A stretch of 64,000 nucleotides of DNA. It comes from an uncultured Alphaproteobacteria bacterium (GTDB lineage: Bacteria > Pseudomonadota > Alphaproteobacteria > UBA8366 > GCA-2717185). Every line of letters starts with the position of its first letter. Positions within the stretch are counted from its first letter, which is position 1. Below, piece by piece: positions 1 through 64,000 of this stretch. A program made the translations under genes and the position numbers. The notes beneath the pieces are model-generated. The model was not told where the DNA came from, did not search any database, and was given only the letters and a program-made list of their open reading frames with translations. The stretch is taken from contig CALSRA010000040.1 of the NCBI GenBank assembly GCA_943788635.1, forward strand, positions 1 through 64,000. The letters run 5' to 3'.

Positions 1-147
1 CTGCCGAAACTGCGGGCGCTCAACTTCGTCATCGAAGGCGCGCTCGGCGGCGGGGTGACCCGGTCGCTGGCGCAGGACGTGCACGGCAAGAGCCTGAGCA
101 CGCTGATCCTGACGATTGACTTGCCAGGGGGTGGTGCGGGTGGATGA
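1..147 (+). CDS. C-terminal fragment, AtuA/DUF1446-like protein
   Basis: The window opens inside a reading frame that runs 48 codons to TGA at 145-147. The visible tail contains ALNFVIEGALGGGVTRSL followed by DVHGKSLS. This resembles the C-terminal end of acyclic-terpene-utilisation AtuA-family (DUF1446) proteins, whose role outside terpene catabolism is poorly defined. The codons are GC-rich, unlike the AT-rich DNA that follows immediately, so this gene probably marks the chromosomal side of an island boundary. The family call comes from recall of the motif over a short piece, so it is tentative; that the frame is coding is fairly secure. Confidence 0.5.
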   Translation: MPKLRALNFVIEGALGGGVTRSLAQDVHGKSLSTLILTIDLPGGGAGG

Positions 148-240
148 GTATATATGTACTATGTCGTTAAATTAGAAAACCACGAGGTGCCCAAGCTATA
201 AATTTTTGCACTTTTGCCACAACCTTAAGCTAACGTAGAA

Positions 241-417
241 TTATTTTTTCTTCACACCGCTACCTTGGTTGGGCGGGCTAGATGGCGGATTCGCCGGAGA
301 ATTTTGGCTAGCAGGTTGATGCCCACCTTGCGGCTTAGGTTTATAACCGCGATCAGTAGTAGGTCGAAAACCTTCCTTAACTGTCTGCCTTATCGGTGGC
401 TTTTCGTCATTTCGCAT
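241..417 (-). CDS. 58-aa proline-rich small protein paired with DUF6338
   Basis: This short frame encodes about 58 residues starting MRNDEKPPIRQTVKEGFRP, then TTDRGYKPKPQGGHQPA, and ending in a Ser/Pro/Gln-rich low-complexity tail with three lysines. A good ribosome site (AGGAGA) precedes the ATG at 417. An upstream ATG at 421 would stop after four codons, so 417 is the start. The ORF begins 10 bases after the DUF6338 stop, which implies co-transcription and probably translational coupling. Similar short RQTVKxGxxPTTDRGYxP proteins are, from memory, often found beside DUF6338 genes. There is no signal peptide or membrane segment, and the function is unknown. Confidence 0.6.
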   Translation of the reverse strand: MRNDEKPPIRQTVKEGFRPTTDRGYKPKPQGGHQPASQNSPANPPSSPPNQGSGVKKK

Positions 418-427
418 TCATATTCTC

Positions 428-1030
428 CTAAGAATTAAGAGGCCAAAACTCCACAGTCTTTATTTCACCATGCGCAATTAATATGCTGGTTTCTCCACGG
501 GGATACCAATTGTTATCTTCCCCAATATCATAAATCAATTCAATGTAAATATCACGCTCATCTGGGTCAGACGAAATAAAGGAACCGGCCCCACAAAACC
601 CAGCAATACATGCATCATCTTTAAGGGTTACGAGCACCCATTGCTCCTTCATACCGCCAAACTTCCAGTCCCAAGCTGTCGGCATCACGTGAACGGGATT
701 AAGCCCTATACTTTGAAGAATTCTGCGAAATATTTGTTTTTGTATATTTACCCCAAGCAACAATCCAAAAAAAACAGGCCCTACAAAAATGAGAGAAAAC
801 CATGCAATAAATTGCAAATAACTTTGCTCACGAAAACTTAATACGAAATCGATAATCGGCAATACAAAAGCGTAATAAATGACGGAAATAGTAAGATAAC
901 TAAGCATAGATTGCGCATGCGGTGGAGTTGTCCCTGTCAGGAACTGCGCTCGTATAAACAAAACGATAAGCCCCGGCACTAAAAATCCTATTGCCAGATA
1001 TATGCTATCTATGTTTTCTAGTTTTAGCAC
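428..1030 (-). CDS. DUF6338 family membrane protein
   Basis: The 200-residue protein has three hydrophobic segments at about residues 10-28, 42-63 and 72-94. A soluble C-terminal domain follows, with AWDWKFGGMKEQWVLVTLKD, then a glycine-rich FCGAGSF and a conserved-looking DERDIYIELIYDI, ending near the GEIKTVEFWP motif. This order (N-terminal membrane part, then the W-D-x-x-F and R-D-I-Y motifs) matches DUF6338. The molecular role is unknown. It is the first gene of a two-gene unit with the 58-aa protein downstream. It lies in the same AT-rich island as the TIR-like and caspase-like genes and on the same strand, so a link to defence is possible but inferred only from position. Confidence 0.65.
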   Translation of the reverse strand: MLKLENIDSIYLAIGFLVPGLIVLFIRAQFLTGTTPPHAQSMLSYLTISVIYYAFVLPIIDFVLSFREQSYLQFIAWFSLIFVGPVFFGLLLGVNIQKQIFRRILQSIGLNPVHVMPTAWDWKFGGMKEQWVLVTLKDDACIAGFCGAGSFISSDPDERDIYIELIYDIGEDNNWYPRGETSILIAHGEIKTVEFWPLNS

Positions 1031-1220
1031 ACTAAACTCTCTACGGACCCCTGATCAAGGCAATAGCTAAAATAAGATATTGTCCACGTTTCGCATCGCG
1101 AAAACACTATCAAACAATCATCTAGCGATAGTAATTTTTGGGCTGGATAGTAACGCATACCGGCCAAACACCATGACGGCAGGCCAAATTATAAGAATCC
1201 AATATCCCATCAACCTGAAT

Positions 1221-1877
1221 CTATAGGAGATTCCTTTCTACAAGGCGACGATAATGCTCACCTAGCACTGTCAATTTACAGGCTTTTCTGTTCATCGCAG
1301 CATGCCACATGTGCGGTGCGTCGATAGGAACGACAAGGTTTACACGGTTCAATTTTTGGAGGACCGAAAAAATAGGAGTCTTGTCAGGATCAGGCTCACC
1401 GTACTTAGCTAACTGCTCTGTGTCGCGTTCAGGCTCATACGCAGGGTCGAGCTGGAACTCCACCCCAGCATTTGGAAAAAATTCCGTAATCTTCCTAATA
1501 TCATCTAACGGTATTGATGGTTGGACTTTACGCAGTGAAACAAAATTCTGAACATTCGTTTTGAAAACAGGCCGCTGCCCCCATGGCCCCAAGGACTGAT
1601 CAACATGCGCATAGACAGCCCCGGGCGTTACGTCGCCTATGAGGTTTGCTGCAGCACCACTTAACGCATCGACGAATAGGTCGGTAAAAACACCAGAACC
1701 ATTTTCCTCGCCTGCGTACTGATCTGCAGTTGACGCTGTCAATATTGTTATACCATCCGATAATTCGGCGAAGGCTGCATGCCCTGTAGGGTTTCCTGCA
1801 ATACCACTGTGGCAGCTATCAAGGATAATTATCTTGTTCCTTGCATTAGAAGCATTCGCAAACGTCATAATATCTAA
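1221..1877 (-). pseudogene. Caspase-like protease, C-terminal half (split by IS)
   Basis: This is the 3' part of a peptidase C14/caspase-like gene. It resumes directly after the IS element with ILDSCHSG, the catalytic Cys motif preceded by the hydrophobic strand KIII. After the p20-like fold comes a C-terminal region with [18 protein letters not shown] and [12 protein letters not shown], a tail common in bacterial caspase-like proteins. Removing the IS and one copy of the TTA duplication joins this frame exactly to the N-terminal half at 2810-3133, reading [14 protein letters not shown]. The restored protein would be about 325 residues. The insertion separates the catalytic His from the Cys, so the present gene cannot make an active enzyme. 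Confidence 0.8.
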
Positions 1878-2809
1878 GAGTCTGACTCGAAATGATATCC
1901 ATGTTTTCATGCTCTTGCCAATCGTCGGGCGAGCAGTTGAATGCTGGCGATCAGGAGCCATGCCTCCGCGCTTTCGATGGTTTCCTCGAAATCTTTGGCG
2001 AGACGGCGGTTACGACCGAGCCAAGCGAAGGTGCGCTCAACCACCCAGCGGCGGGGCAACAATACGAACCCCTTGGCGGCGTCGGAGCGCTTGACGATCT
2101 GCACGGTCCACTTCCCAAGTTTGGCCAGCGCGTCGCGCAACTTCGGTCCCGCGTAACCACCATCGGCGAAAACATGGCGCAACCGGGGAAAGGCGTGGCG
2201 TATCGACGCCAACAGCGCGGGCGCGCCGTCGCGATCCTGGATATCGGCGGCGTGAACCATGACGGCGACCAGAAAGCCGCCTGTGTCGGTCACGATATGA
2301 CGCTTGCGCCCTTTGACCTTCTTTCCCGCGTCATAGCCCCGAACACCGCCGCTTTCCGTGGTTTTCACCGTCTGGCTGTCGATCACCCCGGCGGTCGGGC
2401 TGGTCGTGCGCCCAGAGGTTTCCCGCATCGACATCACCAGTTGGCGATTGATGACGTGCAAGGTTCCATCCGAGCGCCAAGCGTAAAAATATCGCTGGAT
2501 CGTACTGCGTGGCGGAAATTCCCGGGGCACCATGCGCCATTGGCAACCGGTGCGCGCCACATAAAAAATCCCATTCACCACTTCTCGAAAATCCGTGGTT
2601 CGCGGGCGGCCTAATCGACGCGGCGGGGACAATAATGGCGAAATCAAACGCCACTCCTTATCCGTCAAGTCGCTTGCGTAACGAAGGCTCGAACGATCAA
2701 ACTGCGGGCGGGTGATCTCAGTCCACATGTTGTGTCTCCTCATTTGCTTCAACACAAACGAGAGAATCACAACTTACTGAAATCACTCAACTCATTTCGG
2801 GCCGGACAC
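1878..2809 (-). mobile_element. IS5-family element (IS1031-like), copy A, 932 bp
   Basis: The element is bounded by imperfect 18-bp inverted repeats: GAGTCTGACTCGAAATGA at 1878 and, on the other strand, GTGTCCGGCCCGAAATGA at 2809 (14 of 18 match). It is flanked by a 3-bp duplication, TAA at 1875-1877 and at 2810-2812 (TTA on the gene strand). A TNA target duplication and this size fit the IS1031 subgroup of IS5. It encodes one transposase on the minus strand. A near-identical copy of 928 bp lies at 13205-14132 in the opposite orientation. It interrupts the caspase-like gene. Confidence 0.9.
1907..2728 (-). CDS. IS5-family transposase (copy A, intact)
   Basis: This 273-residue DDE transposase starts at [13 protein letters not shown]; the longer upstream Met at 2770 lies in the inverted-repeat region and lacks support. 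Visible features are an N-terminal DUF4096-type segment ([22 protein letters not shown], about residues 21-42), a first Asp in [15 protein letters not shown], a second Asp in [14 protein letters not shown], and the final Glu in [21 protein letters not shown]. It catalyses cut-and-paste transposition of its own element. The frame is complete, so this copy may still be active, in contrast to copy B, whose C-terminus is frame-shifted. Confidence 0.92.
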
Positions 2810-3133
2810 TAAAAGCGGGATCCCGACGTTACCACTTTTTGTATCTCCGGCGCAAAGGTACCCACCCGTGGTCTCAATATGGCCATGCCCCGCGAAATAT
2901 AGGAGTGCAATTTCGCATTCCCCGGAAAATAGATCTTCGATTGTTGCCCTAAATTCCTCTCTAGTCACAATGTCGTCTTCACCGACACCAGTCATCAACT
3001 TCGTGCCAAAGTTAACACTTCCATCTACGTGTCGGTCCAAAACCGACTTGACTGAGTGCGCGTCGTTCACACACCCATGAAGCATTGGAATACTTTGATA
3101 GTAATCTATGCCAACAACAAGCGCTTTCCGCAT
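2810..3133 (-). pseudogene. Caspase-like protease, N-terminal half (split by IS)
   Basis: This is the 5' part of the caspase-like gene. The ATG at 3133 is preceded by GAGGAAACA and opens [20 protein letters not shown], the characteristic first strand of bacterial caspases. [13 protein letters not shown] follows. The catalytic His motif [18 protein letters not shown] lies just before the IS at 2809. A longer in-frame start at 3379 is unlikely, because it would run through IS1380 flank. The gene follows a TIR-like gene on the same strand (4821-5192), from which an IS1380 element separates it. Confidence 0.8.
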
Positions 3134-3150
3134 TGTTTCCTCGGCTTGCT

Positions 3151-3292
3151 TTAGCCGACATTCCCCAAGTAGAATGCCCTTTCTTGCATGTTGTCGATGT
3201 TTTGTGCCCCGAGCAAGCCGCCTGTACGACTTTCGCTGTTGTTTGGGCACCTGACCCAGGAACTGAGCGCGATTTCTGGTCTCGACAGCTTG
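3151..3292 (-). pseudogene. Possible remnant of a gene 3' end before the caspase gene
   Basis: Between the IS1380 end and the caspase start, one minus-strand frame is open from the IS boundary to TAA at 3151-3153. It ends with [20 protein letters not shown]. The stop falls 17 bases before the caspase ATG, a normal operon spacing. This could be the C-terminus of a gene removed when the IS1380 element arrived. The piece is under 50 codons and no family is recognised, so it may be chance. Confidence 0.22.
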
Positions 3293-3293
3293 G

Positions 3294-4823
3294 TTAACCC
3301 GGATTTTGTTGTGATCAACACCCCTTTGGACGGACCAATCGCGCCGCTTTTCCTCCGATTTTGTTGCTGAGGTCATCATCCTGGAACCGGTGGTGAGCGA
3401 AGGCGATGTATGGCTGCAAGGATGCGAGTGAACAGGTCACAGCTGACCGCGACTTCGGCCAGTTGGAACGTGATGGCCCGAGCATGACGCACCACCCTCG
3501 CTCCAGTTTTGATCAGCCTTGTTTGGAGGCTGGTCAGAGACCAATCAGCCACCTCTTCGGGTAGTTCGGTCCCTTGCAGTAAAACGCCGAGATTGTAGGC
3601 CAGTGCATGAAGTTGCAGGCGGATCTCGTTCTGCGCCATCCCCTTGCAAGATAACCGTGTCCAGTTGATCGCTTGCTTGCCTTCTTTGATATGCTGCTCT
3701 GCCGTTCCGCGTTGGTTGTAGAACCGGATGATCCAGTCTGGTTCCATTGGCAGATTGGTGACAACGAAGCCGACGCGAGGGAACAACTCGCTGGGATGCC
3801 ATTCCACCTTGGCGATGACACGACGGGGTTTGTCCCAAGATGCCGCCTGATACTCGAAGTCGCCGTAGATGCGCTTCACGCCTTTTGGCGGACGACCCAC
3901 AGGGCGCTTGAGCAGATGCGCAATCTTGCCCTGAAGAACGCGATTGGCCCGAAGGCGGATGGCGTAAAAATAGCTTTCCGCTTCCAGAGTTTTGTATAAC
4001 TCCGGGATGGCGAACGCAGCATCCCCCCGGAAGAACCGCATCAGGTGACGATCCGCATATCGCGCGATGACGGGCTTCAGAACCGCTTCCCAGCCGTCGG
4101 CACTGTGGACGTTGCCGGGGCGCAGGGCGCAACGTTCGAGGTGCCCGAACTGGTTGAAGACGAACAGCGGGTGATAGCACATGCAGCCGAAATGCCCGTT
4201 CCAAGCCGTTCCTTCCTGTGCGCCGTGGGTGGGACTGACGGAACTGTCCATGTCCAGTGTGATCCACTTGGGTGGGTTGCGGTCATGAACCCGGTCGATC
4301 CAGTGTCCTGATAAATCCGCCAGCACAGTGCGATTGTCGGTTGCCGCCAACACCTCGGTCTCGAACCGGCCCATCTGGCTCGCGGACGCGGCCTTGGCAT
4401 CAACGGCACGCCCTCCAACGACCTGCCGCATCACCGGATCAAGCGATAAACGGTCTGCGTCATTCACATCATCATATCCGGCCAGCCGCCCAAAGACCGA
4501 CTGGCGCAACAAGCCAACCAGTGAGTGTAGGCGATTGTGGCCAGTTCGCGTGTCTCTCAGAAATCCGCCCGCAATGTCGTGCAGGCCAAGCACTTCATCC
4601 AATTCCCGGAACAACAGTAATCCACCGTCCGAACTGATCTTCGAACCATGAAATTCCAACCGGACCCGTCGGTCAAAACTAAGCCGCGCACCATCCGTTT
4701 CGCTTGCACCCTTTGGGTGATCCATGATCCGCCGCCTTAAGCCCACTTAACATGCTGCAATATAACACATTAATTGTCGTCAGAGGAGTGACTTCTCCCT
4801 TTTACTTGGGAAATGCGGGTTTA
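3294..4823 (-). mobile_element. IS1380-family element
   Basis: A complete IS1380-type transposase is enclosed by short related ends: TTAACCCGGATTTTG at 3294 and, on the opposite strand, TAAACCCGCATTTCC at 4823. I place the element limits there. No matching 4-bp duplication is visible (TTGG on one side, GAGA on the other), so the element may have deleted adjacent DNA or recombined after insertion. The element sits between the TIR-like and caspase-like genes and shares its transcription direction with both. Confidence 0.7.
3376..4725 (-). CDS. IS1380-family transposase
   Basis: The product has about 449 residues when started at [17 protein letters not shown]. Features include the early [20 protein letters not shown] motif typical of IS1380 transposases, an Asp in [18 protein letters not shown], a second Asp in [16 protein letters not shown], and a Glu region in [20 protein letters not shown], together forming the DDE site. 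Length and motif order fit a full-length family member. It should mobilise the surrounding element. The frame shows no lesions. Confidence 0.92.
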
Positions 4824-5192
4824 GAGAGAGTTTATAAAATTAGTTATGTTCGGCCAATTCCAAGGCACTGTATTTAGACCTTGAACACTTGTCCGATCAA
4901 CCGAATACGCCCAGACACCAAGAAGTTTTACTTTTTCTTCCTTCGCGCATTGAATCTCCCATTTTTGGCCGCTCGATTTTAAGGAATTTTTGCTTACAAG
5001 CGCAATAACACCATCTGAACGGCGAATACGGGTCCGGACCCGCGCTTTCCAATCTGTGTCGTAGGGATTTTTGACAGACATATCAACATAGTCGAACGGC
5101 GAGGACGTGTTTAGCGATTGCCCTTTCAGAAAGTCCCGCTGCGTCTCATCTTCTATTGCGAACGCAACGAAAATTACTTTTTTGCTAGCCAT
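4821..5192 (-). CDS. TIR-like (DUF1863, ThsB-type) domain protein
   Basis: This 123-residue single-domain protein opens with a first beta strand (KKVIFVAFAIEDETQRDFL) followed by SPFDYVDMSVKNPYD, WKARVRTRIRRSDGVIALVS and WEIQCAKEEKVKLLGVW. This order is that of MTH538/DUF1863 TIR-like domains, the group containing Thoeris ThsB proteins, which make cyclic-ADP-ribose-type signals from NAD. The WEIQ glutamate is in the position of the catalytic Glu. Its stop codon TAA at 4821-4823 coincides with the first bases of the IS1380 end, so the native C-terminus may have been slightly longer. A caspase-like protease followed downstream before the IS insertions. The function in defence is inferred. Confidence 0.8.
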   Translation of the reverse strand: MASKKVIFVAFAIEDETQRDFLKGQSLNTSSPFDYVDMSVKNPYDTDWKARVRTRIRRSDGVIALVSKNSLKSSGQKWEIQCAKEEKVKLLGVWAYSVDRTSVQGLNTVPWNWPNITNFINSL

Positions 5193-5464
5193 ATTCTACA
5201 TCTCCCATTGTATCCCCAGTGGATACACCGATCAATTCAAATGCATCTTAAACAGGGTAGTCCAATATCCCCCATTTCTCTACCATTAATTGAATATTGG
5301 CGCCTTTTAAGAGTGCTAGTCCCGTTTCGACTGATCCGCAACAACCTGCGATGCCCCTTAGCTACAAGGAAACAGTCTGCGCTATTCTTGAATACGACAG
5401 AGGCCATGTTGATTTGGATAAAGGTAATATCGATCGCGTAACTGCTGACCGGGGTTAACAAGGT

Positions 5465-5668
5465 GTGCGGGGGTTGAGCAGCCAGGCAGCCAACCGGTCG
5501 GGCTATGTCCGGAGCCACAATCCGTTCGGCTATGTCGTGGAGATACTGGCATGGCTGCCGCTGGATCTGGCCGCGTATAAACAACTGGGTCTTCAGGAAG
5601 ACCTGAGATTAAATTTCACGATCTTTTTTGCCTTCGCCGCCTTCGGCTATTTCGTGCGGGTGAACTGA
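5465..5668 (+). CDS. Unrecognised C-terminal fragment with hydrophobic tail
   Basis: GC-rich coding-type sequence resumes here with SQAANRSGYVRSHNPFGYVV, VEILAWLPLDLAAY and a hydrophobic TIFFAFAAFGYFVRVN end. The frame begins just after a stop at 5456-5458, at the edge of the AT-rich island, and has only a GTG start without a clear ribosome site. It could be the 3' end of a chromosomal gene cut by island insertion, or a small membrane protein. I do not recognise the family. Confidence 0.35.
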   Translation: MRGLSSQAANRSGYVRSHNPFGYVVEILAWLPLDLAAYKQLGLQEDLRLNFTIFFAFAAFGYFVRVN

Positions 5669-5751
5669 AACCGCCTGCTGTGGCAATCACAGCAGATCGG
5701 CGATACGCGCGGGCGAAGGATCTGCCCCGCGCGTTCCGCCTGCGCCTCCCC

Positions 5752-6572
5752 CTACACGGTCCCCGCCGTATCCTTCGTCGCCTTCACGCCAGCACCCGCC
5801 GCCTTTCGCAGGGCGTTCATTTCCTGCTGGATGATCCGTTGCAGCATCCGGCCGTCGGTCGAGTGCAGGATGAAGCGGGCGCCCAGGTCGATGGCCTTGG
5901 ATGAGGTTTTCGATGGTCTGCTGGTGCACCATCACCGGGATCTTGCGCGCCTCGCAGCGTTTGATGATATCGGCGATCACCTTCAGGTATTTCTTGTTCG
6001 AATAATCGTCCGGCACGCCCAGCGAGGTGGACATGTCGTTCGGGCCGATGAACACGCCGTCGATGCCGCCGACATCCAGGATCGCGTCCAGGTTCTTGTA
6101 GGCCGGTTCGGATTCGATGCCGATGATGACGAAGGATTTCCTTGCGCCGGTTTGGTCAGGTTATTTCTTCGTTTCCGGGCTGGGCAGCACGTTGTCTTCC
6201 ACCGCGCGGCGCAGGTATTCGCCCTTCAGCGGGTGCCATTTCACCGTGGCGACGACCGCCTGCACTTCTTCCACCGTTTCGCAATATGGGCACCAGCACG
6301 CCGGCCGTGCCCGCGTCCAGCGCCATGGCGACGTATTCCGCCTTGGGGATCGGCACGCGGACCACCGGGGTGATGTCGGCATGGCGCAGCATGGCGCAGA
6401 GCGACTGGATTTCGGTGCGGTCGCGCGAGCCGTGTTCGGAATCGATGATCGCATAATCCAGCGTGCTGCCGGCCAGCACCTGTTCGAACCGCGTCGACGC
6501 CATCTGGGACAGCATGCAGCCGAAAACATGGCCGCCTGATTTCAGGGTCCGTCGAAGTTTGGTCGCGTTCAT
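5752..6572 (-). pseudogene. HpcH/HpaI aldolase family, frameshifted
   Basis: The start at MNATKLRRTLKSGGHVFGC is preceded by GGGAGAATTCC. The N-terminus reads through DYAIIDSEHGSRDRTEIQ and VVRVPIPKAEYVAMALDAG, typical of class II metal-dependent aldolases that cleave 2-keto-3-hydroxy acids. The frame shifts near 6283 (extra T) into VEEVQAVVATVKWHPLKGEY. An in-frame TAA lies at 6161-6163 before a continuing SFVIIGIESEPAYKN and DGVFIGPNDMSTSLGVP. It shifts again near 5895 into AIDLGARFILHSTDGRMLQ before a stop at 5752. Either a true pseudogene or several base-calling errors explain this. The gene is divergent from a RidA-like gene. Confidence 0.8.
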
Positions 6573-6673
6573 GGAATTCTCCCGTGGATTTTATCGTGCC
6601 GGCCCGTTGCCGCATGGTGCCTTTATATGATGAATGGGCCGGGGCTACCACAACCGATACAGGAGAACATGAA

Positions 6674-7085
6674 ATGTCACATCAGCGCTTCCGCCCGTTC
6701 AAACAGACCCTGACCCATGACGGCGAGGATATCGATCTGGAACTGTGCATGGCGGTAAAGGCGGGCAACCGTATCTGGATCCGGGGGCAGACGGGGCTGG
6801 ATTTCGACGGCGCGTTCATCGGCGCGGGCGACCCCGCCGCCCAGGCCGACAACGCCATGCGCTGCACGCAAACGTTGCTACAGGACGCGGGCGCCACGTT
6901 GACCGATATCGTCAAGACAACCGTATACCTGACCGACCGCGCGCACCGCACCCCGGTCTATGCGGTGCTGGGGCAAATGGCTGAAGGGGGTGCAGCCCTG
7001 CCAGACGGGGCTGATCGTGGCCGGGCTGGCGCGGGAGGAAATGCTGATGGAGATCGACGTCGAAGCCGTGATCGCCGAAGGCTGA
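6674..7085 (+). pseudogene. RidA/RutC (YjgF) family protein, one frameshift
   Basis: The ATG at 6674 follows AGGAG. The protein begins MSHQRFRPFKQTLTHDG and contains MAVKAGNRIWIRGQTGLDF and DIVKTTVYLTDRAHRTPVY, matching RidA-type enamine/imine deaminases. One extra A in the run at 6975-6977 breaks the frame. Removing it restores LGQWLKGVQPCQTGLIVAGL and EIDVEAVIAEG, ending at TGA 7083-7085, a normal family length of about 136 residues. The lesion is a single homopolymer base, so this may be a sequencing error in an intact gene. It is divergent from the aldolase gene, and such deaminases commonly accompany catabolic enzymes. Confidence 0.8.
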
Positions 7086-7206
7086 GCGCCCGGGCGGGCA
7101 GATGGTGATGGCGGTGGGTTGCTGCCACGACAATTGTTGCTATTTTGTTCTTTTTTGTGCTATGGTGCTGGGTTCGGTGTTGCGGCGCTTCATGGCGGCG
7201 GCGTGG

Positions 7207-7495
7207 GATGCAAAGGAATGACACATCGATGCCAATTGACCGGCGGTTTTTTCGGCCACCGACGGCGCGGCCCCTTCACCCTGCCCTGAATCCGCTTTGC
7301 GGCGGCTTCAGCCTCCAAGGGGGCGAGGGTTTCTTAAAGAAGAGCCGGGTAACGCCAAATATTCTCCCTCTCCGCCCCCGGGGGGGGAGAGGGGCCGGGG
7401 TGAGGTGAAGCGGCGAAATGCAAAGGGATGACAATAAATGCCAATGGATGCCAATGAATGCCAATCGAAACAGGTTTTTTCACCGACAGCGCCGC
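7207..7495. repeat. Intergenic repeat module: two related arms around a GC hairpin
   Basis: In the 595-bp gap between genes, two imperfect copies of one segment occur at 7207-7269 and 7417-7495. Both run from ATGCAAAGGxATGACA through ATGCCAAT to GGTTTTTTC, CACCGAC and a G(C)GCC end. The second copy has ATGCCAAT reiterated three times. Between them lies a palindrome at 7366-7393, CCCTCTCC paired with GGAGAGGG around a C/G-rich core. This resembles a REP-type dispersed extragenic unit. Apart from this module and an AT-rich stretch at 7580-7670 likely to hold the promoter of the next gene, I see nothing in the gap. Confidence 0.55.
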
Positions 7496-7680
7496 CCCGG
7501 CGCAACGGTGTCGGTATTGCCCCGGATAACCCGGAAACAGCCGCTTTCCCGCGGGATGGCCGGCAAATATTTACATTGATTATTCCAGTAAAAACCCCAT
7601 ATATCCGCAAGTAATAACAAACTAAAAATCACAAATAATTCGTTTTATTTTGACCGGTTTGGTCATGAGGAAAAATATTC

Positions 7681-7899
7681 ATGTTCGGATTTCAGGATGG
7701 CGAGTCCGCCGATACTGTTATACGTAAGAGGAAATACATGCGGGACGCCATGGAAGCATGGACATTTTTGACGATTTACGACCTGTCGACGGTCCGGACG
7801 GCGGAAGAACTCACCCGCTTGGTGCGAAGACGCTCGTGCACCACCGAAGAACAGGCAACCCGGCAAGTACAGGCCTGGATGCAGGAAAAGCACTTCTGA
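7681..7899 (+). CDS. Small conserved-looking protein, 72 aa
   Basis: The start ATG at 7681 is preceded by a GAGG site 8 bases upstream and by an AT-rich promoter-like region. The product reads MFGFQDGESADTVIRKRKYM, then EAWTFLTIYDLSTVRTAEEL and a C-terminal AWMQEKHF. It is soluble, mixed-charge and probably helical. Codon use is like that of neighbouring chromosomal genes. No known domain is recognised. It is followed 65 bases later by another small gene on the same strand. Confidence 0.55.
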   Translation: MFGFQDGESADTVIRKRKYMRDAMEAWTFLTIYDLSTVRTAEELTRLVRRRSCTTEEQATRQVQAWMQEKHF

Positions 7900-7964
7900 T
7901 CGCTGCTGCGATTACCCGCTTTCCGCCTGCTCCATCCGCCTGCGATAGAACAAAGGATACCCAA

Positions 7965-8388
7965 ATGGCACTCCGTCAGGAATATGCCCTCGCCCATTCC
8001 CGGTTCAACGACTTTCTCTTCGCCTTTGTCGCCGAAGAAAAAAGCGGACAGAACCTCACCGTCCTATCCGCCATGTCGCGGCTGGGCCTGAACCCGTGGG
8101 GGGGAAGCATCGCGCCTGTCAAAACTGTCGCAGGATGCCGCCTCGGCGGACCTGACCGCCATCTTTGCCCGGCTGCCAAAAGACGACTGGCAGCAAGACG
8201 ACATGCAATCGATATCGGGGCGGCTGGTGACCTACCTGCCCGCCCCCAACATGAAAGATGACGCCCCCACAGAGGACAGCGGCCCCATCGGCCGCCTGAT
8301 GCCCGCGACGGATAACCGGAAGCTGATCTTCTGGATCATCTTTGCCGCCGCGATCGCGGTCGCCATCATCAACCAGTTCAAAGGCTAG
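7965..8388 (+). pseudogene. Conserved hypothetical with C-terminal TM, one frameshift
   Basis: The frame opens MALRQEYALAHSRFNDFLFA, then EEKSGQNLTVLSAMSRLGLNPW. A run of seven G at 8098-8104 breaks it. Dropping one G restores EASRLSKLSQDAASADLTA, LPKDDWQQDDMQSISGRLV and a C-terminal membrane helix FWIIFAAAIAVAIINQFKG that ends at TAG 8386-8388. The repaired protein has about 140 residues, with a helical soluble N-terminal part anchored by one C-terminal helix. The function is unknown. The lesion lies in a G7 tract, the commonest place for base-calling error. Confidence 0.65.
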
Positions 8389-8421
8389 CAACCACCGCCC
8401 GGCAGCTTACGGCCTGGCGGT

Positions 8422-9493
8422 TCAGTCGATCCCCATCAGCCGCGCCGCCGTGCCGCCCAGAATCGCGATGCGGTCATCGTCGCTCAGCCCCGGGGCGTTC
8501 AGCACCAGATCGACTTCCGTGCTGGTCCAGGGGAAGGGATAGTCGGTGCCGATCATGATCTTGTCCGCGCCGGTTTCGGCGATCAGGTGGCGCAGGGCTT
8601 CTTCGGTGAAGACGATGGTGTCGAAGAAAAGCTGGCCGTCGCGCAGGTAATCCGTCGGCTTTTTGTTCGGAATCTTGCCGACCTTGTTCGGGAAGGTGCG
8701 GATCACCGCATCGTGCCGGTTGGCGTAGGACGGGAACATGCCGCCGCCATGCGCGGCGCAGATCTTCAGCCCCGGGTGCCGGTCCAGCGTGCCCTCGAAG
8801 ATCAGATGGGTCAGCGCGATGGTGGTTTCCAGCGGGTTGCCCAGCGTGTTCTGCAGGAAGCCATTGCCGTTGAACCGGGTGCTTTCGTTCATCTCGCGCG
8901 TGCCCTTGGGGTGCAGGAAGACCAGCACATCCAGTTCCTCGCATTTGGCCCAGAACGGGTCGAATTTCCGGTCGGCGAGCTCCAGCCCGTCAACGCTGCC
9001 GGCGACACCAACCCCCTTGAAGCCAAGCTTCTTCACCGCGTGCTCCAGCTGCTCCACCGCAAGGTCGGGGTGATGCAGGGCGGCGGTGGCAAAGGCGACG
9101 AAACGGTCCGGATTGGCGGCGCACATCTCGACCAGCGCCTCGTTCTGCAGGCGAATGATTTCCGCCGACAGGTCGCGGTCCCGCTCGTACCACCACGGAT
9201 TGATCGAAAGCGCGGACACGTCCAGCCCCTGCGCATCCATCGCCGCGATGCGGGTGGGTGACGTCATCCATCAGCAGGTCGGGATTTTCCAGCGGGAAAC
9301 CGGCCGCCGCCAGCGCCGCCGGCACCGCGCAATGGGCATGGATATCCACCGTCTTGATCCGCGTGCCCTTGACGAAGACCTCGCGCCGTTCGCCATGCGC
9401 ATGGCCATGCCCGCCCGATGACGCGCCATTGCCCGTTTCCGCACTGCGAAATTCGCAGCCGACAAATCCGATATTCGATGGCCCCGTGCTCAT
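8422..9493 (-). pseudogene. ACMSD-like amidohydrolase (decarboxylase), one frameshift
   Basis: The start at 9493 reads MSTGPSNIGFVGCEFRSAE. A metal-binding TVDIHAHC (HxH) motif follows, then after the shift LDVSALSINPWWYERDRDL, CAAHGGGMFPSYANR and IMIGTDYPFPW. These are the HxH, His and Asp ligand positions of amidohydrolase-2 enzymes related to aminocarboxymuconate-semialdehyde decarboxylase, which remove carboxylate from aromatic or muconate-type acids. The shift lies in CCC runs at 9252-9258; dropping one C gives VTTRIAAMDAQG. A His/Gly-rich stretch (SGGHGHAHGERRE) before the HxH motif is unusual. The substrate is unknown. Confidence 0.8.
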
Positions 9494-9614
9494 GTGTTTG
9501 CTCCCCGCCCTGTTGACCGGCCGATGCATGACCGTGTTGCCCCTATCGTAAAAGGGGCGCTTCGGCACGTCCAGCAGCAGCATATTTCGTGTCGGGACGC
9601 GGCGCGCCGCCAGG

Positions 9615-10884
9615 TCAGTGCTTCCACAGCCCGGTTTCGGTCAACAGGCGCCCCAGTTTCGGGATACGGGGCAGCGGCAGGTCGGAAAGCCCGCTCAGCC
9701 CATCGCGCCCATCGACACATATATTGCCGTGGTCGCCACAGGCCTGAACCGATTCCCCGATCCGGTATTGCCCCGGCGGCCCGACGATCACATTCCCCGA
9801 CAGCGTCGCCTTGTGGCCCTTGGCCTTGATCAGCGTGCCGCGGCGCCGGTCCATGAAAATCAGATTGCCCGCGACAAGAATGGAAGAATTTTCATGGCGG
9901 TCCCCTTCCATCGCAAAGGCGACGGCGCCGTCATTCGCACTGCGCGTGCCTTCCTGCAGGATATTGCGCCGGATGATCGCGACGCCACCGTTCGGGACAT
10001 CGATCAGGTAACTGTCGACCGCGCCCAGGGACGCAATCACATTGTCTTCGATCAGGGTGCGCGCCGCGCGCGACTTGATTTCGTGCCCTTCATCCTTCGA
10101 CGCCAGGAAAATGGAGCGACGAACGATCAGTTCACCGCCGCCGACATAAATCCCATGCGCCCGTCCCGCCCGCCCGAGATTCTCGAACCGGCTATCCTCA
10201 ATCAACAGCAACCCGCGATCCCCGCCGGACAGTATCCCCTGCTCGGAATCAAAGAAGTGCACGTTGCGCAGGGTCAGGTTGTTGCCTTCCAGGCGAATGC
10301 AGGCACCGTTGCGGTCGCGCACCGTGATTTCCGAACAGGACAGCCCGTCGATGACGACATCGTTCGCCGTAATGACGAGTGCCGCCTTGCCGGCGACCGT
10401 GGGTGCCGACAAGGGCTGCTCCCGGCTGCGCTTCGATCCGGGTTCTGTCGTAGCGGACATAGGCTGCCTGACGATAGATCCCGGGATGCATGACGACCTT
10501 CCCGCCGGGCGAAACGCCGTCGAGCGCTGCCTGCAGGTCGGTCATATCACAGGCCGGGTCATCGGCCTTGTCGACGCAGACATGGATTTCAAGCACGGGC
10601 GGTTGCAACACAAGCCTGCCGGTATCGGGGTCGCGCATCACCTTGCCCCGAAACGCCGCTGCCGGCGGCAGGCTTTCCGGTTGCGCCGACACGGGCAGCG
10701 CCATAACGGTGCCGGTACAGAACAACAGCCCGGCGATGATGCGAGTCACGACCCGACGAAGAACAAGCCGGTCCGGGCACTCTTCCGAAAGCCGTATCAT
10801 CAATTGCCAGAAAACCATGCGCCAACCATAGATCGAAGCCCGGCGCCGGGCCAGCAGCAACACAGTCTCCGTCCCGGCGACCAT
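9615..10884 (-). pseudogene. Secreted right-handed beta-helix repeat protein, one frameshift
   Basis: The N-terminus has a hydrophobic export segment (RIIAGLLFCTGTVMALPVSA) followed by VCVDKADDPACDMTDLQAAL and VVMHPGIYRQAAYVRYD, the entry to a parallel beta-helix. The frame breaks near 10411-10416 (one extra base) and continues with ITANDVVIDGLSCSEITV, repeated strands such as NNLTLRNVHFFDSEQGIL, LIEDSRFENLG and SILVAGNLIFMDRRRG. Such proteins are usually periplasmic or extracellular carbohydrate-acting or adhesive proteins; the activity here is not predictable. The start at 10884 follows AGGA, 3 bases after the monooxygenase stop, suggesting one transcript. A start at 10800 would put the export signal nearer the N-terminus. 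Confidence 0.7.
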
Positions 10885-10887
10885 ATC

Positions 10888-12042
10888 CTATTCGTCGATG
10901 CTCACAGGCATTGGCGCCAGCGGCACCGTCCAGGCGTCATATCGATAGGTGCGGTCGGTTTCCGCCTTGATCTTCTCCATATCGTTAAGGCGCGAAATCG
11001 TCTGGATACGTGCCGTACGCTCGCGGCGGCTGTCCTCGTACCGGCGCAGAGCCCGACCGATATCGCCGGCACCAACACCGTCCAGGCAGCGCGACAACAC
11101 CACCGCGTCTTCAAGCGACGTCGCCGCCCCCTGCGCCATATAGGGTGTCATCGGATGACAGGCATCGCCCAGAAGTGTCACCCGGCCCTTGCCCCATCGC
11201 GGCAATGGATCGCGCACGTAAAGCGCCCATTTATTGACCGCCGGGCATGCCGCCAGCACCGCCTGAACATGCGGGTGAAAGCCGGCATAGGCCTTGCGCA
11301 ATTCCGCAAGGTCGCCCTTCGCGGAATAGGATTCCGTCGTAAAACTGGGTTCCGGCGTGCTGGTCACGAAGTAGATTTCGTCTTTCTCGGGCGTGATGTA
11401 GTAGATGACGATATGCCGGTCCGGTCCCCACCATTTGGCATAGTCGTCAATCGGAACGTCGCCCAGCAACGACGCGGGAAAGGTTGTACGATAGGCAACG
11501 CGACCGGAAAATTCCGGCTTCTCCACGCCCAGCAAGGCCTCGCGCACCACCGAATGCACACCATCCGCACCGATGGCGATATCGGCCGTTGCAGTGCCGC
11601 CATCCTCAAAGGATAAGGTCACCGAGTCGGCATCCTGCGACAGCCCGGTCAGCTTCTTGTCCCGATGCACAATTTCTTCCGGCACGATTTCGGCCAATGC
11701 CATGTGCAGGTCACCGCGGTGCAGGTGGAAATACGGCGCGCCGTAATCATCGGCCATGGGGCCGCCCATCTGCTTGTTCCACTTGACCTCGCCGGTATCC
11801 CAGACGCGGTTCATCTGTGCATCCGGCCTTGCCGCAAGCTGCCCGAGCCGCTGTTCCAGGCCCAGCCCGCGCAGCACCTTGACAGCGTTTGGCGCCTGCT
11901 GGATACCGGACCCGATGCGTGCAAAAGCGTGCGCCTGTTCGTAAACGGCCACATCATGCCCGACCCGGCGCAGGGTTGCCGCGGCGGCAAGCCCGCCAAT
12001 CCCGGCGCCGACAATCGCTATTGATAATCCGTTTCGGGCCAC
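10888..12042 (-). CDS. FAD-dependent aromatic monooxygenase, NicC-like
   Basis: The 384-residue flavoprotein has the Rossmann GAGIGGLAAAATLRR motif at about residues 11-25, a DG motif in IAIGADGVHSVVREALLG, and the FAD-ribityl GD motif in RVTLLGDACHPMTPYMAQGA. This is the group A single-component hydroxylase pattern. The segment KWWGPDRHIVIYYIT plus DEIYFVTSTPEPSF resembles 6-hydroxynicotinate 3-monooxygenase (NicC) and salicylate-hydroxylase-type enzymes. It would hydroxylate an aromatic acid with NAD(P)H and O2. No other nicotinate genes are nearby, so the substrate is uncertain. The beta-helix gene follows closely on the same strand. Confidence 0.85.
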   Translation of the reverse strand: MARNGLSIAIVGAGIGGLAAAATLRRVGHDVAVYEQAHAFARIGSGIQQAPNAVKVLRGLGLEQRLGQLAARPDAQMNRVWDTGEVKWNKQMGGPMADDYGAPYFHLHRGDLHMALAEIVPEEIVHRDKKLTGLSQDADSVTLSFEDGGTATADIAIGADGVHSVVREALLGVEKPEFSGRVAYRTTFPASLLGDVPIDDYAKWWGPDRHIVIYYITPEKDEIYFVTSTPEPSFTTESYSAKGDLAELRKAYAGFHPHVQAVLAACPAVNKWALYVRDPLPRWGKGRVTLLGDACHPMTPYMAQGAATSLEDAVVLSRCLDGVGAGDIGRALRRYEDSRRERTARIQTISRLNDMEKIKAETDRTYRYDAWTVPLAPMPVSIDE

Positions 12043-12133
12043 GCCCTGTCCCTTCCCGTTTCCCAGCTTTCGGGAATGTTAGGGGACGCGGGGGCGGTTG
12101 GGCAATGGCGGCACGGCTGCAGGTCGGTTCAAT

Positions 12134-13204
12134 TCACCCGGACGGCGATAGCGGAAACCGGACCGTGACACGCGTTCCGGTTCCGGGTTCACTGTCGATT
12201 ATCAGTTCCCCGTGATGCAGTTCGATCAACGACTTCACAATCGGCAAACCAAGACCGGTCCCTTCCTGTGTCCGGTATGCATCCGATTCCAGACGGACGA
12301 ACGGTTCCGTAATCCCGGCAACATCTTCGGGCGCAATGCCCGGTCCCGTATCGCTGACCGTGACATCGAACCATTTACCGTCAACGCCGGCTTCCAGAAT
12401 CACGCGGCCGCCTTTGGGCGTGAACTTTATTGCGTTCGACAGCAGATTGATCAGAATCTGTTTCAGCGCCAGCGAATCGCAATACAGCGCCGGCAGGTCA
12501 TCCGGTGTCGACATTGCGAACTTGATACTGTTCCGCCGGGTTTCACCGGTTAATATCGACACACATTCCTCGGCAACCTCCCGGAAAACCACATCCCGCT
12601 CATTCAACAGACGCTCGCCCGCTTCAATCGCGGAAAGGTCCAGAATCTCGTTGATGAGCAGCAGCAGATGTTTGCTGCTTGTCCCTATATCCTGCGCATA
12701 TTCCAGGTATTTCTGCGAACCCAGCGCGCCGAAATACTCACCGGACAGAACTTCAGAAAACCCGATAATGGCATTCAATGGCGTTCGCAATTCATGGCTC
12801 ATATTTGCCAGAAAATCGGATTTGGTCCGGCTCAGCCGTTCGGCGCGATTCTTCGCCCGCAGCAGCTCTTCCTCACGCTCGCGTATGAGCGTCAGGTCAG
12901 TGTTAATCAAAAAGGTGGAACCGTCTTCCGCTCGCTCTTCCTTCAACAGCAGCCAGCGGCCGTCACTGCGTTTCGACAGGATCGGTTTGTGCGGATTTCG
13001 ATGGGTCGCCAGACGTTCCTGCACATATGCTTCCTCCCGACCGAGCGCCGGCAGGATTCGGTTATTCTCGACATTCTCGCGCAGCATCTCCTCAAAAGTC
13101 ATGCCCGCTCGAATATTGGGTGCCAGTTCAGGGTTCACGTCCCGGAACATCCTGTTGCAGAAAACCAGCCGATCATCGGGATCGAATAATGCGAACCCGT
13201 CTGA
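12134..13204 (-). pseudogene. PAS sensor histidine kinase, C-terminal part (split by IS)
   Basis: This part resumes after the IS with DGFALFDPDDRLVFCNRMF, a second PAS domain ending near SKRSDGRWLLLKEER. HisKA follows with the phosphoacceptor in FLANMSHELRTPLNAIIGF, then a HATPase_c domain with NLLSNAIKFTPKGG (N box), VSDTGPGIAPEDV (G1) and GTGLGLPIVKSLIELH (G2). Joining it to 14133-14537 after removing the IS and one TGA gives ENFSDGFALFD in frame, so the ancestral kinase had about 490 residues with two PAS domains and no membrane segment. The insertion lies between the two PAS domains. This part lacks its native start. Confidence 0.85.
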
Positions 13205-14132
13205 GTGTCCGGCCCGAAATGAGTTGAGTGATTTCAGTAAGTTGTGATTCTCTCGTTTGTGTTGAAGCAATGAGGAGACACACATGTGGACTGAGATCAC
13301 CCGCCCGCAGTTTGATCGTTCGAGCCTTCGTTACGCAAGCGACTTGACGGATAAGGAGTGGCGTTTGATTTCGCCATTATTGTCCCCGCCGCGTCGATTA
13401 GGCCGCCCGCGAACCACGGATTTTCGAGAAGTGGTGAATGGGATTTTTTATGTGGCGCGCACCGGTTGCCAATGGCGCATGGTGCCCCGGGAATTTCCGC
13501 CACGCAGTACGATCCAGCGATATTTTTACGCTTGGCGCTCGGATGGAACCTTGCACGTCATCAATCGCCAACTGGTGATGTCGATGCGGGAAACCTCTGG
13601 GCGCACGACCAGCCCGACCGCCGGGGTGATCGACAGCCAGACGGTGAACACCACGGAAAGCGGCGGTGTTCGGGGCTATGACGCGGGAAAGAAGGTCAAA
13701 GGGCGCAAGCGTCATATCGTGACCGACACAGGCGGCTTTCTGGTCGCCGTCATGGTTCACGCCGCCGATATCCAGGATCGCGACGGCGCGCCCGCGCTGT
13801 TGGCGTCGATACGCCACGCCTTTCCCCGGTTGCGCCATGTTTTCGCCGATGGTGGTTACGCGGGACCGAAGTTGCGCGACGCGCTGGCCAAACTTGGGAA
13901 GTGGACCGTGCAGATCGTCAAGCGCTCCGACGCCGCCAAGGGGTTCGTATTGTTGCCCCGCCGCTGGGTGGTTGAGCGCACCTTCGCTTGGCTCGGTCGT
14001 AACCGCCGTCTCGCCAAAGATTTCGAGGAAACCATCGAAAGCGCGGAGGCATGGCTCCTGATCGCCAGCATTCACTGCTCGCCCGACGATGGCAAGAGCA
14101 TGAAAACATGGATATCATTTCGAGTCAGACTC
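13205..14132 (+). mobile_element. IS5-family element (IS1031-like), copy B, 928 bp
   Basis: It has the same inverted repeats as copy A (GTGTCCGGCCCGAAATGA at 13205; GAGTCTGACTCGAAATGA on the other strand at 14132). It is flanked by a TGA duplication at 13202-13204 and 14133-14135. It differs from copy A by four single-base losses, each in a short homopolymer (two before the transposase start, two near its C-terminus), and at least one substitution. The matching duplications show a simple insertion into the histidine-kinase gene. Orientation is opposite to copy A, 10.4 kb apart. Confidence 0.9.
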
Positions 14133-14135
14133 TGA
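13284..14135 (+). CDS. IS5-family transposase (copy B, altered C-terminus)
   Basis: It is nearly identical to the copy A transposase across the DDE core (IDSQTVNTTESGG with K-to-[29 protein letters not shown]). Near the end, loss of one A changes [13 protein letters not shown] into ASIHCSPDDGKSMKTW and the frame runs through the inverted repeat. The stop TGA at 14133-14135 is the target duplication itself. The catalytic residues remain. Whether the altered tail is real or a base-calling artefact cannot be told here. ATG at 13284 follows GAGGAGACACAC. Confidence 0.85.
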   Translation: MWTEITRPQFDRSSLRYASDLTDKEWRLISPLLSPPRRLGRPRTTDFREVVNGIFYVARTGCQWRMVPREFPPRSTIQRYFYAWRSDGTLHVINRQLVMSMRETSGRTTSPTAGVIDSQTVNTTESGGVRGYDAGKKVKGRKRHIVTDTGGFLVAVMVHAADIQDRDGAPALLASIRHAFPRLRHVFADGGYAGPKLRDALAKLGKWTVQIVKRSDAAKGFVLLPRRWVVERTFAWLGRNRRLAKDFEETIESAEAWLLIASIHCSPDDGKSMKTWISFRVRL

Positions 14136-14537
14136 GAAATTTTCGACGGCTTCTGACAGGCGCGTTTCGCTGCGAACACGTGCCTCTTCCGCCTGCTTTC
14201 GCGCAGAGATATCGGTATGCCAGACGATACCGGCCTGTTTTCCCTCAAAATCAATCGGCTGGCAGTGCATGAGCACCCACCAGTGGGACCCATCCAGCCG
14301 TTTTCGTTCCGCTTCGAAATTGCTCAGGGTGCCCCTGTCCCGGAAAATCGACCAAGCCGTCGCGAGACGTTCCTGATCAACCCAGGTATCGGCGATATCG
14401 CCATTGATGAGGTCTTCGTGTGATGCAGCGCCGAGCATTGTCACAAGCGCCTGGTTCACAAACAGTCGACTGCCATCCTCCGTATCCAGGATGGCGACCC
14501 CGATCGGGGAGGCACTGAGTATTGCGAGAATGTCCAT
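14133..14537 (-). pseudogene. PAS sensor histidine kinase, N-terminal part (split by IS)
   Basis: The first PAS domain of the interrupted kinase reads MDILAILSASPIGVAILDTE, then FVNQALVTMLGAASHEDL and a PAC-type end with WHTDISARKQAEEARVR, followed by a short helix into the IS at RLSEAVENFS. A GTG at 14561 would add eight residues; the ATG at 14537 begins the conserved PAS helix. This part alone would be a free PAS domain without kinase output. Its partner is at 12134-13204. Confidence 0.8.
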
Positions 14538-14672
14538 GTTGCACCCAAACAGCCTGTCCACTCAATTCGCGCTAATTATATGATATTACTCCCGACGATA
14601 GGCTTCCGCCAATTGGTTCACAAGTCACCTGAATCATGGCGAATGGCCCGCAAAAGAAGGCGGAATTCGAAT

Positions 14673-15182
14673 ATGTATGAAATCGGCGACACGGTCCTCG
14701 TGAACGACAGCATGCAGACCGGCTACAGTTACCGGATCGAGGTTTCGCCTGGGCAGGAATTCGGGCCCGGCTTCGAACCGTTTTTCACGCCAAAGGAAAT
14801 GCTCGAAATGGGCGTATTCGAGGGGAAATACTGCAACGACTGCCGCCCCGAACTGCCCGATGACTGGTTCGAGAACGCGAAGACCGGAAAAACGGCCGAT
14901 CCCTCGATCAACTATTTCGGGATCAAGAGCCGGCAGCCGCTCAGCGTCTGGCGCGAGAAAGGCTGGATTCTCGGCCCCGACCCGCGCGGCTGGTTCCAGT
15001 GGTATTGCCGCTACTGGCTGGGCCGCCGCCTGTTTGAAATCGACGAAAAACAGATCAAGCGCTGGCGCGGCTTCGCCCGTCATGCGGGGCAGATCCGGGC
15101 GAATTGTGAACCAGGCGATATCTTCTGCCGCCGACGGCAGCGCCAGGCGTTGCTGCAATGGTCGTACGACCCGTTTATCTGA
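14673..15182 (+). CDS. Conserved hypothetical protein, Trp/Cys-rich
   Basis: From ATG 14673 the product has about 169 residues: MYEIGDTVLVNDSMQTGYSY, a long-range Cys pair in EGKYCNDCRPELPDDWF, and the striking WILGPDPRGWFQWYCRYWLG followed by IKRWRGFARHAGQI. The DPRGWFQWYCRY segment is recognisable from a widespread conserved hypothetical family found in bacteria and some eukaryotes, without assigned function. There is no signal peptide. An upstream Met at 14580 lacks family-like sequence. It is divergent from the interrupted kinase. Confidence 0.75.
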   Translation: MYEIGDTVLVNDSMQTGYSYRIEVSPGQEFGPGFEPFFTPKEMLEMGVFEGKYCNDCRPELPDDWFENAKTGKTADPSINYFGIKSRQPLSVWREKGWILGPDPRGWFQWYCRYWLGRRLFEIDEKQIKRWRGFARHAGQIRANCEPGDIFCRRRQRQALLQWSYDPFI

Positions 15183-15338
15183 AGCCCCACAAGGCCACCG
15201 GCTGTTGTTTTTTGGACCCCATAGCCGGATTTCAGAACAAATCCCGCGTTCATCGTCATATGGCCCTTGAACGGCATCCCGTCGGGTGTGCTTAAATAGC
15301 AGGGCGCAACACATGCGCGCCATCGGGGGAGGAATACC

Positions 15339-16607
15339 ATGTCGTTATCAAGCGTCAGCGAAATCGACGCATCATCGGAAAAGTTCCTGCGCGGGAAATA
15401 CGCCGTCTGCGGCGTTGGCGAAACCAGCTACCGGCGGGGCTCCCAGGAAACCACCCGGGCCTTGGCAACCTGGGCAATCGGCAATGCCATGGAAGATGCC
15501 GGGATGAACGCCGGCGATATCGACGGCATGCTGGACTATTCCGGCAATGATTCCACGTTCGCCAATTTCGTTGCTGGCGACCTGGGCATCCGGCTCAATT
15601 TCTACATGGACGTCCATGGTGGCGGTTCTTCCATCGAAGCGTTGATTGGCATCGCCATGGGCGTGATCGAAGCCGGCATGTGCAAGACCGTCGCAATTTT
15701 CCGCGCGATGAACGGTTACAGCCAGGTCCGCATTGGTGGCACCGGCGCGCGGTCCGCCGTGCCCATCAACGGCGACCAGATCCATAATCGCGCCTATGGC
15801 TGGCAGAGCGCGGGCCAGATGTTTGCACCCAGCTTCCTGCGCCATATGTATGACTACGGCACCACGCCGGAACAGGTCGCACATGTGAAGGTCGCGCATT
15901 CCAAGCACGCGTCGAACAACCCCAAGGCCTATTACAAGAAGCGCTACACGGTGGAAGACGTGGTCAATTCCCGGATTATCTGTAAGCCGCTGCATCTGCT
16001 GGATTGCTGTGTTGAGACCGACAATGCCACCTGTATCATCGTCACCAGCCTGGACCGGGCGCGGGATTGTCGCAACCGTGCGGCAGTGATCCAGTCTGTC
16101 GCCGGACGGGTGTGCAAGCCACGCGCCGACATGCATTACCAGCACGGGCCGATTTCCACCGTCGCCGGCCTTTATGCGCGGGATATATTGTGGCCGAACG
16201 CCGGGGTCGGGCCCGAAGATATCGATGTCACCGGCTCCTACGACGCCTTCACCTTCACCACCATGCTGCAGTTGGAAGATTACGGCTTCTGCAAGAAGGG
16301 GGAAGGCGGCGACTATGTCTCTTCAGGTGCTATCGAACTGGGCGGAAGGCGACCGAACAACACGTCGGGTGGGCATCTGTGCGAAGGCTATACGCACGGT
16401 ATGAACATGGTCATCGAGAACACCCGCCAGTTGCGGGGCGAGGTGGACGATTCCTGCCCGGTTGGCCCGGATGGCAAAAAGCAGCATACCTATGATTATG
16501 CCGAAGGTGGCTGCCGACAGGTGAAGAATGCCGAAGTGAGCGCCAATCTGGGCTGGGCCAATCCGGGCACGGGCTCGGCCATGGTCATGGCCCGCGACCA
16601 CAAATAA
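15339..16607 (+). CDS. Thiolase-like (SCP2/lipid-transfer type) protein lacking active Cys
   Basis: This 422-residue member of the thiolase fold resembles the SCP-x/acetyl-CoA acetyltransferase-like group that partners DUF35 proteins. The N-terminal GVGETSYRRGSQETTRALA and WAIGNAMEDAGMNAGDIDGM fit the family. The site where thiolases carry the nucleophilic Cys reads MDVHGGGSSIEALIGIAMG, with Gly/Ser and no Cys. A catalytic-type His lies in NTSGGHLCEGYTHGMN. A non-condensing role, for example aldolase or acyl-transfer in a steroid- or aromatic-side-chain-like pathway with its DUF35 partner, is possible. It heads a four-gene operon (DUF35, DehI-like, SDR) with 14-46 bp gaps. Confidence 0.8.
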   Translation: MSLSSVSEIDASSEKFLRGKYAVCGVGETSYRRGSQETTRALATWAIGNAMEDAGMNAGDIDGMLDYSGNDSTFANFVAGDLGIRLNFYMDVHGGGSSIEALIGIAMGVIEAGMCKTVAIFRAMNGYSQVRIGGTGARSAVPINGDQIHNRAYGWQSAGQMFAPSFLRHMYDYGTTPEQVAHVKVAHSKHASNNPKAYYKKRYTVEDVVNSRIICKPLHLLDCCVETDNATCIIVTSLDRARDCRNRAAVIQSVAGRVCKPRADMHYQHGPISTVAGLYARDILWPNAGVGPEDIDVTGSYDAFTFTTMLQLEDYGFCKKGEGGDYVSSGAIELGGRRPNNTSGGHLCEGYTHGMNMVIENTRQLRGEVDDSCPVGPDGKKQHTYDYAEGGCRQVKNAEVSANLGWANPGTGSAMVMARDHK

Positions 16608-16621
16608 AAGGAGGGGGAACC

Positions 16622-17143
16622 ATGCCGTTACAGGGCGAATATATGGGCATGATGCTCACGATCGACGATCTGGATCACGAAAACCTGGACTTCTTCCGCC
16701 ATTGCCACGAAGGCAGTTTCCATCTGCAGCGCGGCAAGACAAGCGGGCTGCTGCGCTATCCACCGACCACCGCCTGTCCCTGGACAGGAGAGCGGGAAAG
16801 CGAATGGGTGCCGGTCGAAGGCAAAGGCACAGTGCATACCTATGCGGAGGTCCACCACCCGATCCAGCCGGCCTTCCGCGACAAGGTCCCCTATCTGGTC
16901 ATCCTCGCCGATCTGGATACGCAGAAAGGCGCGCCCAGCGAACATGAGGCGCTACGTGTCGCCGGGAACCTGATGACGGCAGATGGCCAGTTCGCCCCGC
17001 CGGAGATGATCAGGCGCGTCGGCATCGGCACGCGGGTGAAGATGGTTTATGTCGAAGTCGCAGACGGATTTTCGCTGCCGCACTGGACCATCGATGAAGA
17101 TGCCGACCAGCCGGAAACGCCCTGGCGCTATCCCCAGGAATAG
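16622..17143 (+). CDS. DUF35 OB-fold protein lacking zinc-ribbon cysteines
   Basis: The 173-residue protein has a long N-terminal helix region (HENLDFFRHCHEGSFHLQRG), then LLRYPPTTACPWTGERESEW where DUF35 rubredoxin-like ribbons normally carry four Cys; only one Cys remains. The OB-fold part shows GKGTVHTYAEVHHPIQPAFR, PYLVILADLDTQKGA and GTRVKMVYVEVADGFSLPHW. DUF35 proteins pair with thiolase-like partners and present acyl-CoA. The start lies 14 bp after the thiolase-like gene and behind GGAGGGG, so the pair is surely co-expressed. Loss of the ribbon Cys residues is notable. Confidence 0.8.
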   Translation: MPLQGEYMGMMLTIDDLDHENLDFFRHCHEGSFHLQRGKTSGLLRYPPTTACPWTGERESEWVPVEGKGTVHTYAEVHHPIQPAFRDKVPYLVILADLDTQKGAPSEHEALRVAGNLMTADGQFAPPEMIRRVGIGTRVKMVYVEVADGFSLPHWTIDEDADQPETPWRYPQE

Positions 17144-17189
17144 AGAACCCCGGCACCCCGAACACACCTGATAGCGAAAGAACGCCGCC

Positions 17190-18008
17190 ATGGCCGAAAT
17201 ACTGGAATCGCAGGCAAGCGGAGAGCTTGCCCGCATCTATGATGAAATCCGCACCTATTCCGCGGTCCCTTATGTTTCCTCATTGCAGCGCCACGTAGCG
17301 ACCAAGCCGAATTGCCTCGAATACGCATGGGCCGCATGCCGCCCTGCTTTCCTGGATGGTACGATTCCGGAAACCGCCTGGAAGCGGGCGGCAATGGTCG
17401 ATGTGCAGCCTTTCCCAAAGCTTTCCCATGCCGCATTGCGGTTAATGGGCGTCGATGATTCTGGCCTGACATCATTGCGCAATATCTGCGAGAACTTTAT
17501 CCGGGTCTCGCCGATCAACCTGCTGTTCGCGGGCATCGTCGAAAAAATGCTTCTGGGCGCCGAGCCGCAGGGCCGCCGAACCGACTGGCCAAACTGGACC
17601 CCACCAAAGATGTTGGCGCCGCTACCGGAGCTGCCAAACATGCCGGACCTGCCGAAAGACCAGCATGACCTGCTGATGCAAATCGGCACGATACTGGGCG
17701 GTAGTCCTTTTGTGCCCGGCCTTTACCGGCTTTTCGCACCGTGGCCCGCTTATATGGCGCATGCGGTTACACTCGTGGAACCGGTGCTGAAGAGCGACAC
17801 CGAACGGGCAAAGCGGGTATCGATCGCAACTACGATTATTGAAGCCGCTGATGACATCATCGCCGATTTGCCGCCAATCCCCGCCGACCTGGTCCCGCCT
17901 ACCCCGGAACAGGGAACGGAGATTATCAACGCCATCCACACCTATCGGGTCACAAGCCCGGAAATGGTCACCTTCGGGACATTGCTGCGCGACGCGCTTC
18001 CCGAATGA
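17190..18008 (+). CDS. DehI-like (halocarboxylic acid dehalogenase fold) protein
   Basis: This 272-residue helical protein has GELARIYDEIRTYSAVPYVS, ATKPNCLEYAWAACRPAF and PLPELPNMPDLPKDQHDLL followed by GLYRLFAPWPAYMAHAV. The arrangement of two related halves, each starting with an (A/P)xxYRxxxxxP-type helix, matches the DehI family, whose founder dehalogenates 2-haloacids. Most family members in catabolic operons have unproved substrates, so dehalogenase activity is not asserted. It follows the thiolase-like/DUF35 pair and precedes an SDR gene by 24 bp. Confidence 0.65.
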   Translation: MAEILESQASGELARIYDEIRTYSAVPYVSSLQRHVATKPNCLEYAWAACRPAFLDGTIPETAWKRAAMVDVQPFPKLSHAALRLMGVDDSGLTSLRNICENFIRVSPINLLFAGIVEKMLLGAEPQGRRTDWPNWTPPKMLAPLPELPNMPDLPKDQHDLLMQIGTILGGSPFVPGLYRLFAPWPAYMAHAVTLVEPVLKSDTERAKRVSIATTIIEAADDIIADLPPIPADLVPPTPEQGTEIINAIHTYRVTSPEMVTFGTLLRDALPE

Positions 18009-18032
18009 TATCAGAACAGCAGGAGAGACTTG

Positions 18033-18788
18033 ATGCGCTTTGAAAACAAGGTCGCACTTATCACGGGTGCAGGGCATGGCATCGGCCAGGCGATTGCCAC
18101 GAAGCTGGCATCGGAAGGCGCTAAAATTCTTGTCGTCGACATCAACCCGGACCAGGCCAGCGCCGCCGTTTCCGCCCTGCGTGATGCGGGTGCAACGGCA
18201 GAGGCATGCATTACCGATGTCAGCAAACGCGCCGATGTGGAAGCGGCCGTTGCAAAAGCCGTCGAGCTTTGGGGGAAGCTCGATATCCTCGCCTGCAGCG
18301 CGGGGCTGATGGACCGCGAGCCGTTCCTGGAAATGACCGATGAACTTTGGCATCGGGTCATCGATACAAACCTGTATGGCGGTTTCCTGTGCGGGCAGGC
18401 AGCGGCAAAACAGATGGTCAAGCAGGGTAGTGGCGGACGCATCGTTTATGTTGCGTCAAATTCGGGCATTTTCGGCGGCCGTGGTCGTGCGGCCTACGGG
18501 GCCAGCAAGGCCGGGATCATCAACCTGACCCAGTCGATGGCCATCGAGCTCGCGGAGCACAATATCTACGTCAATGCCGTCGCACCCGGACCGACCCTCA
18601 CGCGACCCGAAGTTCAAGGCGAACTCATGGGCAGCGCGCAGACGCGCATGCCGCTGGGCCGCTTCGGCACGCCGGCGGAAATCGCCGGTGTTGCGGCCTT
18701 CCTCGCCTCTGACGAATGCAGCTTCACCACTGGCCACACCTACGCCGCCGATGGCGGCTTCACGGTCGCGGGGTTGATGGAGGGCTAG
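18033..18788 (+). CDS. Short-chain dehydrogenase/reductase (SDR)
   Basis: The 251-residue classical SDR has the cofactor motif ALITGAGHGIGQAIATKLA, an Asp after beta-2 (ILVVDINPDQ) favouring NAD, an NAG-equivalent LACSAGLMDREPF, the catalytic Ser in IVYVASNSGIFGG, and YGASKAGIINL (YxxxK). The C-terminal GHTYAADGGFTVAGL is typical of FabG-like enzymes. The ATG at 18033 overlaps a TTG three bases earlier; the ribosome site CAGGAGAG favours the ATG. It would oxidise or reduce a hydroxy/keto intermediate of the same operon's pathway. Confidence 0.9.
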   Translation: MRFENKVALITGAGHGIGQAIATKLASEGAKILVVDINPDQASAAVSALRDAGATAEACITDVSKRADVEAAVAKAVELWGKLDILACSAGLMDREPFLEMTDELWHRVIDTNLYGGFLCGQAAAKQMVKQGSGGRIVYVASNSGIFGGRGRAAYGASKAGIINLTQSMAIELAEHNIYVNAVAPGPTLTRPEVQGELMGSAQTRMPLGRFGTPAEIAGVAAFLASDECSFTTGHTYAADGGFTVAGLMEG

Positions 18789-18808
18789 GCGCCTCTGAAT
18801 TCAGGCAC

Positions 18809-21484
18809 TCAGTCCAGTGCCGCACGCAACGCACTGGCAAGTTGCCGAGTCTGAAATGGCTTGCTGAGAAAAATTTTATCTGAGTTTAGAAGACCGTTTT
18901 GTTTTGCGGCCTCAGCCGAATAACCCGACATGAAAACGAACTTCAGGTCACTTCGGGTCGCACTGATTTCTTCGGCGTATTCCGGCCCACTTACCCCACC
19001 TGGCAAGACAACATCAGAAAGAACAAGATCTATCACCTGGTCCGTCGCCAAGACGTCCTTGGCCGCCGCAACATGCTGAACAGCGGTCACCTGATACCCA
19101 AGCCCCGTCAACATCCGAATAGAAAGTTTCCGCACATCAGGATCATCTTCTATCACCAGAACTGATTCATTTTGCCCCCGCGGATGGGCCTCTCGGGTCG
19201 GGCTTTCCACAACTTTAGAGACTGTCTCTGCACGCGGCAGGTAGAGAGATACCGACGTGCCCTGACCCGGCTCGCTGTAAATCGTGACATGCCCTCCGGA
19301 CTGCTTGGCAAAGCCGAACACCATCGAAAGACCAAGGCCACTGCCTTCGCCGACATCCTTCGTCGTGAAAAACGGTTCGAAGACATGCTGTACAATCTCT
19401 GGCGTCATACCAAGCCCGGTATCGGAAACCGACAGCCTGACATAGTCGCCCGCTTTTAATTCCGTCTGGGTCGCAACGTAGTCTTCGTCAAGCGTGGCGT
19501 TGTCCAGTTCGATGCTCAGTCGCCCGCCATCCGGCATCGCGTGGCACGCGTTGATCGCGAGGTTCAGAAGCGAGCTTTCCACCTGCACCCGATCGGCCAT
19601 CACGTGCCACAAATCTGTTCCCGACGACAATCCGAATTCAATCGTTTCACCCAATGTCCGCGACAGCATTCCCTGCATTTCCTCGACCAGCGATTTCACG
19701 TCGATCGGTTGCGGGCGAAGCGGCTGCCTGCGGGAAAACGCCAACATCCGTTGGGTCAGTTCGGCGCCGCGCATCGCCGCGCGAATGACAGTCTCCGCGC
19801 CCTCGGAACGCGACCCGATTTCTTCCTGCAACAGTTCGGTATTTCCGATAATGACGCCAAGCAGGTTATTGAAATCATGCGCTATGCCGCCTGTCAGTTG
19901 ACCGATAGCCTCCATCTTCTGCGCCTGCTTCAGTCTGTCCTCGATCTTGCGCTGTTCCGTCACGTCAGTATGCAGGGTCCCGGTGCCCATGACCGCACCG
20001 TCCGTGCCCAAAACAGGAAAATTTGTGACGATGACGGAATGCACCGAACCATCGGCGAACGGAACATCGAATTCCCGATCAGCATCGTCTGCCCCGGCCG
20101 GCAGGGCCAGGTTTTGGCGCATGAGAACTGCCGCCAGGTCACCTGAAAACAGGTCCGGCGCAGTCTTGCCAATAGCCGCAGCGGCAGAAACACCATACCA
20201 TTCTTCGAAGCGTGGATTGACCAGGGCAAACCGCCCCTTCTGGTCCGACAGAAAAATGGCCGATGGCGAATTTGCCACAAGGGCCCTGAATCGCTCCTCA
20301 CTTTCCCTCAAAGCCTCTTCGGTGCGCTTGCGATCGGAGATATCTCGCGCCACACACAGGATATGGCCCACGTTTTCCTGTGAATCCGCGATAGCCGACC
20401 ATGAAATGAGCGCGAGCGCGCCTGATCCGTCCGGTTTCTTCAGTTGGCCCTCCAGACTGATTGGCCCACCGTCACGGGTCACATGATAGAACCCGTACAT
20501 GGCATCCTGATGCTCATCCTCGGACATGAAATCACTGACGTGCCGCCCGGTTAATTCCGTAAGCGATGCCTGAAAGGTCCGACATGCAGCGGCATTGGCG
20601 CTACGGACAGCGCCATCCCTGTCGAAGACCAGCAGAGGGTCAAGCATGTTCCCCAATATGTCATCCAGGTAATCCTTCGAGACCGTTGTCGCTTCAAGTT
20701 CCCCTGCCATTCGCTTCAGCGAAACCGCCAGCTCGCCGATTTCATCTGACCGGTCGAAAGGAATTTCGATATCGTACCGCCCCTCGGCAATCTGGCGGGT
20801 CAGACCCGACAGCACCTTAATCGGGCGCGTCAGCCCATCAGCCACACGAATACTGAGCATCGGCAACAGCAGGATGAGGCTCGCGCACACGATCAATCCG
20901 TTCAGGAGATAGTAAGTCGTCCCTTCCGCGCTGATCGCCGCCAAAGTACCCTGAAGGTCGGCAATGTCACCCTGAACAGTCTCGAGCGAGTAGCTTATCT
21001 TGACGCCGCCGAGGAGTTGCGAACCCAGGACGATGGGCGCCACGACCTCCAGCGCACTCTCCCCAATCTTCGTCGTGACCTTGCCTGTTTCCACCGCCTG
21101 GCGCGTCACGCCATCGTCCAGTACCCGGCCATAGTTTTGCATGCCTACCGACCCGTCATGCAAAACGTGGCGATTCGCATCAAATACGAATGCGAAATTG
21201 ACGCCTTTCTGTACCGCAGCAGATCCGACTAATTCCTCGATCGAATTGACATCCACCTCGTACATGGGGTTCGCCAAATTTTCCGCCAGGTACGTCGCCA
21301 TATCGCGCGCGTATTTTTCCAGCTGCGACATCAACGCTGCCCGGGCCACGGTGGCACTGGACCGCCGCATATCCTCGTTCGTTGTCTGGAACTGGTACAA
21401 AAGCGCCCCGCCCAGCAACACGACGATGGACAGGGTAAGCGCGACGAGAGCCAGCGTGTAGCGCCCTTTGAGACCCATACTCAT
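18809..21484 (-). CDS. Membrane hybrid histidine kinase with PAS and receiver domains
   Basis: The 891-residue protein has an N-terminal membrane helix (LALVALTLSIVVLLGGALLY), a periplasmic sensor region to about residue 195, a second helix (LLNGLIVCASLILLLPML), and HAMP (GLTRPIKVLSGLTRQIAEGR). Two PAS domains follow, then HisKA (QLTGGIAHDFNNLLGVIIGN), HATPase_c (LAINACHAMPDGG; SVSDTGLGMTPEIV; GSGLGLSMVFGFAKQSGGH) and a C-terminal receiver with the phospho-Asp in VIDLVLSDVVLPGGVSG. Its ATG directly follows the stop of the PhnD-like binding protein, so the two are translationally coupled. That suggests the binding protein feeds ligand information to this kinase. Confidence 0.92.
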   Translation of the reverse strand: MSMGLKGRYTLALVALTLSIVVLLGGALLYQFQTTNEDMRRSSATVARAALMSQLEKYARDMATYLAENLANPMYEVDVNSIEELVGSAAVQKGVNFAFVFDANRHVLHDGSVGMQNYGRVLDDGVTRQAVETGKVTTKIGESALEVVAPIVLGSQLLGGVKISYSLETVQGDIADLQGTLAAISAEGTTYYLLNGLIVCASLILLLPMLSIRVADGLTRPIKVLSGLTRQIAEGRYDIEIPFDRSDEIGELAVSLKRMAGELEATTVSKDYLDDILGNMLDPLLVFDRDGAVRSANAAACRTFQASLTELTGRHVSDFMSEDEHQDAMYGFYHVTRDGGPISLEGQLKKPDGSGALALISWSAIADSQENVGHILCVARDISDRKRTEEALRESEERFRALVANSPSAIFLSDQKGRFALVNPRFEEWYGVSAAAAIGKTAPDLFSGDLAAVLMRQNLALPAGADDADREFDVPFADGSVHSVIVTNFPVLGTDGAVMGTGTLHTDVTEQRKIEDRLKQAQKMEAIGQLTGGIAHDFNNLLGVIIGNTELLQEEIGSRSEGAETVIRAAMRGAELTQRMLAFSRRQPLRPQPIDVKSLVEEMQGMLSRTLGETIEFGLSSGTDLWHVMADRVQVESSLLNLAINACHAMPDGGRLSIELDNATLDEDYVATQTELKAGDYVRLSVSDTGLGMTPEIVQHVFEPFFTTKDVGEGSGLGLSMVFGFAKQSGGHVTIYSEPGQGTSVSLYLPRAETVSKVVESPTREAHPRGQNESVLVIEDDPDVRKLSIRMLTGLGYQVTAVQHVAAAKDVLATDQVIDLVLSDVVLPGGVSGPEYAEEISATRSDLKFVFMSGYSAEAAKQNGLLNSDKIFLSKPFQTRQLASALRAALD

Positions 21485-22405
21485 TTATTGAATTTCTTCA
21501 GCCACCAACGGATAAAGCAGCCGTGCCCGGTCAAGCCCGCGCGCGGCATCGCCGGTGATTTCGTCGTATCGGGCAACCAGGTGGTATTTTTTCAGGACAT
21601 CCCGACCTACCGAATCATTATGCATTTCCAGCAGAATCTGCTTGATCCGCGCCTTCAGCTCCGGGCGCAGCCCCGCCCGAACAAGGCTTGCAGAACGCAT
21701 GATCGGCTCGCTTTTATGTATAATGACCAGGTTTGTCTTCAGGGGCACCGGCATTCTATCGGCAGACTCCCAGTCACCGGTGCTGAACGCACCCGCATCC
21801 GAGATTCCCCGTGCCACCCATGCCCCTATATTGACTTCCTTTTTTGCAAACGCGAAACCCACCTGGTCCGCGGGAAACGCCTCTCTTGGCGAAATTTCTG
21901 ACGCTTCGAAACCATGGTGCTTCAAGATGGCCAACGGCAGAAGGAATGCGCTTGTCGACCCCCGATCTTCGAAAGCAATTGTCTTACCGCGCAATCCTTC
22001 AATAGAACGGATGCTACTGTCACTGCGGGCAAAAATAACCGTGCGGTATTCGAATTTTCCCTTCTTCCATTCACGCAGCAGGAACTCCGCGCCGACCGCT
22101 TCCTCGAGATAGAGACCTGAAAAGACAGTTTCAGAAAACAGATCGACAGCGCCGTCGCTCAGCAGGCGGGCCATCTCTGCATTGTTCCTGGCGACGATCG
22201 CAGCGCCGCCATAAATCCCGACGTCGCCGAGCCTTTCCGCCAGATAGCCGGCCATCGCTTCAAGCTGCACAATCTGCGACTTGGGGTTTGATGAAACCAC
22301 GCCAACCACAAGGATTTGCGCCCTTTCAACAAACGGCTCGGCGTCCGCCCCTGACCACCAGACACAGACCACCAGAACGTTCATCCAGCAGGCAATGCGT
22401 TTCAA
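21485..22405 (-). CDS. PhnD-like periplasmic binding protein (sensor partner)
   Basis: The 306-residue protein has an export signal (MNVLVVCVWWSGADAEPF) followed by ILVVGVVSSNPKSQIVQLEA. It belongs to the phosphate/phosphonate-type binding-protein group: LLSDGAVDLFSETVFSGLYL, IEGLRGKTIAFEDRGSTSAF and FPADQVGFAFAKKEVNIGAW match the hinge and ligand-loop order of PhnD-like proteins. No ABC permease or ATPase is adjacent. Instead the stop abuts the start codon of a hybrid histidine kinase, a known arrangement for periplasmic ligand sensors. The ligand cannot be told from sequence. Confidence 0.85.
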   Translation of the reverse strand: MKRIACWMNVLVVCVWWSGADAEPFVERAQILVVGVVSSNPKSQIVQLEAMAGYLAERLGDVGIYGGAAIVARNNAEMARLLSDGAVDLFSETVFSGLYLEEAVGAEFLLREWKKGKFEYRTVIFARSDSSIRSIEGLRGKTIAFEDRGSTSAFLLPLAILKHHGFEASEISPREAFPADQVGFAFAKKEVNIGAWVARGISDAGAFSTGDWESADRMPVPLKTNLVIIHKSEPIMRSASLVRAGLRPELKARIKQILLEMHNDSVGRDVLKKYHLVARYDEITGDAARGLDRARLLYPLVAEEIQ

Positions 22406-22649
22406 GGCAGGTCTCCCGCAGTTCAGCTTCGATTTCCCGCAACTTTTGCCGCGCGCCAGTCACCCTCTAACGACCGCGCCAAAATTAACGGAATTATCGT
22501 AGCCCACGACGGTTAACTTAACGTTATTGGTAACGTCTTACCGGAATCGCGCCCGATCCCGCAGGCGTCATCAACCCGATGAGCCCCCCTGTGACGGAGA
22601 AGGGACAACAAACGCAACCCCGGAAACTCCGGCCAAAGTATAATGTTGT

Positions 22650-23465
22650 CTAGTCGTCGCCGTCTTTCTGCATGGCCTCCCAGTCATACAGCGGCGGTTC
22701 CTTGGCCGCGAAGCGCCGAACAGCTTCCTTGTGGAAATCGGTATCGCGGCAGATCGACTGCCCCATCGCCTCCATTTCCGACAGGGTCCGGATATCCTGA
22801 TTATAGGATTGGTTAAGGATATTCTTGGCAACGCCGATTGCGGCGGTCGGCGCCTTGGACAATTTCCTGGCGAAGGCCCGGGCTTCTTCCATTGCCGTAT
22901 CCTGGCCGACGACATCGTAGATCAGGCCAATCTGCTTCGCTTCTTCGGCATAGACGCGCCGCGCCGTGAATATCAGTTCACGGGCCTTCTGCATCCCGAT
23001 CAGTCGCGGCAGAATGTAAAACCCGCCCCAATCGGGGATGAGACCGATACGGGCGAATGCCTGCATGAAGAAACCGCGCGGGGTCGCCATCACGAAATCC
23101 GCCGTCAGCGCGATATTCGCACCGGCCCCCGCCGCCGCGCCATCGACCAATGCGATGACGGGAACTTCAATATTCGTCAAATCGAACAGCGTGTTGTGAA
23201 AGGCGCGCATCATGTTGCGCTGGTCGGGTGCCCGATTGCTTCGCGTGCCCATCGCCTTGACGTCACCGCCCGCACAAAATGCCCGGCCGGCCCCCGTGAG
23301 GATCATCGCCTTGATGTCCTTTCCCGCGCGCTTCTTGATCTCCCCCAGCGCATGCGTCACATCCTCGCGCATTTCGGGGGTCAGGGCATTGCGCGCCTCG
23401 GGCCGGTTCAGTGTGACTGTCGCGATCTCCTCGCTGACATCGAATAGGATATGCCTGTATTCCAT
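22650..23465 (-). CDS. Enoyl-CoA hydratase/isomerase (crotonase) family
   Basis: This 271-residue crotonase contains VTLNRPEARNALTPEMREDV, the first oxyanion-hole segment LTGAGRAFCAGGDVKAMG, and the second, VIALVDGAAAGAGANIALTA, followed by FARIGLIPDWGGFYILPRLI. The Ala-Gly-Ala pattern and an Asp rather than Glu near the active position (IPDWGG) suggest hydratase or isomerase chemistry of unknown acyl-CoA. Its C-terminal YNQDIRTLSEMEAMGQSICR is normal. It stands alone between the PhnD-like operon and a divergent TauE gene. Confidence 0.9.
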   Translation of the reverse strand: MEYRHILFDVSEEIATVTLNRPEARNALTPEMREDVTHALGEIKKRAGKDIKAMILTGAGRAFCAGGDVKAMGTRSNRAPDQRNMMRAFHNTLFDLTNIEVPVIALVDGAAAGAGANIALTADFVMATPRGFFMQAFARIGLIPDWGGFYILPRLIGMQKARELIFTARRVYAEEAKQIGLIYDVVGQDTAMEEARAFARKLSKAPTAAIGVAKNILNQSYNQDIRTLSEMEAMGQSICRDTDFHKEAVRRFAAKEPPLYDWEAMQKDGDD

Positions 23466-23842
23466 CTGAACCTCCCTGATTACAACTAGCCGACATGCGG
23501 CGACGGCAGCTTATCAGACGAGTCGCGGGCGGCGCCACCGGTACCCCATGTGAAGACACCGCGGCGAAGCACTACGAAATGGCGCTATTTAATACCCAGG
23601 ACAACCTATTGGGTTACCGCAAATTCATCTCTCGCAAGAACTCATGACGACAAAGCGGAAAGCTTCAGGAAATAGCCGCTATCCTGAAGAGAATTTCCAA
23701 ATCTGCATTGACTATCAATGGACAAGCGCAGATCATCGCGGGCGCGGCAAAGCCCTTCAGATCGATAAACCGGTTTACCGGCCGACGACCACCCAAGAAG
23801 TGGCAGGCCCGCAGCAGGCCCTGGAACTACGGCGGCCCCGGT
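23466..23842. other. Intergenic region between crotonase and TauE genes
   Basis: The 377-bp gap separates two divergent genes and should hold both promoters. An open frame extends the TauE gene upstream to 23708, but that extension is basic and unlike any exporter N-terminus. No RNA gene, repeat or clear operator is visible. Confidence 0.4.
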
Positions 23843-24763
23843 ATGTTTTTGTATCTCCCGATCGCCGAGATTTCGGTGAACGTGATTGTTTTTCTCAGTC
23901 TCGGAATCGCGGTCGGAACGCTTTCGGGCATCTTTGGCGTGGGCGGTGGGTTTTTGATGACCCCGCTCCTGATATTTTTTGGCATTCCCCCCGCCGTCGC
24001 CGTCGGCACCGAAGCCAATCAAATCGTCGCATCCTCCGTTTCCGGCGTGCTCGCCCATTGGCGACGCGGCAATGTCGACTTCAAGATGGGCTCCATCCTG
24101 CTGATTGGCGGCATCATCGGCTCCACATTCGGTGTGTGGCTGTTCAGGGTGCTGCGTGAACTGGGTCAGATCGACCTTGTCATCATGCTGTCCTATGTCA
24201 TCTTCCTTGGCACCATCGGGCTTTTGATGTTCGTGGAGAGCCTGCGCACAATGGTGCGCAGCCGGAGCGGCGCCGGCAGCCGCCGCAAGCTGCATCAGCA
24301 CAATTTCCTGCACGGCCTGCCGTTCAAGATGCGGTTTCGGCGGTCGAAGCTCTATATCAGCGCGCTGCTGCCGCTGCTGATCGGCGTCATCGTCGGTATC
24401 CTGTCGGCGATCATGGGTGTCGGTGGCGGGTTCATCATGGTGCCCGCCATGATATATCTGCTTGGCATGCCGACATCCGTCGTGGTCGGAACCTCGCTGT
24501 TCCAGATCATCTTCGTCACAGCCAACGCCACATTCCTTCAGGCAACATTCAACCAGACAGTCGATGTCGTACTGGCGCTACTGTTGATGGTTGGCGCCGT
24601 GATCGGCGCGCAGATCGGCACGCAGCTCGGCGCGAAACTGCGCGGCGAACAACTGCGTATCCTTCTGGCGTTGATGGTGCTCGCCGTATGCAGCAAGATC
24701 GTTTACGACCTTGTTGCAACCCCCGACGAGTTGTTCATCATGGTAACCGGAGCGGCACATTGA
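23843..24763 (+). CDS. TauE/SafE family sulfite-type anion exporter
   Basis: The roughly 306-residue inner-membrane protein has two related halves, each opening with the family signature: GTLSGIFGVGGGFLMTPLLI and GILSAIMGVGGGFIMVPAMI. At least seven hydrophobic segments are visible, with a cytoplasmic basic loop (RSRSGAGSRRKLHQHN) between the halves. TauE/SafE proteins export sulfite, sulfoacetate or similar anions. I place the start at MFLYLPIAEISVNV; an upstream Met at 23708 would add a basic segment without homology. The TIGR02186 gene overlaps its end by 4 bases, and a TusA-like gene follows, arguing for a sulfur-related transcription unit. Confidence 0.9.
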   Translation: MFLYLPIAEISVNVIVFLSLGIAVGTLSGIFGVGGGFLMTPLLIFFGIPPAVAVGTEANQIVASSVSGVLAHWRRGNVDFKMGSILLIGGIIGSTFGVWLFRVLRELGQIDLVIMLSYVIFLGTIGLLMFVESLRTMVRSRSGAGSRRKLHQHNFLHGLPFKMRFRRSKLYISALLPLLIGVIVGILSAIMGVGGGFIMVPAMIYLLGMPTSVVVGTSLFQIIFVTANATFLQATFNQTVDVVLALLLMVGAVIGAQIGTQLGAKLRGEQLRILLALMVLAVCSKIVYDLVATPDELFIMVTGAAH

Positions 24764-25512
24764 TAGCGGCAGTCAGCATATTCGGCCTCTGGCTGGCCGT
24801 CCTCCTCCAGGGCACCGCCGCCGCCAGCACCGAAAATCCCGTTGTCGTGGATCTGTCGAAGGACTTTGTCGCCATCACCGCCGGATTTACCGGCACGGAA
24901 GTTCTGCTATTCGGCACAACCGCCGGCAAGGGGCAGGTCGTTGTCATTGTCGAAGGCCCTGCCGTGAACGCCACCATCCGTCACAAGGAACGGGTTGCGG
25001 GAATCTGGGTCAATGGCGATGAAGTGGCATTTGAAAATGTCCCCGCTTTTTATCAGGTTCTCGCGACCGGCAGTCTTGACGAATGGCTTCCGCTGCCGCT
25101 CCGCGAAACCAACCAGATAGGCGTTGAATATCTGCAAATCCGCCCATTGGGCGATGTCGACCCCGCAACCGCGGCCGAATACCGCAACGCACTGATTCGA
25201 AACAAGCAACTGGCCGGGCATTACGGCAAGGTCGAAGGCCGCATGACAATCGTCGGCGGAAGGCTGTTCCGCAGCACGGTTTTCTTCCCAGCCGATGTCC
25301 CCGTCGGCGTCTATAATATCCGGACGTATCTGATCGACAACAAACGCGTTGTAAGCTCACAGGTCATGCCACTGACCATCAACAAGACCGGCCTTGAAGC
25401 CGACCTTTACCGTGTTGCACACAAGCACAGCGCCCTGTATGGCATCGCCGCCATCGTGATCGCGATTCTGGCGGGGCTGGGCGGCAACATGCTTTTCCGC
25501 AGGAACCGATAG
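24760..25512 (+). CDS. TIGR02186 / Alph_Pro_TM membrane protein
   Basis: The roughly 250-residue protein, started at TTG 24760 overlapping the TauE stop, has a signal sequence (IFGLWLAVLLQGTAAASTEN), a beta-rich periplasmic domain (LSKDFVAITAGFTGTEVLLF, IVEGPAVNATIRHKERVAGI, SLDEWLPLPLRETNQIGVEY) and a single C-terminal membrane helix (ALYGIAAIVIAILAGLGGN). This matches the alphaproteobacterial Alph_Pro_TM family (TIGR02186), which habitually sits beside TauE/SafE exporters. Its task is not established; a periplasmic accessory to the exporter is the simplest idea. Confidence 0.85.
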   Translation: MIAAVSIFGLWLAVLLQGTAAASTENPVVVDLSKDFVAITAGFTGTEVLLFGTTAGKGQVVVIVEGPAVNATIRHKERVAGIWVNGDEVAFENVPAFYQVLATGSLDEWLPLPLRETNQIGVEYLQIRPLGDVDPATAAEYRNALIRNKQLAGHYGKVEGRMTIVGGRLFRSTVFFPADVPVGVYNIRTYLIDNKRVVSSQVMPLTINKTGLEADLYRVAHKHSALYGIAAIVIAILAGLGGNMLFRRNR

Positions 25513-25518
25513 CAGGCA

Positions 25519-25745
25519 ATGAACAAGACACTCGACACGAAAGGGCATCATTGCCCAATTCCCGTCCTGAAGGCCCGTCGCGCGATCAAGGAAGTGGAGA
25601 TCGGCGAAATCCTGACCGTTCTGGCGACAGACCCGGCCCTCGGTTATCGATTTCCAGCATGTTCTGCAACACGACCGGCAACGAGATGGTCGAATGGACC
25701 GAGGTGGACGACGTTTTCACCTATGTCATCCGCAGGTCCGCCTGA
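25519..25745 (+). pseudogene. TusA/SirA-family sulfur carrier, two frameshifts
   Basis: The N-terminus is classic TusA: LDTKGHHCPIPVLKARRAIK with the active Cys in the CPxP motif. The frame breaks at CCC 25637-25639, where dropping one C gives SVIDFQH. A second extra base near 25661 returns to FCNTTGNEMVEWTEVDDVF and VIRRSA, ending at TGA 25743-25745. Repaired, it would be a normal sulfur-transfer protein of about 75 residues. It lies 6 bp after the TIGR02186 gene, in the TauE sulfur cluster. Both lesions are single bases, and the first is in a homopolymer. Confidence 0.75.
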
Positions 25746-25748
25746 GGC

Positions 25749-27010
25749 TTACGTCGTAATCAGCACGGCGCGGAAGTCGTTGACGTTTGTCAGGGTCGGC
25801 CCCGTCATGACCAGGTCGTCAAGCGCGGCGAAATAGCTGTAACCGTCATTATCCGCAAGCCGGGACCGCGCATTCATGCCCGCCGCCGCCGCACGGGACA
25901 GCGTATCGGCCGTTACGATCACCCCTGCATTATCCTCGCTACCATCGATCCCGTCCGTGTCGCAGGCAATGGCCGATATGCCGGGCGCACCGTCCAGGGC
26001 GATGGCCAGTCCCAGCGCGAATTCCGCGTTGCGGCCGCCCCGGCCACCGCCACGAACGGTCACCGTTGTCTCTCCGCCCGATAGCAGCACCGCCGGTGCG
26101 GCAGCAGGCTGCCCATGGCGCGCGACCTGCTGCGCGATGCCGGCGAAGACATTGGCAACCTCGCGGGATTCCCCTTCGATGGCATCGCCCAGAATGACAG
26201 GCGTCACCCCAGCCGCGCGGGCGACAGCCGCCGCCGCTTCCAGCGAGGCCTGCGGTGCCGCGACCAGAATCGTCTCGCAATTGGCCAGCCGGGGGTCGCC
26301 CGGCTTCAGCGTTTCCTCGGCAGCGCGTTGCAGGCAGGTGGCGACAGATTCCGGTGGCACTACGCCATAACGGGCCAGTATTTCCTGCGCCTGCGCGAAA
26401 CTGGTCGGGTCCGGCACGGTTGGCCCCGATGCAATGACGGCGGGATCGTCGCCGGGCACATCGGATATCGCCAGGGTCACGACCCGCGCGGGCGCCGCCG
26501 CCGCGGCAAGCCGGCCGCCCTTGATCGCCGATATATGTTTGCGAATGCAATTCATCTCCGAGATATTTGCGCCGCTGCGCAGCAACGCCCGATTCACGGC
26601 GATTTTGTCTTCCAGACTGATCCCCGGCACGGCAGCGTCATCAGCGCTGAGCCACCACCGGAAATCAGGCAGATGACGAGATCATCCGCGGTCAACCCGG
26701 AAACCTGTTCGAGAATTTCCAGCGCCGCAGCGGCCCCCGCTAAATCCGGAACCGGATGGGAGGCTTCCACAATCTTAATCTGGTCGCAGGCGACATGATG
26801 CCCATAGCGCGTCACGACGAGCCCCGATAGCGGGCCATCCCAATGCTGTTCCAACACCCGTGCCATAGCTGCCGAGGCCTTGCCTGCGCCGATGACCACG
26901 GTGCGGCCACGCGGCTTCGGCGGCAGGTGAGACGGAATGCACAATGCCGGCTGTGCGGCATCGACAGCGGCCTGAAAAAGGCCGGTAAGAAACGGACGCG
27001 GGGAAATCAC
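25749..27010 (-). pseudogene. Glycerate 2-kinase (MOFRL/GckA type), one frameshift
   Basis: The N-terminal part reads ISPRPFLTGLFQAAVDAAQ, VVIGAGKASAAMARVLEQH and VICLISGGGSALMTLP. A missing base near 26630 (G for GG) breaks the frame before VPGISLEDKIAVNRALLRSG. The rest shows MNCIRKHISAIKGGRLAAAA, LAISDVPGDDPAVIASGPTV, LLSGGETTVTVRGGGRGGRN and the terminal TNVNDFRAVLI of the MOFRL domain. This enzyme makes 2-phosphoglycerate from glycerate and ATP, linking glyoxylate or tartronate routes to glycolysis. I use the GTG at 27010, where family-like sequence begins. The single missing base may be a base-calling error. Confidence 0.85.
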
Positions 27011-27095
27011 GATACTTCTAAACCTTGCAGTAGGGGAAAATTTTCGCCGGATAATAACGCAAATCCGGGCAGCGGGAAATTGCGATAATTGGCGA

Positions 27096-27932
27096 TCAAC
27101 CGGCGGACATATAGTCCTGGATATCAATATCATCCAGTTGATCGGGGTGCAGGAACATTTCCGCGTATTCGCGCCAGACTCCGGATGTCAGGAACAGGTC
27201 GAACAGTTCCGGGTCAATGTGATTGTCGTTGCGCATGAAACCCATGATGCGCATGCATTCGCTTAGTTTCTTGGCTTTTTTATAGGGGCGGTCGGCTGCA
27301 GTCAGCGCCTCTAAGATATCGGCAATCGCCATCATCCGCGCCGGCAGGGACATCTGCTCCCGGGTCAGTCCGCGCGGGTAGCCTGTACCGTCCATTTTTT
27401 CGTGGTGCCCGCCCGCATATTCCGGCACGCGCCGCAGTGCTTTGGGAAAAGGCAGTTGTTCCAGCATGTCGATTGTCACGACGATATGGTCGTTGATCTT
27501 CTTGCGTTCCTCTTCGGTCAACGTGCCCCGCGCAATGGACAGATTGTAGAGTTCGCCCTGGTCGTATTCCGGCGTTTTGTGGTCATGCCGGTCTTCCAGC
27601 AGGCGCGCTGGTTCCGGCGCTTCCGATGCCGCGACCTTGCCGAGCCGCGCCTGCTCCTCCCAGGACAGCCCCCTTGTATGGTCGAAATGGCACATCCAGG
27701 TCCGCTCACCAATTGCGCGCAGCCGTTCCGCATCTTCCGGCGCGAAAAATTCGCCGCCCATATTGGATTCAGCAACGAATGCAAATTCCTCATCAAGCTC
27801 CCGGCAACGCGCCTCGAACGCCGCGTCCAGTTCGGCCGGGTCGCCTTCGCCTGCAAGTTTGGCTTTCAGGCATTCAATTTCCGCGTCCCGTCGCAGCACT
27901 TCAAACCGGGTGCGGATTACTCCGGCCAACAA
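27096..27932 (-). pseudogene. HD-GYP phosphodiesterase, 5' end lost
   Basis: The frame contains a long charged helix (IRTRFEVLRRDAEIECLKAK) and an HD-GYP domain: LYNLSIARGTLTEEERKKIN, DHIVVTIDMLEQLPFPKAL, GGHHEKMDGTGYPRGLTREQ and IADILEALTAADRPYKKAK. Such domains hydrolyse cyclic di-GMP. The usual first HD pair and the N-terminal sensory region (often GAF) are absent. The open frame begins just after a stop at the edge of an IS21 fragment at 27979-28182. The gene was evidently truncated when that element inserted or when DNA between was lost. The only start is TTG without a ribosome site, so expression is doubtful. Confidence 0.75.
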
Positions 27933-27978
27933 CCAGACAATCTGGCCGCTTCAGTGGTGGATTATTGCTCCCGCGTTC

Positions 27979-28182
27979 TCATTCCAGCAGCCATTGGTCG
28001 ATGAAGCCGGTAAAGCCATCAAGTTTGGGCCGCTTGATCTCAGCCGTTCGTTGATATCCGGGCGGGACCGAAAAGCTCATCATCTTCTTTACGCTCGCGC
28101 GCGAAATCCCGAAATGGCCTGCTGCCGACCGTTCGCTCATGCCACCTCGACGCGCAAGGCGAACCTTCAAATACAAATCCAC
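27979..28182 (-). pseudogene. IS21-family IstA transposase, N-terminal fragment
   Basis: Started at GTG 28182 behind GGGAG, the piece reads VVDLYLKVRLARRGGMSERS, then AAGHFGISRASVKKMMSFSV and RRPKLDGFTGFIDQ-like sequence. This is the helix-turn-helix N-terminus of IS21 IstA. It stops after about 67 residues; the integrase core and IstB are missing. Sequence beyond its end is an HD-GYP gene body, so this is a relic. The upstream DNA to about 28310 probably contains the element's terminal repeats (related TTGGCCAC and TTGCCACTTTGGCC stretches). Confidence 0.75.
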
Positions 28183-28530
28183 GACTAAAATCTCCCGCCC
28201 TCCCTGCAACCAGAAAGGGCCAAAGTGGCAACATTTTACGCTGCCCGCAGCGAGATTATCACGCCACTTCCGTGGCCAACTTTTGCACTGCCGTTCTCAC
28301 CTGTGCATGTAATCGTAATTTATGTTTTATTTTCAATAATTTATACCGGATTTCGACGTTTACCTTGCCAAGGGTCAACATTATATACCGCACCGACGTT
28401 GCCAATATGCAACAATCAACGGTTACAAGGCGTTATCGCCGCACCAACTCTTCTACCTATGCGTATTTTTTCTTGGAATAACCCCATTAAATAGCGTGTC
28501 CGGACGAGTGCTGTATGTGGGCGGCAGTAC
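28183..28530. other. AT-rich gap with probable IS21 terminus
   Basis: This stretch separates the IS21 relic from the glutamate dehydrogenase terminator. Its first about 120 bases hold related TTGGCCAC-type segments consistent with an IS21 end. The remainder is AT-rich with no convincing frame. A precise element boundary or target duplication is not visible. Confidence 0.4.
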
Positions 28531-28565
28531 AAAAAAAAACGGCCGGGACAATAATCCCGGCCGTT
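28531..28565 (-). terminator. Rho-independent terminator of gdh
   Basis: On the minus strand an 11-bp perfect stem, AACGGCCGGGA with TCCCGGCCGTT around CAATAA (28538-28565), is followed by nine T residues (28531-28539). It lies 42 bases beyond the glutamate dehydrogenase stop and would end the long minus-strand cytochrome/reductase/gdh region. Confidence 0.9.
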
Positions 28566-28606
28566 CTTCCGCGACACGTGCCGCAGACTTTACGTGTGCA
28601 GGCTGC

Positions 28607-29953
28607 CTAGACGACGCCATATGCCAGCATGGCATCCGCGACCTTGACGAAACCGGCAATATTGGCACCGTCGAGGTAATTGACCTTGCCACCAGGCTGA
28701 CCGCCATATTCGGCGCAATTGTCGTGGATGTCCTTCATGATCCCTTTCAGGAGATCCTGAAGTTCTTCTTCCTTCCACGAAATCCGGGCGCTGTTCTGGC
28801 TCATTTCAAGACCCGAAACCGCAACACCGCCGGCATTGGCCGCCTTGCTGGGCGCGTACAGGATGCCTGATTCCTGGAACGCATGAATGCCCTCGATTTC
28901 AGTCGGCATGTTGGCACCCTCGGACACCGCCATGACACCATTCTTGAGCAGCAACCGTGCTTCATCGGCAGTAATTTCGTTCTGCGTTGCGCAGGGTACC
29001 GCGATATCGCAGGGAACGCCCCACGGGCGGCCGGCCTGGAAGGTTACGCCGTATTCCTTGGCATATTCTTCAATTCGTCCGCGACGCACCTGCTTCAGAT
29101 CGATCAGGTAGGCGAGTTTCTCTGCGTCGATGCCATCCGGGTCATGAATGAAGCCGGAAGAATCGGACATGGTCAGCACCTTGCCGCCAAGCTGCCGAAC
29201 CTTCTCGGCCGCATAGGTGGCCACGTTGCCTGAACCAGAGATGGCAACGCTCTTGCCTTCCATTCCGTCCTTCGCATGCTGCAGCATGTTATCAAGCATG
29301 TAGATGGTACCGTAACCGGTCGCTTCCGTCCGGATCAGGCTACCGCCATATTCCAGCCCCTTGCCGGTCAGGACGCCCACGAACTCGTTCTCGAGACGCT
29401 TGTACTGGCCGAACATGTAACCGATTTCACGACTGCCGACACCGATATCACCGGCGGGAACGTCGGTATTTTCGCCAATATGACGATGCAACTCGGTCAT
29501 GAAGGACTGGCAGAACCGCATCACTTCATTGTTGGACTTGCCCTTCGGGTTAAAGTCCGCACCACCCTTGCCGCCGCCCATGGGCAGGCCGGTCAGGCTG
29601 TTCTTGAAGGTCTGTTCGAATCCCAGGAACTTCAGGACGCTAAGCGTCACTGTCGGATGGAAGCGGATGCCGCCCTTGTAAGGCCCAATCGCGCTGTTGA
29701 ACTGTACCCGATACCCGCGGTTAACCCGGATATTGCCCTTGTCGTCTTCCCAGCATACGCGGAACAGAATTGCCCGGTCCGGCTCAGCCATGCGTTCCAG
29801 GATCTGCATTTCCTGGTATTGCGGCCGGTCTGCCATAAACGGAATGACCGATGCGGCCACTTCAAGCACAGCCTGATGGAATTCCGACTCGCCGGGATTG
29901 CGTTTCTTAACGCCTTCCATGAAACGGTCTAAACTATCTGATCTAACGGTCAT
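28607..29953 (-). CDS. gdhA: Glutamate dehydrogenase (NADP-type)
   Basis: Started at ATG 29953 behind AAGGAGAAAGTG, the 448-residue enzyme is standard bacterial length for hexameric GDH. It carries GPYKGGIRFHPTVTLSVLKF, the lysine-rich active segment GLPMGGGKGGADFNPKGKS, PAGDIGVGSREIGYMFGQY and the Rossmann VAISGSGNVATYAAEKVRQL. The product ammonifies 2-oxoglutarate to glutamate or the reverse. The upstream extension in the same frame overlaps intergenic sequence and is rejected. It is last in the minus-strand region, 73 bp downstream of the 2Fe-2S reductase gene, which makes redox coupling through nicotinamide pools possible but unproved. Confidence 0.95.
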   Translation of the reverse strand: MTVRSDSLDRFMEGVKKRNPGESEFHQAVLEVAASVIPFMADRPQYQEMQILERMAEPDRAILFRVCWEDDKGNIRVNRGYRVQFNSAIGPYKGGIRFHPTVTLSVLKFLGFEQTFKNSLTGLPMGGGKGGADFNPKGKSNNEVMRFCQSFMTELHRHIGENTDVPAGDIGVGSREIGYMFGQYKRLENEFVGVLTGKGLEYGGSLIRTEATGYGTIYMLDNMLQHAKDGMEGKSVAISGSGNVATYAAEKVRQLGGKVLTMSDSSGFIHDPDGIDAEKLAYLIDLKQVRRGRIEEYAKEYGVTFQAGRPWGVPCDIAVPCATQNEITADEARLLLKNGVMAVSEGANMPTEIEGIHAFQESGILYAPSKAANAGGVAVSGLEMSQNSARISWKEEELQDLLKGIMKDIHDNCAEYGGQPGGKVNYLDGANIAGFVKVADAMLAYGVV

Positions 29954-30026
29954 CACTTTCTCCTTAACCCATACCGCTCCGGCTTCTCGAAGCCGAGAAC
30001 AAAAAAACCCTCCCCCGCAGCTCGGA

Positions 30027-31307
30027 CTATGCGTCCAGAACAAGCGGTCCTTTGGGCACGGAAACACAGGCAAGACATGATCCCGCTTCGGGCTTTTCAC
30101 CCGGTTCGGAGATATAGTCTACGTCGCCTGATTTGATAGCCGTAATGCAGGTACCGCAGTTCCCCGCGCGACAGCCAAAATCTATATCGACCCCGTTTTC
30201 TTCGGCGAAATCGAGAAGAGAGCCGATTTCGGGGTCCCAAGGCACGGTTTTCCCGGCCTTGTTGAAGGTCACTTCGAACCCGGCTTCCGCTGCGGCTGCG
30301 GGCGCCTTGTCTCCGGTTGTGTCAGCTTCCTTCTTCTTTTGGACAGTCGCCGGTCCAAAAGCTTCGTAATTGATATCGTCTTCGGGCACGCCCCACTCGC
30401 GTAGCCCTTCGAATAACGAGTTCATCATCGGCGGCGGACCGCAGAAATAATACTCGTAATTACTGGACGGCAGGACCTTCTTGAACAGATCTGCGCCGAC
30501 ACGCCCGGCATGTTGGAAATCACGCCCCTGCACGTCGTCATCCGTCGCATTGGAATAACAGACATGAAGGTGCACGTTTTCGTGGTTCTTCGTGACTTCT
30601 TCCAGATGCTCCTTCATGACATGTTCGGCACGATTGCGAACGCCATAGAAGAAATGCGTTTCCCGGGTCGAGCCGGACCGCGTGATGTCGTTCAGCATGC
30701 TCATGACCGGCGTCAATCCGATGCCGCCGCCAATCAGAACAACAGGCGTATGCTTCAACGTTTCCAGGTAGAAATGGCCACCCGGCGCCTTTACATCGAG
30801 AATATCGCCTTCGTTAATGCTGTTATGGAAGAAATTCGAGGACAGGCCCGGCGGCACCTCCGGCTTGTCGCGTGGCGGCGGTACGGCCTTGATCGAGACC
30901 CGGTAATATTCCGGGTTCGGGCTGTCCGATAACGAATAACAGCGCATAACCGGTTTTGCTTGACCGGGGACATCGAGCCGGAATGTCAGGTACTGGCCCG
31001 GGTTAAAGGATGGCAGCGGCTTGCCGTCATGCGGACGAAGATAGAAGGAGCAGATACCGCCCCCTTCCGGAACCTTCCGGGCAACTTCGAACTTGCGGAA
31101 GCCGCTCCAGGAAAACTCGTTCTTTTCCCGTTCGAAATCCCATTTCCCCATGATTTCGGCAACACGCGTCTTGATCAGGGAGCGTTCCGATTCAACGATT
31201 CCCGTCGCGAGCTGCGTCGTTCTGATGCCGTTGAACAGCAATTGCGCAACATAGAGTGCTAACCCGATGAGAACTGCAAATGCCGCAAACTGGACTATCG
31301 TGCCCAT
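30027..31307 (-). CDS. Membrane-anchored NADH/FAD/[2Fe-2S] reductase, NqrF-like
   Basis: The 426-residue protein has an N-terminal membrane helix (IVQFAAFAVLIGLALYVAQL), an FAD-binding ferredoxin-reductase domain with MRCYSLSDSPNPEYY (RxYS), an NAD-binding domain (LIGGGIGLTPVMSMLND; YYFCGPPPMMNSL) and a C-terminal plant-type ferredoxin domain with DFGCRAGNCGTCITA and a fourth Cys in GSCLACVSVP. The domain order is the reverse of NqrF, where the ferredoxin comes first. It probably passes electrons between NAD(P)H and the membrane or cytochrome system. It follows the outer-membrane beta-barrel by 27 bp and is co-oriented with the cytochrome cluster. Confidence 0.9.
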   Translation of the reverse strand: MGTIVQFAAFAVLIGLALYVAQLLFNGIRTTQLATGIVESERSLIKTRVAEIMGKWDFEREKNEFSWSGFRKFEVARKVPEGGGICSFYLRPHDGKPLPSFNPGQYLTFRLDVPGQAKPVMRCYSLSDSPNPEYYRVSIKAVPPPRDKPEVPPGLSSNFFHNSINEGDILDVKAPGGHFYLETLKHTPVVLIGGGIGLTPVMSMLNDITRSGSTRETHFFYGVRNRAEHVMKEHLEEVTKNHENVHLHVCYSNATDDDVQGRDFQHAGRVGADLFKKVLPSSNYEYYFCGPPPMMNSLFEGLREWGVPEDDINYEAFGPATVQKKKEADTTGDKAPAAAAEAGFEVTFNKAGKTVPWDPEIGSLLDFAEENGVDIDFGCRAGNCGTCITAIKSGDVDYISEPGEKPEAGSCLACVSVPKGPLVLDA

Positions 31308-31334
31308 ACTTCCTCCCTCTAACGCCGTCCGCCG

Positions 31335-32867
31335 TTAAAACTTACGCCGGATTTCCAATCGTGCACCGCCGATATCATCAACGTTTTCCAACCAGCCATA
31401 CATAGCGTCGGCCCGGACGATCCAGGTCTGCGCGATCGGCAACTGCCACCGGACACCCAAAGCATATTGCGATCCCTGCGCCGCGCGGCCAACAACGGCG
31501 TCGCCACCGATTGGCTGGACGGTTGCCGCTTCCACGACAATCTGCTGATCAAGATTAAACAAATACTGAATACCGATAGCGCCGCCATAGGTATCCTGGC
31601 CTGTATCGTCGAGTTTCGGAAAACCCGTCAATGCATCCGTTTCAAAGTTGATACCGGTATTCTTCAACAATCCCGTATCATCAACCAGCGGCTGCGGCCG
31701 ATCGATACCGACCCAGGCGTTCAGATACGGCACAAGTGTCGACGGCAAAGACGTAACCAGTGAGTTTTCCACAAACAACGCATAACCATCGGCGGTCTGC
31801 TGCTTGCCGTTTGCGTCCTGACCGAAACTCCATACGCCGCGAACACTGTTTGAAAGCCAACGGCCATAACGACTGGTGTAGGCGAGTGTCGCGTTGTTGT
31901 AGCTGAGATCGTCAAAACCGCCCTGACCATCGACCCGGCCAAAACCGGCTTCGAAATAGCCTTCCAGCGTCTCAACGAAAGCGGCGGCGCCGTATACACG
32001 GACACCGTGATCCGCCAAGGCGCCCTGAGCGTCCTTGATTGCCGGTGTCGTCACCTTGTCAAACCCGGCAAAGAACGTGAAATCCATGTTGCTGATATCA
32101 AGCTTTGGACTGTTCAAAGCCGGAATGGCAAAGGCGCCACCGACAAAGGCGTCCTCGGCCCATACACCGTTCTGGAAAATGACCGGCATCAACCCGAAAC
32201 TGAAAGGAAGATCGAGGGACGTCCATTCATCCGCAAGACCGGCATAAATTGCGCCGAAATCGCCTTCAAAGAACAAGGTTTCGAGATTGAGGTCAAAGAA
32301 CGCTTCACCCTGATCGCGGTCGTCGCCCGCAAATTCATAGCGCGTGAACTGCCCGCCCTGATCAACCGGCCGCATAAAGGCATGGAGCCGCTCCGTACCC
32401 GTCAACTGTAAATCAATTTCCAGGTTCAGACGCGTTGCGACCTGGCCGGTCTCCGTTGCGCCATTGTCGTTAAACGCAACAGCCGTCCGCCAATCGCCGG
32501 CGACATTAAAGGCGGGAAACAGCAGGTTCTTGCGGCCAATAAGATTTGTACCTTCGCCGTAACTGCCCTCTGTGTATATCGGACGACCGAGTTCGATAAG
32601 GGGACGCGGCGTATTTACCGCGGTCTTGCCGCCGTAGATCTTGATCTGCTCTTCCGCGTCGTAAGGCTTGTCCTCATAGGCCGGATCAGACCCGAAAACG
32701 TTCGCGTCATGCTCGACAGGCTTCGCCGTCGGCGACATCTGCCGGGGCGCATCCGCGCCTTCACCTGCCGCATAAGCGGCGCCGGAAAGCGCCAAAGCGC
32801 CTGCGACAGTCACTGACCAAATTGAACCTTGTAAGGCCCGACGACTTGCGTTCTTAAATATGTCCAC
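31335..32867 (-). CDS. Outer-membrane beta-barrel (porin-like) of cytochrome cluster
   Basis: The 510-residue protein has a cleavable signal (VTVAGALALSGAAYAAGEGA) and alternating aromatic strands such as TRYEFAGDDRDQGEAFFDL, LFFEGDFGAIYAGLADEW and QYALGVRWQLPIAQTWIV. It ends in GGARLEIRRKF, with the terminal Phe used for outer-membrane insertion. Length and strand pattern suggest a barrel of 16 or more strands. It is not close to a named porin. It lies between the pentaheme cytochrome gene (142 bp) and the reductase gene, so it could be the pore part of a cytochrome-porin conduit, though an ordinary substrate porin is equally possible. Confidence 0.8.
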   Translation of the reverse strand: MDIFKNASRRALQGSIWSVTVAGALALSGAAYAAGEGADAPRQMSPTAKPVEHDANVFGSDPAYEDKPYDAEEQIKIYGGKTAVNTPRPLIELGRPIYTEGSYGEGTNLIGRKNLLFPAFNVAGDWRTAVAFNDNGATETGQVATRLNLEIDLQLTGTERLHAFMRPVDQGGQFTRYEFAGDDRDQGEAFFDLNLETLFFEGDFGAIYAGLADEWTSLDLPFSFGLMPVIFQNGVWAEDAFVGGAFAIPALNSPKLDISNMDFTFFAGFDKVTTPAIKDAQGALADHGVRVYGAAAFVETLEGYFEAGFGRVDGQGGFDDLSYNNATLAYTSRYGRWLSNSVRGVWSFGQDANGKQQTADGYALFVENSLVTSLPSTLVPYLNAWVGIDRPQPLVDDTGLLKNTGINFETDALTGFPKLDDTGQDTYGGAIGIQYLFNLDQQIVVEAATVQPIGGDAVVGRAAQGSQYALGVRWQLPIAQTWIVRADAMYGWLENVDDIGGARLEIRRKF

Positions 32868-32880
32868 GCTCTTTACTCCC

Positions 32881-32928
32881 TGTGACCTTTATTATCTGCC
32901 TAACCCTGTCAGATAATACCGGGTCACG
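32881..32928 (-). promoter_or_regulatory. Nested inverted repeat upstream of the porin-like gene
   Basis: Perfect 8-bp arms ATTATCTG (32891-32898) and CAGATAAT (32910-32917) are nested within outer arms GTGACC (32882-32887) and GGTCAC (32922-32927). The whole lies 14-61 bases before the porin-like start codon. It may be a dyad operator, or an RNA stem-loop that adjusts expression between the cytochrome and porin genes. There is no T-run, so it is not a typical terminator. Confidence 0.5.
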
Positions 32929-33009
32929 TTTATCAGCCCTGGTGGCACACACCCCAAAATCCCAAATCAAAGTCCCAGCGGCACACGCACGGCACGCCGC
33001 TGGTAAATG

Positions 33010-34995
33010 CTATTTGACTTCGAATTCAACAGTGTAGGGATGGAAATCCAGCATCCACTCGTTCATCGATTGCTCCATTTCATTTGTCGCACCAACAAAC
33101 CGCATGAAGTAGATCGGCTCCGCCCGGCTGCGCAAACGCGCTGCCAACCGGTATTTGCCTGGCTTCTTCAACAATTCCGCCGGGATCGAATATTCAGCAT
33201 CCCTGCTACCCAGTGGCGGAATTGACCGGGCTTCCATTCGAACGAACGGCGGGTGGTTCAACACCGTTGTCGGCACATTGATCGGCCGCAGCAAGGGGCG
33301 CTGATCGATATCGAAGCTGACCGGCAGATACATCTCCCGTTCCGTTCCCTTGACATTGGTGGTCAGGAACTTGGTCTGGAAGTTTACCAGCTGTTCATCG
33401 AATTCAATCTTGCCTGCTGCGAGATCAAGCGAATGGACATCGGCAAAGTCGCCATTGCTGTCGACATATCCTGATTCCCACACCCGTTCGCCATCCGGAT
33501 CGATAAGCGCGACGTTAAACCAGATTTCCGGCTGTGCCCCCAACGAACCCGAGGGGAGGTTATGGCCGTCATCCGTATTAACAATGGTGTATTTGAAATC
33601 AAGCGACTTACCGGCCTTGGGCTCGCCAGAGAAGAACGGACCGTCAACCCGGCTGCCGTTTTCCATGACCTGGCGACGCATTTCCCGCTTGAATTCGAGC
33701 TCTTTCAGGTTTTCCTGAATGACTTCGTTTGCCTCTTCACGGTCACCGGGGTCTTCCCAGGCTTCCGGGAAGCGAACACCAAGCACCGACGCCATTCTGG
33801 TTGTTGCAGCGGTGACTGCCGGCGCATCCGCCGTTTTCGCTGCGATCAATGCCGCCAGCGCTTCCTTCACGCGTGGCTGTGTGCGATCCGAAACCAAACC
33901 GGACAACGCGTCGACCTGCTCGCCATATGCGGCCCTGGCATCGCCATCACCGCCAGCGAGATCTTCAACGGCGCTATCAAGCTCCTCGAAGACTTCGGCG
34001 ATTTCCTCGATCGACTCTTCGAATTCTTCCGTGCCCCAACCGGCCCGATGGTCGAACTGCAACCATTCCTGCATTGTCCAGCGTTCCGCTTCCGGATTGT
34101 GCGGGAAGATGCCTGGATGGGCGATCGGATAACCAGGCCCATAGAAGGCATGGTTGCTGTGTTTACGACCCGGGTTTATCGGCTTGCCATCCACAATGGC
34201 GACCGGGGCCGTTTCATAGCCTTCCGCCCGCCCGGGGACTTTACCCATATGACAATCCTGGCAGGTCACACCGTTCTTGGCTGCCGGTGAATCCCGGTAC
34301 TGTTCCCAAACGACTTCAAGCTTGATGCCGAGGTTGACCGCAACCTGATGGCAGGACGCACAGAATTCGGATTGCGAAATCTGACCGAACTTGACGACAT
34401 TCGCATGCGACTTGGCACCACGCTCGCTTTCGTTCGTCGCAATCTTGTATTCATCTTTCTTCGCGATGACATCGGCAAACTTGCTGTCCTTCAGCGAACC
34501 GTACACCGGCTGGTGAATGTTGCCGACGTTCAGATTACGTTCGCCATTTTGCCCGCGACCATATTCTTCGGTGACACGATGGCAGGTAATGCAGGTAATA
34601 CCTTCACTGGAAACCCGGCTGCGCTCCCAAAGCGGAAGTTCGCGTTTTTCGCCACGCTGCGTCCCAACCTGCTGATGACAGCGAACACAGAATGTGCCGA
34701 TTGTTCCCTGCGTCAGATTACTGATTGCCTGTTCGAATTTATGGAACATCGGCGAAATGGACGCATAAGCATGATTGGAAGAAGCCCATTCCTTGTAAAT
34801 TTTCTGATGGCAGACGGCGCATTGCGAAGCGCTCGGGAAATTTTCTTCCGACAGCATACCGGCATGCGGGTCGCCCGCCGTGGTTGCGGCGACCTGTTCA
34901 TCGGCCTGTGCCGGCAATGCAAACAACATCATAGCGGCGCCGCATAAAATCGCGTAGCGCCGCAATAACTTGCTGGAGATCAACATCATCTTCAT
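33010..34995 (-). CDS. Pentaheme c-type cytochrome, periplasmic
   Basis: From ATG 34995 the product has 661 residues: a signal sequence (AILCGAAMMLFALPAQADEQ), then five CxxCH heme sites (CAVCH, CVRCH, CITCH, CASCH, CQDCH) within the first 270 residues. YKEWASSNHAYASISPMF resembles cytochrome c554-type heme domains. A long acidic helical section follows (EEFEESIEEIAEVFEELDSA), then a beta-rich C-terminal domain (DFKYTIVNTDDGHNLPSGSL and EIWFNVALIDPDGERVWES). No CxxCK or other catalytic heme site is visible, so an electron-transfer or unidentified reductase role is open. The CRP-like site at 35069-35084 is 74 bases upstream of the start. Confidence 0.88.
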   Translation of the reverse strand: MKMMLISSKLLRRYAILCGAAMMLFALPAQADEQVAATTAGDPHAGMLSEENFPSASQCAVCHQKIYKEWASSNHAYASISPMFHKFEQAISNLTQGTIGTFCVRCHQQVGTQRGEKRELPLWERSRVSSEGITCITCHRVTEEYGRGQNGERNLNVGNIHQPVYGSLKDSKFADVIAKKDEYKIATNESERGAKSHANVVKFGQISQSEFCASCHQVAVNLGIKLEVVWEQYRDSPAAKNGVTCQDCHMGKVPGRAEGYETAPVAIVDGKPINPGRKHSNHAFYGPGYPIAHPGIFPHNPEAERWTMQEWLQFDHRAGWGTEEFEESIEEIAEVFEELDSAVEDLAGGDGDARAAYGEQVDALSGLVSDRTQPRVKEALAALIAAKTADAPAVTAATTRMASVLGVRFPEAWEDPGDREEANEVIQENLKELEFKREMRRQVMENGSRVDGPFFSGEPKAGKSLDFKYTIVNTDDGHNLPSGSLGAQPEIWFNVALIDPDGERVWESGYVDSNGDFADVHSLDLAAGKIEFDEQLVNFQTKFLTTNVKGTEREMYLPVSFDIDQRPLLRPINVPTTVLNHPPFVRMEARSIPPLGSRDAEYSIPAELLKKPGKYRLAARLRSRAEPIYFMRFVGATNEMEQSMNEWMLDFHPYTVEFEVK

Positions 34996-35068
34996 AACAA
35001 CAGTCCTCTCGGATGCCCCATCCCAGTTGAGGGTTATCATAACATGCCCCAAGGGGCTTTCAACGTAA

Positions 35069-35084
35069 TGTGACGCCAGTCACA
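35069..35084. promoter_or_regulatory. CRP/FNR-type palindrome upstream of pentaheme gene
   Basis: A perfect TGTGA-N6-TCACA dyad (TGTGACGCCAGTCACA) lies in the 113-bp gap between the decaheme and pentaheme genes. This is the CRP-type half-site arrangement. It suggests an internal promoter controlled by a CRP/FNR-family protein. A related site occurs at 41698-41713. Confidence 0.6.
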
Positions 35085-35108
35085 AATTCAATTTGTCGCA
35101 AATTCGCG

Positions 35109-37112
35109 CTAACCGCCGGTTTCCTTTGGCGAAGGGATATCTGCCGGCAAACCCGCCTCCGTCATACGGTGTTTGAAACCGTGACCGTTATGATATTCGT
35201 GACACAACGTGCATTCCTGACGTACTTCGCCCTCTGCATGGCATCCAACACACGTTTGGTTATCAATTGATTTAAAATTGCTGGCGAATTCAAGCGGATT
35301 GAACTGCTTGAACGATGCCGCAAATTCCGCATTCTCATCCATCTTGTGGCAGGTTTCACAGGCCTGCCCCAACCCGAGAAGGTTCAGATGCGGCACATGC
35401 GAATAGCGGACATGCCGCTGTTTGGAGACCGCGCCCAGGGACCAGGCAATCTGCAGCGAGTCAGGCTTGTCCTTAACCTCGTTGACCGAGTGACACTTCA
35501 CACAAGCGCCAGGGCCGTCTGACTGGGACAGGATCGTATCCCGCATATCGTCACTGACGCCTTCACCGCCCGCCGCCGCCAGATCAACCCAGGCCTTGGC
35601 AACGGGGTCGCCGTGACGGACGGGGCGATACCGCAGTGACAGGGCATCGGCGAACCAACCTCCGGCCACGGCTTCCGCCGGCGCTTCATACTCTTCATTC
35701 GCCGCCCATGCGCAACCAACCTGATGCAGCAGATCGGATGACAAACCGGAGAACAGCGTCGCGGCACCAGGCTTGCCATCGACTTTCTCCATCAATGCCT
35801 CGCCGCCGCTTTCAACCATGCCCATCACAAGCTCGCCGACAGGCTCACTGTATTCCGCCATGTCTTCGCCATCTTCAAGACCAAGCAGCATGATCGCCGT
35901 CGCCGGCAGGACCTCCAGGGAAACAGATTCGTATTCTTCGTCGCTTTCCGGCGCATCTCCATCGCCCATGCCGAGATCGAACCGCAACTTCTTGAGATCT
36001 TCCTTCAGCGCTGCGGCTTCCGTGATATCCGCCATCCGCTCCTGCACCGTATCGACGATTTCACCAGCCTGTTCGAGCGATGCCACCGAAGGGCCGCACG
36101 CTTCACGAACCGCTGCGATATCAAACGGGTTTTCTTCGAATTCAGGCAAGGCAAAGACAACGAGTTCCCGGCCGCCGATCTGATCCTCGTGGCAACCGGC
36201 ACAGGTCTGCTCGAACGACTTTACCGGAACATTCCGGCCGGAAAGGCCTGCGTCATGACAGGTGACACAACGGTCCTTAGGCGCGCGGTCCACGAAACGC
36301 GGGTCTTCGAAATGCTTGCCAAAATGATTGGTATGATCAAATGCGATCGCGGTACGGCGACGCGACGGGTAGGTATCGCTAAATGCCGGATGCCCGTTCG
36401 AGAAGCTCTCGAACGCTTTCTCATGGCAAGCGCTGCACTGCTGATCCGCCAGCTTGACGATACTTGTATTATCGCCCTTGTGCTCGGTATGGCACATCGT
36501 GCATTTGGTCTGCCGCTCACCACCCGCGGTTTTGAATGTCTCGTTATGCGGCGCCGTTGCGGCACCATCGAAGGTGTGGCAACTCTCACAGGATTGCGAC
36601 AAAGTGCCAGGCGACCAGGCCGCCTTGAGCCAAGTTGCGGCATCCTGGTCATGCGGCTCGTGGCAGGTCGCGCATCCGCCGGCGCTGGTGAACTTGGAAT
36701 GGGCGCCGGACAATTCACCCGGGTTGACCGTATTGATCGCCCGCGCATCGTCGCCGTAAAAACTGAACGCGGCAATCAGCGCAACAACGAGCGCCGCCGC
36801 CAGCATCGTAAATCTGGCGCGATAGTTGCGCAGTGATGGAATGGGCTTGCAGGCCGCATGCTGGTTGCAGCACTTGCCATCCGGCAAGGGGCCGGTTTCA
36901 CACGGGCCGCCGCTTCGCACCGACCGCCGGCATTCCCATCGGTCATTGTTGAAATAAGGCGAGCATTCGCTGACGCCGCCGCAGGAACCTTCACTGGAGG
37001 GGCCGCGTCCACATGGCTTCCCCCAAAAACTGAGCCTTCCGCAACGAAACGGAAAGTTCGGCCGCTCATAGGGGCTCTTGTCCTGCCTGAAACGATCCGG
37101 ATCTGTAATCAT
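35109..37112 (-). CDS. Membrane-anchored decaheme c-type cytochrome with Cys-rich N-terminus
   Basis: The 667-residue protein starts at ATG 37112, overlapping the preceding stop (ATGA). A cytoplasm-facing N-terminal segment of about 90 residues holds nine Cys in two related modules (KPCGRGPSSEGSC; GGPCETGPLPDGKCC). One membrane helix follows (MLAAALVVALIAAFSFYG). The periplasmic part has ten CxxCH sites: CATCH, CESCH, CTMCH, CSACH, CVTCH, CAGCH, then after a long acidic heme-free insert CVKCH, CETCH, CVGCH and CTLCH. Helical topology makes it the likely electron acceptor of the adjacent diheme b protein. It resembles no named family as a whole. Confidence 0.88.
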   Translation of the reverse strand: MITDPDRFRQDKSPYERPNFPFRCGRLSFWGKPCGRGPSSEGSCGGVSECSPYFNNDRWECRRSVRSGGPCETGPLPDGKCCNQHAACKPIPSLRNYRARFTMLAAALVVALIAAFSFYGDDARAINTVNPGELSGAHSKFTSAGGCATCHEPHDQDAATWLKAAWSPGTLSQSCESCHTFDGAATAPHNETFKTAGGERQTKCTMCHTEHKGDNTSIVKLADQQCSACHEKAFESFSNGHPAFSDTYPSRRRTAIAFDHTNHFGKHFEDPRFVDRAPKDRCVTCHDAGLSGRNVPVKSFEQTCAGCHEDQIGGRELVVFALPEFEENPFDIAAVREACGPSVASLEQAGEIVDTVQERMADITEAAALKEDLKKLRFDLGMGDGDAPESDEEYESVSLEVLPATAIMLLGLEDGEDMAEYSEPVGELVMGMVESGGEALMEKVDGKPGAATLFSGLSSDLLHQVGCAWAANEEYEAPAEAVAGGWFADALSLRYRPVRHGDPVAKAWVDLAAAGGEGVSDDMRDTILSQSDGPGACVKCHSVNEVKDKPDSLQIAWSLGAVSKQRHVRYSHVPHLNLLGLGQACETCHKMDENAEFAASFKQFNPLEFASNFKSIDNQTCVGCHAEGEVRQECTLCHEYHNGHGFKHRMTEAGLPADIPSPKETGG

Positions 37113-37930
37113 AGGGAATACACATTTACTAGAATGAAGTGCCAGACAGCCATGATGATGACAGCCATCGATAGCGGCACATGGACCAGGAGCCACTTCT
37201 TCAAAAGCCCCTGACAGGCGTAATGCCGGTCAATCAGACATTTGAGCTCGCCCAGCTCGATAACCTGATCGAAATATTCCACTTCCGGATCATTCAGGTA
37301 ACGTCGCGCGGCAACACCCGGGCCGCGCAACCAATGCCCGGCGGCGTCGCCACCAACAACGTGACTGACCCAGAAACGCGGACGCGAAAAGAACCAGTTC
37401 AAGGTACCGATATAATGCTTCGCCACGGTATCGCTGCCGGTTTTCTCGGTGCACTCAAACACAAGCGCTTCGACTTTTTCGCGGATTTCAGCAATTTCAG
37501 CGGGAATACGCTCATAGATAATTTCGATTTCAGTCTGCGCCAGGCGACGCGGCAACATCCGGGAAATTCCGTAACCGAGCAGCCCGGTAATACTGACGAG
37601 ATAGAAAAGAAAAGTCAGCACACGTTCATACAAGCCGATCGGCCAGACCAGACCTGCGTGCAACCAGAACATCGCAATTGCCAGAAGACCGGCGGCAACA
37701 TGGAAGGCAAGCCAGAAGCGCGCGCTGCCCAATGGCACCATCGACATGCGTTTGCGCACGTTAAAGAAACCCAATGACAGCATGATGACCAGCAGGACGC
37801 AACCGGTGATGATGGACGGATCACCGAGATCCAGCCAGGCTTTATGCGAAGCCCATGCCGCGGCCGCAAACACCGCTATGCTTAACACGCCGAAAGTCAC
37901 AATTGCTCCGGACGAGCGTCCCTGTGCCAT
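37109..37930 (-). CDS. Diheme b-type membrane protein of cytochrome cluster
   Basis: The 273-residue integral membrane protein has about five helices. Helix 3 has FHVAAGLLAIAMFWLH and the last helix VHVPLSMAVIIMAVWH. Each contains two His separated by 13 residues, the H-x13-H spacing that binds two stacked b hemes in quinol-oxidising cytochromes b. A hydrophilic stretch lies between helices 4 and 5. Its start (TAATG) overlaps the stop of the ferredoxin-fusion gene, and its end (ATGA) overlaps the decaheme start, so the three are a tightly coupled complex. It probably exchanges electrons with the quinone pool. Confidence 0.82.
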   Translation of the reverse strand: MAQGRSSGAIVTFGVLSIAVFAAAAWASHKAWLDLGDPSIITGCVLLVIMLSLGFFNVRKRMSMVPLGSARFWLAFHVAAGLLAIAMFWLHAGLVWPIGLYERVLTFLFYLVSITGLLGYGISRMLPRRLAQTEIEIIYERIPAEIAEIREKVEALVFECTEKTGSDTVAKHYIGTLNWFFSRPRFWVSHVVGGDAAGHWLRGPGVAARRYLNDPEVEYFDQVIELGELKCLIDRHYACQGLLKKWLLVHVPLSMAVIIMAVWHFILVNVYSL

Positions 37931-39576
37931 TACGCTGCCCCCGACGGATTGAAGTCTTGAAAGTGCACCCGGCTCAATGCGCCATGCGGACAGGCCCTGA
38001 CACAGGCCGGCCCCCCTGGATTGTCATCACAGAAGTCGCATTTGGTCGCCTTGAAAATCGCCTTCCCTGTGTTCGGGTCCGTAATCGTATGGCCGTCACT
38101 GTTACGGATAGCGACCATCGCGATATTATTGTACGGGCACGAATTCGCGCAGGTCGCACAACCGATGCAGGTCAAATCGTTGATCACGACAATCCCGGTT
38201 TCAACCGTCCTGTGAATCGCGCCTGTCGGACACCCGATCATGCAAACCGGGTCTGCACAATGCATGCAGGCATTCGCGACCATTATATTGTCGAACGTAC
38301 GACCGTGACGCCGGAACCTTGGATTGCCGCCATGCGTCGATGCGCAGGCGCGAACACAATCATCGCAGCGAACGCAGCGATCCAACTCGATAACCATCGA
38401 CCGGGTGGCGTTGATAAACCGCTCTTCCACGGCCCATTCCATCATCGCGTCATCGGCAACCGGCGTCGAAGCCAATTCCATTGTCGTCGATTCGGGAGCC
38501 TCCATGAACGGGAAGACATGCTCTTCAAGAACCGGTGCCGGAACGCGAATCACGTCGACATAACCCAGCGCCGTCAAAGAGGTATACAGCGCGATGTCGG
38601 AAATTTCCGGGTTCTTCCAGGCGGTATAAAGCTCACCCAACCCGAAATGGTCGCCCGCACCGAGATAGGTCAGGGTCCGCTCGCCATTTCCGTGCTTCAC
38701 ACTGACCCGCGCAAACCCGGCCCGGATCATCAGAACGCCATCGGGATACTCACCCTGGCGCGCAATACCCGGCTCCTTGGCGCTACCGGACTGCCGCTGC
38801 TTCTGGAACGCAACGTTCCAGTCAAACGAGCCATAGGTTTCGAACAGCACCTTATCGACAACAGCCTGCAGCGCATCCTCGTCCAAGCGCGAGAACATGA
38901 CGCTTTCCTGAAGATGCGTCTTCAACGCATTTTCGCGATAGCGCTGGTCGATCATCCGGCGCCAGCCTTCATCATACTTGCGCAATTCACGAAGGCCCTG
39001 CCAGCGAATCTCCAACAGCGTGGCGTCCTGCTCTGCAAAAATCGTCGCCGTGCGCGGCACCCGCCCCAGTGCGGCAAGCTCCCCAAACAGGGCACCATCC
39101 TCAAGCTTCGCCGTACGATGCTTGTCCAGTACTGCCGGCACGTCCTGCAGGAATACCCGCGCGTTGGCGCTGCCGGTACCGCCCCGCAGCCCCTGGGACT
39201 GGTAATGTGAAATATCGCGCACTTCCGGGACCCGCGAATTCGTCCAGAGCTGCGACAGCGCTTCGAAAAATCCCTTGCGGCGACGCGACTGCCGGCCAAG
39301 CATGGATTGCGGCAATTCCGGCGCCAGAACAACGCGCAAACTGCCGTCCAGAACCAGAAACGCCGAATTGCCGTAATCACCTTCGCGAACAACGATATCG
39401 CCGGAACGGAAACGGACAATCCGCGTATCGTTCAGCAACACCCCGTGCAATGGCGTATGTTTTGGAAATTTATCCGACTCGATCGCCGCAATATCAGGTC
39501 GGCGCAAAAGCCCCTCGACGTCTTCCGACGTCATCTCCGCACCGAAAGGAGTCGACCACCGTTGTGGCCGCTCCAT
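37930..39576 (-). CDS. Double cyclic-nucleotide-binding protein fused to four [4Fe-4S] motifs
   Basis: From ATG 39576 (behind GGGAG) the 548-residue protein begins with two CRP-type cNMP-binding domains: one with IVVREGDYGNSAFLVLDGSL and GALFGELAALGRVPRTATIF, the second with GVLMIRAGFARVSVKHGNGE and GAGDHFGLGELY. A polyferredoxin follows with four Cys sets: CVRCDDCVRACAS, CMHCADPVCMIGCP, CIGCATCANSCP and CDFCDDNPGGPACVRACP, the DmsB/HybA electron-transfer pattern. There is no helix-turn-helix. Nucleotide or another effector could gate electron flow. The longer GTG start at 39603 is less supported. It is coupled by overlap to the b-type protein downstream. Confidence 0.9.
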   Translation of the reverse strand: MERPQRWSTPFGAEMTSEDVEGLLRRPDIAAIESDKFPKHTPLHGVLLNDTRIVRFRSGDIVVREGDYGNSAFLVLDGSLRVVLAPELPQSMLGRQSRRRKGFFEALSQLWTNSRVPEVRDISHYQSQGLRGGTGSANARVFLQDVPAVLDKHRTAKLEDGALFGELAALGRVPRTATIFAEQDATLLEIRWQGLRELRKYDEGWRRMIDQRYRENALKTHLQESVMFSRLDEDALQAVVDKVLFETYGSFDWNVAFQKQRQSGSAKEPGIARQGEYPDGVLMIRAGFARVSVKHGNGERTLTYLGAGDHFGLGELYTAWKNPEISDIALYTSLTALGYVDVIRVPAPVLEEHVFPFMEAPESTTMELASTPVADDAMMEWAVEERFINATRSMVIELDRCVRCDDCVRACASTHGGNPRFRRHGRTFDNIMVANACMHCADPVCMIGCPTGAIHRTVETGIVVINDLTCIGCATCANSCPYNNIAMVAIRNSDGHTITDPNTGKAIFKATKCDFCDDNPGGPACVRACPHGALSRVHFQDFNPSGAA

Positions 39577-39672
39577 CGTTGCTACTCCCGCGACTTCCAC
39601 CAAAACTTCAGCCCCCGTAATGCTTCCGATTGCTACTCAACACCCCACCGGGCGAGCAACAAGACCGCTTAC

Positions 39673-40623
39673 TTACTTAAACTCTTTCGGAAGCATACCG
39701 CCGACAGCGCCGGTCAGGTCCTTGCCTTTGACCGCCTCTGACAGCGCCTGGCCATTGGCCACGCTCGGATCGGAAAGCAGCGCGCCAGCTTCTGGTACCT
39801 GCCCCTTCACCGCCTCAAGCACAGCCGTTGCGGTTGCAATCCGCTTTTCCTGTGCCGCCTTGTATTTTGCGTGATCGGACTTCGACATCGCCTGCGTCGC
39901 GCTCACCAGTGCAGCGGCCTGACCAACCACATACATCTGCGACATCTCGGCCGGTGTCATTTCCTGGTTTTCGGTGACGTTCGGCGGATAGAAGCGATGC
40001 CGGACCGTGCCCTGGCTATACGCAACCAGTTCGAAACCCGGGTTCAACGGGTGCCCGGCGTCGAGCATCGCCGCGGCATCTTTCGCATCCAGCTCGTCGC
40101 GCGCCAAACCGTGACAAGCCATGCAATTGGATGCCACATCGAACAACTTCGACGGCCGGATCATGCCCGCGGCCTCAGCCTTCGCAAACCGTTCCGCCTT
40201 GTGAGCAGCCGGTTCGGCATCGCGCTTGACGCCCTTGCCATAATCATTGTGTACGGTGATCCAGTCGGAAGCCGCGCCATGACAGCTTTCGCAAGAAGGA
40301 CCGGCGACCTGCTTCGGCTTGGCGCCCGCGTCTTTCTTTTCTTCGCTGTAATGGCAAATCGTGCAGGTCTCGGACCGCTTCATCCGCTTGTCGCCGACCG
40401 CCTTGACGATAGCCTTCGCTTTCTCGTTCTTGTGGATACCCTTGAACGATTTGAAATGTTCAGTGCCTTCCCATACCTTGGCTTCCGCCGTATGGCATTC
40501 CTGACATTTCTTGGGCCCGACCTTGAAGGGGGCAGCTTCGGCCTGCGACGTTGCAGCCAGCAATCCAGCCAGCGCAAAAATCGACAACACCGCGAATACT
40601 TTCTCAGAGATTTTCTTCAGCAT
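39673..40623 (-). CDS. Tetraheme c554-like cytochrome
   Basis: The 316-residue exported protein (signal AVLSIFALAGLLAATSQAEA) has four CxxCH sites: KCQECHTAEAKVWEGTEHFK, CTICHYSE, CESCHGAASDWI and CMACHGL. The order and the ExxHxxxF region resemble cytochrome c554 proteins, which shuttle electrons in the periplasm. A heme-free C-terminal helical part is rich in Ala, Lys and Gln. It is the first gene of the cluster, 96 bp before the cNMP/ferredoxin gene. Confidence 0.9.
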   Translation of the reverse strand: MLKKISEKVFAVLSIFALAGLLAATSQAEAAPFKVGPKKCQECHTAEAKVWEGTEHFKSFKGIHKNEKAKAIVKAVGDKRMKRSETCTICHYSEEKKDAGAKPKQVAGPSCESCHGAASDWITVHNDYGKGVKRDAEPAAHKAERFAKAEAAGMIRPSKLFDVASNCMACHGLARDELDAKDAAAMLDAGHPLNPGFELVAYSQGTVRHRFYPPNVTENQEMTPAEMSQMYVVGQAAALVSATQAMSKSDHAKYKAAQEKRIATATAVLEAVKGQVPEAGALLSDPSVANGQALSEAVKGKDLTGAVGGMLPKEFK

Positions 40624-40799
40624 AACACCCCCTGCGGTAAAAGCTCATCTGGCGGCCAAGCCAACGAGGCCAACAACTTACCATTCAACAGGTAAACTAC
40701 CGTCCGGACAAGCCATTCTCAAGCAATATTGCAACATTAAGCGACTCTTTATCCCTTGCCAACTGACATCGGATAAACAGTCGAATAACAAAACGAAGT

Positions 40800-41625
40800 T
40801 TAGAGGAGATTAATACGCATGTTTTCACGCGCAACGATTGCGCCGGGCCACACAGAACGTGATTCGGCTTCAAGTTGTTCCATGAATCCATCCTCATGGT
40901 CAGGGTCGTGGTGGAAAATGGCGAGCATCTTAGCATCTGCTGCTCGCGCCAACCGGATTCCTTCCTGCCATGTGGAATGGCCCCAGCCGACCTTGCCCGG
41001 GAATTCGTCATCCGTGTAGGTCGAATCGTAAATCACCAGATCCGCCCCCTCGATCAGTGCCAGCACGTTTTCATCCGGCTTGCCGGGCACATGCTCGGTA
41101 TCGGTGACGTAACACATTGACTTGCCCTTATATTCCACCCGGTAGCCGGTCGCACCGAACGGGTGATTCAGCGGCATCGTCCGAACCTGTATATCACCGT
41201 AGAGCTTGAAATTTTCCCCCGCCCGGAAATCCTCGAAATTCAGCGTACTGCGCATCGCTTCGAGCGGTACCGGAAAGGTCGGCATGGTCATCTGGCCGGC
41301 AAGGATCCGTTTGATACCGCCGTCGTCGCTGACATGGCCCGCCATGATCGTAAAGGAACTGCCTTCATGGAAGGCCGGCGAAAAGAACGGGAACCCGTTG
41401 ATATGGTCCCAGTGTGTGTGGGAAAGCAGCAGATGCGCGTCATAAACATTCTTGCGCAACAGCCAGTGCCCGAGATTTCGAATTCCCGTCCCCGCATCAA
41501 AAATGAGACGACGACCACCGCAGGCAACCTCGACGCAACTTGTGTTCCCGCCAAAGGCGACATGTTTTGGGTGACGGCGTGGCAATACTGCCCCGAACGC
41601 CCCAGAACTTGACCTTGAAACTCAT
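40800..41625 (-). pseudogene. MBL-fold hydrolase (PhnP-like), one frameshift
   Basis: The native start is ATG 41625 behind AGAAGG, reading MSFKVKFWGVRGSIATPSP. An extra A in the run at 41565-41568 breaks the frame. Removing it joins KHVAFGGNTSCVEVACGGRR, and the rest carries LLSHTHWDHINGFPFFSPAF (HxHxDH metal site), RTMPLNHPFGATGYRVEYKG and YDSTYTDDEFPGKVGWGHST. FWGVRGS at the start is typical of COG1235/PhnP-like hydrolases of cyclic phosphates. It lies just ahead of the cytochrome cluster that contains cNMP-binding domains, which makes a nucleotide link conceivable. The lesion is a one-base homopolymer change. Confidence 0.85.
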
Positions 41626-41697
41626 CGCGCCGGACCTTCTGCTACTCTACCCCATAAAATCCCCAACTCAATCAACGCTGAACCTTCCGGGCAATGC

Positions 41698-41713
41698 TGT
41701 GATGCCTGTCACT
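41698..41713. promoter_or_regulatory. CRP/FNR-like dyad upstream of the MBL-fold gene
   Basis: TGTGA-TGCCTG-TCACT, one base from the CRP palindrome, lies 73 bases before the MBL-hydrolase start in the gap to the acetolactate-synthase-like gene. It is similar to the perfect site in the cytochrome cluster. Confidence 0.4.
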
Positions 41714-41805
41714 CCCTGTGACTATTTTTTAACAAAATCAGCTATCTCAGCATCGCCCGAAAAGTCAGATTGTCATCATTGGGGCATACTTCGCAGTCAA
41801 GGAAA

Positions 41806-43467
41806 TCAGATCGTAAACTGCAGATCACCCAACCGCTTGGTCAGCTTCATGTTTTCCGCATAATCGATCGGAACGGCGAGAAGCGCCGGCCCGTCCTGCG
41901 CAAACGCCTCCGTCAGCGCCCCGGGCAATTGATCGGCGGCGGTGAGGGTCTTGCCCCACATGCCGAACGACTGCGCCAGCAGTTCGAAATCCGGATTTCC
42001 GAAGGAAAGCTCGGAATGCTTGCCGTCGAAATGGTTCTGCTGCTTCCACTTGATGAGGCCGTATTCGCCATCGATCCAGACCATGATCACGGCATTGAGC
42101 TTGCGCCGGACCATCGTTTCCAGATCCTGCACATTCATCAGGAACCCGGCATCGCCGCAGATTGCCAGAACCTTGCGGTCCGGCAGGGCGACTTTCGCAC
42201 CCATCGCCCCTGGCAGGGCGAAACCCATGGAACAGAAGCCATTGGAAATCAGGCAGGTGTTCGGCACATCGCACTGATAATAGCGCGAGATCCACATCTT
42301 GTGGGCACCGACATCGCTGAGCAGGATATCATCCGGACCCAGCGCCTCGCGCACATCCCAAAGCACCTTCTGCGGCTTCATCGGGAAGGACGCATCGTCC
42401 TTCTCCATGGCGAAATCATCGAGGATCGTATCGCGCATCTTCTTGTGATCTTCGATGTTGAACAGCGGCAGCTTGCCCTCATTGTCAAACCGGACATTGA
42501 GTTCTTCATTGATCTGCCACAGCGCATCAGCCACGTCGGACACGATATCGACTTCCACCGGATAATCGGTATCGACCTCGGCCGGCCAGAAATCGATGTG
42601 GATGATCTTCTTGTCGCCCTTGTTCCAGAACGACGGCGCGAACTCGACCAGATCGTAACCGACAGAAATGATGACATCGGCTGCATCGGTTGCTTCGATG
42701 ATATGGTCACGCCCCTGCAGGCCCATGGTGAAGAGGCAATGCGGATCGGTCCGCGGTACAGCACCCTTGCCCATGAATGTATTGACCACCCCGATGCCCG
42801 ACTTGTGCGCCAGACGAACGAGCTGCTGCGCAGCGCGTTTGCGGACCGCGCCGTTGCCGGCGATGATCAGCGGTTTTTTCGCGGACGCAATGATATCGAC
42901 CGCCTGCTTGATCGCCTTGTGATCGGCTGCCGGACGGCGCGTTTTGCCGGTTTTCATTGGCTGCAGGTCTACATTGTTCTCCGCGATATCTTCGGGGAGT
43001 TCGATGACGGTCGCACCGGGCTTTTCAGCTTCGGCGATCTTGAACGCCTTGCGCACGACTTCGGGAATATTCCGCTCGTCGTAAATCGAATGCGCCCATT
43101 TCGAAATCGGCCGGAACATGGCAATCGCGTCCATGTTCTGATGGCTTTCCTTGTGCAGGCGGGTCGTCGATGCCTGACCGATAATGGTCACCACCGGCGC
43201 ACGATCCATGTTGGCATCGGCCACACCGGTCACCAGGTTGGTCGCGCCCGGCCCGAGCGTCGCCAGACAAATGCCGGACTTGCCGGTCAAACGTCCATAA
43301 ACATCGGCAGCAAATGCCGCTGCCTGTTCATGCCGGCACAGCACGAAATCGATCGGGCTATCATTTAACGACAGCATCGTATCGGCGTTCTCTTCGCCGG
43401 GAATGCCGAATATGTACTCTACGCCCTCGTTTTCGAGACAACGTACAAATAAATCAGAAGCCTTCAT
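41806..43467 (-). CDS. ThDP-dependent acetolactate-synthase-like enzyme
   Basis: The 553-residue enzyme has the pyrimidine-binding half (EYIFGIPGEENADTMLSL, FVLCRHEQAAAFAADVYGR with the catalytic Glu region GIPGEEN), a central FAD/regulatory-type domain (PLIIAGNGAVRKRAAQQL), and a ThDP-binding half with AICGDAGFLMNVQDLETMV and MVWIDGEYGLIKWKQQNHF (GDG...N-like). It resembles catabolic acetolactate synthase (AlsS) or related pyruvate-decarboxylating enzymes more than IlvB, and no small subunit gene is nearby. It would condense or decarboxylate pyruvate. It is separated from the cytochrome cluster by the MBL gene. Confidence 0.85.
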   Translation of the reverse strand: MKASDLFVRCLENEGVEYIFGIPGEENADTMLSLNDSPIDFVLCRHEQAAAFAADVYGRLTGKSGICLATLGPGATNLVTGVADANMDRAPVVTIIGQASTTRLHKESHQNMDAIAMFRPISKWAHSIYDERNIPEVVRKAFKIAEAEKPGATVIELPEDIAENNVDLQPMKTGKTRRPAADHKAIKQAVDIIASAKKPLIIAGNGAVRKRAAQQLVRLAHKSGIGVVNTFMGKGAVPRTDPHCLFTMGLQGRDHIIEATDAADVIISVGYDLVEFAPSFWNKGDKKIIHIDFWPAEVDTDYPVEVDIVSDVADALWQINEELNVRFDNEGKLPLFNIEDHKKMRDTILDDFAMEKDDASFPMKPQKVLWDVREALGPDDILLSDVGAHKMWISRYYQCDVPNTCLISNGFCSMGFALPGAMGAKVALPDRKVLAICGDAGFLMNVQDLETMVRRKLNAVIMVWIDGEYGLIKWKQQNHFDGKHSELSFGNPDFELLAQSFGMWGKTLTAADQLPGALTEAFAQDGPALLAVPIDYAENMKLTKRLGDLQFTI

Positions 43468-43585
43468 AAAGTTCCCCTCTAGTCTTCTAGCGGATTAATC
43501 AAGAAATTCGCCCCGAGACGTAGTATGGCATTCGTTTTCTCTCGGTCAATGCGAACTATTCGTTTTTGGCTCATTTCTGCGGTAT

Positions 43586-44248
43586 TCAAGGATGCAACCG
43601 TATTGAAATGCGCCGGTTCTTCTCCCGGTTCCCCGGGATCACTTCTCCAAAAAGGTCACGATTCGGATATTTTGGTTTCACGTCTGCGTAGCCGGATGCC
43701 TTCATGCGAACGGGCTCGGTTCCGGAAGTAATGAGATAACGTACGACCCCGGTCGCCCGCGCGGTGGACAATTCCCAGTTGGAGGGGAATCGGGGTGTAT
43801 TGATCGGTGCGTCATCGGTATGCCCCTCCACATCCACGTAATACAGGTCATACGGCGGTTGGGCTAATTGATAAGAAATTTCGACCAGTATTTTCTGCGC
43901 CGTCGGCAACAGCTCGGCAGAGCCCGGACGGAAAAACGAGCGGTTGGAAAATTCGATAACCACACCGGCCTCGTCAAAGCCTGTCTGCACTTCTTCCTGA
44001 TCGATCTGCACTTCTTCCAGAATCGAATTCAGGTTTTGCGCCAGGTTGAACATTGGCCGCTTGGGCGCTTCATCCGTCCCCAGCTCCTTTTTGATGCCGG
44101 CCATTGCTTCTTCGAAGCGCGGTATATCCACCTTGGAAAACGACACCAGCATGACGAAAAACGCCATCAGCAACGTGATCGCATCCGCATAAGTCGTCAT
44201 CCAGCTTTCGTCTTCCTCAGGCGCTGTATTTTGCCGTTTGCGCGCCAT
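43586..44248 (-). CDS. motB: MotB flagellar stator protein
   Basis: The roughly 220-residue protein has one N-terminal helix with the ion-conducting Asp (WMTTYADAITLLMAFFVML), a linker, and an OmpA-type peptidoglycan-binding domain (FFRPGSAELLPTAQKILVEI, YVDVEGHTDDAPI, NWELSTARATGVVRYLI, NREKNRRISIRL). It anchors the stator to the wall. The start ATG at 44248 overlaps the MotA stop TGA; a GTG one codon earlier is possible. Pairing with MotA is obvious from overlap and order. Confidence 0.93.
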   Translation of the reverse strand: MARKRQNTAPEEDESWMTTYADAITLLMAFFVMLVSFSKVDIPRFEEAMAGIKKELGTDEAPKRPMFNLAQNLNSILEEVQIDQEEVQTGFDEAGVVIEFSNRSFFRPGSAELLPTAQKILVEISYQLAQPPYDLYYVDVEGHTDDAPINTPRFPSNWELSTARATGVVRYLITSGTEPVRMKASGYADVKPKYPNRDLFGEVIPGNREKNRRISIRLHP

Positions 44249-45045
44249 CACCGATCCTTCATCTGCTGATCGATGTTGAAGCGGATCGACGGATCGAGGA
44301 AGCTGTTCATCCGATCCTGGATGAAGCGCGGGCTGCGCTTTTCTGCCAGCAACGCAAACCCTTCGACCATCAATTCATGCCGAAAGCGCAGGATTTCCTG
44401 ACGCTGCTGCAGCTTGTTTGCGGCCGGGACAAAAATCATCCGCGCGAGCATCACACCGTAAAGCGTTGTATTCAGCGCCACCGCCAGACCGGGGCCCAGC
44501 ATTTCCGGATTGCTGCCCATTGCGTCCAGCATCACGATAAGACCAATCAGCGTTCCGATCATGCCAAATGCCGGTGCGGTCCCACCCATGGAGCGCAGGA
44601 TATTTGCCGGCACCATATTGCGTTCAAAAGTATTGTCCGCCACCGCCTGCAGGGTTTCGCGGACGTCCTTGCCGTCATACCCGGTGATCAGCAATTCGAC
44701 GCCGAAGACCAGAAACGGATCGGATGCGACTGTCTTGATCTCATCCTCCAACGGCAGAAAACCCTTTTCCTTCACCAGATAGCCCCACCGGATTATCCGG
44801 CCGACTTCCGTATTCAGGATTGTCCGATTGACCCGCTGGGGAATAAAGGTGCTGCCGATCCCCTTCAGCGCCAGGATGACGTATCGTGCTTCCTGGCCTA
44901 CGAATGTCGCCGCAAGGGTACCGCCGACCACGAGGATAAAACTGGGCGCGTCGAGAAACAGACCGAAATTGCTTGTTGCAAGCAATATCGAGCCGACGAA
45001 CAGGCCAATAGCGGCAAGAAAACCGAAGAATGTCGCAAACGACAT
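44248..45045 (-). CDS. motA: MotA flagellar stator protein
   Basis: The 265-residue protein has four membrane helices (FFGFLAAIGLFVGSILLATS; FLDAPSFILVVGGTLAATFV; two later ones at about 150-205) and the MotA/PomA landmark IRWGYLVKEKGFLPLEDEI, then GYDGKDVRETLQAVADNTFE and GGTAPAFGMIGTLIGLIVML. The large cytoplasmic loop contacts the rotor. Relative length and sequence (no long N-terminal extension) are closer to sodium-type PomA/MotP than to E. coli MotA, but the coupling ion cannot be told with certainty. Confidence 0.92.
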   Translation of the reverse strand: MSFATFFGFLAAIGLFVGSILLATSNFGLFLDAPSFILVVGGTLAATFVGQEARYVILALKGIGSTFIPQRVNRTILNTEVGRIIRWGYLVKEKGFLPLEDEIKTVASDPFLVFGVELLITGYDGKDVRETLQAVADNTFERNMVPANILRSMGGTAPAFGMIGTLIGLIVMLDAMGSNPEMLGPGLAVALNTTLYGVMLARMIFVPAANKLQQRQEILRFRHELMVEGFALLAEKRSPRFIQDRMNSFLDPSIRFNIDQQMKDR

Positions 45046-45174
45046 ATAGCCCCAACACCCGCCAGCCTTTTAATGCGACTGGCCCCAACCCAAACACTAC
45101 CCTAAGAACAATGACAATAAGAGTATCGCCAACACTAGCAGTCGTGAACCTTTTTTATTATAGGTTTATTAAGT

Positions 45175-46458
45175 ATGAACAAATCCTTTCCAAATAACGC
45201 TGAACCAATGCAGGTCGCGGTCGAAAGCATCGGCATGCGGGGCGATGGTATCGCGGTCGTTGATGGCGTGCCGTACTACATTCCCGGCACTGCGCCCGGC
45301 GATGTCGTCGACATCATCAGGGGCAGCAAGCGCGATGACGGGTATACCGCGACCGTCAGTACATCACACACACCCGGTCCGGACCGGACGGAACCAGCCT
45401 GCCGCCATTTCGGAACCTGTGGCGGGTGCACGCTGCAACACATCACACCCGGTGCCGTCGCCGATATCAAACGCGATCAGATCAGCCTGACACTGGCGCG
45501 GCATGGATTTCAGGACATCCCGATTCGCGAGACCATTGCCATTCCGCCCGGTGAGCGCCGGCGCGTTCGTTTCAGCATGCACAAGAAGCGCGGTGTCGCA
45601 TTCGGTTTCAACGCCAACCGCAGCAATGACGTTATCGACATCGCCGAATGCCCTGCCGCACGGCCCGAGATCGCTAAACTGATCCCCGATCTGAAGGCGC
45701 TGGCCGCCCGAACCCCCGCGCTGGGGCGCCGTGCGGAATTCATCGTCACCGCAACAGATACCGGCATCGACATCCTGCTTCGCCCGTCGAAACGCAAAAA
45801 CCCGGGGATGGACGAACGCGTGGCACTGGCGGCTTTCGCCGAGCGTCATGACATCGCACGCATCGGCTGGGACGGACCGATCGGCTATGAGCCGCTGGCG
45901 GCGCGGCGCGCGCCAACGATCACATTCGGTAAAACCCGTCTTGCGATGCCGCCGGATGCGTTCCTGCAGCCAAGCCAGGGGGGCGAACGCGCCATCGTGA
46001 AAGCGGTTTGCGACGCGGCTGCCGGTGCGCGGAAGATCACGGACCTTTACGCGGGTTGCGGTGCGCTGTCGTTTCCCCTGTCCGCGCTTGGGCCCGTCCA
46101 GGCCTATGAAGGCAACGAGGATATGGTTCAGGCGATACGCTATGCCGCGGCGGGCCAGCCCGTCGCCGCCGAAATCCGCGACCTCGCGCGGCGGCCCCTG
46201 TCCCCGGACGAGTTGAAACGATTCGATACCATCGTTTTTGATCCACCCCGCGCCGGTGCCAGGGAGCAGGCGGGTACGATCGCATTATCGGCCGCGCAAA
46301 CAGTTATCGCCGTTTCGTGTAATCCGGCAACGCTGGCACGAGACCTGCGGACGCTGGTGACCGGTGGCTACCGGATCGAATCGATCCAGCCGATCGACCA
46401 GTTCCCCTGGTCAGCCCATGTCGAGGCCGTTGCCGTGCTGCGCCGCGACCGTCCCTAA
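45175..46458 (+). CDS. RNA (uracil-C5) methyltransferase, RumA/TrmA family
   Basis: The 427-residue protein has an N-terminal TRAM-type domain (SIGMRGDGIAVVDGVPYYIP), an iron-sulfur Cys cluster (CRHFGTCGGCTLQH and a later Cys in AECPAARP), a SAM-binding fold (ITDLYAGCGALSFPLSALG) and the catalytic VIAVSCNPATLARDLRTL with the nucleophilic Cys. It methylates a uridine in 23S rRNA or tRNA. It diverges from motA across a 129-bp AT-rich spacer. Confidence 0.92.
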   Translation: MNKSFPNNAEPMQVAVESIGMRGDGIAVVDGVPYYIPGTAPGDVVDIIRGSKRDDGYTATVSTSHTPGPDRTEPACRHFGTCGGCTLQHITPGAVADIKRDQISLTLARHGFQDIPIRETIAIPPGERRRVRFSMHKKRGVAFGFNANRSNDVIDIAECPAARPEIAKLIPDLKALAARTPALGRRAEFIVTATDTGIDILLRPSKRKNPGMDERVALAAFAERHDIARIGWDGPIGYEPLAARRAPTITFGKTRLAMPPDAFLQPSQGGERAIVKAVCDAAAGARKITDLYAGCGALSFPLSALGPVQAYEGNEDMVQAIRYAAAGQPVAAEIRDLARRPLSPDELKRFDTIVFDPPRAGAREQAGTIALSAAQTVIAVSCNPATLARDLRTLVTGGYRIESIQPIDQFPWSAHVEAVAVLRRDRP

Positions 46459-46748
46459 TTTTCGACGATACCGCCCGGCAGCAACTGGCGCGCGGTCATG
46501 ACCGTTTCCGGACCGACTTCCGCCCATTCGGCGAATTCGACCACCATCGCGTCGTCGCCCAGCAAAAAGTCCAGCACGCCGCCAAGAAAGACCGGATCAC
46601 CGGCCCGGACGCGGATTTCCGCTGGACCAATTCCGGTCAGCGCCAAAAAACGGCCAAGCCGGTCACCGTCTTCGGCAACAAAGGACAAGCCACGAATAGC
46701 GAGAAGTTGCGCCGCATCTGCGGGCGTCGTTTGAACTGGATGCTTCAT
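46455..46748 (-). CDS. DUF3572 family protein
   Basis: This 97-residue alphaproteobacterial protein contains QLLAIRGLSFVAEDGDRLGR, FLALTGIGPAEIRVRAGDP and LDFLLGDDAMVVEFAEWAEV, the DUF3572 signature. It is small, helical and cytoplasmic, of unknown function. It converges with the RNA methyltransferase gene, overlapping its stop by 4 bases, and diverges from tam. Confidence 0.9.
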   Translation of the reverse strand: MKHPVQTTPADAAQLLAIRGLSFVAEDGDRLGRFLALTGIGPAEIRVRAGDPVFLGGVLDFLLGDDAMVVEFAEWAEVGPETVMTARQLLPGGIVEN

Positions 46749-46822
46749 TTGGCCTACGGTAAGAGCGTTGTATCAATCCGGGCAACCACGAAATCGCACC
46801 GCCCCGGACAAGGAACCCCTTT

Positions 46823-47587
46823 ATGGCATGGAATCCGAGCCAGTATCTCGCTTTTGCGGGCCCGCGCATGCAGCCGGCAATCGATCTGCTGAACCGAATC
46901 CCGCAAGAAACACCGGGATCCGTCATCGACCTTGGCTGCGGGCCAGGCAACATTACGCCGTTGCTGCGCCAACGATGGCAGGACGCCGATATCATCGGGC
47001 TAGACAATTCCGACACGATGCTGGAACGCGCCCGCACCGCCTGTCCCGACGAAACCTTCGACCATTGCGACATCACGGCCTGGCAGCCGGACCGGCAATA
47101 CGACGTCATCTTCTCGAACGCAGCGCTGCAATGGGTCACGGGTCACGACACCCTGTTCCCGCACCTGCTCGACCTTGTTGCACCGGGCGGCACACTGGCC
47201 ATCCAGATTCCGCGCAATACCGATGCTCCATCGCATCGGCTGATCGGCGACGTGATCGAGGGTGGCCCGTGGCGTGATCTGCTGGCACCGATTCGCGATG
47301 CCATTCCGACACAGGAACCCGCCTGGTACCGCAATCTGCTTTCTACCACCGCGCAAAGTCTGGATATCTGGGAAACCGAATACATGCAGGTTCTCGACGG
47401 CGACAATCCCGTCGCCGAATACACCAAGGGAAGCCAGTTGACGCGATTCCTGGAACCGCTTGACGAAGCCGCGCGCGGTGAATTTGAATCGCGCTATCGC
47501 GATCTCGTCATCAAAGCCTACCCACCGGAATCCGACGGCAAAACCCTGTTCCCGTTCCGCCGCCTGTTCATACTCGCAAACGCCTGA
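46823..47587 (+). CDS. tam: Trans-aconitate 2-methyltransferase
   Basis: The 254-residue SAM-dependent methyltransferase has MAWNPSQYLAFAGPRMQPAI (typical Tam opening), the SAM loop VIDLGCGPGNITPLLRQRW, IGLDNSDTMLERARTACPD and NAALQWVTGHDTLFPHLLDL. Tam methylates trans-aconitate, a spontaneous inhibitor of aconitase. It is followed 21 bp later by a beta-decarboxylating dehydrogenase gene on the same strand. Confidence 0.9.
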   Translation: MAWNPSQYLAFAGPRMQPAIDLLNRIPQETPGSVIDLGCGPGNITPLLRQRWQDADIIGLDNSDTMLERARTACPDETFDHCDITAWQPDRQYDVIFSNAALQWVTGHDTLFPHLLDLVAPGGTLAIQIPRNTDAPSHRLIGDVIEGGPWRDLLAPIRDAIPTQEPAWYRNLLSTTAQSLDIWETEYMQVLDGDNPVAEYTKGSQLTRFLEPLDEAARGEFESRYRDLVIKAYPPESDGKTLFPFRRLFILANA

Positions 47588-47608
47588 CAAGAAACTGGAG
47601 CCCCATCC

Positions 47609-48670
47609 ATGAAACTGCTCGTACTCGCCGGCGACGGCATCGGTCCCGAAATCACCAGCGCCACGGTAAAGGCCGTCGATGCGCTGAACCATCGGTTCAA
47701 TCTTGGATTGACGCTGACCGAAGCCGATGCCGGCCTGTCCAGTCACGCCAGACATGGCACCACACTGACCGAGGACGTGCAGGCGCAGGTCATGGAAAGC
47801 GACGGGGTCATTCTCGGGCCGACGGACTCGCTGATCTATCCCGCGCCGGAAGACGGCGGCATCAACCTGTCCCCCTGGTTCCGCAAAAACCTGGATCTGT
47901 ACGCCAATATTCGCCCGTCACGGGCGCGGCCCGGCGTGCCCTGCCTCGCAAAAGACATCGACCTTGTCATCGCGCGGGAAAACACCGAAGGCTTTTACGC
48001 CGACCGGTCGATGTACATGGGATCGGGCGAGTTCATGCCGACCGAGGATATGGCGCTGGTCGTGCGCAAGATCACTCGCGACGCGTCACGCCGGATCGCT
48101 GAATCCGCCTGCCAGTTGGCAATGACCCGTCGCAAGAAACTCACCATCGTGCACAAGCGCAATGTGCTGAAACTCTCCGACGGCCTGTTTTACGATACCG
48201 TCCGCGAAGTGGCCGATGGATACGAGGGCCTGGAAGTCGACGACTTTATCGTCGACGCGATGGCGGCATTGCTGGTGCGCAAACCCGGCGCATTCGATGT
48301 CGTGGTCACAACCAATATGTTTGGCGATATCCTGTCGGACCTGGCCGCGGAGCTTTCCGGCGGCATCGGCCTCGGCCCGTCGATCAATGCCGGCCGCGAC
48401 CGTGCCATCGCACAGGCGGCGCATGGCGCAGCGCCCGATATCGCCGGACAGAATTCCGCCAACCCGACGGCACTGATGCTGTCAGCCAGCATGCTGCTGG
48501 CCTGGCTGGGCGATCGCCATAACCGCACCGACCTGGAAGACGCCGCCCGGCGTCTCGAAGAAGCAATCGACGCCCAACTGGACGATCCCGCCGGTCGCAC
48601 GGTCGATTTAGGTGGAAAACTTAATACATCGGATTTTGGCGATGCGGTCGCACGCCGAATTTCCGGTTAA
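47609..48670 (+). CDS. Isocitrate/isopropylmalate-type dehydrogenase
   Basis: The 353-residue enzyme has LAGDGIGPEITSATVKAVDA, IARENTEGFYADRSMYMGSG, KLTIVHKRNVLKLSDGLFYD and the metal-binding TNMFGDILSDLAAELSGGIG. This set defines the beta-decarboxylating dehydrogenase family. The exact substrate (isopropylmalate, homoisocitrate, tartrate or other) is not settled by these motifs; a coding leuB elsewhere would be expected. It follows tam closely. Confidence 0.85.
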   Translation: MKLLVLAGDGIGPEITSATVKAVDALNHRFNLGLTLTEADAGLSSHARHGTTLTEDVQAQVMESDGVILGPTDSLIYPAPEDGGINLSPWFRKNLDLYANIRPSRARPGVPCLAKDIDLVIARENTEGFYADRSMYMGSGEFMPTEDMALVVRKITRDASRRIAESACQLAMTRRKKLTIVHKRNVLKLSDGLFYDTVREVADGYEGLEVDDFIVDAMAALLVRKPGAFDVVVTTNMFGDILSDLAAELSGGIGLGPSINAGRDRAIAQAAHGAAPDIAGQNSANPTALMLSASMLLAWLGDRHNRTDLEDAARRLEEAIDAQLDDPAGRTVDLGGKLNTSDFGDAVARRISG

Positions 48671-48722
48671 CAATTTCCTAAAAGCTCAACTTTCATAAAT
48701 GTTTACCAAAAATATTCACAAG

Positions 48723-48731
48723 TTATCCACA
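48723..48731 (+). promoter_or_regulatory. Single DnaA-box-like TTATCCACA
   Basis: A perfect TTATCCACA lies in the AT-rich 177-bp gap after the dehydrogenase gene. Only one copy was noticed, with no AT-rich 13-mers or origin gene order, so it is not called as an origin. Confidence 0.2.
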
Positions 48732-48847
48732 ACATGTTGTCCATTAACGTTTTGTTAACCCACTATCTTGTAAAACTTGATGCAACGCAGGCTCAACCGA
48801 TATGGCAGAATTCGGAGGCCGGCTCCACACAATGAGAGAGCATTGTA

Positions 48848-49234
48848 ATGGCGCGCGAATTTCCGATGGACAGCGGCAGAATACCACGCAGGACGGTGAC
48901 ATACCGCAGCCAGTCAAGTGTCTATTATGGATTCACCGAATTTGGCATCGATCAGCCCCGCCCCCATGCGGCAGGCATCTTCATGCTGGCGGAAGAAACT
49001 GTCGGACCGGATATCTGGCGGATTCTTCTGGTCGGAGAGACCGCCGATTTCACCGCAGGCATCAAGCACAACACCGCCGTCCGCGAAGCCCGGCGGCGCG
49101 GCGCAAGCCGTATCCTCCTGCATTTCTCACCGCTCGGCAGCCAGGCCCGTCTCAATGCCGCGCAGGATTTGTGGCTGGCAATCCGGTCGCCACTCGTATC
49201 CTGGGCGACAGCCCCCCTGCATCGGTTCGGCTGA
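48848..49234 (+). CDS. Conserved hypothetical protein, 128 aa
   Basis: The protein begins MAREFPMDSGRIPRRTVTYR and contains AAGIFMLAEETVGPDIWRIL, AGIKHNTAVREARRRGASRI and LNAAQDLWLAIRSPLVSW. It is soluble, slightly basic and free of export signals. The pattern of a small alpha/beta fold is visible but I recognise no family. It converges with the selenoprotein gene (6 bp apart). The codon use is like that of neighbours. Confidence 0.6.
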   Translation: MAREFPMDSGRIPRRTVTYRSQSSVYYGFTEFGIDQPRPHAAGIFMLAEETVGPDIWRILLVGETADFTAGIKHNTAVREARRRGASRILLHFSPLGSQARLNAAQDLWLAIRSPLVSWATAPLHRFG

Positions 49235-49240
49235 CCTGAC

Positions 49241-50446
49241 TCAGCCGCCCTGGGTTTTCGGCAGCATCGTCTTTTCCACAAAAATTCTCAGATCCGCATC
49301 CGCGCTGTTCCGGGCGGCTTCCTGAACCGCCAGCATCAGCTTTCCGGCTGCTGTCTGCTGCCAGAACCAATCCTGCACCTCCTGACTGGACCGCGTGCCG
49401 GGTTGCGCCGTCCCGGCTTCAGAGTAATAGGCGAGAATATCGGTAAACGCGTCCTTGAAGGCGAAAGCCGCCGGACGATCCGGCATCGGGTTTTCCGCCG
49501 GCGTTTCGTCAAGAAAGGACGCCACAAACCGTGTCGCATCGTCGATTTCCAATCCGCTGACCCCGACCATCGTCCGCTTCCGGCGGTCCAACGACAATTG
49601 ATACCACGGGGACAATTCTGCAATCTCCTGCAGCGTCGCAGTAGCCGGGCCCTGGTCCTCGGCGGGCGGCGGCGCGAAGCTGACCGGACAAACCCAGCCG
49701 GTCATGTCCTCCGCCTTCGCACCCGGCGCATCATCGGGGAAATCTTCCAGCACCACCGGACCGGTCGACGATTCCAGCAATGCCAGCGCGGCACGCAAGA
49801 CCCGTTTCTGGAATTCGGGTTCATCTGGCGCGCCCAGCGGCCGGCCAAGTTCGAACGGCACCCACAGCGCACGGGGCGGCCGAATTTTTTCGGCATGTTC
49901 ACGCACCAGCGCGATGGCGGTCGTCGCCAGACCTTCTTCCTCGAAATAATGGGCAAGCGCGCTCACGGCGCGCGTGCAATTGGGTCAGACCGGGGTCAGA
50001 ATGACGGCATTCACCTGGTCTTCCTTCAGCATCCCGGCCAGTTCACGGGCGCTGGATTCCATCTCGCCGGTATCGGTTGCACCCATGAACGAATAATGGA
50101 AGTCGGCAACGGAACCGATCTCGCCCGCAGCCGCCATCTCCTTCAGCCGCTCGATGGGATAGACGACATTCACATCGTCCTGAAACCCGGTCCGGTCGAA
50201 GTTCACCGACACATGATTCATCAACACATCGCCAGTATCCGCATCACCCGGGATGACGCGATAATCCGCCGACCCACGCGTGAACAGCTTTTCGCCGCGC
50301 AGGCTCAGCCCGGCCGTGGTGACGATCGCCACCCGCCGTTCCGACAGCGCCGGTCCACCAATCCAGGGGGTTGATTCGAAGGATGGCAACGGCAGATGCC
50401 GCAGATGCGCTTGCTCCGATTCAACAAGGTCTTCCATTCGCGCCAT
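49241..50446 (-). CDS. GrdB-like selenoprotein (glycine/betaine/D-proline reductase B family) with in-frame UGA
   Basis: Two same-frame pieces are joined through a single TGA at 49985-49987. Read through, the product has about 401 residues: N-terminal [40 protein letters not shown] and [20 protein letters not shown], then [21 protein letters not shown], continuing with [19 protein letters not shown] and [20 protein letters not shown]. The U-x2-C redox motif is at the family's selenocysteine site. A hairpin fitting a bacterial SECIS follows the UGA. The reductases of this family cleave C-N bonds, but no other reductase subunit is here, so the activity of lone proteobacterial homologues is unknown. 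Confidence 0.85.
49953..49977 (-). promoter_or_regulatory. SECIS-like hairpin after the UGA codon
   Basis: Seven bases after the in-frame UGA, GCACGCGCGC pairs with GCGCGCTTGC (nine of ten) around the loop CGUGA. The apical GU lies 19-20 bases beyond the UGA, within the range of bacterial SelB-recognised elements. It is also within the coding sequence, as usual in bacteria. Confidence 0.65.
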
Positions 50447-50594
50447 GCCAGCTTCCCTTAATCCCGTTCAATCCAATCACGCCGGAGTATGGATCAACCA
50501 GCCATTCCGTAAAAGGACGTCGCGCCGCCGCGTTGCATCCATTCGCCCCGGGGCGCTACTCTGCCCATCCAATTTTCAAACAAGGACACGCCCC

Positions 50595-51779
50595 ATGAAG
50601 GAAGCCGTTATCGTCTCCACCGCGCGCACGCCGATTGGCAAAGCCTATCGCGGCGCCTTCAACGACACGCACGGGGCTGAACTGGGCGCGCATGCGGTGC
50701 GCCACGCGGTTGAACGCGCCGGCATTGATCCGGCCGCGGTCGAAGACGTGTTGATGGGCTGCGCCATGCCGGAAGGGGCCACCGGCGGCAATATCGCGCG
50801 CCAGATCGCGATTCGCGCCGGGCTGCCGGAAACCACGTCGGGTGCGACGGTCAACCGGTTCTGTTCATCGGGGATGCAGACCATCGCCATGGCCGCGCAG
50901 CGGGTCATCGTCGACAACGTCCCGGTCATGGTCGCGGGCGGGCTGGAATCCGTCAGTCTGACGGTCAACGAACACCGCAACAGTTATCACGACGAAAGCG
51001 ACTGGATCCGGGCACACAAACCGGCGCTGTACGACACCATGATCCAGACAGCCGAAACCGTGGCCGGCCGCTATGGCGTTTCCCGCGAGGCGCAGGACGA
51101 ATATTCACTGCAAAGCCAGCTGCGCACCGCAGCCGCACAGCAGGCCGGGAAATTCGACGACGAGATCGTGGCCATCACCACAAGCAAGATCGTCACCGAC
51201 CGGGAAACCGGTGAAACCCATGCGGAAGACGTCACGCTGTCCCAGGATGAGGGCAACCGGCCAACCACGACTCTGGATGGGCTCGCCGGATTGAAGCCTG
51301 TCATGGGCGATGACGCCTTTATCACCGCCGGCAATGCCAGCCAGCTTTCCGACGGTGCGTCGGCAACGGTCGTCATGGATGCGAAGCTGGCCGAGCAACG
51401 CGGGCTGGAACCGCTGGGATATTTCCGGGGCCTCGCCGTAGCGGGCTGCGAACCGGATGAAATGGGTATCGGCCCGATCTATGCCGTCCCCCGTTTGCTG
51501 GAACGGCACGGGCTGAAAATGGACGATATCGACCTGTGGGAGCTGAACGAAGCCTTTGCCGTGCAGGTCCTGTATTGCCGCGACCAGCTTGGCATTCCCA
51601 ACGAATTGCTGAACGTGAATGGCGGCGCGATCTCCATCGGCCACCCCTTCGGCATGAGCGGCGCGCGGATGGTCGGCCATGCACTGATCGAAGGCAAACG
51701 CCGTGGCGCCAAGCGGATCGTCTGCACCATGTGTATCGGCGGCGGCATGGGCGCTGCGGGATTGTTCGAGATCGCCTAG
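50595..51779 (+). CDS. Acetyl-CoA acyltransferase (thiolase)
   Basis: From ATG 50595 the product has 394 residues. It carries the nucleophilic Cys in [33 protein letters not shown], the C-terminal His in [20 protein letters not shown] and the second Cys in [20 protein letters not shown]. This is the full catalytic set for biosynthetic or degradative thiolases. Unlike the thiolase-like protein at 15339, it is active by sequence. It diverges from the selenoprotein gene and is followed by a hairpin at 51804-51831. Confidence 0.93.
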
Positions 51780-51803
51780 CACTGGCGTTCCGGCAAAGAA
51801 AAA

Positions 51804-51831
51804 GCGGCGGCCCGATTAATTGGGCCGCCGC
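51804..51831. terminator. Probable transcription terminator after thiolase
   Basis: A 10-bp perfect stem, GCGGCGGCCC with GGGCCGCCGC around GATTAATT, lies 24 bases after the thiolase stop. T-rich sequence follows on the minus strand (TTTTTCTTTG) more than on the plus strand, so it may act in either direction. Confidence 0.6.
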
Positions 51832-52251
51832 AGTCCGTCTTCGACAATCATAGTCCGTCCACATATCGGTGGCACGAACCCCACCCTGGATCCCCTCTCC
51901 AGAATTCTCTAACTGAGTGACAAAACAGCAATTATTGGGCCACCAATCTAAGCCACTGTAATCATTAATATATTTCTAAACCCTGAACAAACGTAATACC
52001 ATATTGTAAAATATTCCGACAGTTTTCCGGCCGAATTCTCGTCCGGGCACCTCCTGATGAACATAAATTCTTATTATTTGCAGAAGGTTAGGGCAAAATT
52101 CAATACCGCAGCCACAGTGTAAGATATTCCGACACCTTGAATCGCCGCGCGGGAATATTCGCTGGTTCAGGCAAAGTGACGGCAATCACAGATATTCGGC
52201 TGATAGCCGGTTACTCTTTTTACGATCGAAACCAGGCAACGGGTCAAAACG
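51832..52251. repeat. AT-rich gap with 17-bp imperfect direct repeats
   Basis: In this 420-bp AT-rich gap, TGTAAAATATTCCGACA (52005-52021) recurs as TGTAAGATATTCCGACA (52118-52134), 113 bases apart with one mismatch. They may be operator sites for the small gene that follows. No convincing coding frame or RNA gene was seen otherwise. Confidence 0.45.
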
Positions 52252-52476
52252 ATGCTGCAGGTCGACTTTAAGGAACTGAACCATCGCTGCGAACGCGCCG
52301 TACAACTGACGCGCACAGCACGGCAACTTGAAGGACGGCATGCCCGCAGAGCCGGCGAAGCGGCCGCCCGCGTCCTCCAGGGCGTGATTTCGGACATGTG
52401 GGAATCCAGGCGACAACTCAACCCCGCACCCGCCCGGCCCCCGATGATCGGCCGGCATTGGCTGCAACCGCTTTAA
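52252..52476 (+). CDS. Small hypothetical protein, 74 aa
   Basis: The ORF reads MLQVDFKELNHRCERAVQLT, then ARRAGEAAARVLQGVISDMW and a Pro/Arg-rich tail. It is helical, basic and cytoplasmic. It ends 1 base before the converging dgoA stop. No strong ribosome site is visible and no family is recognised, but codon composition is coding-like and it follows the repeat-bearing gap. Confidence 0.4.
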   Translation: MLQVDFKELNHRCERAVQLTRTARQLEGRHARRAGEAAARVLQGVISDMWESRRQLNPAPARPPMIGRHWLQPL

Positions 52477-52477
52477 A

Positions 52478-53110
52478 TCAGGCGTCAGCAGGCTGCGACA
52501 AAGCTTCGGCGACGAGCGCCCGGGCCCGCGCGCCAATGTCGTCAATCGTCATACCGGGTTTGTAAAGCGAAGACCCCACGCCAAACCCGTCAACGCCAGC
52601 ATCCCGATACGCGTTCATGTTATCCGCGCCGATCCCCCCCACCGCCAGGACGATCGTATCCGTCGGCAGCACCGCGCGCATGGCACGAACTGCCTTGGGC
52701 GGAATAATTTCGGCCGGGAAAAGTTTCAGCCCGTCGGCACCGGCATCCAGCGCGGCGAAGGCTTCGGTCGGCGTCTGCACACCGGGCGCCGAGATCATCC
52801 CCAGCGTTCGGGCCCGGGACACGACCGCAACATTGAAATTCGGCGCCACGACAAGACGTCCCCCGGCATCGGCAACCCGGTCGATATCCTCGGCGCGCAA
52901 CACCGTACCCGCGCCAACCAGGCACGTGTCGCCATGCGCCACCGCAATCCGGTTGATCGATACAAACGGGTCCGGACTGTTCAGCGGCACCTCGATGATC
53001 CGTATCCCGGCGGCGACAAGCACGGCAGCGACATCGACCGCTTCATCCGGCGACAAGCCGCGCAGGATCGCCACAACCGGCATCGCGTTCAGATAGTCAC
53101 GCAGCGTCAT
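52478..53110 (-). CDS. dgoA: 2-dehydro-3-deoxy-6-phosphogalactonate aldolase
   Basis: From ATG 53110 (behind GGAAAGG) the product has 210 residues. MPVVAILRGLSPDEAVDVAA, GIRIIEVPLNSPDPFVSI, CLVGAGTVLRAEDIDRVADA and the Schiff-base Lys in AGADGLKLFPAEIIPPKAV match class I KDPGal/KDPG aldolases, the LNSP motif favouring galactonate type. It splits the phosphorylated acid to pyruvate and glyceraldehyde-3-phosphate. An earlier GTG at 53131 overlaps the dgoK stop. It follows dgoK in one operon. Confidence 0.9.
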   Translation of the reverse strand: MTLRDYLNAMPVVAILRGLSPDEAVDVAAVLVAAGIRIIEVPLNSPDPFVSINRIAVAHGDTCLVGAGTVLRAEDIDRVADAGGRLVVAPNFNVAVVSRARTLGMISAPGVQTPTEAFAALDAGADGLKLFPAEIIPPKAVRAMRAVLPTDTIVLAVGGIGADNMNAYRDAGVDGFGVGSSLYKPGMTIDDIGARARALVAEALSQPADA

Positions 53111-53127
53111 CGCGTTTTGCCTTTCCG

Positions 53128-54033
53128 TCACTGGTTGGGCCAGGAAACCCGGCGCGACAGGGCGATGAGCCCCCGTATCGTCGCGTCCTCGCTCGCCACG
53201 GCCTCGGCGGTGATGTCATAGCCGTGCAGTGCCCGGATGTAGCGGTCGTTCAGCGTGGCATTGCCAACGACGGTAACCCCGCCATCAACCGCGAACATGT
53301 CACGCATCGCGGCAATTTCACTGCCGATCAGCAGGCCCGACAGAAAGTCACGCATCGAACCCGGGCGCGCCGCGCCTGACAGGTCGAGCGCCCGGACGCC
53401 AAACAGGCTGTCGAGCAACCCGCCTGTAACCTTCGACGCGGCAACACCCTGGTCAAAGGAGTCCCCGTCCAGCGCCGCGGCCTCGGGTTCCATCGACAGT
53501 TTCAGAATCGAATGCTGGCGCAGCACGTCATAGGCCTCACCGGTCATCGAGGTCGCGAAATTCAGGATCGCTTCGTCGCGGCAGGAGACCCATTTCGAAT
53601 GGGTTCCCGGCAGGCATAGCAACCGCTCACCACGCCCTTCCGCCAGGGCGCCGAAGACCTGCACTTCCTCACCGCGCATCACGTCGAAACGGCCGGCAGG
53701 GTTGGTGGTGCTCAGCCCCGGCACGAACACAATCCCGGGCCGTTCGGGATGTGCGACGACGGCCCGCGCGACATCATCCATCGATGCCGGGCAGGGCGCA
53801 TAGGGCGCTTCGAACCAGCCATTGCGGCTGCCGATCATGCCGGACAGGATCGCGCGGCTTTTCCCGTTCCAGCCGGCTGTCAATTCAGCATAGGCCGCCG
53901 CGAAATCCCCACCCGGGACATTCAGAATGCCCAACCCGCTATCGCGTTTATCGACAACGTTGAAATCTGCGTCGAGCCGATAGGACCGGGCATTGGTCGT
54001 CCCCCAGTCGATCAGATGCAGCGCGTCGCTCAT
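53128..54033 (-). CDS. dgoK: 2-dehydro-3-deoxygalactonokinase
   Basis: The 301-residue kinase opens LHLIDWGTTNARSYRLDAD, the phosphate-binding loop of the DgoK family, with ILSGMIGSRNGWFEAPYAPC, FVPGLSTTNPAGRFDVMRG, LLCLPGTHSKWVSCRDEAIL and the C-terminal GVTVVGNATLNDRYIRALHG. It phosphorylates 2-keto-3-deoxygalactonate before the dgoA aldolase. The stop overlaps the dgoA region and the start overlaps the next gene by 4 bases (ATGA). Confidence 0.93.
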   Translation of the reverse strand: MSDALHLIDWGTTNARSYRLDADFNVVDKRDSGLGILNVPGGDFAAAYAELTAGWNGKSRAILSGMIGSRNGWFEAPYAPCPASMDDVARAVVAHPERPGIVFVPGLSTTNPAGRFDVMRGEEVQVFGALAEGRGERLLCLPGTHSKWVSCRDEAILNFATSMTGEAYDVLRQHSILKLSMEPEAAALDGDSFDQGVAASKVTGGLLDSLFGVRALDLSGAARPGSMRDFLSGLLIGSEIAAMRDMFAVDGGVTVVGNATLNDRYIRALHGYDITAEAVASEDATIRGLIALSRRVSWPNQ

Positions 54034-54950
54034 TTGCCCCAGCGCAGCACGATGGGATCAAGCGCCCGTGCCAGCGCCAGCAATTCTGCCCGCGTTGCCG
54101 GGTGCAACGGCGGCAGCGGATGGCGGACATGATCGGATTTGATCACCCCGCCTTCCATCATCGCCGTCTTGCAGGCGCGCAACCCGCATTGCCGGTTTTC
54201 GAAATTGATCAGCGGCAGGATCTTCGTGTACTGGGCGGCGGCATCATCGGCACGGCCCGCAACGTGATGTTCGAGTACCGGCTTGATCAGGTCCGGCAAC
54301 AGCGCGCTGGACATCGTGCCTGTCGCGCCGGCATTCAGGTCCGCCATCAGGGTGATCGCTTCCTCACCATCAAACGGCCCCTCGATGGCATCGCCACCAG
54401 CCTCGATCAGCGCCCGTATCTTGCCCGCCGCCATGGGCGTTTCGATCTTGAAATAGGCGACCTGTTCGATTTCCCGCGCGATCCGCACCAGGAACGGCAC
54501 GGTCAGGTCCATGCCGCTCAACGGTGCGTCCTGCACCATAATGGGAATGCCGGCACCCGCGCCAATCTGCGCGAACTGTTCAAAGGTTCCGGCTTCGCCG
54601 CCTCTCAGCGTCGCCCCGTGATAGGGCGGCATCATCATGATCATGGCCGCGCCCAGATCCGCCGCACGGGTCGCCCGGGCGACGGCGATCTGCGTGGAAA
54701 AATGCGAACAGGTCACGATCACTGGAACCCGCCCCGCGACATGAGTCAGGCAGACCTCTGCCAGGGTTTCACGTTCCGCATCGGTCAGCAAAAACTGTTC
54801 GGAAAAATTCGCCAGGATGCACATGCCGTCCACGCCCTGATCGATCATGCAATCGATGATGCGCTTCTGCCCTTCGATATCCAGTTCGCCGGTTTCCGTG
54901 AATGGCGTCGGTACGACGGGGAATACCCCCTTGTATGGTCTGTCGGTCAT
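54030..54950 (-). CDS. DHDPS-family lyase, L-2-keto-3-deoxyarabonate dehydratase-like
   Basis: From ATG 54950 the protein (306 residues) has YKGVFPVVPTPFTETGELDI, DGMCILANFSEQFLLTDAER, VIVTCSHFSTQIAVARATRA and MMMPPYHGATLRGGEAGTF, then the Schiff-base Lys in VAYFKIETPMAAGKIRALIE and the GPFDGEEAITLMADLNAGA segment. This combination resembles L-2-keto-3-deoxyarabonate dehydratases rather than dapA. It would turn a 2-keto-3-deoxy pentonate into alpha-ketoglutarate semialdehyde. It overlaps dgoK, so the operon handles several 2-keto-3-deoxy acids. Confidence 0.82.
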   Translation of the reverse strand: MTDRPYKGVFPVVPTPFTETGELDIEGQKRIIDCMIDQGVDGMCILANFSEQFLLTDAERETLAEVCLTHVAGRVPVIVTCSHFSTQIAVARATRAADLGAAMIMMMPPYHGATLRGGEAGTFEQFAQIGAGAGIPIMVQDAPLSGMDLTVPFLVRIAREIEQVAYFKIETPMAAGKIRALIEAGGDAIEGPFDGEEAITLMADLNAGATGTMSSALLPDLIKPVLEHHVAGRADDAAAQYTKILPLINFENRQCGLRACKTAMMEGGVIKSDHVRHPLPPLHPATRAELLALARALDPIVLRWGK

Positions 54951-54958
54951 TTGTCCTC

Positions 54959-55810
54959 TCAATCCGCCGGTATGGTTTGCAGCGCGGCGCGCAACTGCGC
55001 CGTATCCGCCGTGTGGCCGGAATATATGGTCCAGGCATCGATGCCCTGATGGAAGAACAGCTCATAGCCGCTCATGATCTGCAGCCCCTGTAGCTGCGCA
55101 TCGCCGAGGAATTGGGTGTCGATTGGCGTATAGACCGCATCGAAGGCCCATTGCGCATCGCGCATCAGCGCCGCCGGCATGGGCGTCCCGCCATACCCGA
55201 CCATCCCGACGGGGGTGCAGTTGACCAGCCCGGTCGCGCCCGCTGCCGCAGCGGCCACATCGTCGCTGACCAGAAAATCGGCTGCTGGCGCCGCAATGCG
55301 CAACTGCGCCGCAAGCGCTTCGGCGCGCGGCCTGTCCGTGTCGATCAGGCGCAGTTCGGAAACACCCAGCGTGACGAGACCAAAGGCCACCGCCTTGCCG
55401 ACGCCACCCGCGCCCAGCATGCAGACCCGGCCCGGCGGCACCTCCCCGAACGTCGCGCGAAAGGCGGCAACGAAACCGGAATAATCCGTGTTGAAGCCGC
55501 GCGGCCCGTCCGCTTCGAACACCACCGTATTGACCGCGCCGATGGCCCGGACATTCGGATCGTCGACCCGAACCTTGCCGGCAGCGACTTCCTTGTATGG
55601 ATAGGTGATGTTGATACCGCGATAGCCCTGCGCGATGCAGTCGGCAAAAACCGCGTCGAAATCCTTGCCTAACTCCGCCGGCGTCAGCAGATCATAGGTA
55701 ACCGAAATTCCGGCCTGTGCGCCCGATAACCCGTGCAGGTATGGCGCGCGGGACGCCGCAATATTGCCGCCGATCAGCCCCAGCTTCATATGCGGCTGCG
55801 GGTCAGACAT
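54959..55810 (-). CDS. Shikimate/quinate dehydrogenase (AroE family)
   Basis: From ATG 55810 the product (283 residues) shows the shikimate-binding KLGLIGGNIAASRAPYLHGL, the catalytic Lys in YRGINITYPYKEVAAGKV, the cofactor loop VCMLGAGGVGKAVAFGLV, an Asp after beta-2 (LRLIDTDRPRAEALA) favouring NAD, and GYELFFHQGIDAW. It therefore looks catabolic (quinate/shikimate dehydrogenase) rather than the biosynthetic NADP enzyme. Its start overlaps the pcaG stop, placing it in the protocatechuate operon where it would feed 3-dehydroshikimate. Confidence 0.88.
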   Translation of the reverse strand: MSDPQPHMKLGLIGGNIAASRAPYLHGLSGAQAGISVTYDLLTPAELGKDFDAVFADCIAQGYRGINITYPYKEVAAGKVRVDDPNVRAIGAVNTVVFEADGPRGFNTDYSGFVAAFRATFGEVPPGRVCMLGAGGVGKAVAFGLVTLGVSELRLIDTDRPRAEALAAQLRIAAPAADFLVSDDVAAAAAGATGLVNCTPVGMVGYGGTPMPAALMRDAQWAFDAVYTPIDTQFLGDAQLQGLQIMSGYELFFHQGIDAWTIYSGHTADTAQLRAALQTIPAD

Positions 55811-56390
55811 CGAAGAAGACGGTTTCGGCGGCGCCCTGCATATGAATGTCGAACCGGTATACGACGCCACCGTCGCGTTCGATTTTTTCCGCCAGCAAGG
55901 TGCCGCGACGTTCTTCGGGAATTGACATCAGCACGGGGTCTTTCGCGTTCGCGACCACTTCGTCGGGAAAATAGAGGCGCGTATAGGCGTGGTTCGGCAT
56001 CCCGCGCATGAAGACAATGACATTTATATGCGGCGCCTGTTCGCTATCCACCGGACCCGGCTTGACGGTGCGGAAGACAAAACGGTTCTCCGGATCGGTT
56101 CCCGTGCCCCAGCGCGCAAACCCCTTGAAGGCCTGATTGGACGACCGCTGGTCGTTCGGGTGATTGTACCGGCCTTCCGTATCGGCCTGCCAGATTTCGA
56201 TCACGGCATCGCCGATCACCGTCCCCGCGCCATCGAAGACGTGGCCTTCGACCGTCACCGCGGCGCTGTCTTCGATCCCTTCCACCGTGGCCCCGGCGAT
56301 GCTGGCGAAGTCATAGCCATATTGTTCCGGCGTCATGCCATAGGCGAAGAACGGCCCGACCGTCTGCGACGGCGTCTGTTTGCTGCTCAT
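55803..56390 (-). CDS. pcaG: Protocatechuate 3,4-dioxygenase alpha subunit
   Basis: From ATG 56390 (MSSKQTPSQTVGPFFAYGM) the 195-residue protein has the intradiol dioxygenase core: AVIEIWQADTEGRYNHPND, PHINVIVFMRGMPNHAYTRL and ERDGGVVYRFDIHMQGAAET. The alpha subunit lacks the iron ligands and forms the pocket with PcaH. It follows pcaH by 4 bp and overlaps the AroE-like start. Together PcaGH open the protocatechuate ring to beta-carboxymuconate. Confidence 0.94.
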   Translation of the reverse strand: MSSKQTPSQTVGPFFAYGMTPEQYGYDFASIAGATVEGIEDSAAVTVEGHVFDGAGTVIGDAVIEIWQADTEGRYNHPNDQRSSNQAFKGFARWGTGTDPENRFVFRTVKPGPVDSEQAPHINVIVFMRGMPNHAYTRLYFPDEVVANAKDPVLMSIPEERRGTLLAEKIERDGGVVYRFDIHMQGAAETVFFDV

Positions 56391-56394
56391 GCGC

Positions 56395-57084
56395 TCAATC
56401 CTCCATCGGGGTTTCGCCGCGACCGGCCAATACGATGTCGAACCGGTAGCCAAGGGCAAAATCCGGCTCGGTCACGCCAAGATCGAGGGATGAAACCAGC
56501 CGGTCCCGCGCGCCTTCGGGCACGCCCCGAAAGATCGGGTCCAGCGCCAGCAGCGGATCGCCGGGAAAATACATCTGTGTCACCAGCCGGGACGCAATGG
56601 TCGGCCCGAACAATGAGAAATGAATATGGTTCGGCCGCCATGCGTTGGGATGGTTGCCCCAGGGATAGGCGCCCGGCTTGATCGTATGGAACCGATACAC
56701 TCCGTCCGCATCGGTCACGCAGCGCCCCGCACCCAGAAAGTTCGGATCAAGCGGCGCGTCATGCTGGTCGACGGCGTGGTTGTAACGGCCCGACGCATTC
56801 GCCTGCCAGATTTCAAGCAGCGTATCGGGCACCGGCTTTCCGTTGCCATCGAGCACCCGGCCGGAAACGACAATGCGCTCGCCGAGCGGTTCGCCGGTCT
56901 TGCGGCTGTTCAGCGTCAGATCGGCATCATCCGGCCCAAGGCATTCATGCCCGTAAACCGGTCCCGTCCGTTCGGATAAGGTATGCGGCAATGGTACGAG
57001 TGGTTTTGTCGGCCCGCGTAGCGCGGTCGATTTATACCCTTCGTGAATATACGGCGGGTGCGAATCCCAGTCGCGTGCCGACAT
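56395..57084 (-). CDS. pcaH: Protocatechuate 3,4-dioxygenase beta subunit
   Basis: From ATG 57084 behind GGGGAGAAGAAG the 229-residue protein has the iron-binding pattern YNHAVDQH, PYPWGNHPNAWRPNHIHFSL-like sequence (Tyr, His, His) and ALGYRFDIVLAGRGETPMED. Lacking a signal, it is cytoplasmic. The Tyr/Tyr/His/His Fe(III) ligands of intradiol dioxygenases are in this subunit. It is first of the pcaH-pcaG-aroE-like unit, preceded by the dehydroshikimate-dehydratase-like gene. Confidence 0.94.
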   Translation of the reverse strand: MSARDWDSHPPYIHEGYKSTALRGPTKPLVPLPHTLSERTGPVYGHECLGPDDADLTLNSRKTGEPLGERIVVSGRVLDGNGKPVPDTLLEIWQANASGRYNHAVDQHDAPLDPNFLGAGRCVTDADGVYRFHTIKPGAYPWGNHPNAWRPNHIHFSLFGPTIASRLVTQMYFPGDPLLALDPIFRGVPEGARDRLVSSLDLGVTEPDFALGYRFDIVLAGRGETPMED

Positions 57085-57185
57085 CTTCTTCTCCCCCCTC
57101 AACACAAAACTTGCCGAAATCAGTATCGGTATTAACAGCGGGACCGACAACCGAAATACCCGCCCCGGAAGGCGGCGGTAAAAGG

Positions 57186-57995
57186 CTAGGCCGTATCCAT
57201 GAGCGCCTGAAGCGATTGCAGTGCATCGACGGCATGTTGCGGCAGCGGCACAGTGTCCGCTTCGGTGGCGAAAATTTCCAGCGAGTACACACCGGTATAG
57301 CCGGTCGCCTTGATCGCGCGCACGAAGGAAACCAGGTCAAAATCGCCCCGGCCCGGAAGGCATCGATGCTGCCGGCTCCAGGGCATCAGATCCATATCCA
57401 GCCACGGGGCATCCGTAATCTGAATGTCGAAAATCCTGTCCGATGGAATATGCCCGATGGGTTCGACGGGCAGGCCCAGCGCCAGTACGTGGAAACTGTC
57501 GAGGACCAGCCCGACATTCGGGTGATCAACGCGCTGGATAATGTCCCAGCCATCGCGGTAGTCGCTGACATGGCCTGCCCAGGCAAGCGGTTCGATACCG
57601 ACCCGGAAGCCCCGCGCGGCGGCGCGTTCGCCCAGTTCGTGGAAATCGGCGATGGCCCGTTTCGGCTCGGGCGATGCATCGGGTGAAACATTGGTACAGG
57701 TCAGCAGCAGATCGGTACCAAGCGCCTGCATGATATCGAATTGCCGTTCGGCCCGGTCGAAATTGTCAGACCGCGCGGGTTCCGGCATGGCTTCGAACTC
57801 GCGAAATGGCATGAAGGTCGACACCGAAAGCCCCAGATCGGCCACCAGCTCGCCAATCGCGGCCGCATCCATCCCGCCGGGTTCGATATCGGTCGCAAAA
57901 ATCTCCACCCCGGTAAATCCGGCGGCGGCAATGGCGCGCAACTTGTTTGTCAGGTCGCCATGGAACGTTACGGTCGCGGTTGCCAGCTTCATCAT
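57186..57995 (-). CDS. TIM-barrel 3-dehydroshikimate dehydratase-like enzyme
   Basis: The 269-residue sugar-phosphate-isomerase-like barrel has KLATATVTFHGDLTNKLRAI, FTGVEIFATDIEPGGMDAA, and a metal set Glu-Asp-Gln-Glu in FRVGIEPLAWAGH, VGLVLDSFHVLALG, IFDIQITDAPW and TGVYSLEIFATEAD. This is the AP-endonuclease-2 fold used by bacterial dehydroshikimate dehydratases (QuiC/AsbF type). Placed 101 bp ahead of pcaH, it would convert 3-dehydroshikimate to protocatechuate. An isomerase/epimerase role is the alternative. Confidence 0.8.
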   Translation of the reverse strand: MMKLATATVTFHGDLTNKLRAIAAAGFTGVEIFATDIEPGGMDAAAIGELVADLGLSVSTFMPFREFEAMPEPARSDNFDRAERQFDIMQALGTDLLLTCTNVSPDASPEPKRAIADFHELGERAAARGFRVGIEPLAWAGHVSDYRDGWDIIQRVDHPNVGLVLDSFHVLALGLPVEPIGHIPSDRIFDIQITDAPWLDMDLMPWSRQHRCLPGRGDFDLVSFVRAIKATGYTGVYSLEIFATEADTVPLPQHAVDALQSLQALMDTA

Positions 57996-58173
57996 CTTCC
58001 CCCTTTTCCAGCATCTCCCGCATCAATCTGGCATATAACAAGGGGCGCAGGCTATCGGGCGCCCCCGAATCGCCACGGCATTCGCGGGCCAGATGCGGGC
58101 GGTTCCAGACTGGCTTTCCCTGCCCCCCATCCTTAAACTGCTGCTGTCCCTGAACATCCGAGGACCCTGCCCG

Positions 58174-58491
58174 ATGTCCCCAGCGACCGCGTTGTTTTCC
58201 GTTGGCACGCTGATCCACCACCGGCTTTTCCAGTATCGCGGGGTGATCTTTGATGTCGACCCCGTGTATCAGGGAACCGAAGAATGGTACGCCCAAATGG
58301 CGCGTTCCCGCCCGCCGCGCGACGAACCCTGGTACCATGTGATGGTCCACGACGCGACGCACACAACCTATGTGGCGGAACAAAACCTGGAAGCCGACCT
58401 GACGGGTGAGGAAATCAACCACCCGCTTCTGGACGAGCAATTCGCCGGGTTCGACGGCCACCGGTATCTGTCCCGGCAACAGTCGAACTGA
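58174..58491 (+). CDS. hspQ: Heat shock protein HspQ
   Basis: The 105-residue protein has FSVGTLIHHRLFQYRGVIFD, DPVYQGTEEWYAQMARSRP, PWYHVMVHDATHTTYVAEQN and INHPLLDEQFAGFDGHRYL, the complete HspQ/YccV signature. It binds hemimethylated DNA in enterobacteria and enhances Lon-dependent proteolysis. I chose MSPATALF as the start because the longer frame adds basic sequence without homology. Confidence 0.95.
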   Translation: MSPATALFSVGTLIHHRLFQYRGVIFDVDPVYQGTEEWYAQMARSRPPRDEPWYHVMVHDATHTTYVAEQNLEADLTGEEINHPLLDEQFAGFDGHRYLSRQQSN

Positions 58492-58557
58492 TCGCGGCTT
58501 GCGGCGAAGCGGGGCTATCCCGTAAACAGACAGTCCCGCCAAACGAAGAGGTTTATC

Positions 58558-59223
58558 ATGGCCGCCGATCCCGCCCGTATTACTGCCCGAATCCTGATCG
58601 AAACCGAATCTGTCCTGTTCCGGCCGGAAGACCCGTTTGTGCTGACCAGCGGCCGCACCAGCCCGGTCTATATCGATTGCCGCCGGCTGATCGGGTTTCC
58701 ACGGGCACGGGGGAAACTGATGGATATGGGGGCCGAGCTGATCGAGGAAGCCATCGGCTTTGAATCAATTGACGTCGTCGCGGGCGGCGAAACCGCGGGC
58801 ATTCCCTTCGCCAGCTGGATCGCCGACCGGCTGATGCTGCCGATGGCCTATGTCCGCAAGCAGCCCAAGGGGTTCGGCCGTAACGCGCGTATCGAGGGGC
58901 TGGTGAAGGAAGGCGACCGGGCACTGCTGGTGGAAGACCTGGCGACCGATGGCGGCAGCAAGATCAGTTTCGTCGAAGGGCTGCGCGAAGCCGGCGCGAC
59001 CTGCGCCCATACCTTCGTTATCTTCCATTACGGTATATTTCCGCAGGGCGTCACCAATCTTGAGTCGCATGGTGTGAAATTACACGCGCTGGCAACCTGG
59101 TGGGATGTACTGTCCTGCGCCGAAGAGGAGAACTATTTTCAGCCCTCCGCCCTTGGCGCGGTGCGTGAGTACCTTAACGACCCCAAGGCATGGTCAGATG
59201 CCAACCCGGCGCCCGCCAGCTAA
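58558..59223 (+). CDS. pyrE: Orotate phosphoribosyltransferase
   Basis: The 221-residue enzyme has [57 protein letters not shown] and the PRPP loop [19 protein letters not shown]. It makes OMP from orotate in pyrimidine synthesis. Length and motifs are normal. The stop is followed by the AT-rich promoter region of a chemoreceptor. Confidence 0.94.
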
Positions 59224-59404
59224 GATACAGAAAGCACTATATTAATTATGGGAATTAAAGATTCATTAACCATAACATACTGAATTTTATTGCTTTTTAC
59301 ACATAGTTAAGAAGTTTTCCGCATGATGCGCTTCACGCACACGTCCCATCAGGGGGCGATGTTGGTACATCCGTGATAGGCGTATTTTTTTCGGAAGGCT
59401 TACA

Positions 59405-61618
59405 ATGTTTAATATCACAAAATTGCGTATCCGCGGGCGGCTGATTGCGGGATTCGGCGCAACTTGCGCGTTTCTCGTACTCGCTGTCGCTTTAACCCAG
59501 TACAATGCCCGGTCGGTCAATCACCACATTACGGATGTTGACGAGATCCAGGTTCCCACCACTATAAATGCGATGGTCCTGGTCAAGGACGTGTATGCCT
59601 CCCTGGGGTCACTGCGCGCCTGGATGATTACCGGCGACCCCTACTTCAAGAAAGAACGTGCCGTTGTATGGCATGAAATCGAAGAGAGCGTTCATGCCCT
59701 CGACGAGTATGTCAAACACTGGAAAGACCCCAAGGAAGTCGAAGGCTGGAACGCCTTCAAGGTCACCCTGGCGAAATTCCAGGCCACGCAGGATAAAGCC
59801 GAGAAGCTGGCGCATAGCGCGAACGAATTTCCGGCAATGAAACTGCTGTCCGAACAGGGCGAGCCCAAAGCAGCCGCCATGGGCGCTTCGATCACCAAAA
59901 TGATCGACCTGGAGGGCAACCAGAGTGCTTCCCCGGAACGCAAGCGTCTGCTGGGAATGATGGCCGATGTGCGCGGCTCCCTCGGCCTTGCGGTCGGTAG
60001 TCTTCGGACCTACCTGCTGACAGGCGACGAGGCTTTCAAATCCCAGTACGAAGCCCAGTGGAAAACAAACACCCGCCGCTTCGCCGATCTGAAGTCACAG
60101 GCATTCCTGCTGACAGCCGGTCAGCAGAAGGAACTCGCCAACTTCGCCAAAAATCGCGCGGCCTTTGAACCGCTGAAGCCGGAATTGGTCGCCATGCGCG
60201 AGTCCAAAGAATGGAGCATGGCCAACCATGTTTTGACCTCGACAGGTATGCCGCAGGCCGCCGAGTTGCTTGGCTTTCTGGCCGGACCAAAGGGTGAAGA
60301 CGGTATCCGCCATGGCGGCGTCATCGATCATCACCGCGAAGAGCTTGAAGCCAATGTCTCCCTTTCCGTCGACGCCATCGATATCCTGGCGCTCGAAATG
60401 TGGATTTTGCTGGTGGTCGGTGTTGTATTCTCAGTCGCTACCGTTGTGCTGATGGCCAGGTCAATCGTGACACCGGTCGCCAATATGACGGTGACAATGG
60501 AGAAACTCGCGGACGGCGACAACCAAATCGAAGTGCCGGCGCGTGACCGTACAGACGAAATCGGCGAGATGGCAAATGCTGTCCAGATCTTCAAGGACAA
60601 CGCCATCGAAAACGAACGCCTGGCAATCCAGGCCAAGGCTGCCGAAGAACAGGCGCAAGCCGCAGAAGCAGCAGCGCAGAAGGCCAAGGAAGAACAGGCC
60701 GAACGCGATCGCAAGGCGGAAGCCGAACGTACCGAAGAGCAGCTTCGTGTTGCGAAGGTCGCTGAAGATCGTGCCGAGAAAGTGCGTGAACTCTGCCAGT
60801 CCTTCGATGACATGGCGACAAAGGCACTGAACGACGTCACCACCGCGGCCGAATCCATGATGGTCTCTGCCGATCAGATGGCCAGCACGGCAAACGGTAC
60901 CAGCCAGCAGGCATCGGCTGTCGCCAGTGCTTCTTCGGAAGCGTCGACCAACGTGCAGACCGTCGCTTCGGCAACGGACGAGTTGAGCAGCTCTATCGGC
61001 GAAATCAGCCGACAGGTCGGCCGCTCAACATCCATCACGCAGCGTGCTGTCAGTGAGGCCAATACCACCAACGATACAATGCGCGGACTTGCAGACGCCG
61101 CACAGAGCATCGGCGACGTGGTCGAACTGATTAACGACATTGCCAGCCAGACCAATCTGCTGGCGCTCAACGCCACAATCGAAGCGGCACGAGCGGGTGA
61201 AGCCGGCAAGGGCTTTGCTGTCGTGGCAACGGAAGTGAAATCGCTGGCCGAACAGACAGCGAAAGCGACTGAGGAAATCGCGACACAGATTGCCCGTATG
61301 CAGGGCACAACCTCGGATGCGGTCAATGCGATCGGCGGCATCAGCAAGACAATCGATGAAGTGAACGATATCGCCGCATCGATTGCCGCAGCTGTCGAGG
61401 AACAGGGTGCCGCAACCGACGAGATCGCCCGGAACGTTCAGCAGGCTTCTGCACGTACCGGCGAGGTTTCGGACAGCATCAAAACCGTTACGGATGGTGC
61501 CAACGAATCCAACCAGGTTGCCGTGCAGGTGAAGGACTCCACCACCCAGATGTCGGGCGAAGCCCAGGCATTGAAGGAGCAGGTGGCCAAGTTCCTGCAG
61601 GACGTTCGCGCCGCCTAG
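59405..61618 (+). CDS. Methyl-accepting chemotaxis protein
   Basis: The 737-residue protein has one N-terminal helix ([20 protein letters not shown]), a large helical periplasmic sensor domain with two related four-helix segments ([40 protein letters not shown]), a second helix ([20 protein letters not shown]), HAMP, a long Ala/Glu/Lys coiled coil, and a signalling hairpin with [20 protein letters not shown] and [20 protein letters not shown]. It relays an unidentified ligand or redox cue to CheA. It is preceded by a 181-bp AT-rich gap and followed by a strong terminator. Confidence 0.93.
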
Positions 61619-61649
61619 GCACGATCACAAACGTTACTGTTATCGGCGC

Positions 61650-61693
61650 AACGGCGCGGCAGGGTTTCACCCTTGCCGCGCCGTTCGTTTTTG
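61650..61693 (+). terminator. Rho-independent terminator after the chemoreceptor
   Basis: A 12-bp perfect stem, AACGGCGCGGCA with TGCCGCGCCGTT, is followed by CGTTTTTG. It lies 31 bases after the chemoreceptor stop. Confidence 0.85.
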
Positions 61694-61782
61694 ACAGCGG
61701 CGTTCGTTGCGACATCGCCCCTTCCCCGAAAGAAAATTCGCGGCCTACAATGCAGGCTGAATGGAAGAGGGCCTAAACACTC

Positions 61783-62559
61783 ATGACAAATACCGTTCTG
61801 GTCGAACGCGATGGACCGGTTACCACCGTGACCATCAACCGTCCGGAAGTCCGCAACGCGGTCGATAACCCGACAGCCGATGGCCTGGCCGACGCGCTGC
61901 GGGCCTTCGATGCGGATGAAAACGCCAGGGTTGCCGTCATCTGGGGGGCGGGCGGATCGTTTTGTTCCGGGGCCGACCTGAAAGCCATCGCATCGGGCGC
62001 GCGACGCGAACGCTACAAGCTGGATGCGGATGGCCCGATGGGGCCGACCCGTCTGGCGCTGTCCAAGCCGCTGATCGCCGCCGTTTCGGGCTATGCGGTC
62101 GCGGGCGGCATGGAAATTTCGCTGCTGGCCGACCTGCGGGTGATGGAAGAAGACGCGGTGATGGGCGTGTTCTGCCGCCGCTGGGGCGTACCGCTGATCG
62201 ATGGCGGCACCGTGCGCCTGCCGCGCATTATCGGCCAGGGCCGGGCGCTCGACCTGATCCTGACCGGCCGCCCCGTCGGCGCCGAAGAAGCGCTGTCGAT
62301 GGGGCTTGCCAATCGGGTCGTGCCGGCCGGGACATCCCGGCAAGCCGCCGAAACCCTGGCGCATGAAATCGCCGCCTTTCCGCAGCTCTGCATGAACACC
62401 GACCGCGAATCCGTATACCGGCAGTGGGATATGAATGTCGAAGACGCCATGCGCGCCGAATTCAAGGCAGGCATGGCCGCCGTCGAAGCGGAAGGCGTTC
62501 AGGGCGCGGCACAGTTTGCGGGCGGCGCCGGCCGGCACGGGTCTTTCGGCAAGGACTGA
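61783..62559 (+). CDS. Enoyl-CoA hydratase/isomerase (crotonase) family
   Basis: The 258-residue crotonase has VTTVTINRPEVRNAVDNPTA, VIWGAGGSFCSGADLKAIAS, AVSGYAVAGGMEISLLADLR and FCRRWGVPLIDGGTVRLPRI. The second active region has GVPLIDGGT, without the usual Glu pair, so isomerase or other crotonase chemistry is possible. It is followed by a GST gene on the same strand. Confidence 0.9.
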   Translation: MTNTVLVERDGPVTTVTINRPEVRNAVDNPTADGLADALRAFDADENARVAVIWGAGGSFCSGADLKAIASGARRERYKLDADGPMGPTRLALSKPLIAAVSGYAVAGGMEISLLADLRVMEEDAVMGVFCRRWGVPLIDGGTVRLPRIIGQGRALDLILTGRPVGAEEALSMGLANRVVPAGTSRQAAETLAHEIAAFPQLCMNTDRESVYRQWDMNVEDAMRAEFKAGMAAVEAEGVQGAAQFAGGAGRHGSFGKD

Positions 62560-62661
62560 AAAATCTGGTCATGAATTCGTGATGGAATCTGTAACGCGGC
62601 GCACCATGCCCTATCTGTATCGGGTATAACCGGTATACAGCGCAAAGGATTCCCCCCACCG

Positions 62662-63288
62662 ATGACGACGCCCATCCTGCACGGCCCGAATTTCAGCACC
62701 TATGTCCGCACGGTCCGCCTGACATTGCGCGAAAAAGGCGTCGCCTATGATCAGGACAAGTTCGATATCACGCAGGGCTGCCCGACGGAACAGCGGGCGC
62801 GTCATCCCTTCGGCAAGGTTCCGGCCCTCACGCACGGCGAATTCTGCCTGTATGAAACCTTCGCGATCTGCCGCTATATCGACGAAGCCTTCGACGGACC
62901 GGCGCTGCAACCGGATGATCCACGGGACCGCGCCCGCATGACCCAGATCATCCAGGTCATGGACAATTATGCCGTCAGCACCGCTGCGGGGCAGATCATC
63001 CTGCAACGGATACTGATGCCGATACTGGGGCGCGAACCGAACGAGGATATCATCGCGGCCGCCCTGCCGAAGGCGCAGAAGGCGTTTGCCGTGCTGAATG
63101 GTTTTATCGGATCCGGCAGCCACCTTGTCGGCGGCGCAATCAGCCTGGCAGACCTGCACCTGATTCCCAACTACCATTACTTTCTGCAGACGCCCGAAGG
63201 CAGGGCGATCGCTGAGACGAGCCCCGGGTTGTGCCGCTGGTGGGACGGCATGCAAACCCGGCCGTCCGTAACCGAAACGGAGGCCTGA
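62662..63288 (+). CDS. Glutathione S-transferase family protein
   Basis: The 208-residue protein has an N-terminal thioredoxin-like domain (ILHGPNFSTYVRTVRLTLRE, HPFGKVPALTHGEFCLYET with the cis-Pro of the GSH site) and an all-helical C-terminal domain (AVLNGFIGSGSHLVGGAISL ADLHL). Ser or Tyr near residue 11-14 would be the GSH-activating residue. The substrate is unknown. Confidence 0.9.
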   Translation: MTTPILHGPNFSTYVRTVRLTLREKGVAYDQDKFDITQGCPTEQRARHPFGKVPALTHGEFCLYETFAICRYIDEAFDGPALQPDDPRDRARMTQIIQVMDNYAVSTAAGQIILQRILMPILGREPNEDIIAAALPKAQKAFAVLNGFIGSGSHLVGGAISLADLHLIPNYHYFLQTPEGRAIAETSPGLCRWWDGMQTRPSVTETEA

Positions 63289-63289
63289 C

Positions 63290-64000
63290 GTGGCTGACAA
63301 ACCGATACGCAACTTTTTCAGATACTGGATGTGTGCCCTCGCCCTCGTCTGTGGCCTTGCCATCGCCCCGCCCGCTTTCGCCGCGAAGGATACGCTGGTC
63401 ATCGGCATCAGCCAGTTCCCGCGCAACTTCAACCCGAACATCGAATCGATGCTGGCCAAAAGCTACGTGCTGGCAATGGCGCGGCGGCAGATCACCATCT
63501 ACGACCCGAACTGGAAACTGATCTGCCTGCTGTGCACCGAGCTGCCGACTTATAAAAATGGCCGGGCCAAGAATGAAAAAACCGCCGACGGCAAGGACGG
63601 GATCGCCGTTACCTATTCGCTGCTGCCGCAGGCGGTCTGGGGCGACGGCACGCCGATCACGGTAAAGGACGTGCTGTTCACCTGGCAGGCCGGGCGGCAC
63701 AAGCAAAGTGGCTTCGGCAATTCCGAACTGTTCGAGCGCATCACGTCCATCGATGTGATCGACGACAAGACCTTCACCCTGCATGTCAACAAGCGGACCT
63801 GCGACTTCGCCGGGATCAGCGGGCTGGAACTGCTGCCCGCGCATATCGAGGAAGCGAATTTCGCCGAGCCCGTCGAATACCGCAAACGCAGCGCCTATGA
63901 GACCGATACGACCAATCCGGGGCTGTGGTACGGGCCATACCGGATTGCGGAAGTCGTCAGCGGATCGCATATCGTGCTGGAGCGGAATCCGAAATGGTGG
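63290..64000 (+). CDS. Peptide/opine-type ABC transporter binding protein, 3'-truncated by window
   Basis: The GTG start at 63290 lies 1 base after the GST stop and behind ACGGAGG. The product has an export signal (MCALALVCGLAIAPPAFAAK), then TLVIGISQFPRNFNPNIESM, VTYSLLPQAVWGDGTPITVK and DVLFTWQAGRHK, the SBP_bac_5 (OppA/DppA) pattern. At least 237 residues are visible and the gene continues past 64000. It should capture peptides or similar solutes, with permease genes expected downstream. Confidence 0.92.
   Translation, partial: MADKPIRNFFRYWMCALALVCGLAIAPPAFAAKDTLVIGISQFPRNFNPNIESMLAKSYVLAMARRQITIYDPNWKLICLLCTELPTYKNGRAKNEKTADGKDGIAVTYSLLPQAVWGDGTPITVKDVLFTWQAGRHKQSGFGNSELFERITSIDVIDDKTFTLHVNKRTCDFAGISGLELLPAHIEEANFAEPVEYRKRSAYETDTTNPGLWYGPYRIAEVVSGSHIVLERNPKWW

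What the first reader, a model, noticed from the sequence alone, without database searches (positions are those of the whole stretch)
49241..50446. GrdB-like selenoprotein split by UGA, with SECIS-like hairpin
The two frames are exactly in phase across one UGA at the family's selenocysteine site (U-P-N-C). A stem with a GU in its loop begins 7 bases later. Automated calls would report two truncated genes. No PrdA or GrdA/C/D genes lie beside it, so a stand-alone activity in alphaproteobacteria is unexplained.
Basis: partly seen in the sequence, partly recalled or inferred. Interest (0 to 1): 0.75.

Follow-up and report, generated by a model that had tools for sequence, protein, structure and literature searches.

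The report
Stand-alone GrdB-like selenoprotein gene
A bacterial gene that software would split in two is one 401-residue protein read through a UGA as the rare amino acid selenocysteine; it belongs to a widespread, well-conserved but functionally uncharacterised enzyme family that works without the partner proteins its known relatives need.

Summary
Confirmed. On the minus strand, 50446-49244 is one 401-codon gene with an in-frame UGA at codon 154 (motif VUPNC), followed by a SECIS-type hairpin with GU in its loop. The genome has selA, selB, selD and tRNA-Sec(UCA). All 75 homologues found in 72 loci keep UGA. The hairpin shows compensatory base changes and near-frozen codons. In a class-wide sample, 29 of 30 genomes with the UGA form have selA; the three genomes with Cys (TGC/TGT) there lack selA and have lost the hairpin's conserved codons. 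So selenocysteine is essentially certain.

The broad family is not new: UxxC "PrdB" selenoproteins are abundant in marine metagenomes. This one is a distinct ~400-residue subfamily that fails the curated cut-offs for PrdB and GrdB, lacks GrdB's second motif Cys, carries an unassigned helical C-terminal domain, and occurs without GrdA, GrdE or PrdA. Best reading: a stand-alone selenol reductase. In three separate clades it sits directly beside a 2-haloacid dehalogenase gene, suggesting reductive removal of a leaving group such as a halide, as proposed for GrdB-like FarB on fluoroacetate. The substrate is inferred, not shown.

The parts
49241..50446 (-). whole gene: ATG at 50446, 401 codons read through one UGA, stop TGA 49243-49241
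   Evidence: 33-row protein alignment across the UGA
50454..50459 (-). Shine-Dalgarno-like AAGGGA, 7 nt before the ATG
   Evidence: sequence, (inference from motif)
49985..49987 (-). in-frame UGA, codon 154, read as selenocysteine
   Evidence: 75/75 homologues TGA; Cys codon in selA-less genomes
49976..49987 (-). redox motif U154-P-N-C157
   Evidence: U154, C157, T158 and A160 invariant in 33 sequences
49953..49977 (-). SECIS-type hairpin; core stem 49973-49968 with 49962-49957, loop CGUGA 49967-49963
   Evidence: fold z -2.5; 90.5% of cells paired, pair 16-30 found as CG/UA/UG/AU/GC; synonymous-codon freezing
49742..50350 (-). GrdB/PrdB-like alpha/beta domain (residues 33-235)
   Evidence: TIGR04483 residues 33-226, 103 bits; PF07355 residues 33-151, 40.2 bits; predicted model, pLDDT 89 overall
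49688..49690 (-). invariant Cys253 (C253-P254), candidate third redox residue
   Evidence: invariant in 33 sequences; role is inference
49268..49660 (-). all-helical C-terminal domain (residues 263-393) without a Pfam family
   Evidence: model pLDDT 86.6; no consistent Pfam match in 30 members

Best explanation
The locus encodes one selenoprotein. SelB with tRNA-Sec reads the UGA at codon 154 with the help of the hairpin just downstream (shown as strongly as sequence can). The protein is a single-polypeptide relative of the selenoprotein subunit of glycine/proline reductases: an alpha/beta GrdB-type domain with the U-x-x-C active site plus its own helical C-terminal domain, and no pyruvoyl partner (GrdE/PrdA) and no GrdA (shown for this genome and a complete relative). 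Inferred mechanism: the selenolate of Sec154 attacks an electrophilic carbon of a small substrate and expels its leaving group; Cys157 (and possibly Cys253) then cleaves the Se-carbon adduct as a selenenyl-sulfide, and thioredoxin or glutaredoxin reduces that. Without the pyruvoyl Schiff base the substrate must carry a good leaving group already; a halide on a small organic acid is the best-supported guess.
For: Sec: UGA, hairpin, covariation, codon freezing; machinery; UGA form with selA in 29 of 30 genomes, Cys form in 3 genomes without selA and without the hairpin codons; dN/dS 0.05-0.16 on both sides of the UGA. Stand-alone. GrdB-type domain. Redox chemistry: U154, C157 and C253 invariant; a short paralogue overlaps stop-to-start (TGATG) with a glutaredoxin gene. 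Leaving-group chemistry: (S)-2-haloacid dehalogenase genes directly adjacent on the same strand in three separate clades and in different arrangements; in three of those genomes (G053, G058, G059) only one HAD type II passes the curated cut-off. Precedent: GrdB-like FarB with FarE lacking the processing cysteines, proposed for fluoroacetate reduction (PMC10838667).
Against: The window's own copy is monocistronic with opposite-strand neighbours, so its own context says nothing on the substrate. The dehalogenase link covers only 6 of 72 loci; other contexts differ (TauD dioxygenase, murJ-trpS, selD/selA). No solved structure resembles the model well enough to show a substrate site. The order of electron transfer is unproved, and FarB still works with a FarE partner and feeds GrdA.
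Confidence: 0.6

Rival explanations
1. General thiol-disulfide or peroxide reductase: the UxxC motif simply shuttles electrons in redox defence, as in the many Trx/Prx-like marine selenoproteins.
For: UxxC motif; glutaredoxin overlap in one short paralogue; varied neighbourhoods and housekeeping sites such as murJ-trpS.
Against: The domain is GrdB-type by sequence, not thioredoxin; conserved residues run far beyond the motif, as expected of a substrate pocket; dehalogenase adjacency in three clades.
Confidence: 0.22
2. Orphan D-proline (or glycine) reductase: a PrdB that acts on amino acids with an unrecognised PrdA substitute, perhaps its own C-terminal domain.
For: Best curated model is PrdB; the literature files similar proteins as PrdB (PMC1088965, PMC2398784).
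Against: 103 bits against a cut-off of 300; no PF09338 here or in 26 of 31 genomes searched that carry the family; nothing proline-related among the recurrent adjacent families.
Confidence: 0.12
3. Not a selenoprotein: a nonsense-mutated gene, sequencing error, or UGA read as another amino acid.
For: None found; a single paralogue (L138) has Arg (CGA) at the site.
Against: 75/75 UGA across several phyla, purifying selection downstream, SECIS covariation, linkage with selA, p = 6e-27.
Confidence: 0.01

Closest known systems
PrdB, selenoprotein subunit of D-proline reductase (TIGR04483)
   Same: homologous domain (residues 33-226), Sec in UxxC, similar length of that domain
   Different: 103 bits against a cut-off of 300; no PrdA in the genome; about 165 extra C-terminal residues
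GrdB, glycine reductase selenoprotein B (PF07355; TIGR01917/TIGR01918)
   Same: homologous to the C-terminal part of GrdB, including Sec and T-R after the motif; Pfam cut-off met
   Different: true GrdB beside GrdE in a relative reads TSTUGTCTRCG; here TPVUPNCTRAV, without the Cys at U+6; no GrdE, no GrdA
Marine 'proline reductase PrdB' selenoprotein family (Sargasso 2005, GOS 2008)
   Same: UxxC, pfam07355, found chiefly as Sec, no function tested in those papers
   Different: those papers do not separate this ~400-residue form from the short form and give no SECIS covariation or neighbourhood analysis in the passages read; the window gene is most probably one of that group
FarB/FarE of Cloacibacillus (fluoroacetate; PMC10838667)
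   Same: GrdB-like Sec protein proposed to displace a halide without a pyruvoyl group
   Different: FarB keeps a FarE partner and is said to hand its product to GrdA/GrdC; no GrdE-type or GrdA gene was found here

Membership tests
Sec-decoded selenoprotein | in-frame UGA aligned with UGA or Cys in homologues | tested here: met
   75/75 UGA; TGC/TGT in three selA-less genomes
Sec-decoded selenoprotein | selA, selB, selD and tRNA-Sec in the genome | tested here: met
Sec-decoded selenoprotein | SECIS hairpin after the UGA with a G/GU in the loop | tested here: met
Sec-decoded selenoprotein | selenium in the protein | not testable with these tools
   needs 75Se labelling or mass spectrometry
PrdB (D-proline reductase) | curated equivalog score of at least 300 bits | tested here: not met
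   103 bits; relatives 83-113 bits
PrdB (D-proline reductase) | pyruvoyl partner PrdA in the genome | tested here: not met
   no PF09338 in G000 (84% complete) or G024 (100% complete); found in 5 other genomes by the same search
PrdB (D-proline reductase) | reduction of D-proline to 5-aminovalerate | not testable with these tools
   enzyme assay needed
GrdB (glycine reductase protein B) | PF07355 above gathering score | tested here: met
   40.2 bits against 22, covering profile 222-345 of 347 only
GrdB (glycine reductase protein B) | curated scores TIGR01917 (602 bits) or TIGR01918 (65 bits) | tested here: not met
   44.8 and 52.8 bits
GrdB (glycine reductase protein B) | UxxCxxC-type motif with Cys at U+6 | tested here: not met
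   UPNCTRAV, against UGTCTRCG in a GrdE-linked copy
GrdB (glycine reductase protein B) | GrdE and GrdA partners | tested here: not met
FarB-type reductive dehalogenase | GrdB-like Sec protein with FarE partner in an operon | tested here: not met
   no PF09338; gene stands alone
FarB-type reductive dehalogenase | halide release from a haloacid | not testable with these tools
   enzyme assay needed

The most novel reading that the evidence does not exclude
The ~400-residue family is a self-contained, pyruvoyl-free selenoenzyme that reductively dehalogenates (or otherwise removes a leaving group from) small organic acids in diverse bacteria, many of them marine, and serves as a main client of the Sec machinery in many alphaproteobacteria.
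Probability: 0.3. Interest if true: 0.8.

Novelty: new variant of a known kind. Interest (0 to 1): 0.55.

Why it matters
The PrdB-like selenoproteins are among the most abundant selenoprotein families in the sea, and are annotated as D-proline reductase subunits by homology alone. Here a coherent subfamily is shown to lack the partners and curated signatures of that enzyme, to have its own C-terminal domain, and to lie near selA in about a third of the selA-bearing alphaproteobacteria that carry it. A link with 2-haloacid dehalogenases gives a directly testable substrate class and could connect selenium use with organohalogen turnover. It also shows that alphaproteobacterial Sec decoding is not only for formate dehydrogenase, as the early survey (PMC1794560) had it.

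Tried and rejected
Structure comparison of the whole model and of the C-terminal domain with the PDB gave only weak, common-fold matches (best Z 8.2, 3.4 A over 140 residues for the Rossmann-like part; best Z 5.0 for the helical part), with no evident relative. Sequence search of the PDB: none. Rfam scan of the locus: no SECIS match (one sub-threshold chance hit). The plus-strand frame is spurious. The idea that the window neighbours (thiolase, methyltransferase, tartrate/isopropylmalate-type dehydrogenase; named by eye) form an operon was dropped: they lie on the other strand. TauD adjacency was considered as the main clue but is mostly one Burkholderiales clade plus one pseudomonad and two short paralogues. 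CaiB adjacency concerns short paralogues only. Literature searches found no paper that separates this subfamily or tests its function.

Full report
OBSERVATION. The gene lies on the minus strand. Table 11 gives two ORFs, 50446-49985 and 49966-49241; they are one frame of 401 codons interrupted only by a UGA at 49987-49985, codon 154, in the context VILTPV-U-PNCTRAV. An AAGGGA stands 7 nt before the ATG. The flanking genes are on the plus strand, so the gene stands alone.

SELENOCYSTEINE. The genome (G000, 57 contigs, 84% complete) has selA and selB side by side, selD, and a tRNA-Sec with anticodon UCA. A scan of 84,980 species genomes with peptide patterns, none of which includes the Sec site, brought 72 loci; all 75 homologous places carry TGA. 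By their record titles they come from Alpha-, Beta-, Gamma- and Deltaproteobacteria (Desulfobacterota, Myxococcota), Chloroflexota and Nitrospinota. Selection is purifying on both sides of the UGA (dN/dS about 0.05-0.12 before, 0.11-0.16 after).

HAIRPIN. On 70 sequences the six-pair core stem (columns 15-20 with 26-31 counted from the U of UGA) forms in 90.5% of cells, above every one of 500 shuffles, and all slid versions are worse. Pair 16-30 occurs as CG 48, UA 16, UG 2, AU 1 and GC 1. Column 16 is the first base of the codon at U+5 (Arg/Cys/Ser/Gly) and column 30 is a third codon position, so a mostly silent base follows an amino-acid change: this is RNA, not protein, constraint. Identical-codon use between sequences with the same residue averages 0.40 over 328 columns, but 0.66, 0.88, 1.0, 0.76 and 1.0 at U+3, U+4, U+5, U+6 and U+8.

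CO-OCCURRENCE. In the window's order, all 22 genomes of two families carry UGA copies and 21 of them have selA (the exception is 64% complete); a third family without selA above cut-off has only stop-free short copies. In a class-wide sample of 385 genomes, 30 have the long form with UGA and 29 of these have selA, three have it without a stop and none of these has selA, against 27 of 352 genomes without the gene (Fisher p = 6e-27). The three stop-free copies have TGC or TGT at the site and have lost the conserved hairpin codons, including GU in the loop. In 10 of the 29 genomes the gene lies within 10 kb of selA (positions), in two of them about 130 bp away and divergent from selA-selB (for one).

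WHAT THE PROTEIN IS. Residues 33-226 match PrdB (103 bits, cut-off 300) and GrdB-type models (45-65 bits, all below cut-off); Pfam GRDB is met. The relatives tested scored alike. An AlphaFold model from 33 homologues has pLDDT 89: an alpha/beta domain to about residue 235, then a helical domain (263-393) that also folds alone (pLDDT 87) and has no Pfam family. Invariant residues include R38, R63, H117-Y118-S119, U154, C157, R192, W195, C253 and E343. In a relative with a true GrdE-linked GrdB the motif is TSTUGTCTRCG, against TPVUPNCTRAV here, so the Cys at U+6 is missing. On the tree the long form is separate from the PrdB-length short form, with 100% support. Short copies share the genomes; the window's genome has one, at C25:289-942.

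PARTNERS. PF09338 (GrdE/PrdA) is absent from G000 and from a 100%-complete genome of the same genus, and from 26 of 31 genomes searched; the five that have it serve as positive control. GrdA shows the same split among 15 genomes. The stand-alone claim is therefore tested, with the caveat of 84% completeness for G000 itself.

NEIGHBOURS. Contexts vary. The recurrent directly adjacent same-strand families are TauD (9 of 72), TctC (5), HAD hydrolase (5) and CoA-transferase (3). The HAD proteins tested are haloacid dehalogenase type II above cut-off and nearest to solved (S)-2-haloacid dehalogenases. They occur in three separate clades, betaproteobacteria (downstream), Desulfobulbaceae/Desulfocapsaceae (upstream) and Desulfobacteraceae (downstream, another HAD subgroup), whose sister rows lack them. 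Six of 134 adjacent genes against 0 of 402 further genes match the HAD profile (related loci are counted singly, and the profile was built from these very members, so the p-value of 2e-4 is only a guide). There are 41 HAD type II matches above cut-off in 31 genomes, and in G053, G058 and G059 only one copy passes it, so three independent adjacencies by chance are improbable; but many families were looked at.

MECHANISM. Shown: in-frame UGA with all the marks of Sec, UxxC, GrdB-type domain, absence of partners. Inferred: Sec154 as nucleophile on carbon, Cys157/Cys253 as resolving thiols, Trx/Grx as reductant (a short paralogue overlaps a glutaredoxin gene), and a substrate with its own leaving group because no pyruvoyl Schiff base is available. 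The precedent for GrdB-type dehalogenation is FarB/FarE, where FarE lacks the cysteines for pyruvoyl formation. I give 0.6 to a stand-alone selenol reductase acting on carbon and 0.3 to dehalogenation in particular.

KNOWN OR NEW. PrdB-like UxxC selenoproteins were reported from the Sargasso Sea (42 genes) and the GOS survey (235 Sec, 110 Cys) and appear in later reviews. So the discovery of a Sec gene here is not new. New in this analysis, as far as the papers read go: the separation of the long form with its own domain, the failure of PrdB/GrdB membership, the covarying SECIS, the Cys/selA switch, the selA proximity and the dehalogenase adjacency.

Noticed in passing
L123:289-942 (G000:C25): Second, short PrdB-length UGA copy in the window's genome (UPVCHQTVSL), 10 nt upstream of a CaiB/BaiF CoA-transferase gene.
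   Followed up: partly
G016: Paralogue expansion: up to 11 long and short matches in one genome of the same family, nearly all with UGA.
   Followed up: partly
L136:7320-7324: Short-form selenoprotein stop overlaps (TGATG) the start of a glutaredoxin (CAPC) gene.
   Followed up: partly
L143 (G016:C421): A GrdA/GrdE/GrdB set in a close relative of the same family, GrdB motif TSTUGTCTRCG.
   Followed up: partly
L127, L133, L140, L013: One or two long-form copies sit between murJ and trpS in several genomes, a conserved housekeeping site.
   Followed up: no
L138 (G019:C158): A long-form paralogue with CGA (Arg) where UGA stands elsewhere and the hairpin sequence kept: decay or a base error.
   Followed up: no
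L150 (G326:C98): UGA long form in a genome in which selA was not found: the single exception of 30.
   Followed up: no
L134:5586-7031: 482-residue protein directly downstream of a long form with a CETC motif near its start; no Pfam or NCBIfam match.
   Followed up: no
L010, L034, L038, L055 and others: MAGs labelled Bordetella parapertussis or Chitinophaga pinensis fall among Burkholderiales/betaproteobacterial sequences in the protein tree; the labels are probably wrong.
   Followed up: no
window 39673-40623 (-): ORF with several CxxCH-type haem motifs (multihaem cytochrome c-like).
   Followed up: no
window 52478-57995 (-): Run of same-strand genes that look catabolic: KDPG-type aldolase, 2-dehydro-3-deoxygalactonokinase-like, DHDPS family, shikimate dehydrogenase-like, two protocatechuate-dioxygenase-like subunits, TIM-barrel isomerase (named by eye only).
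   Followed up: no
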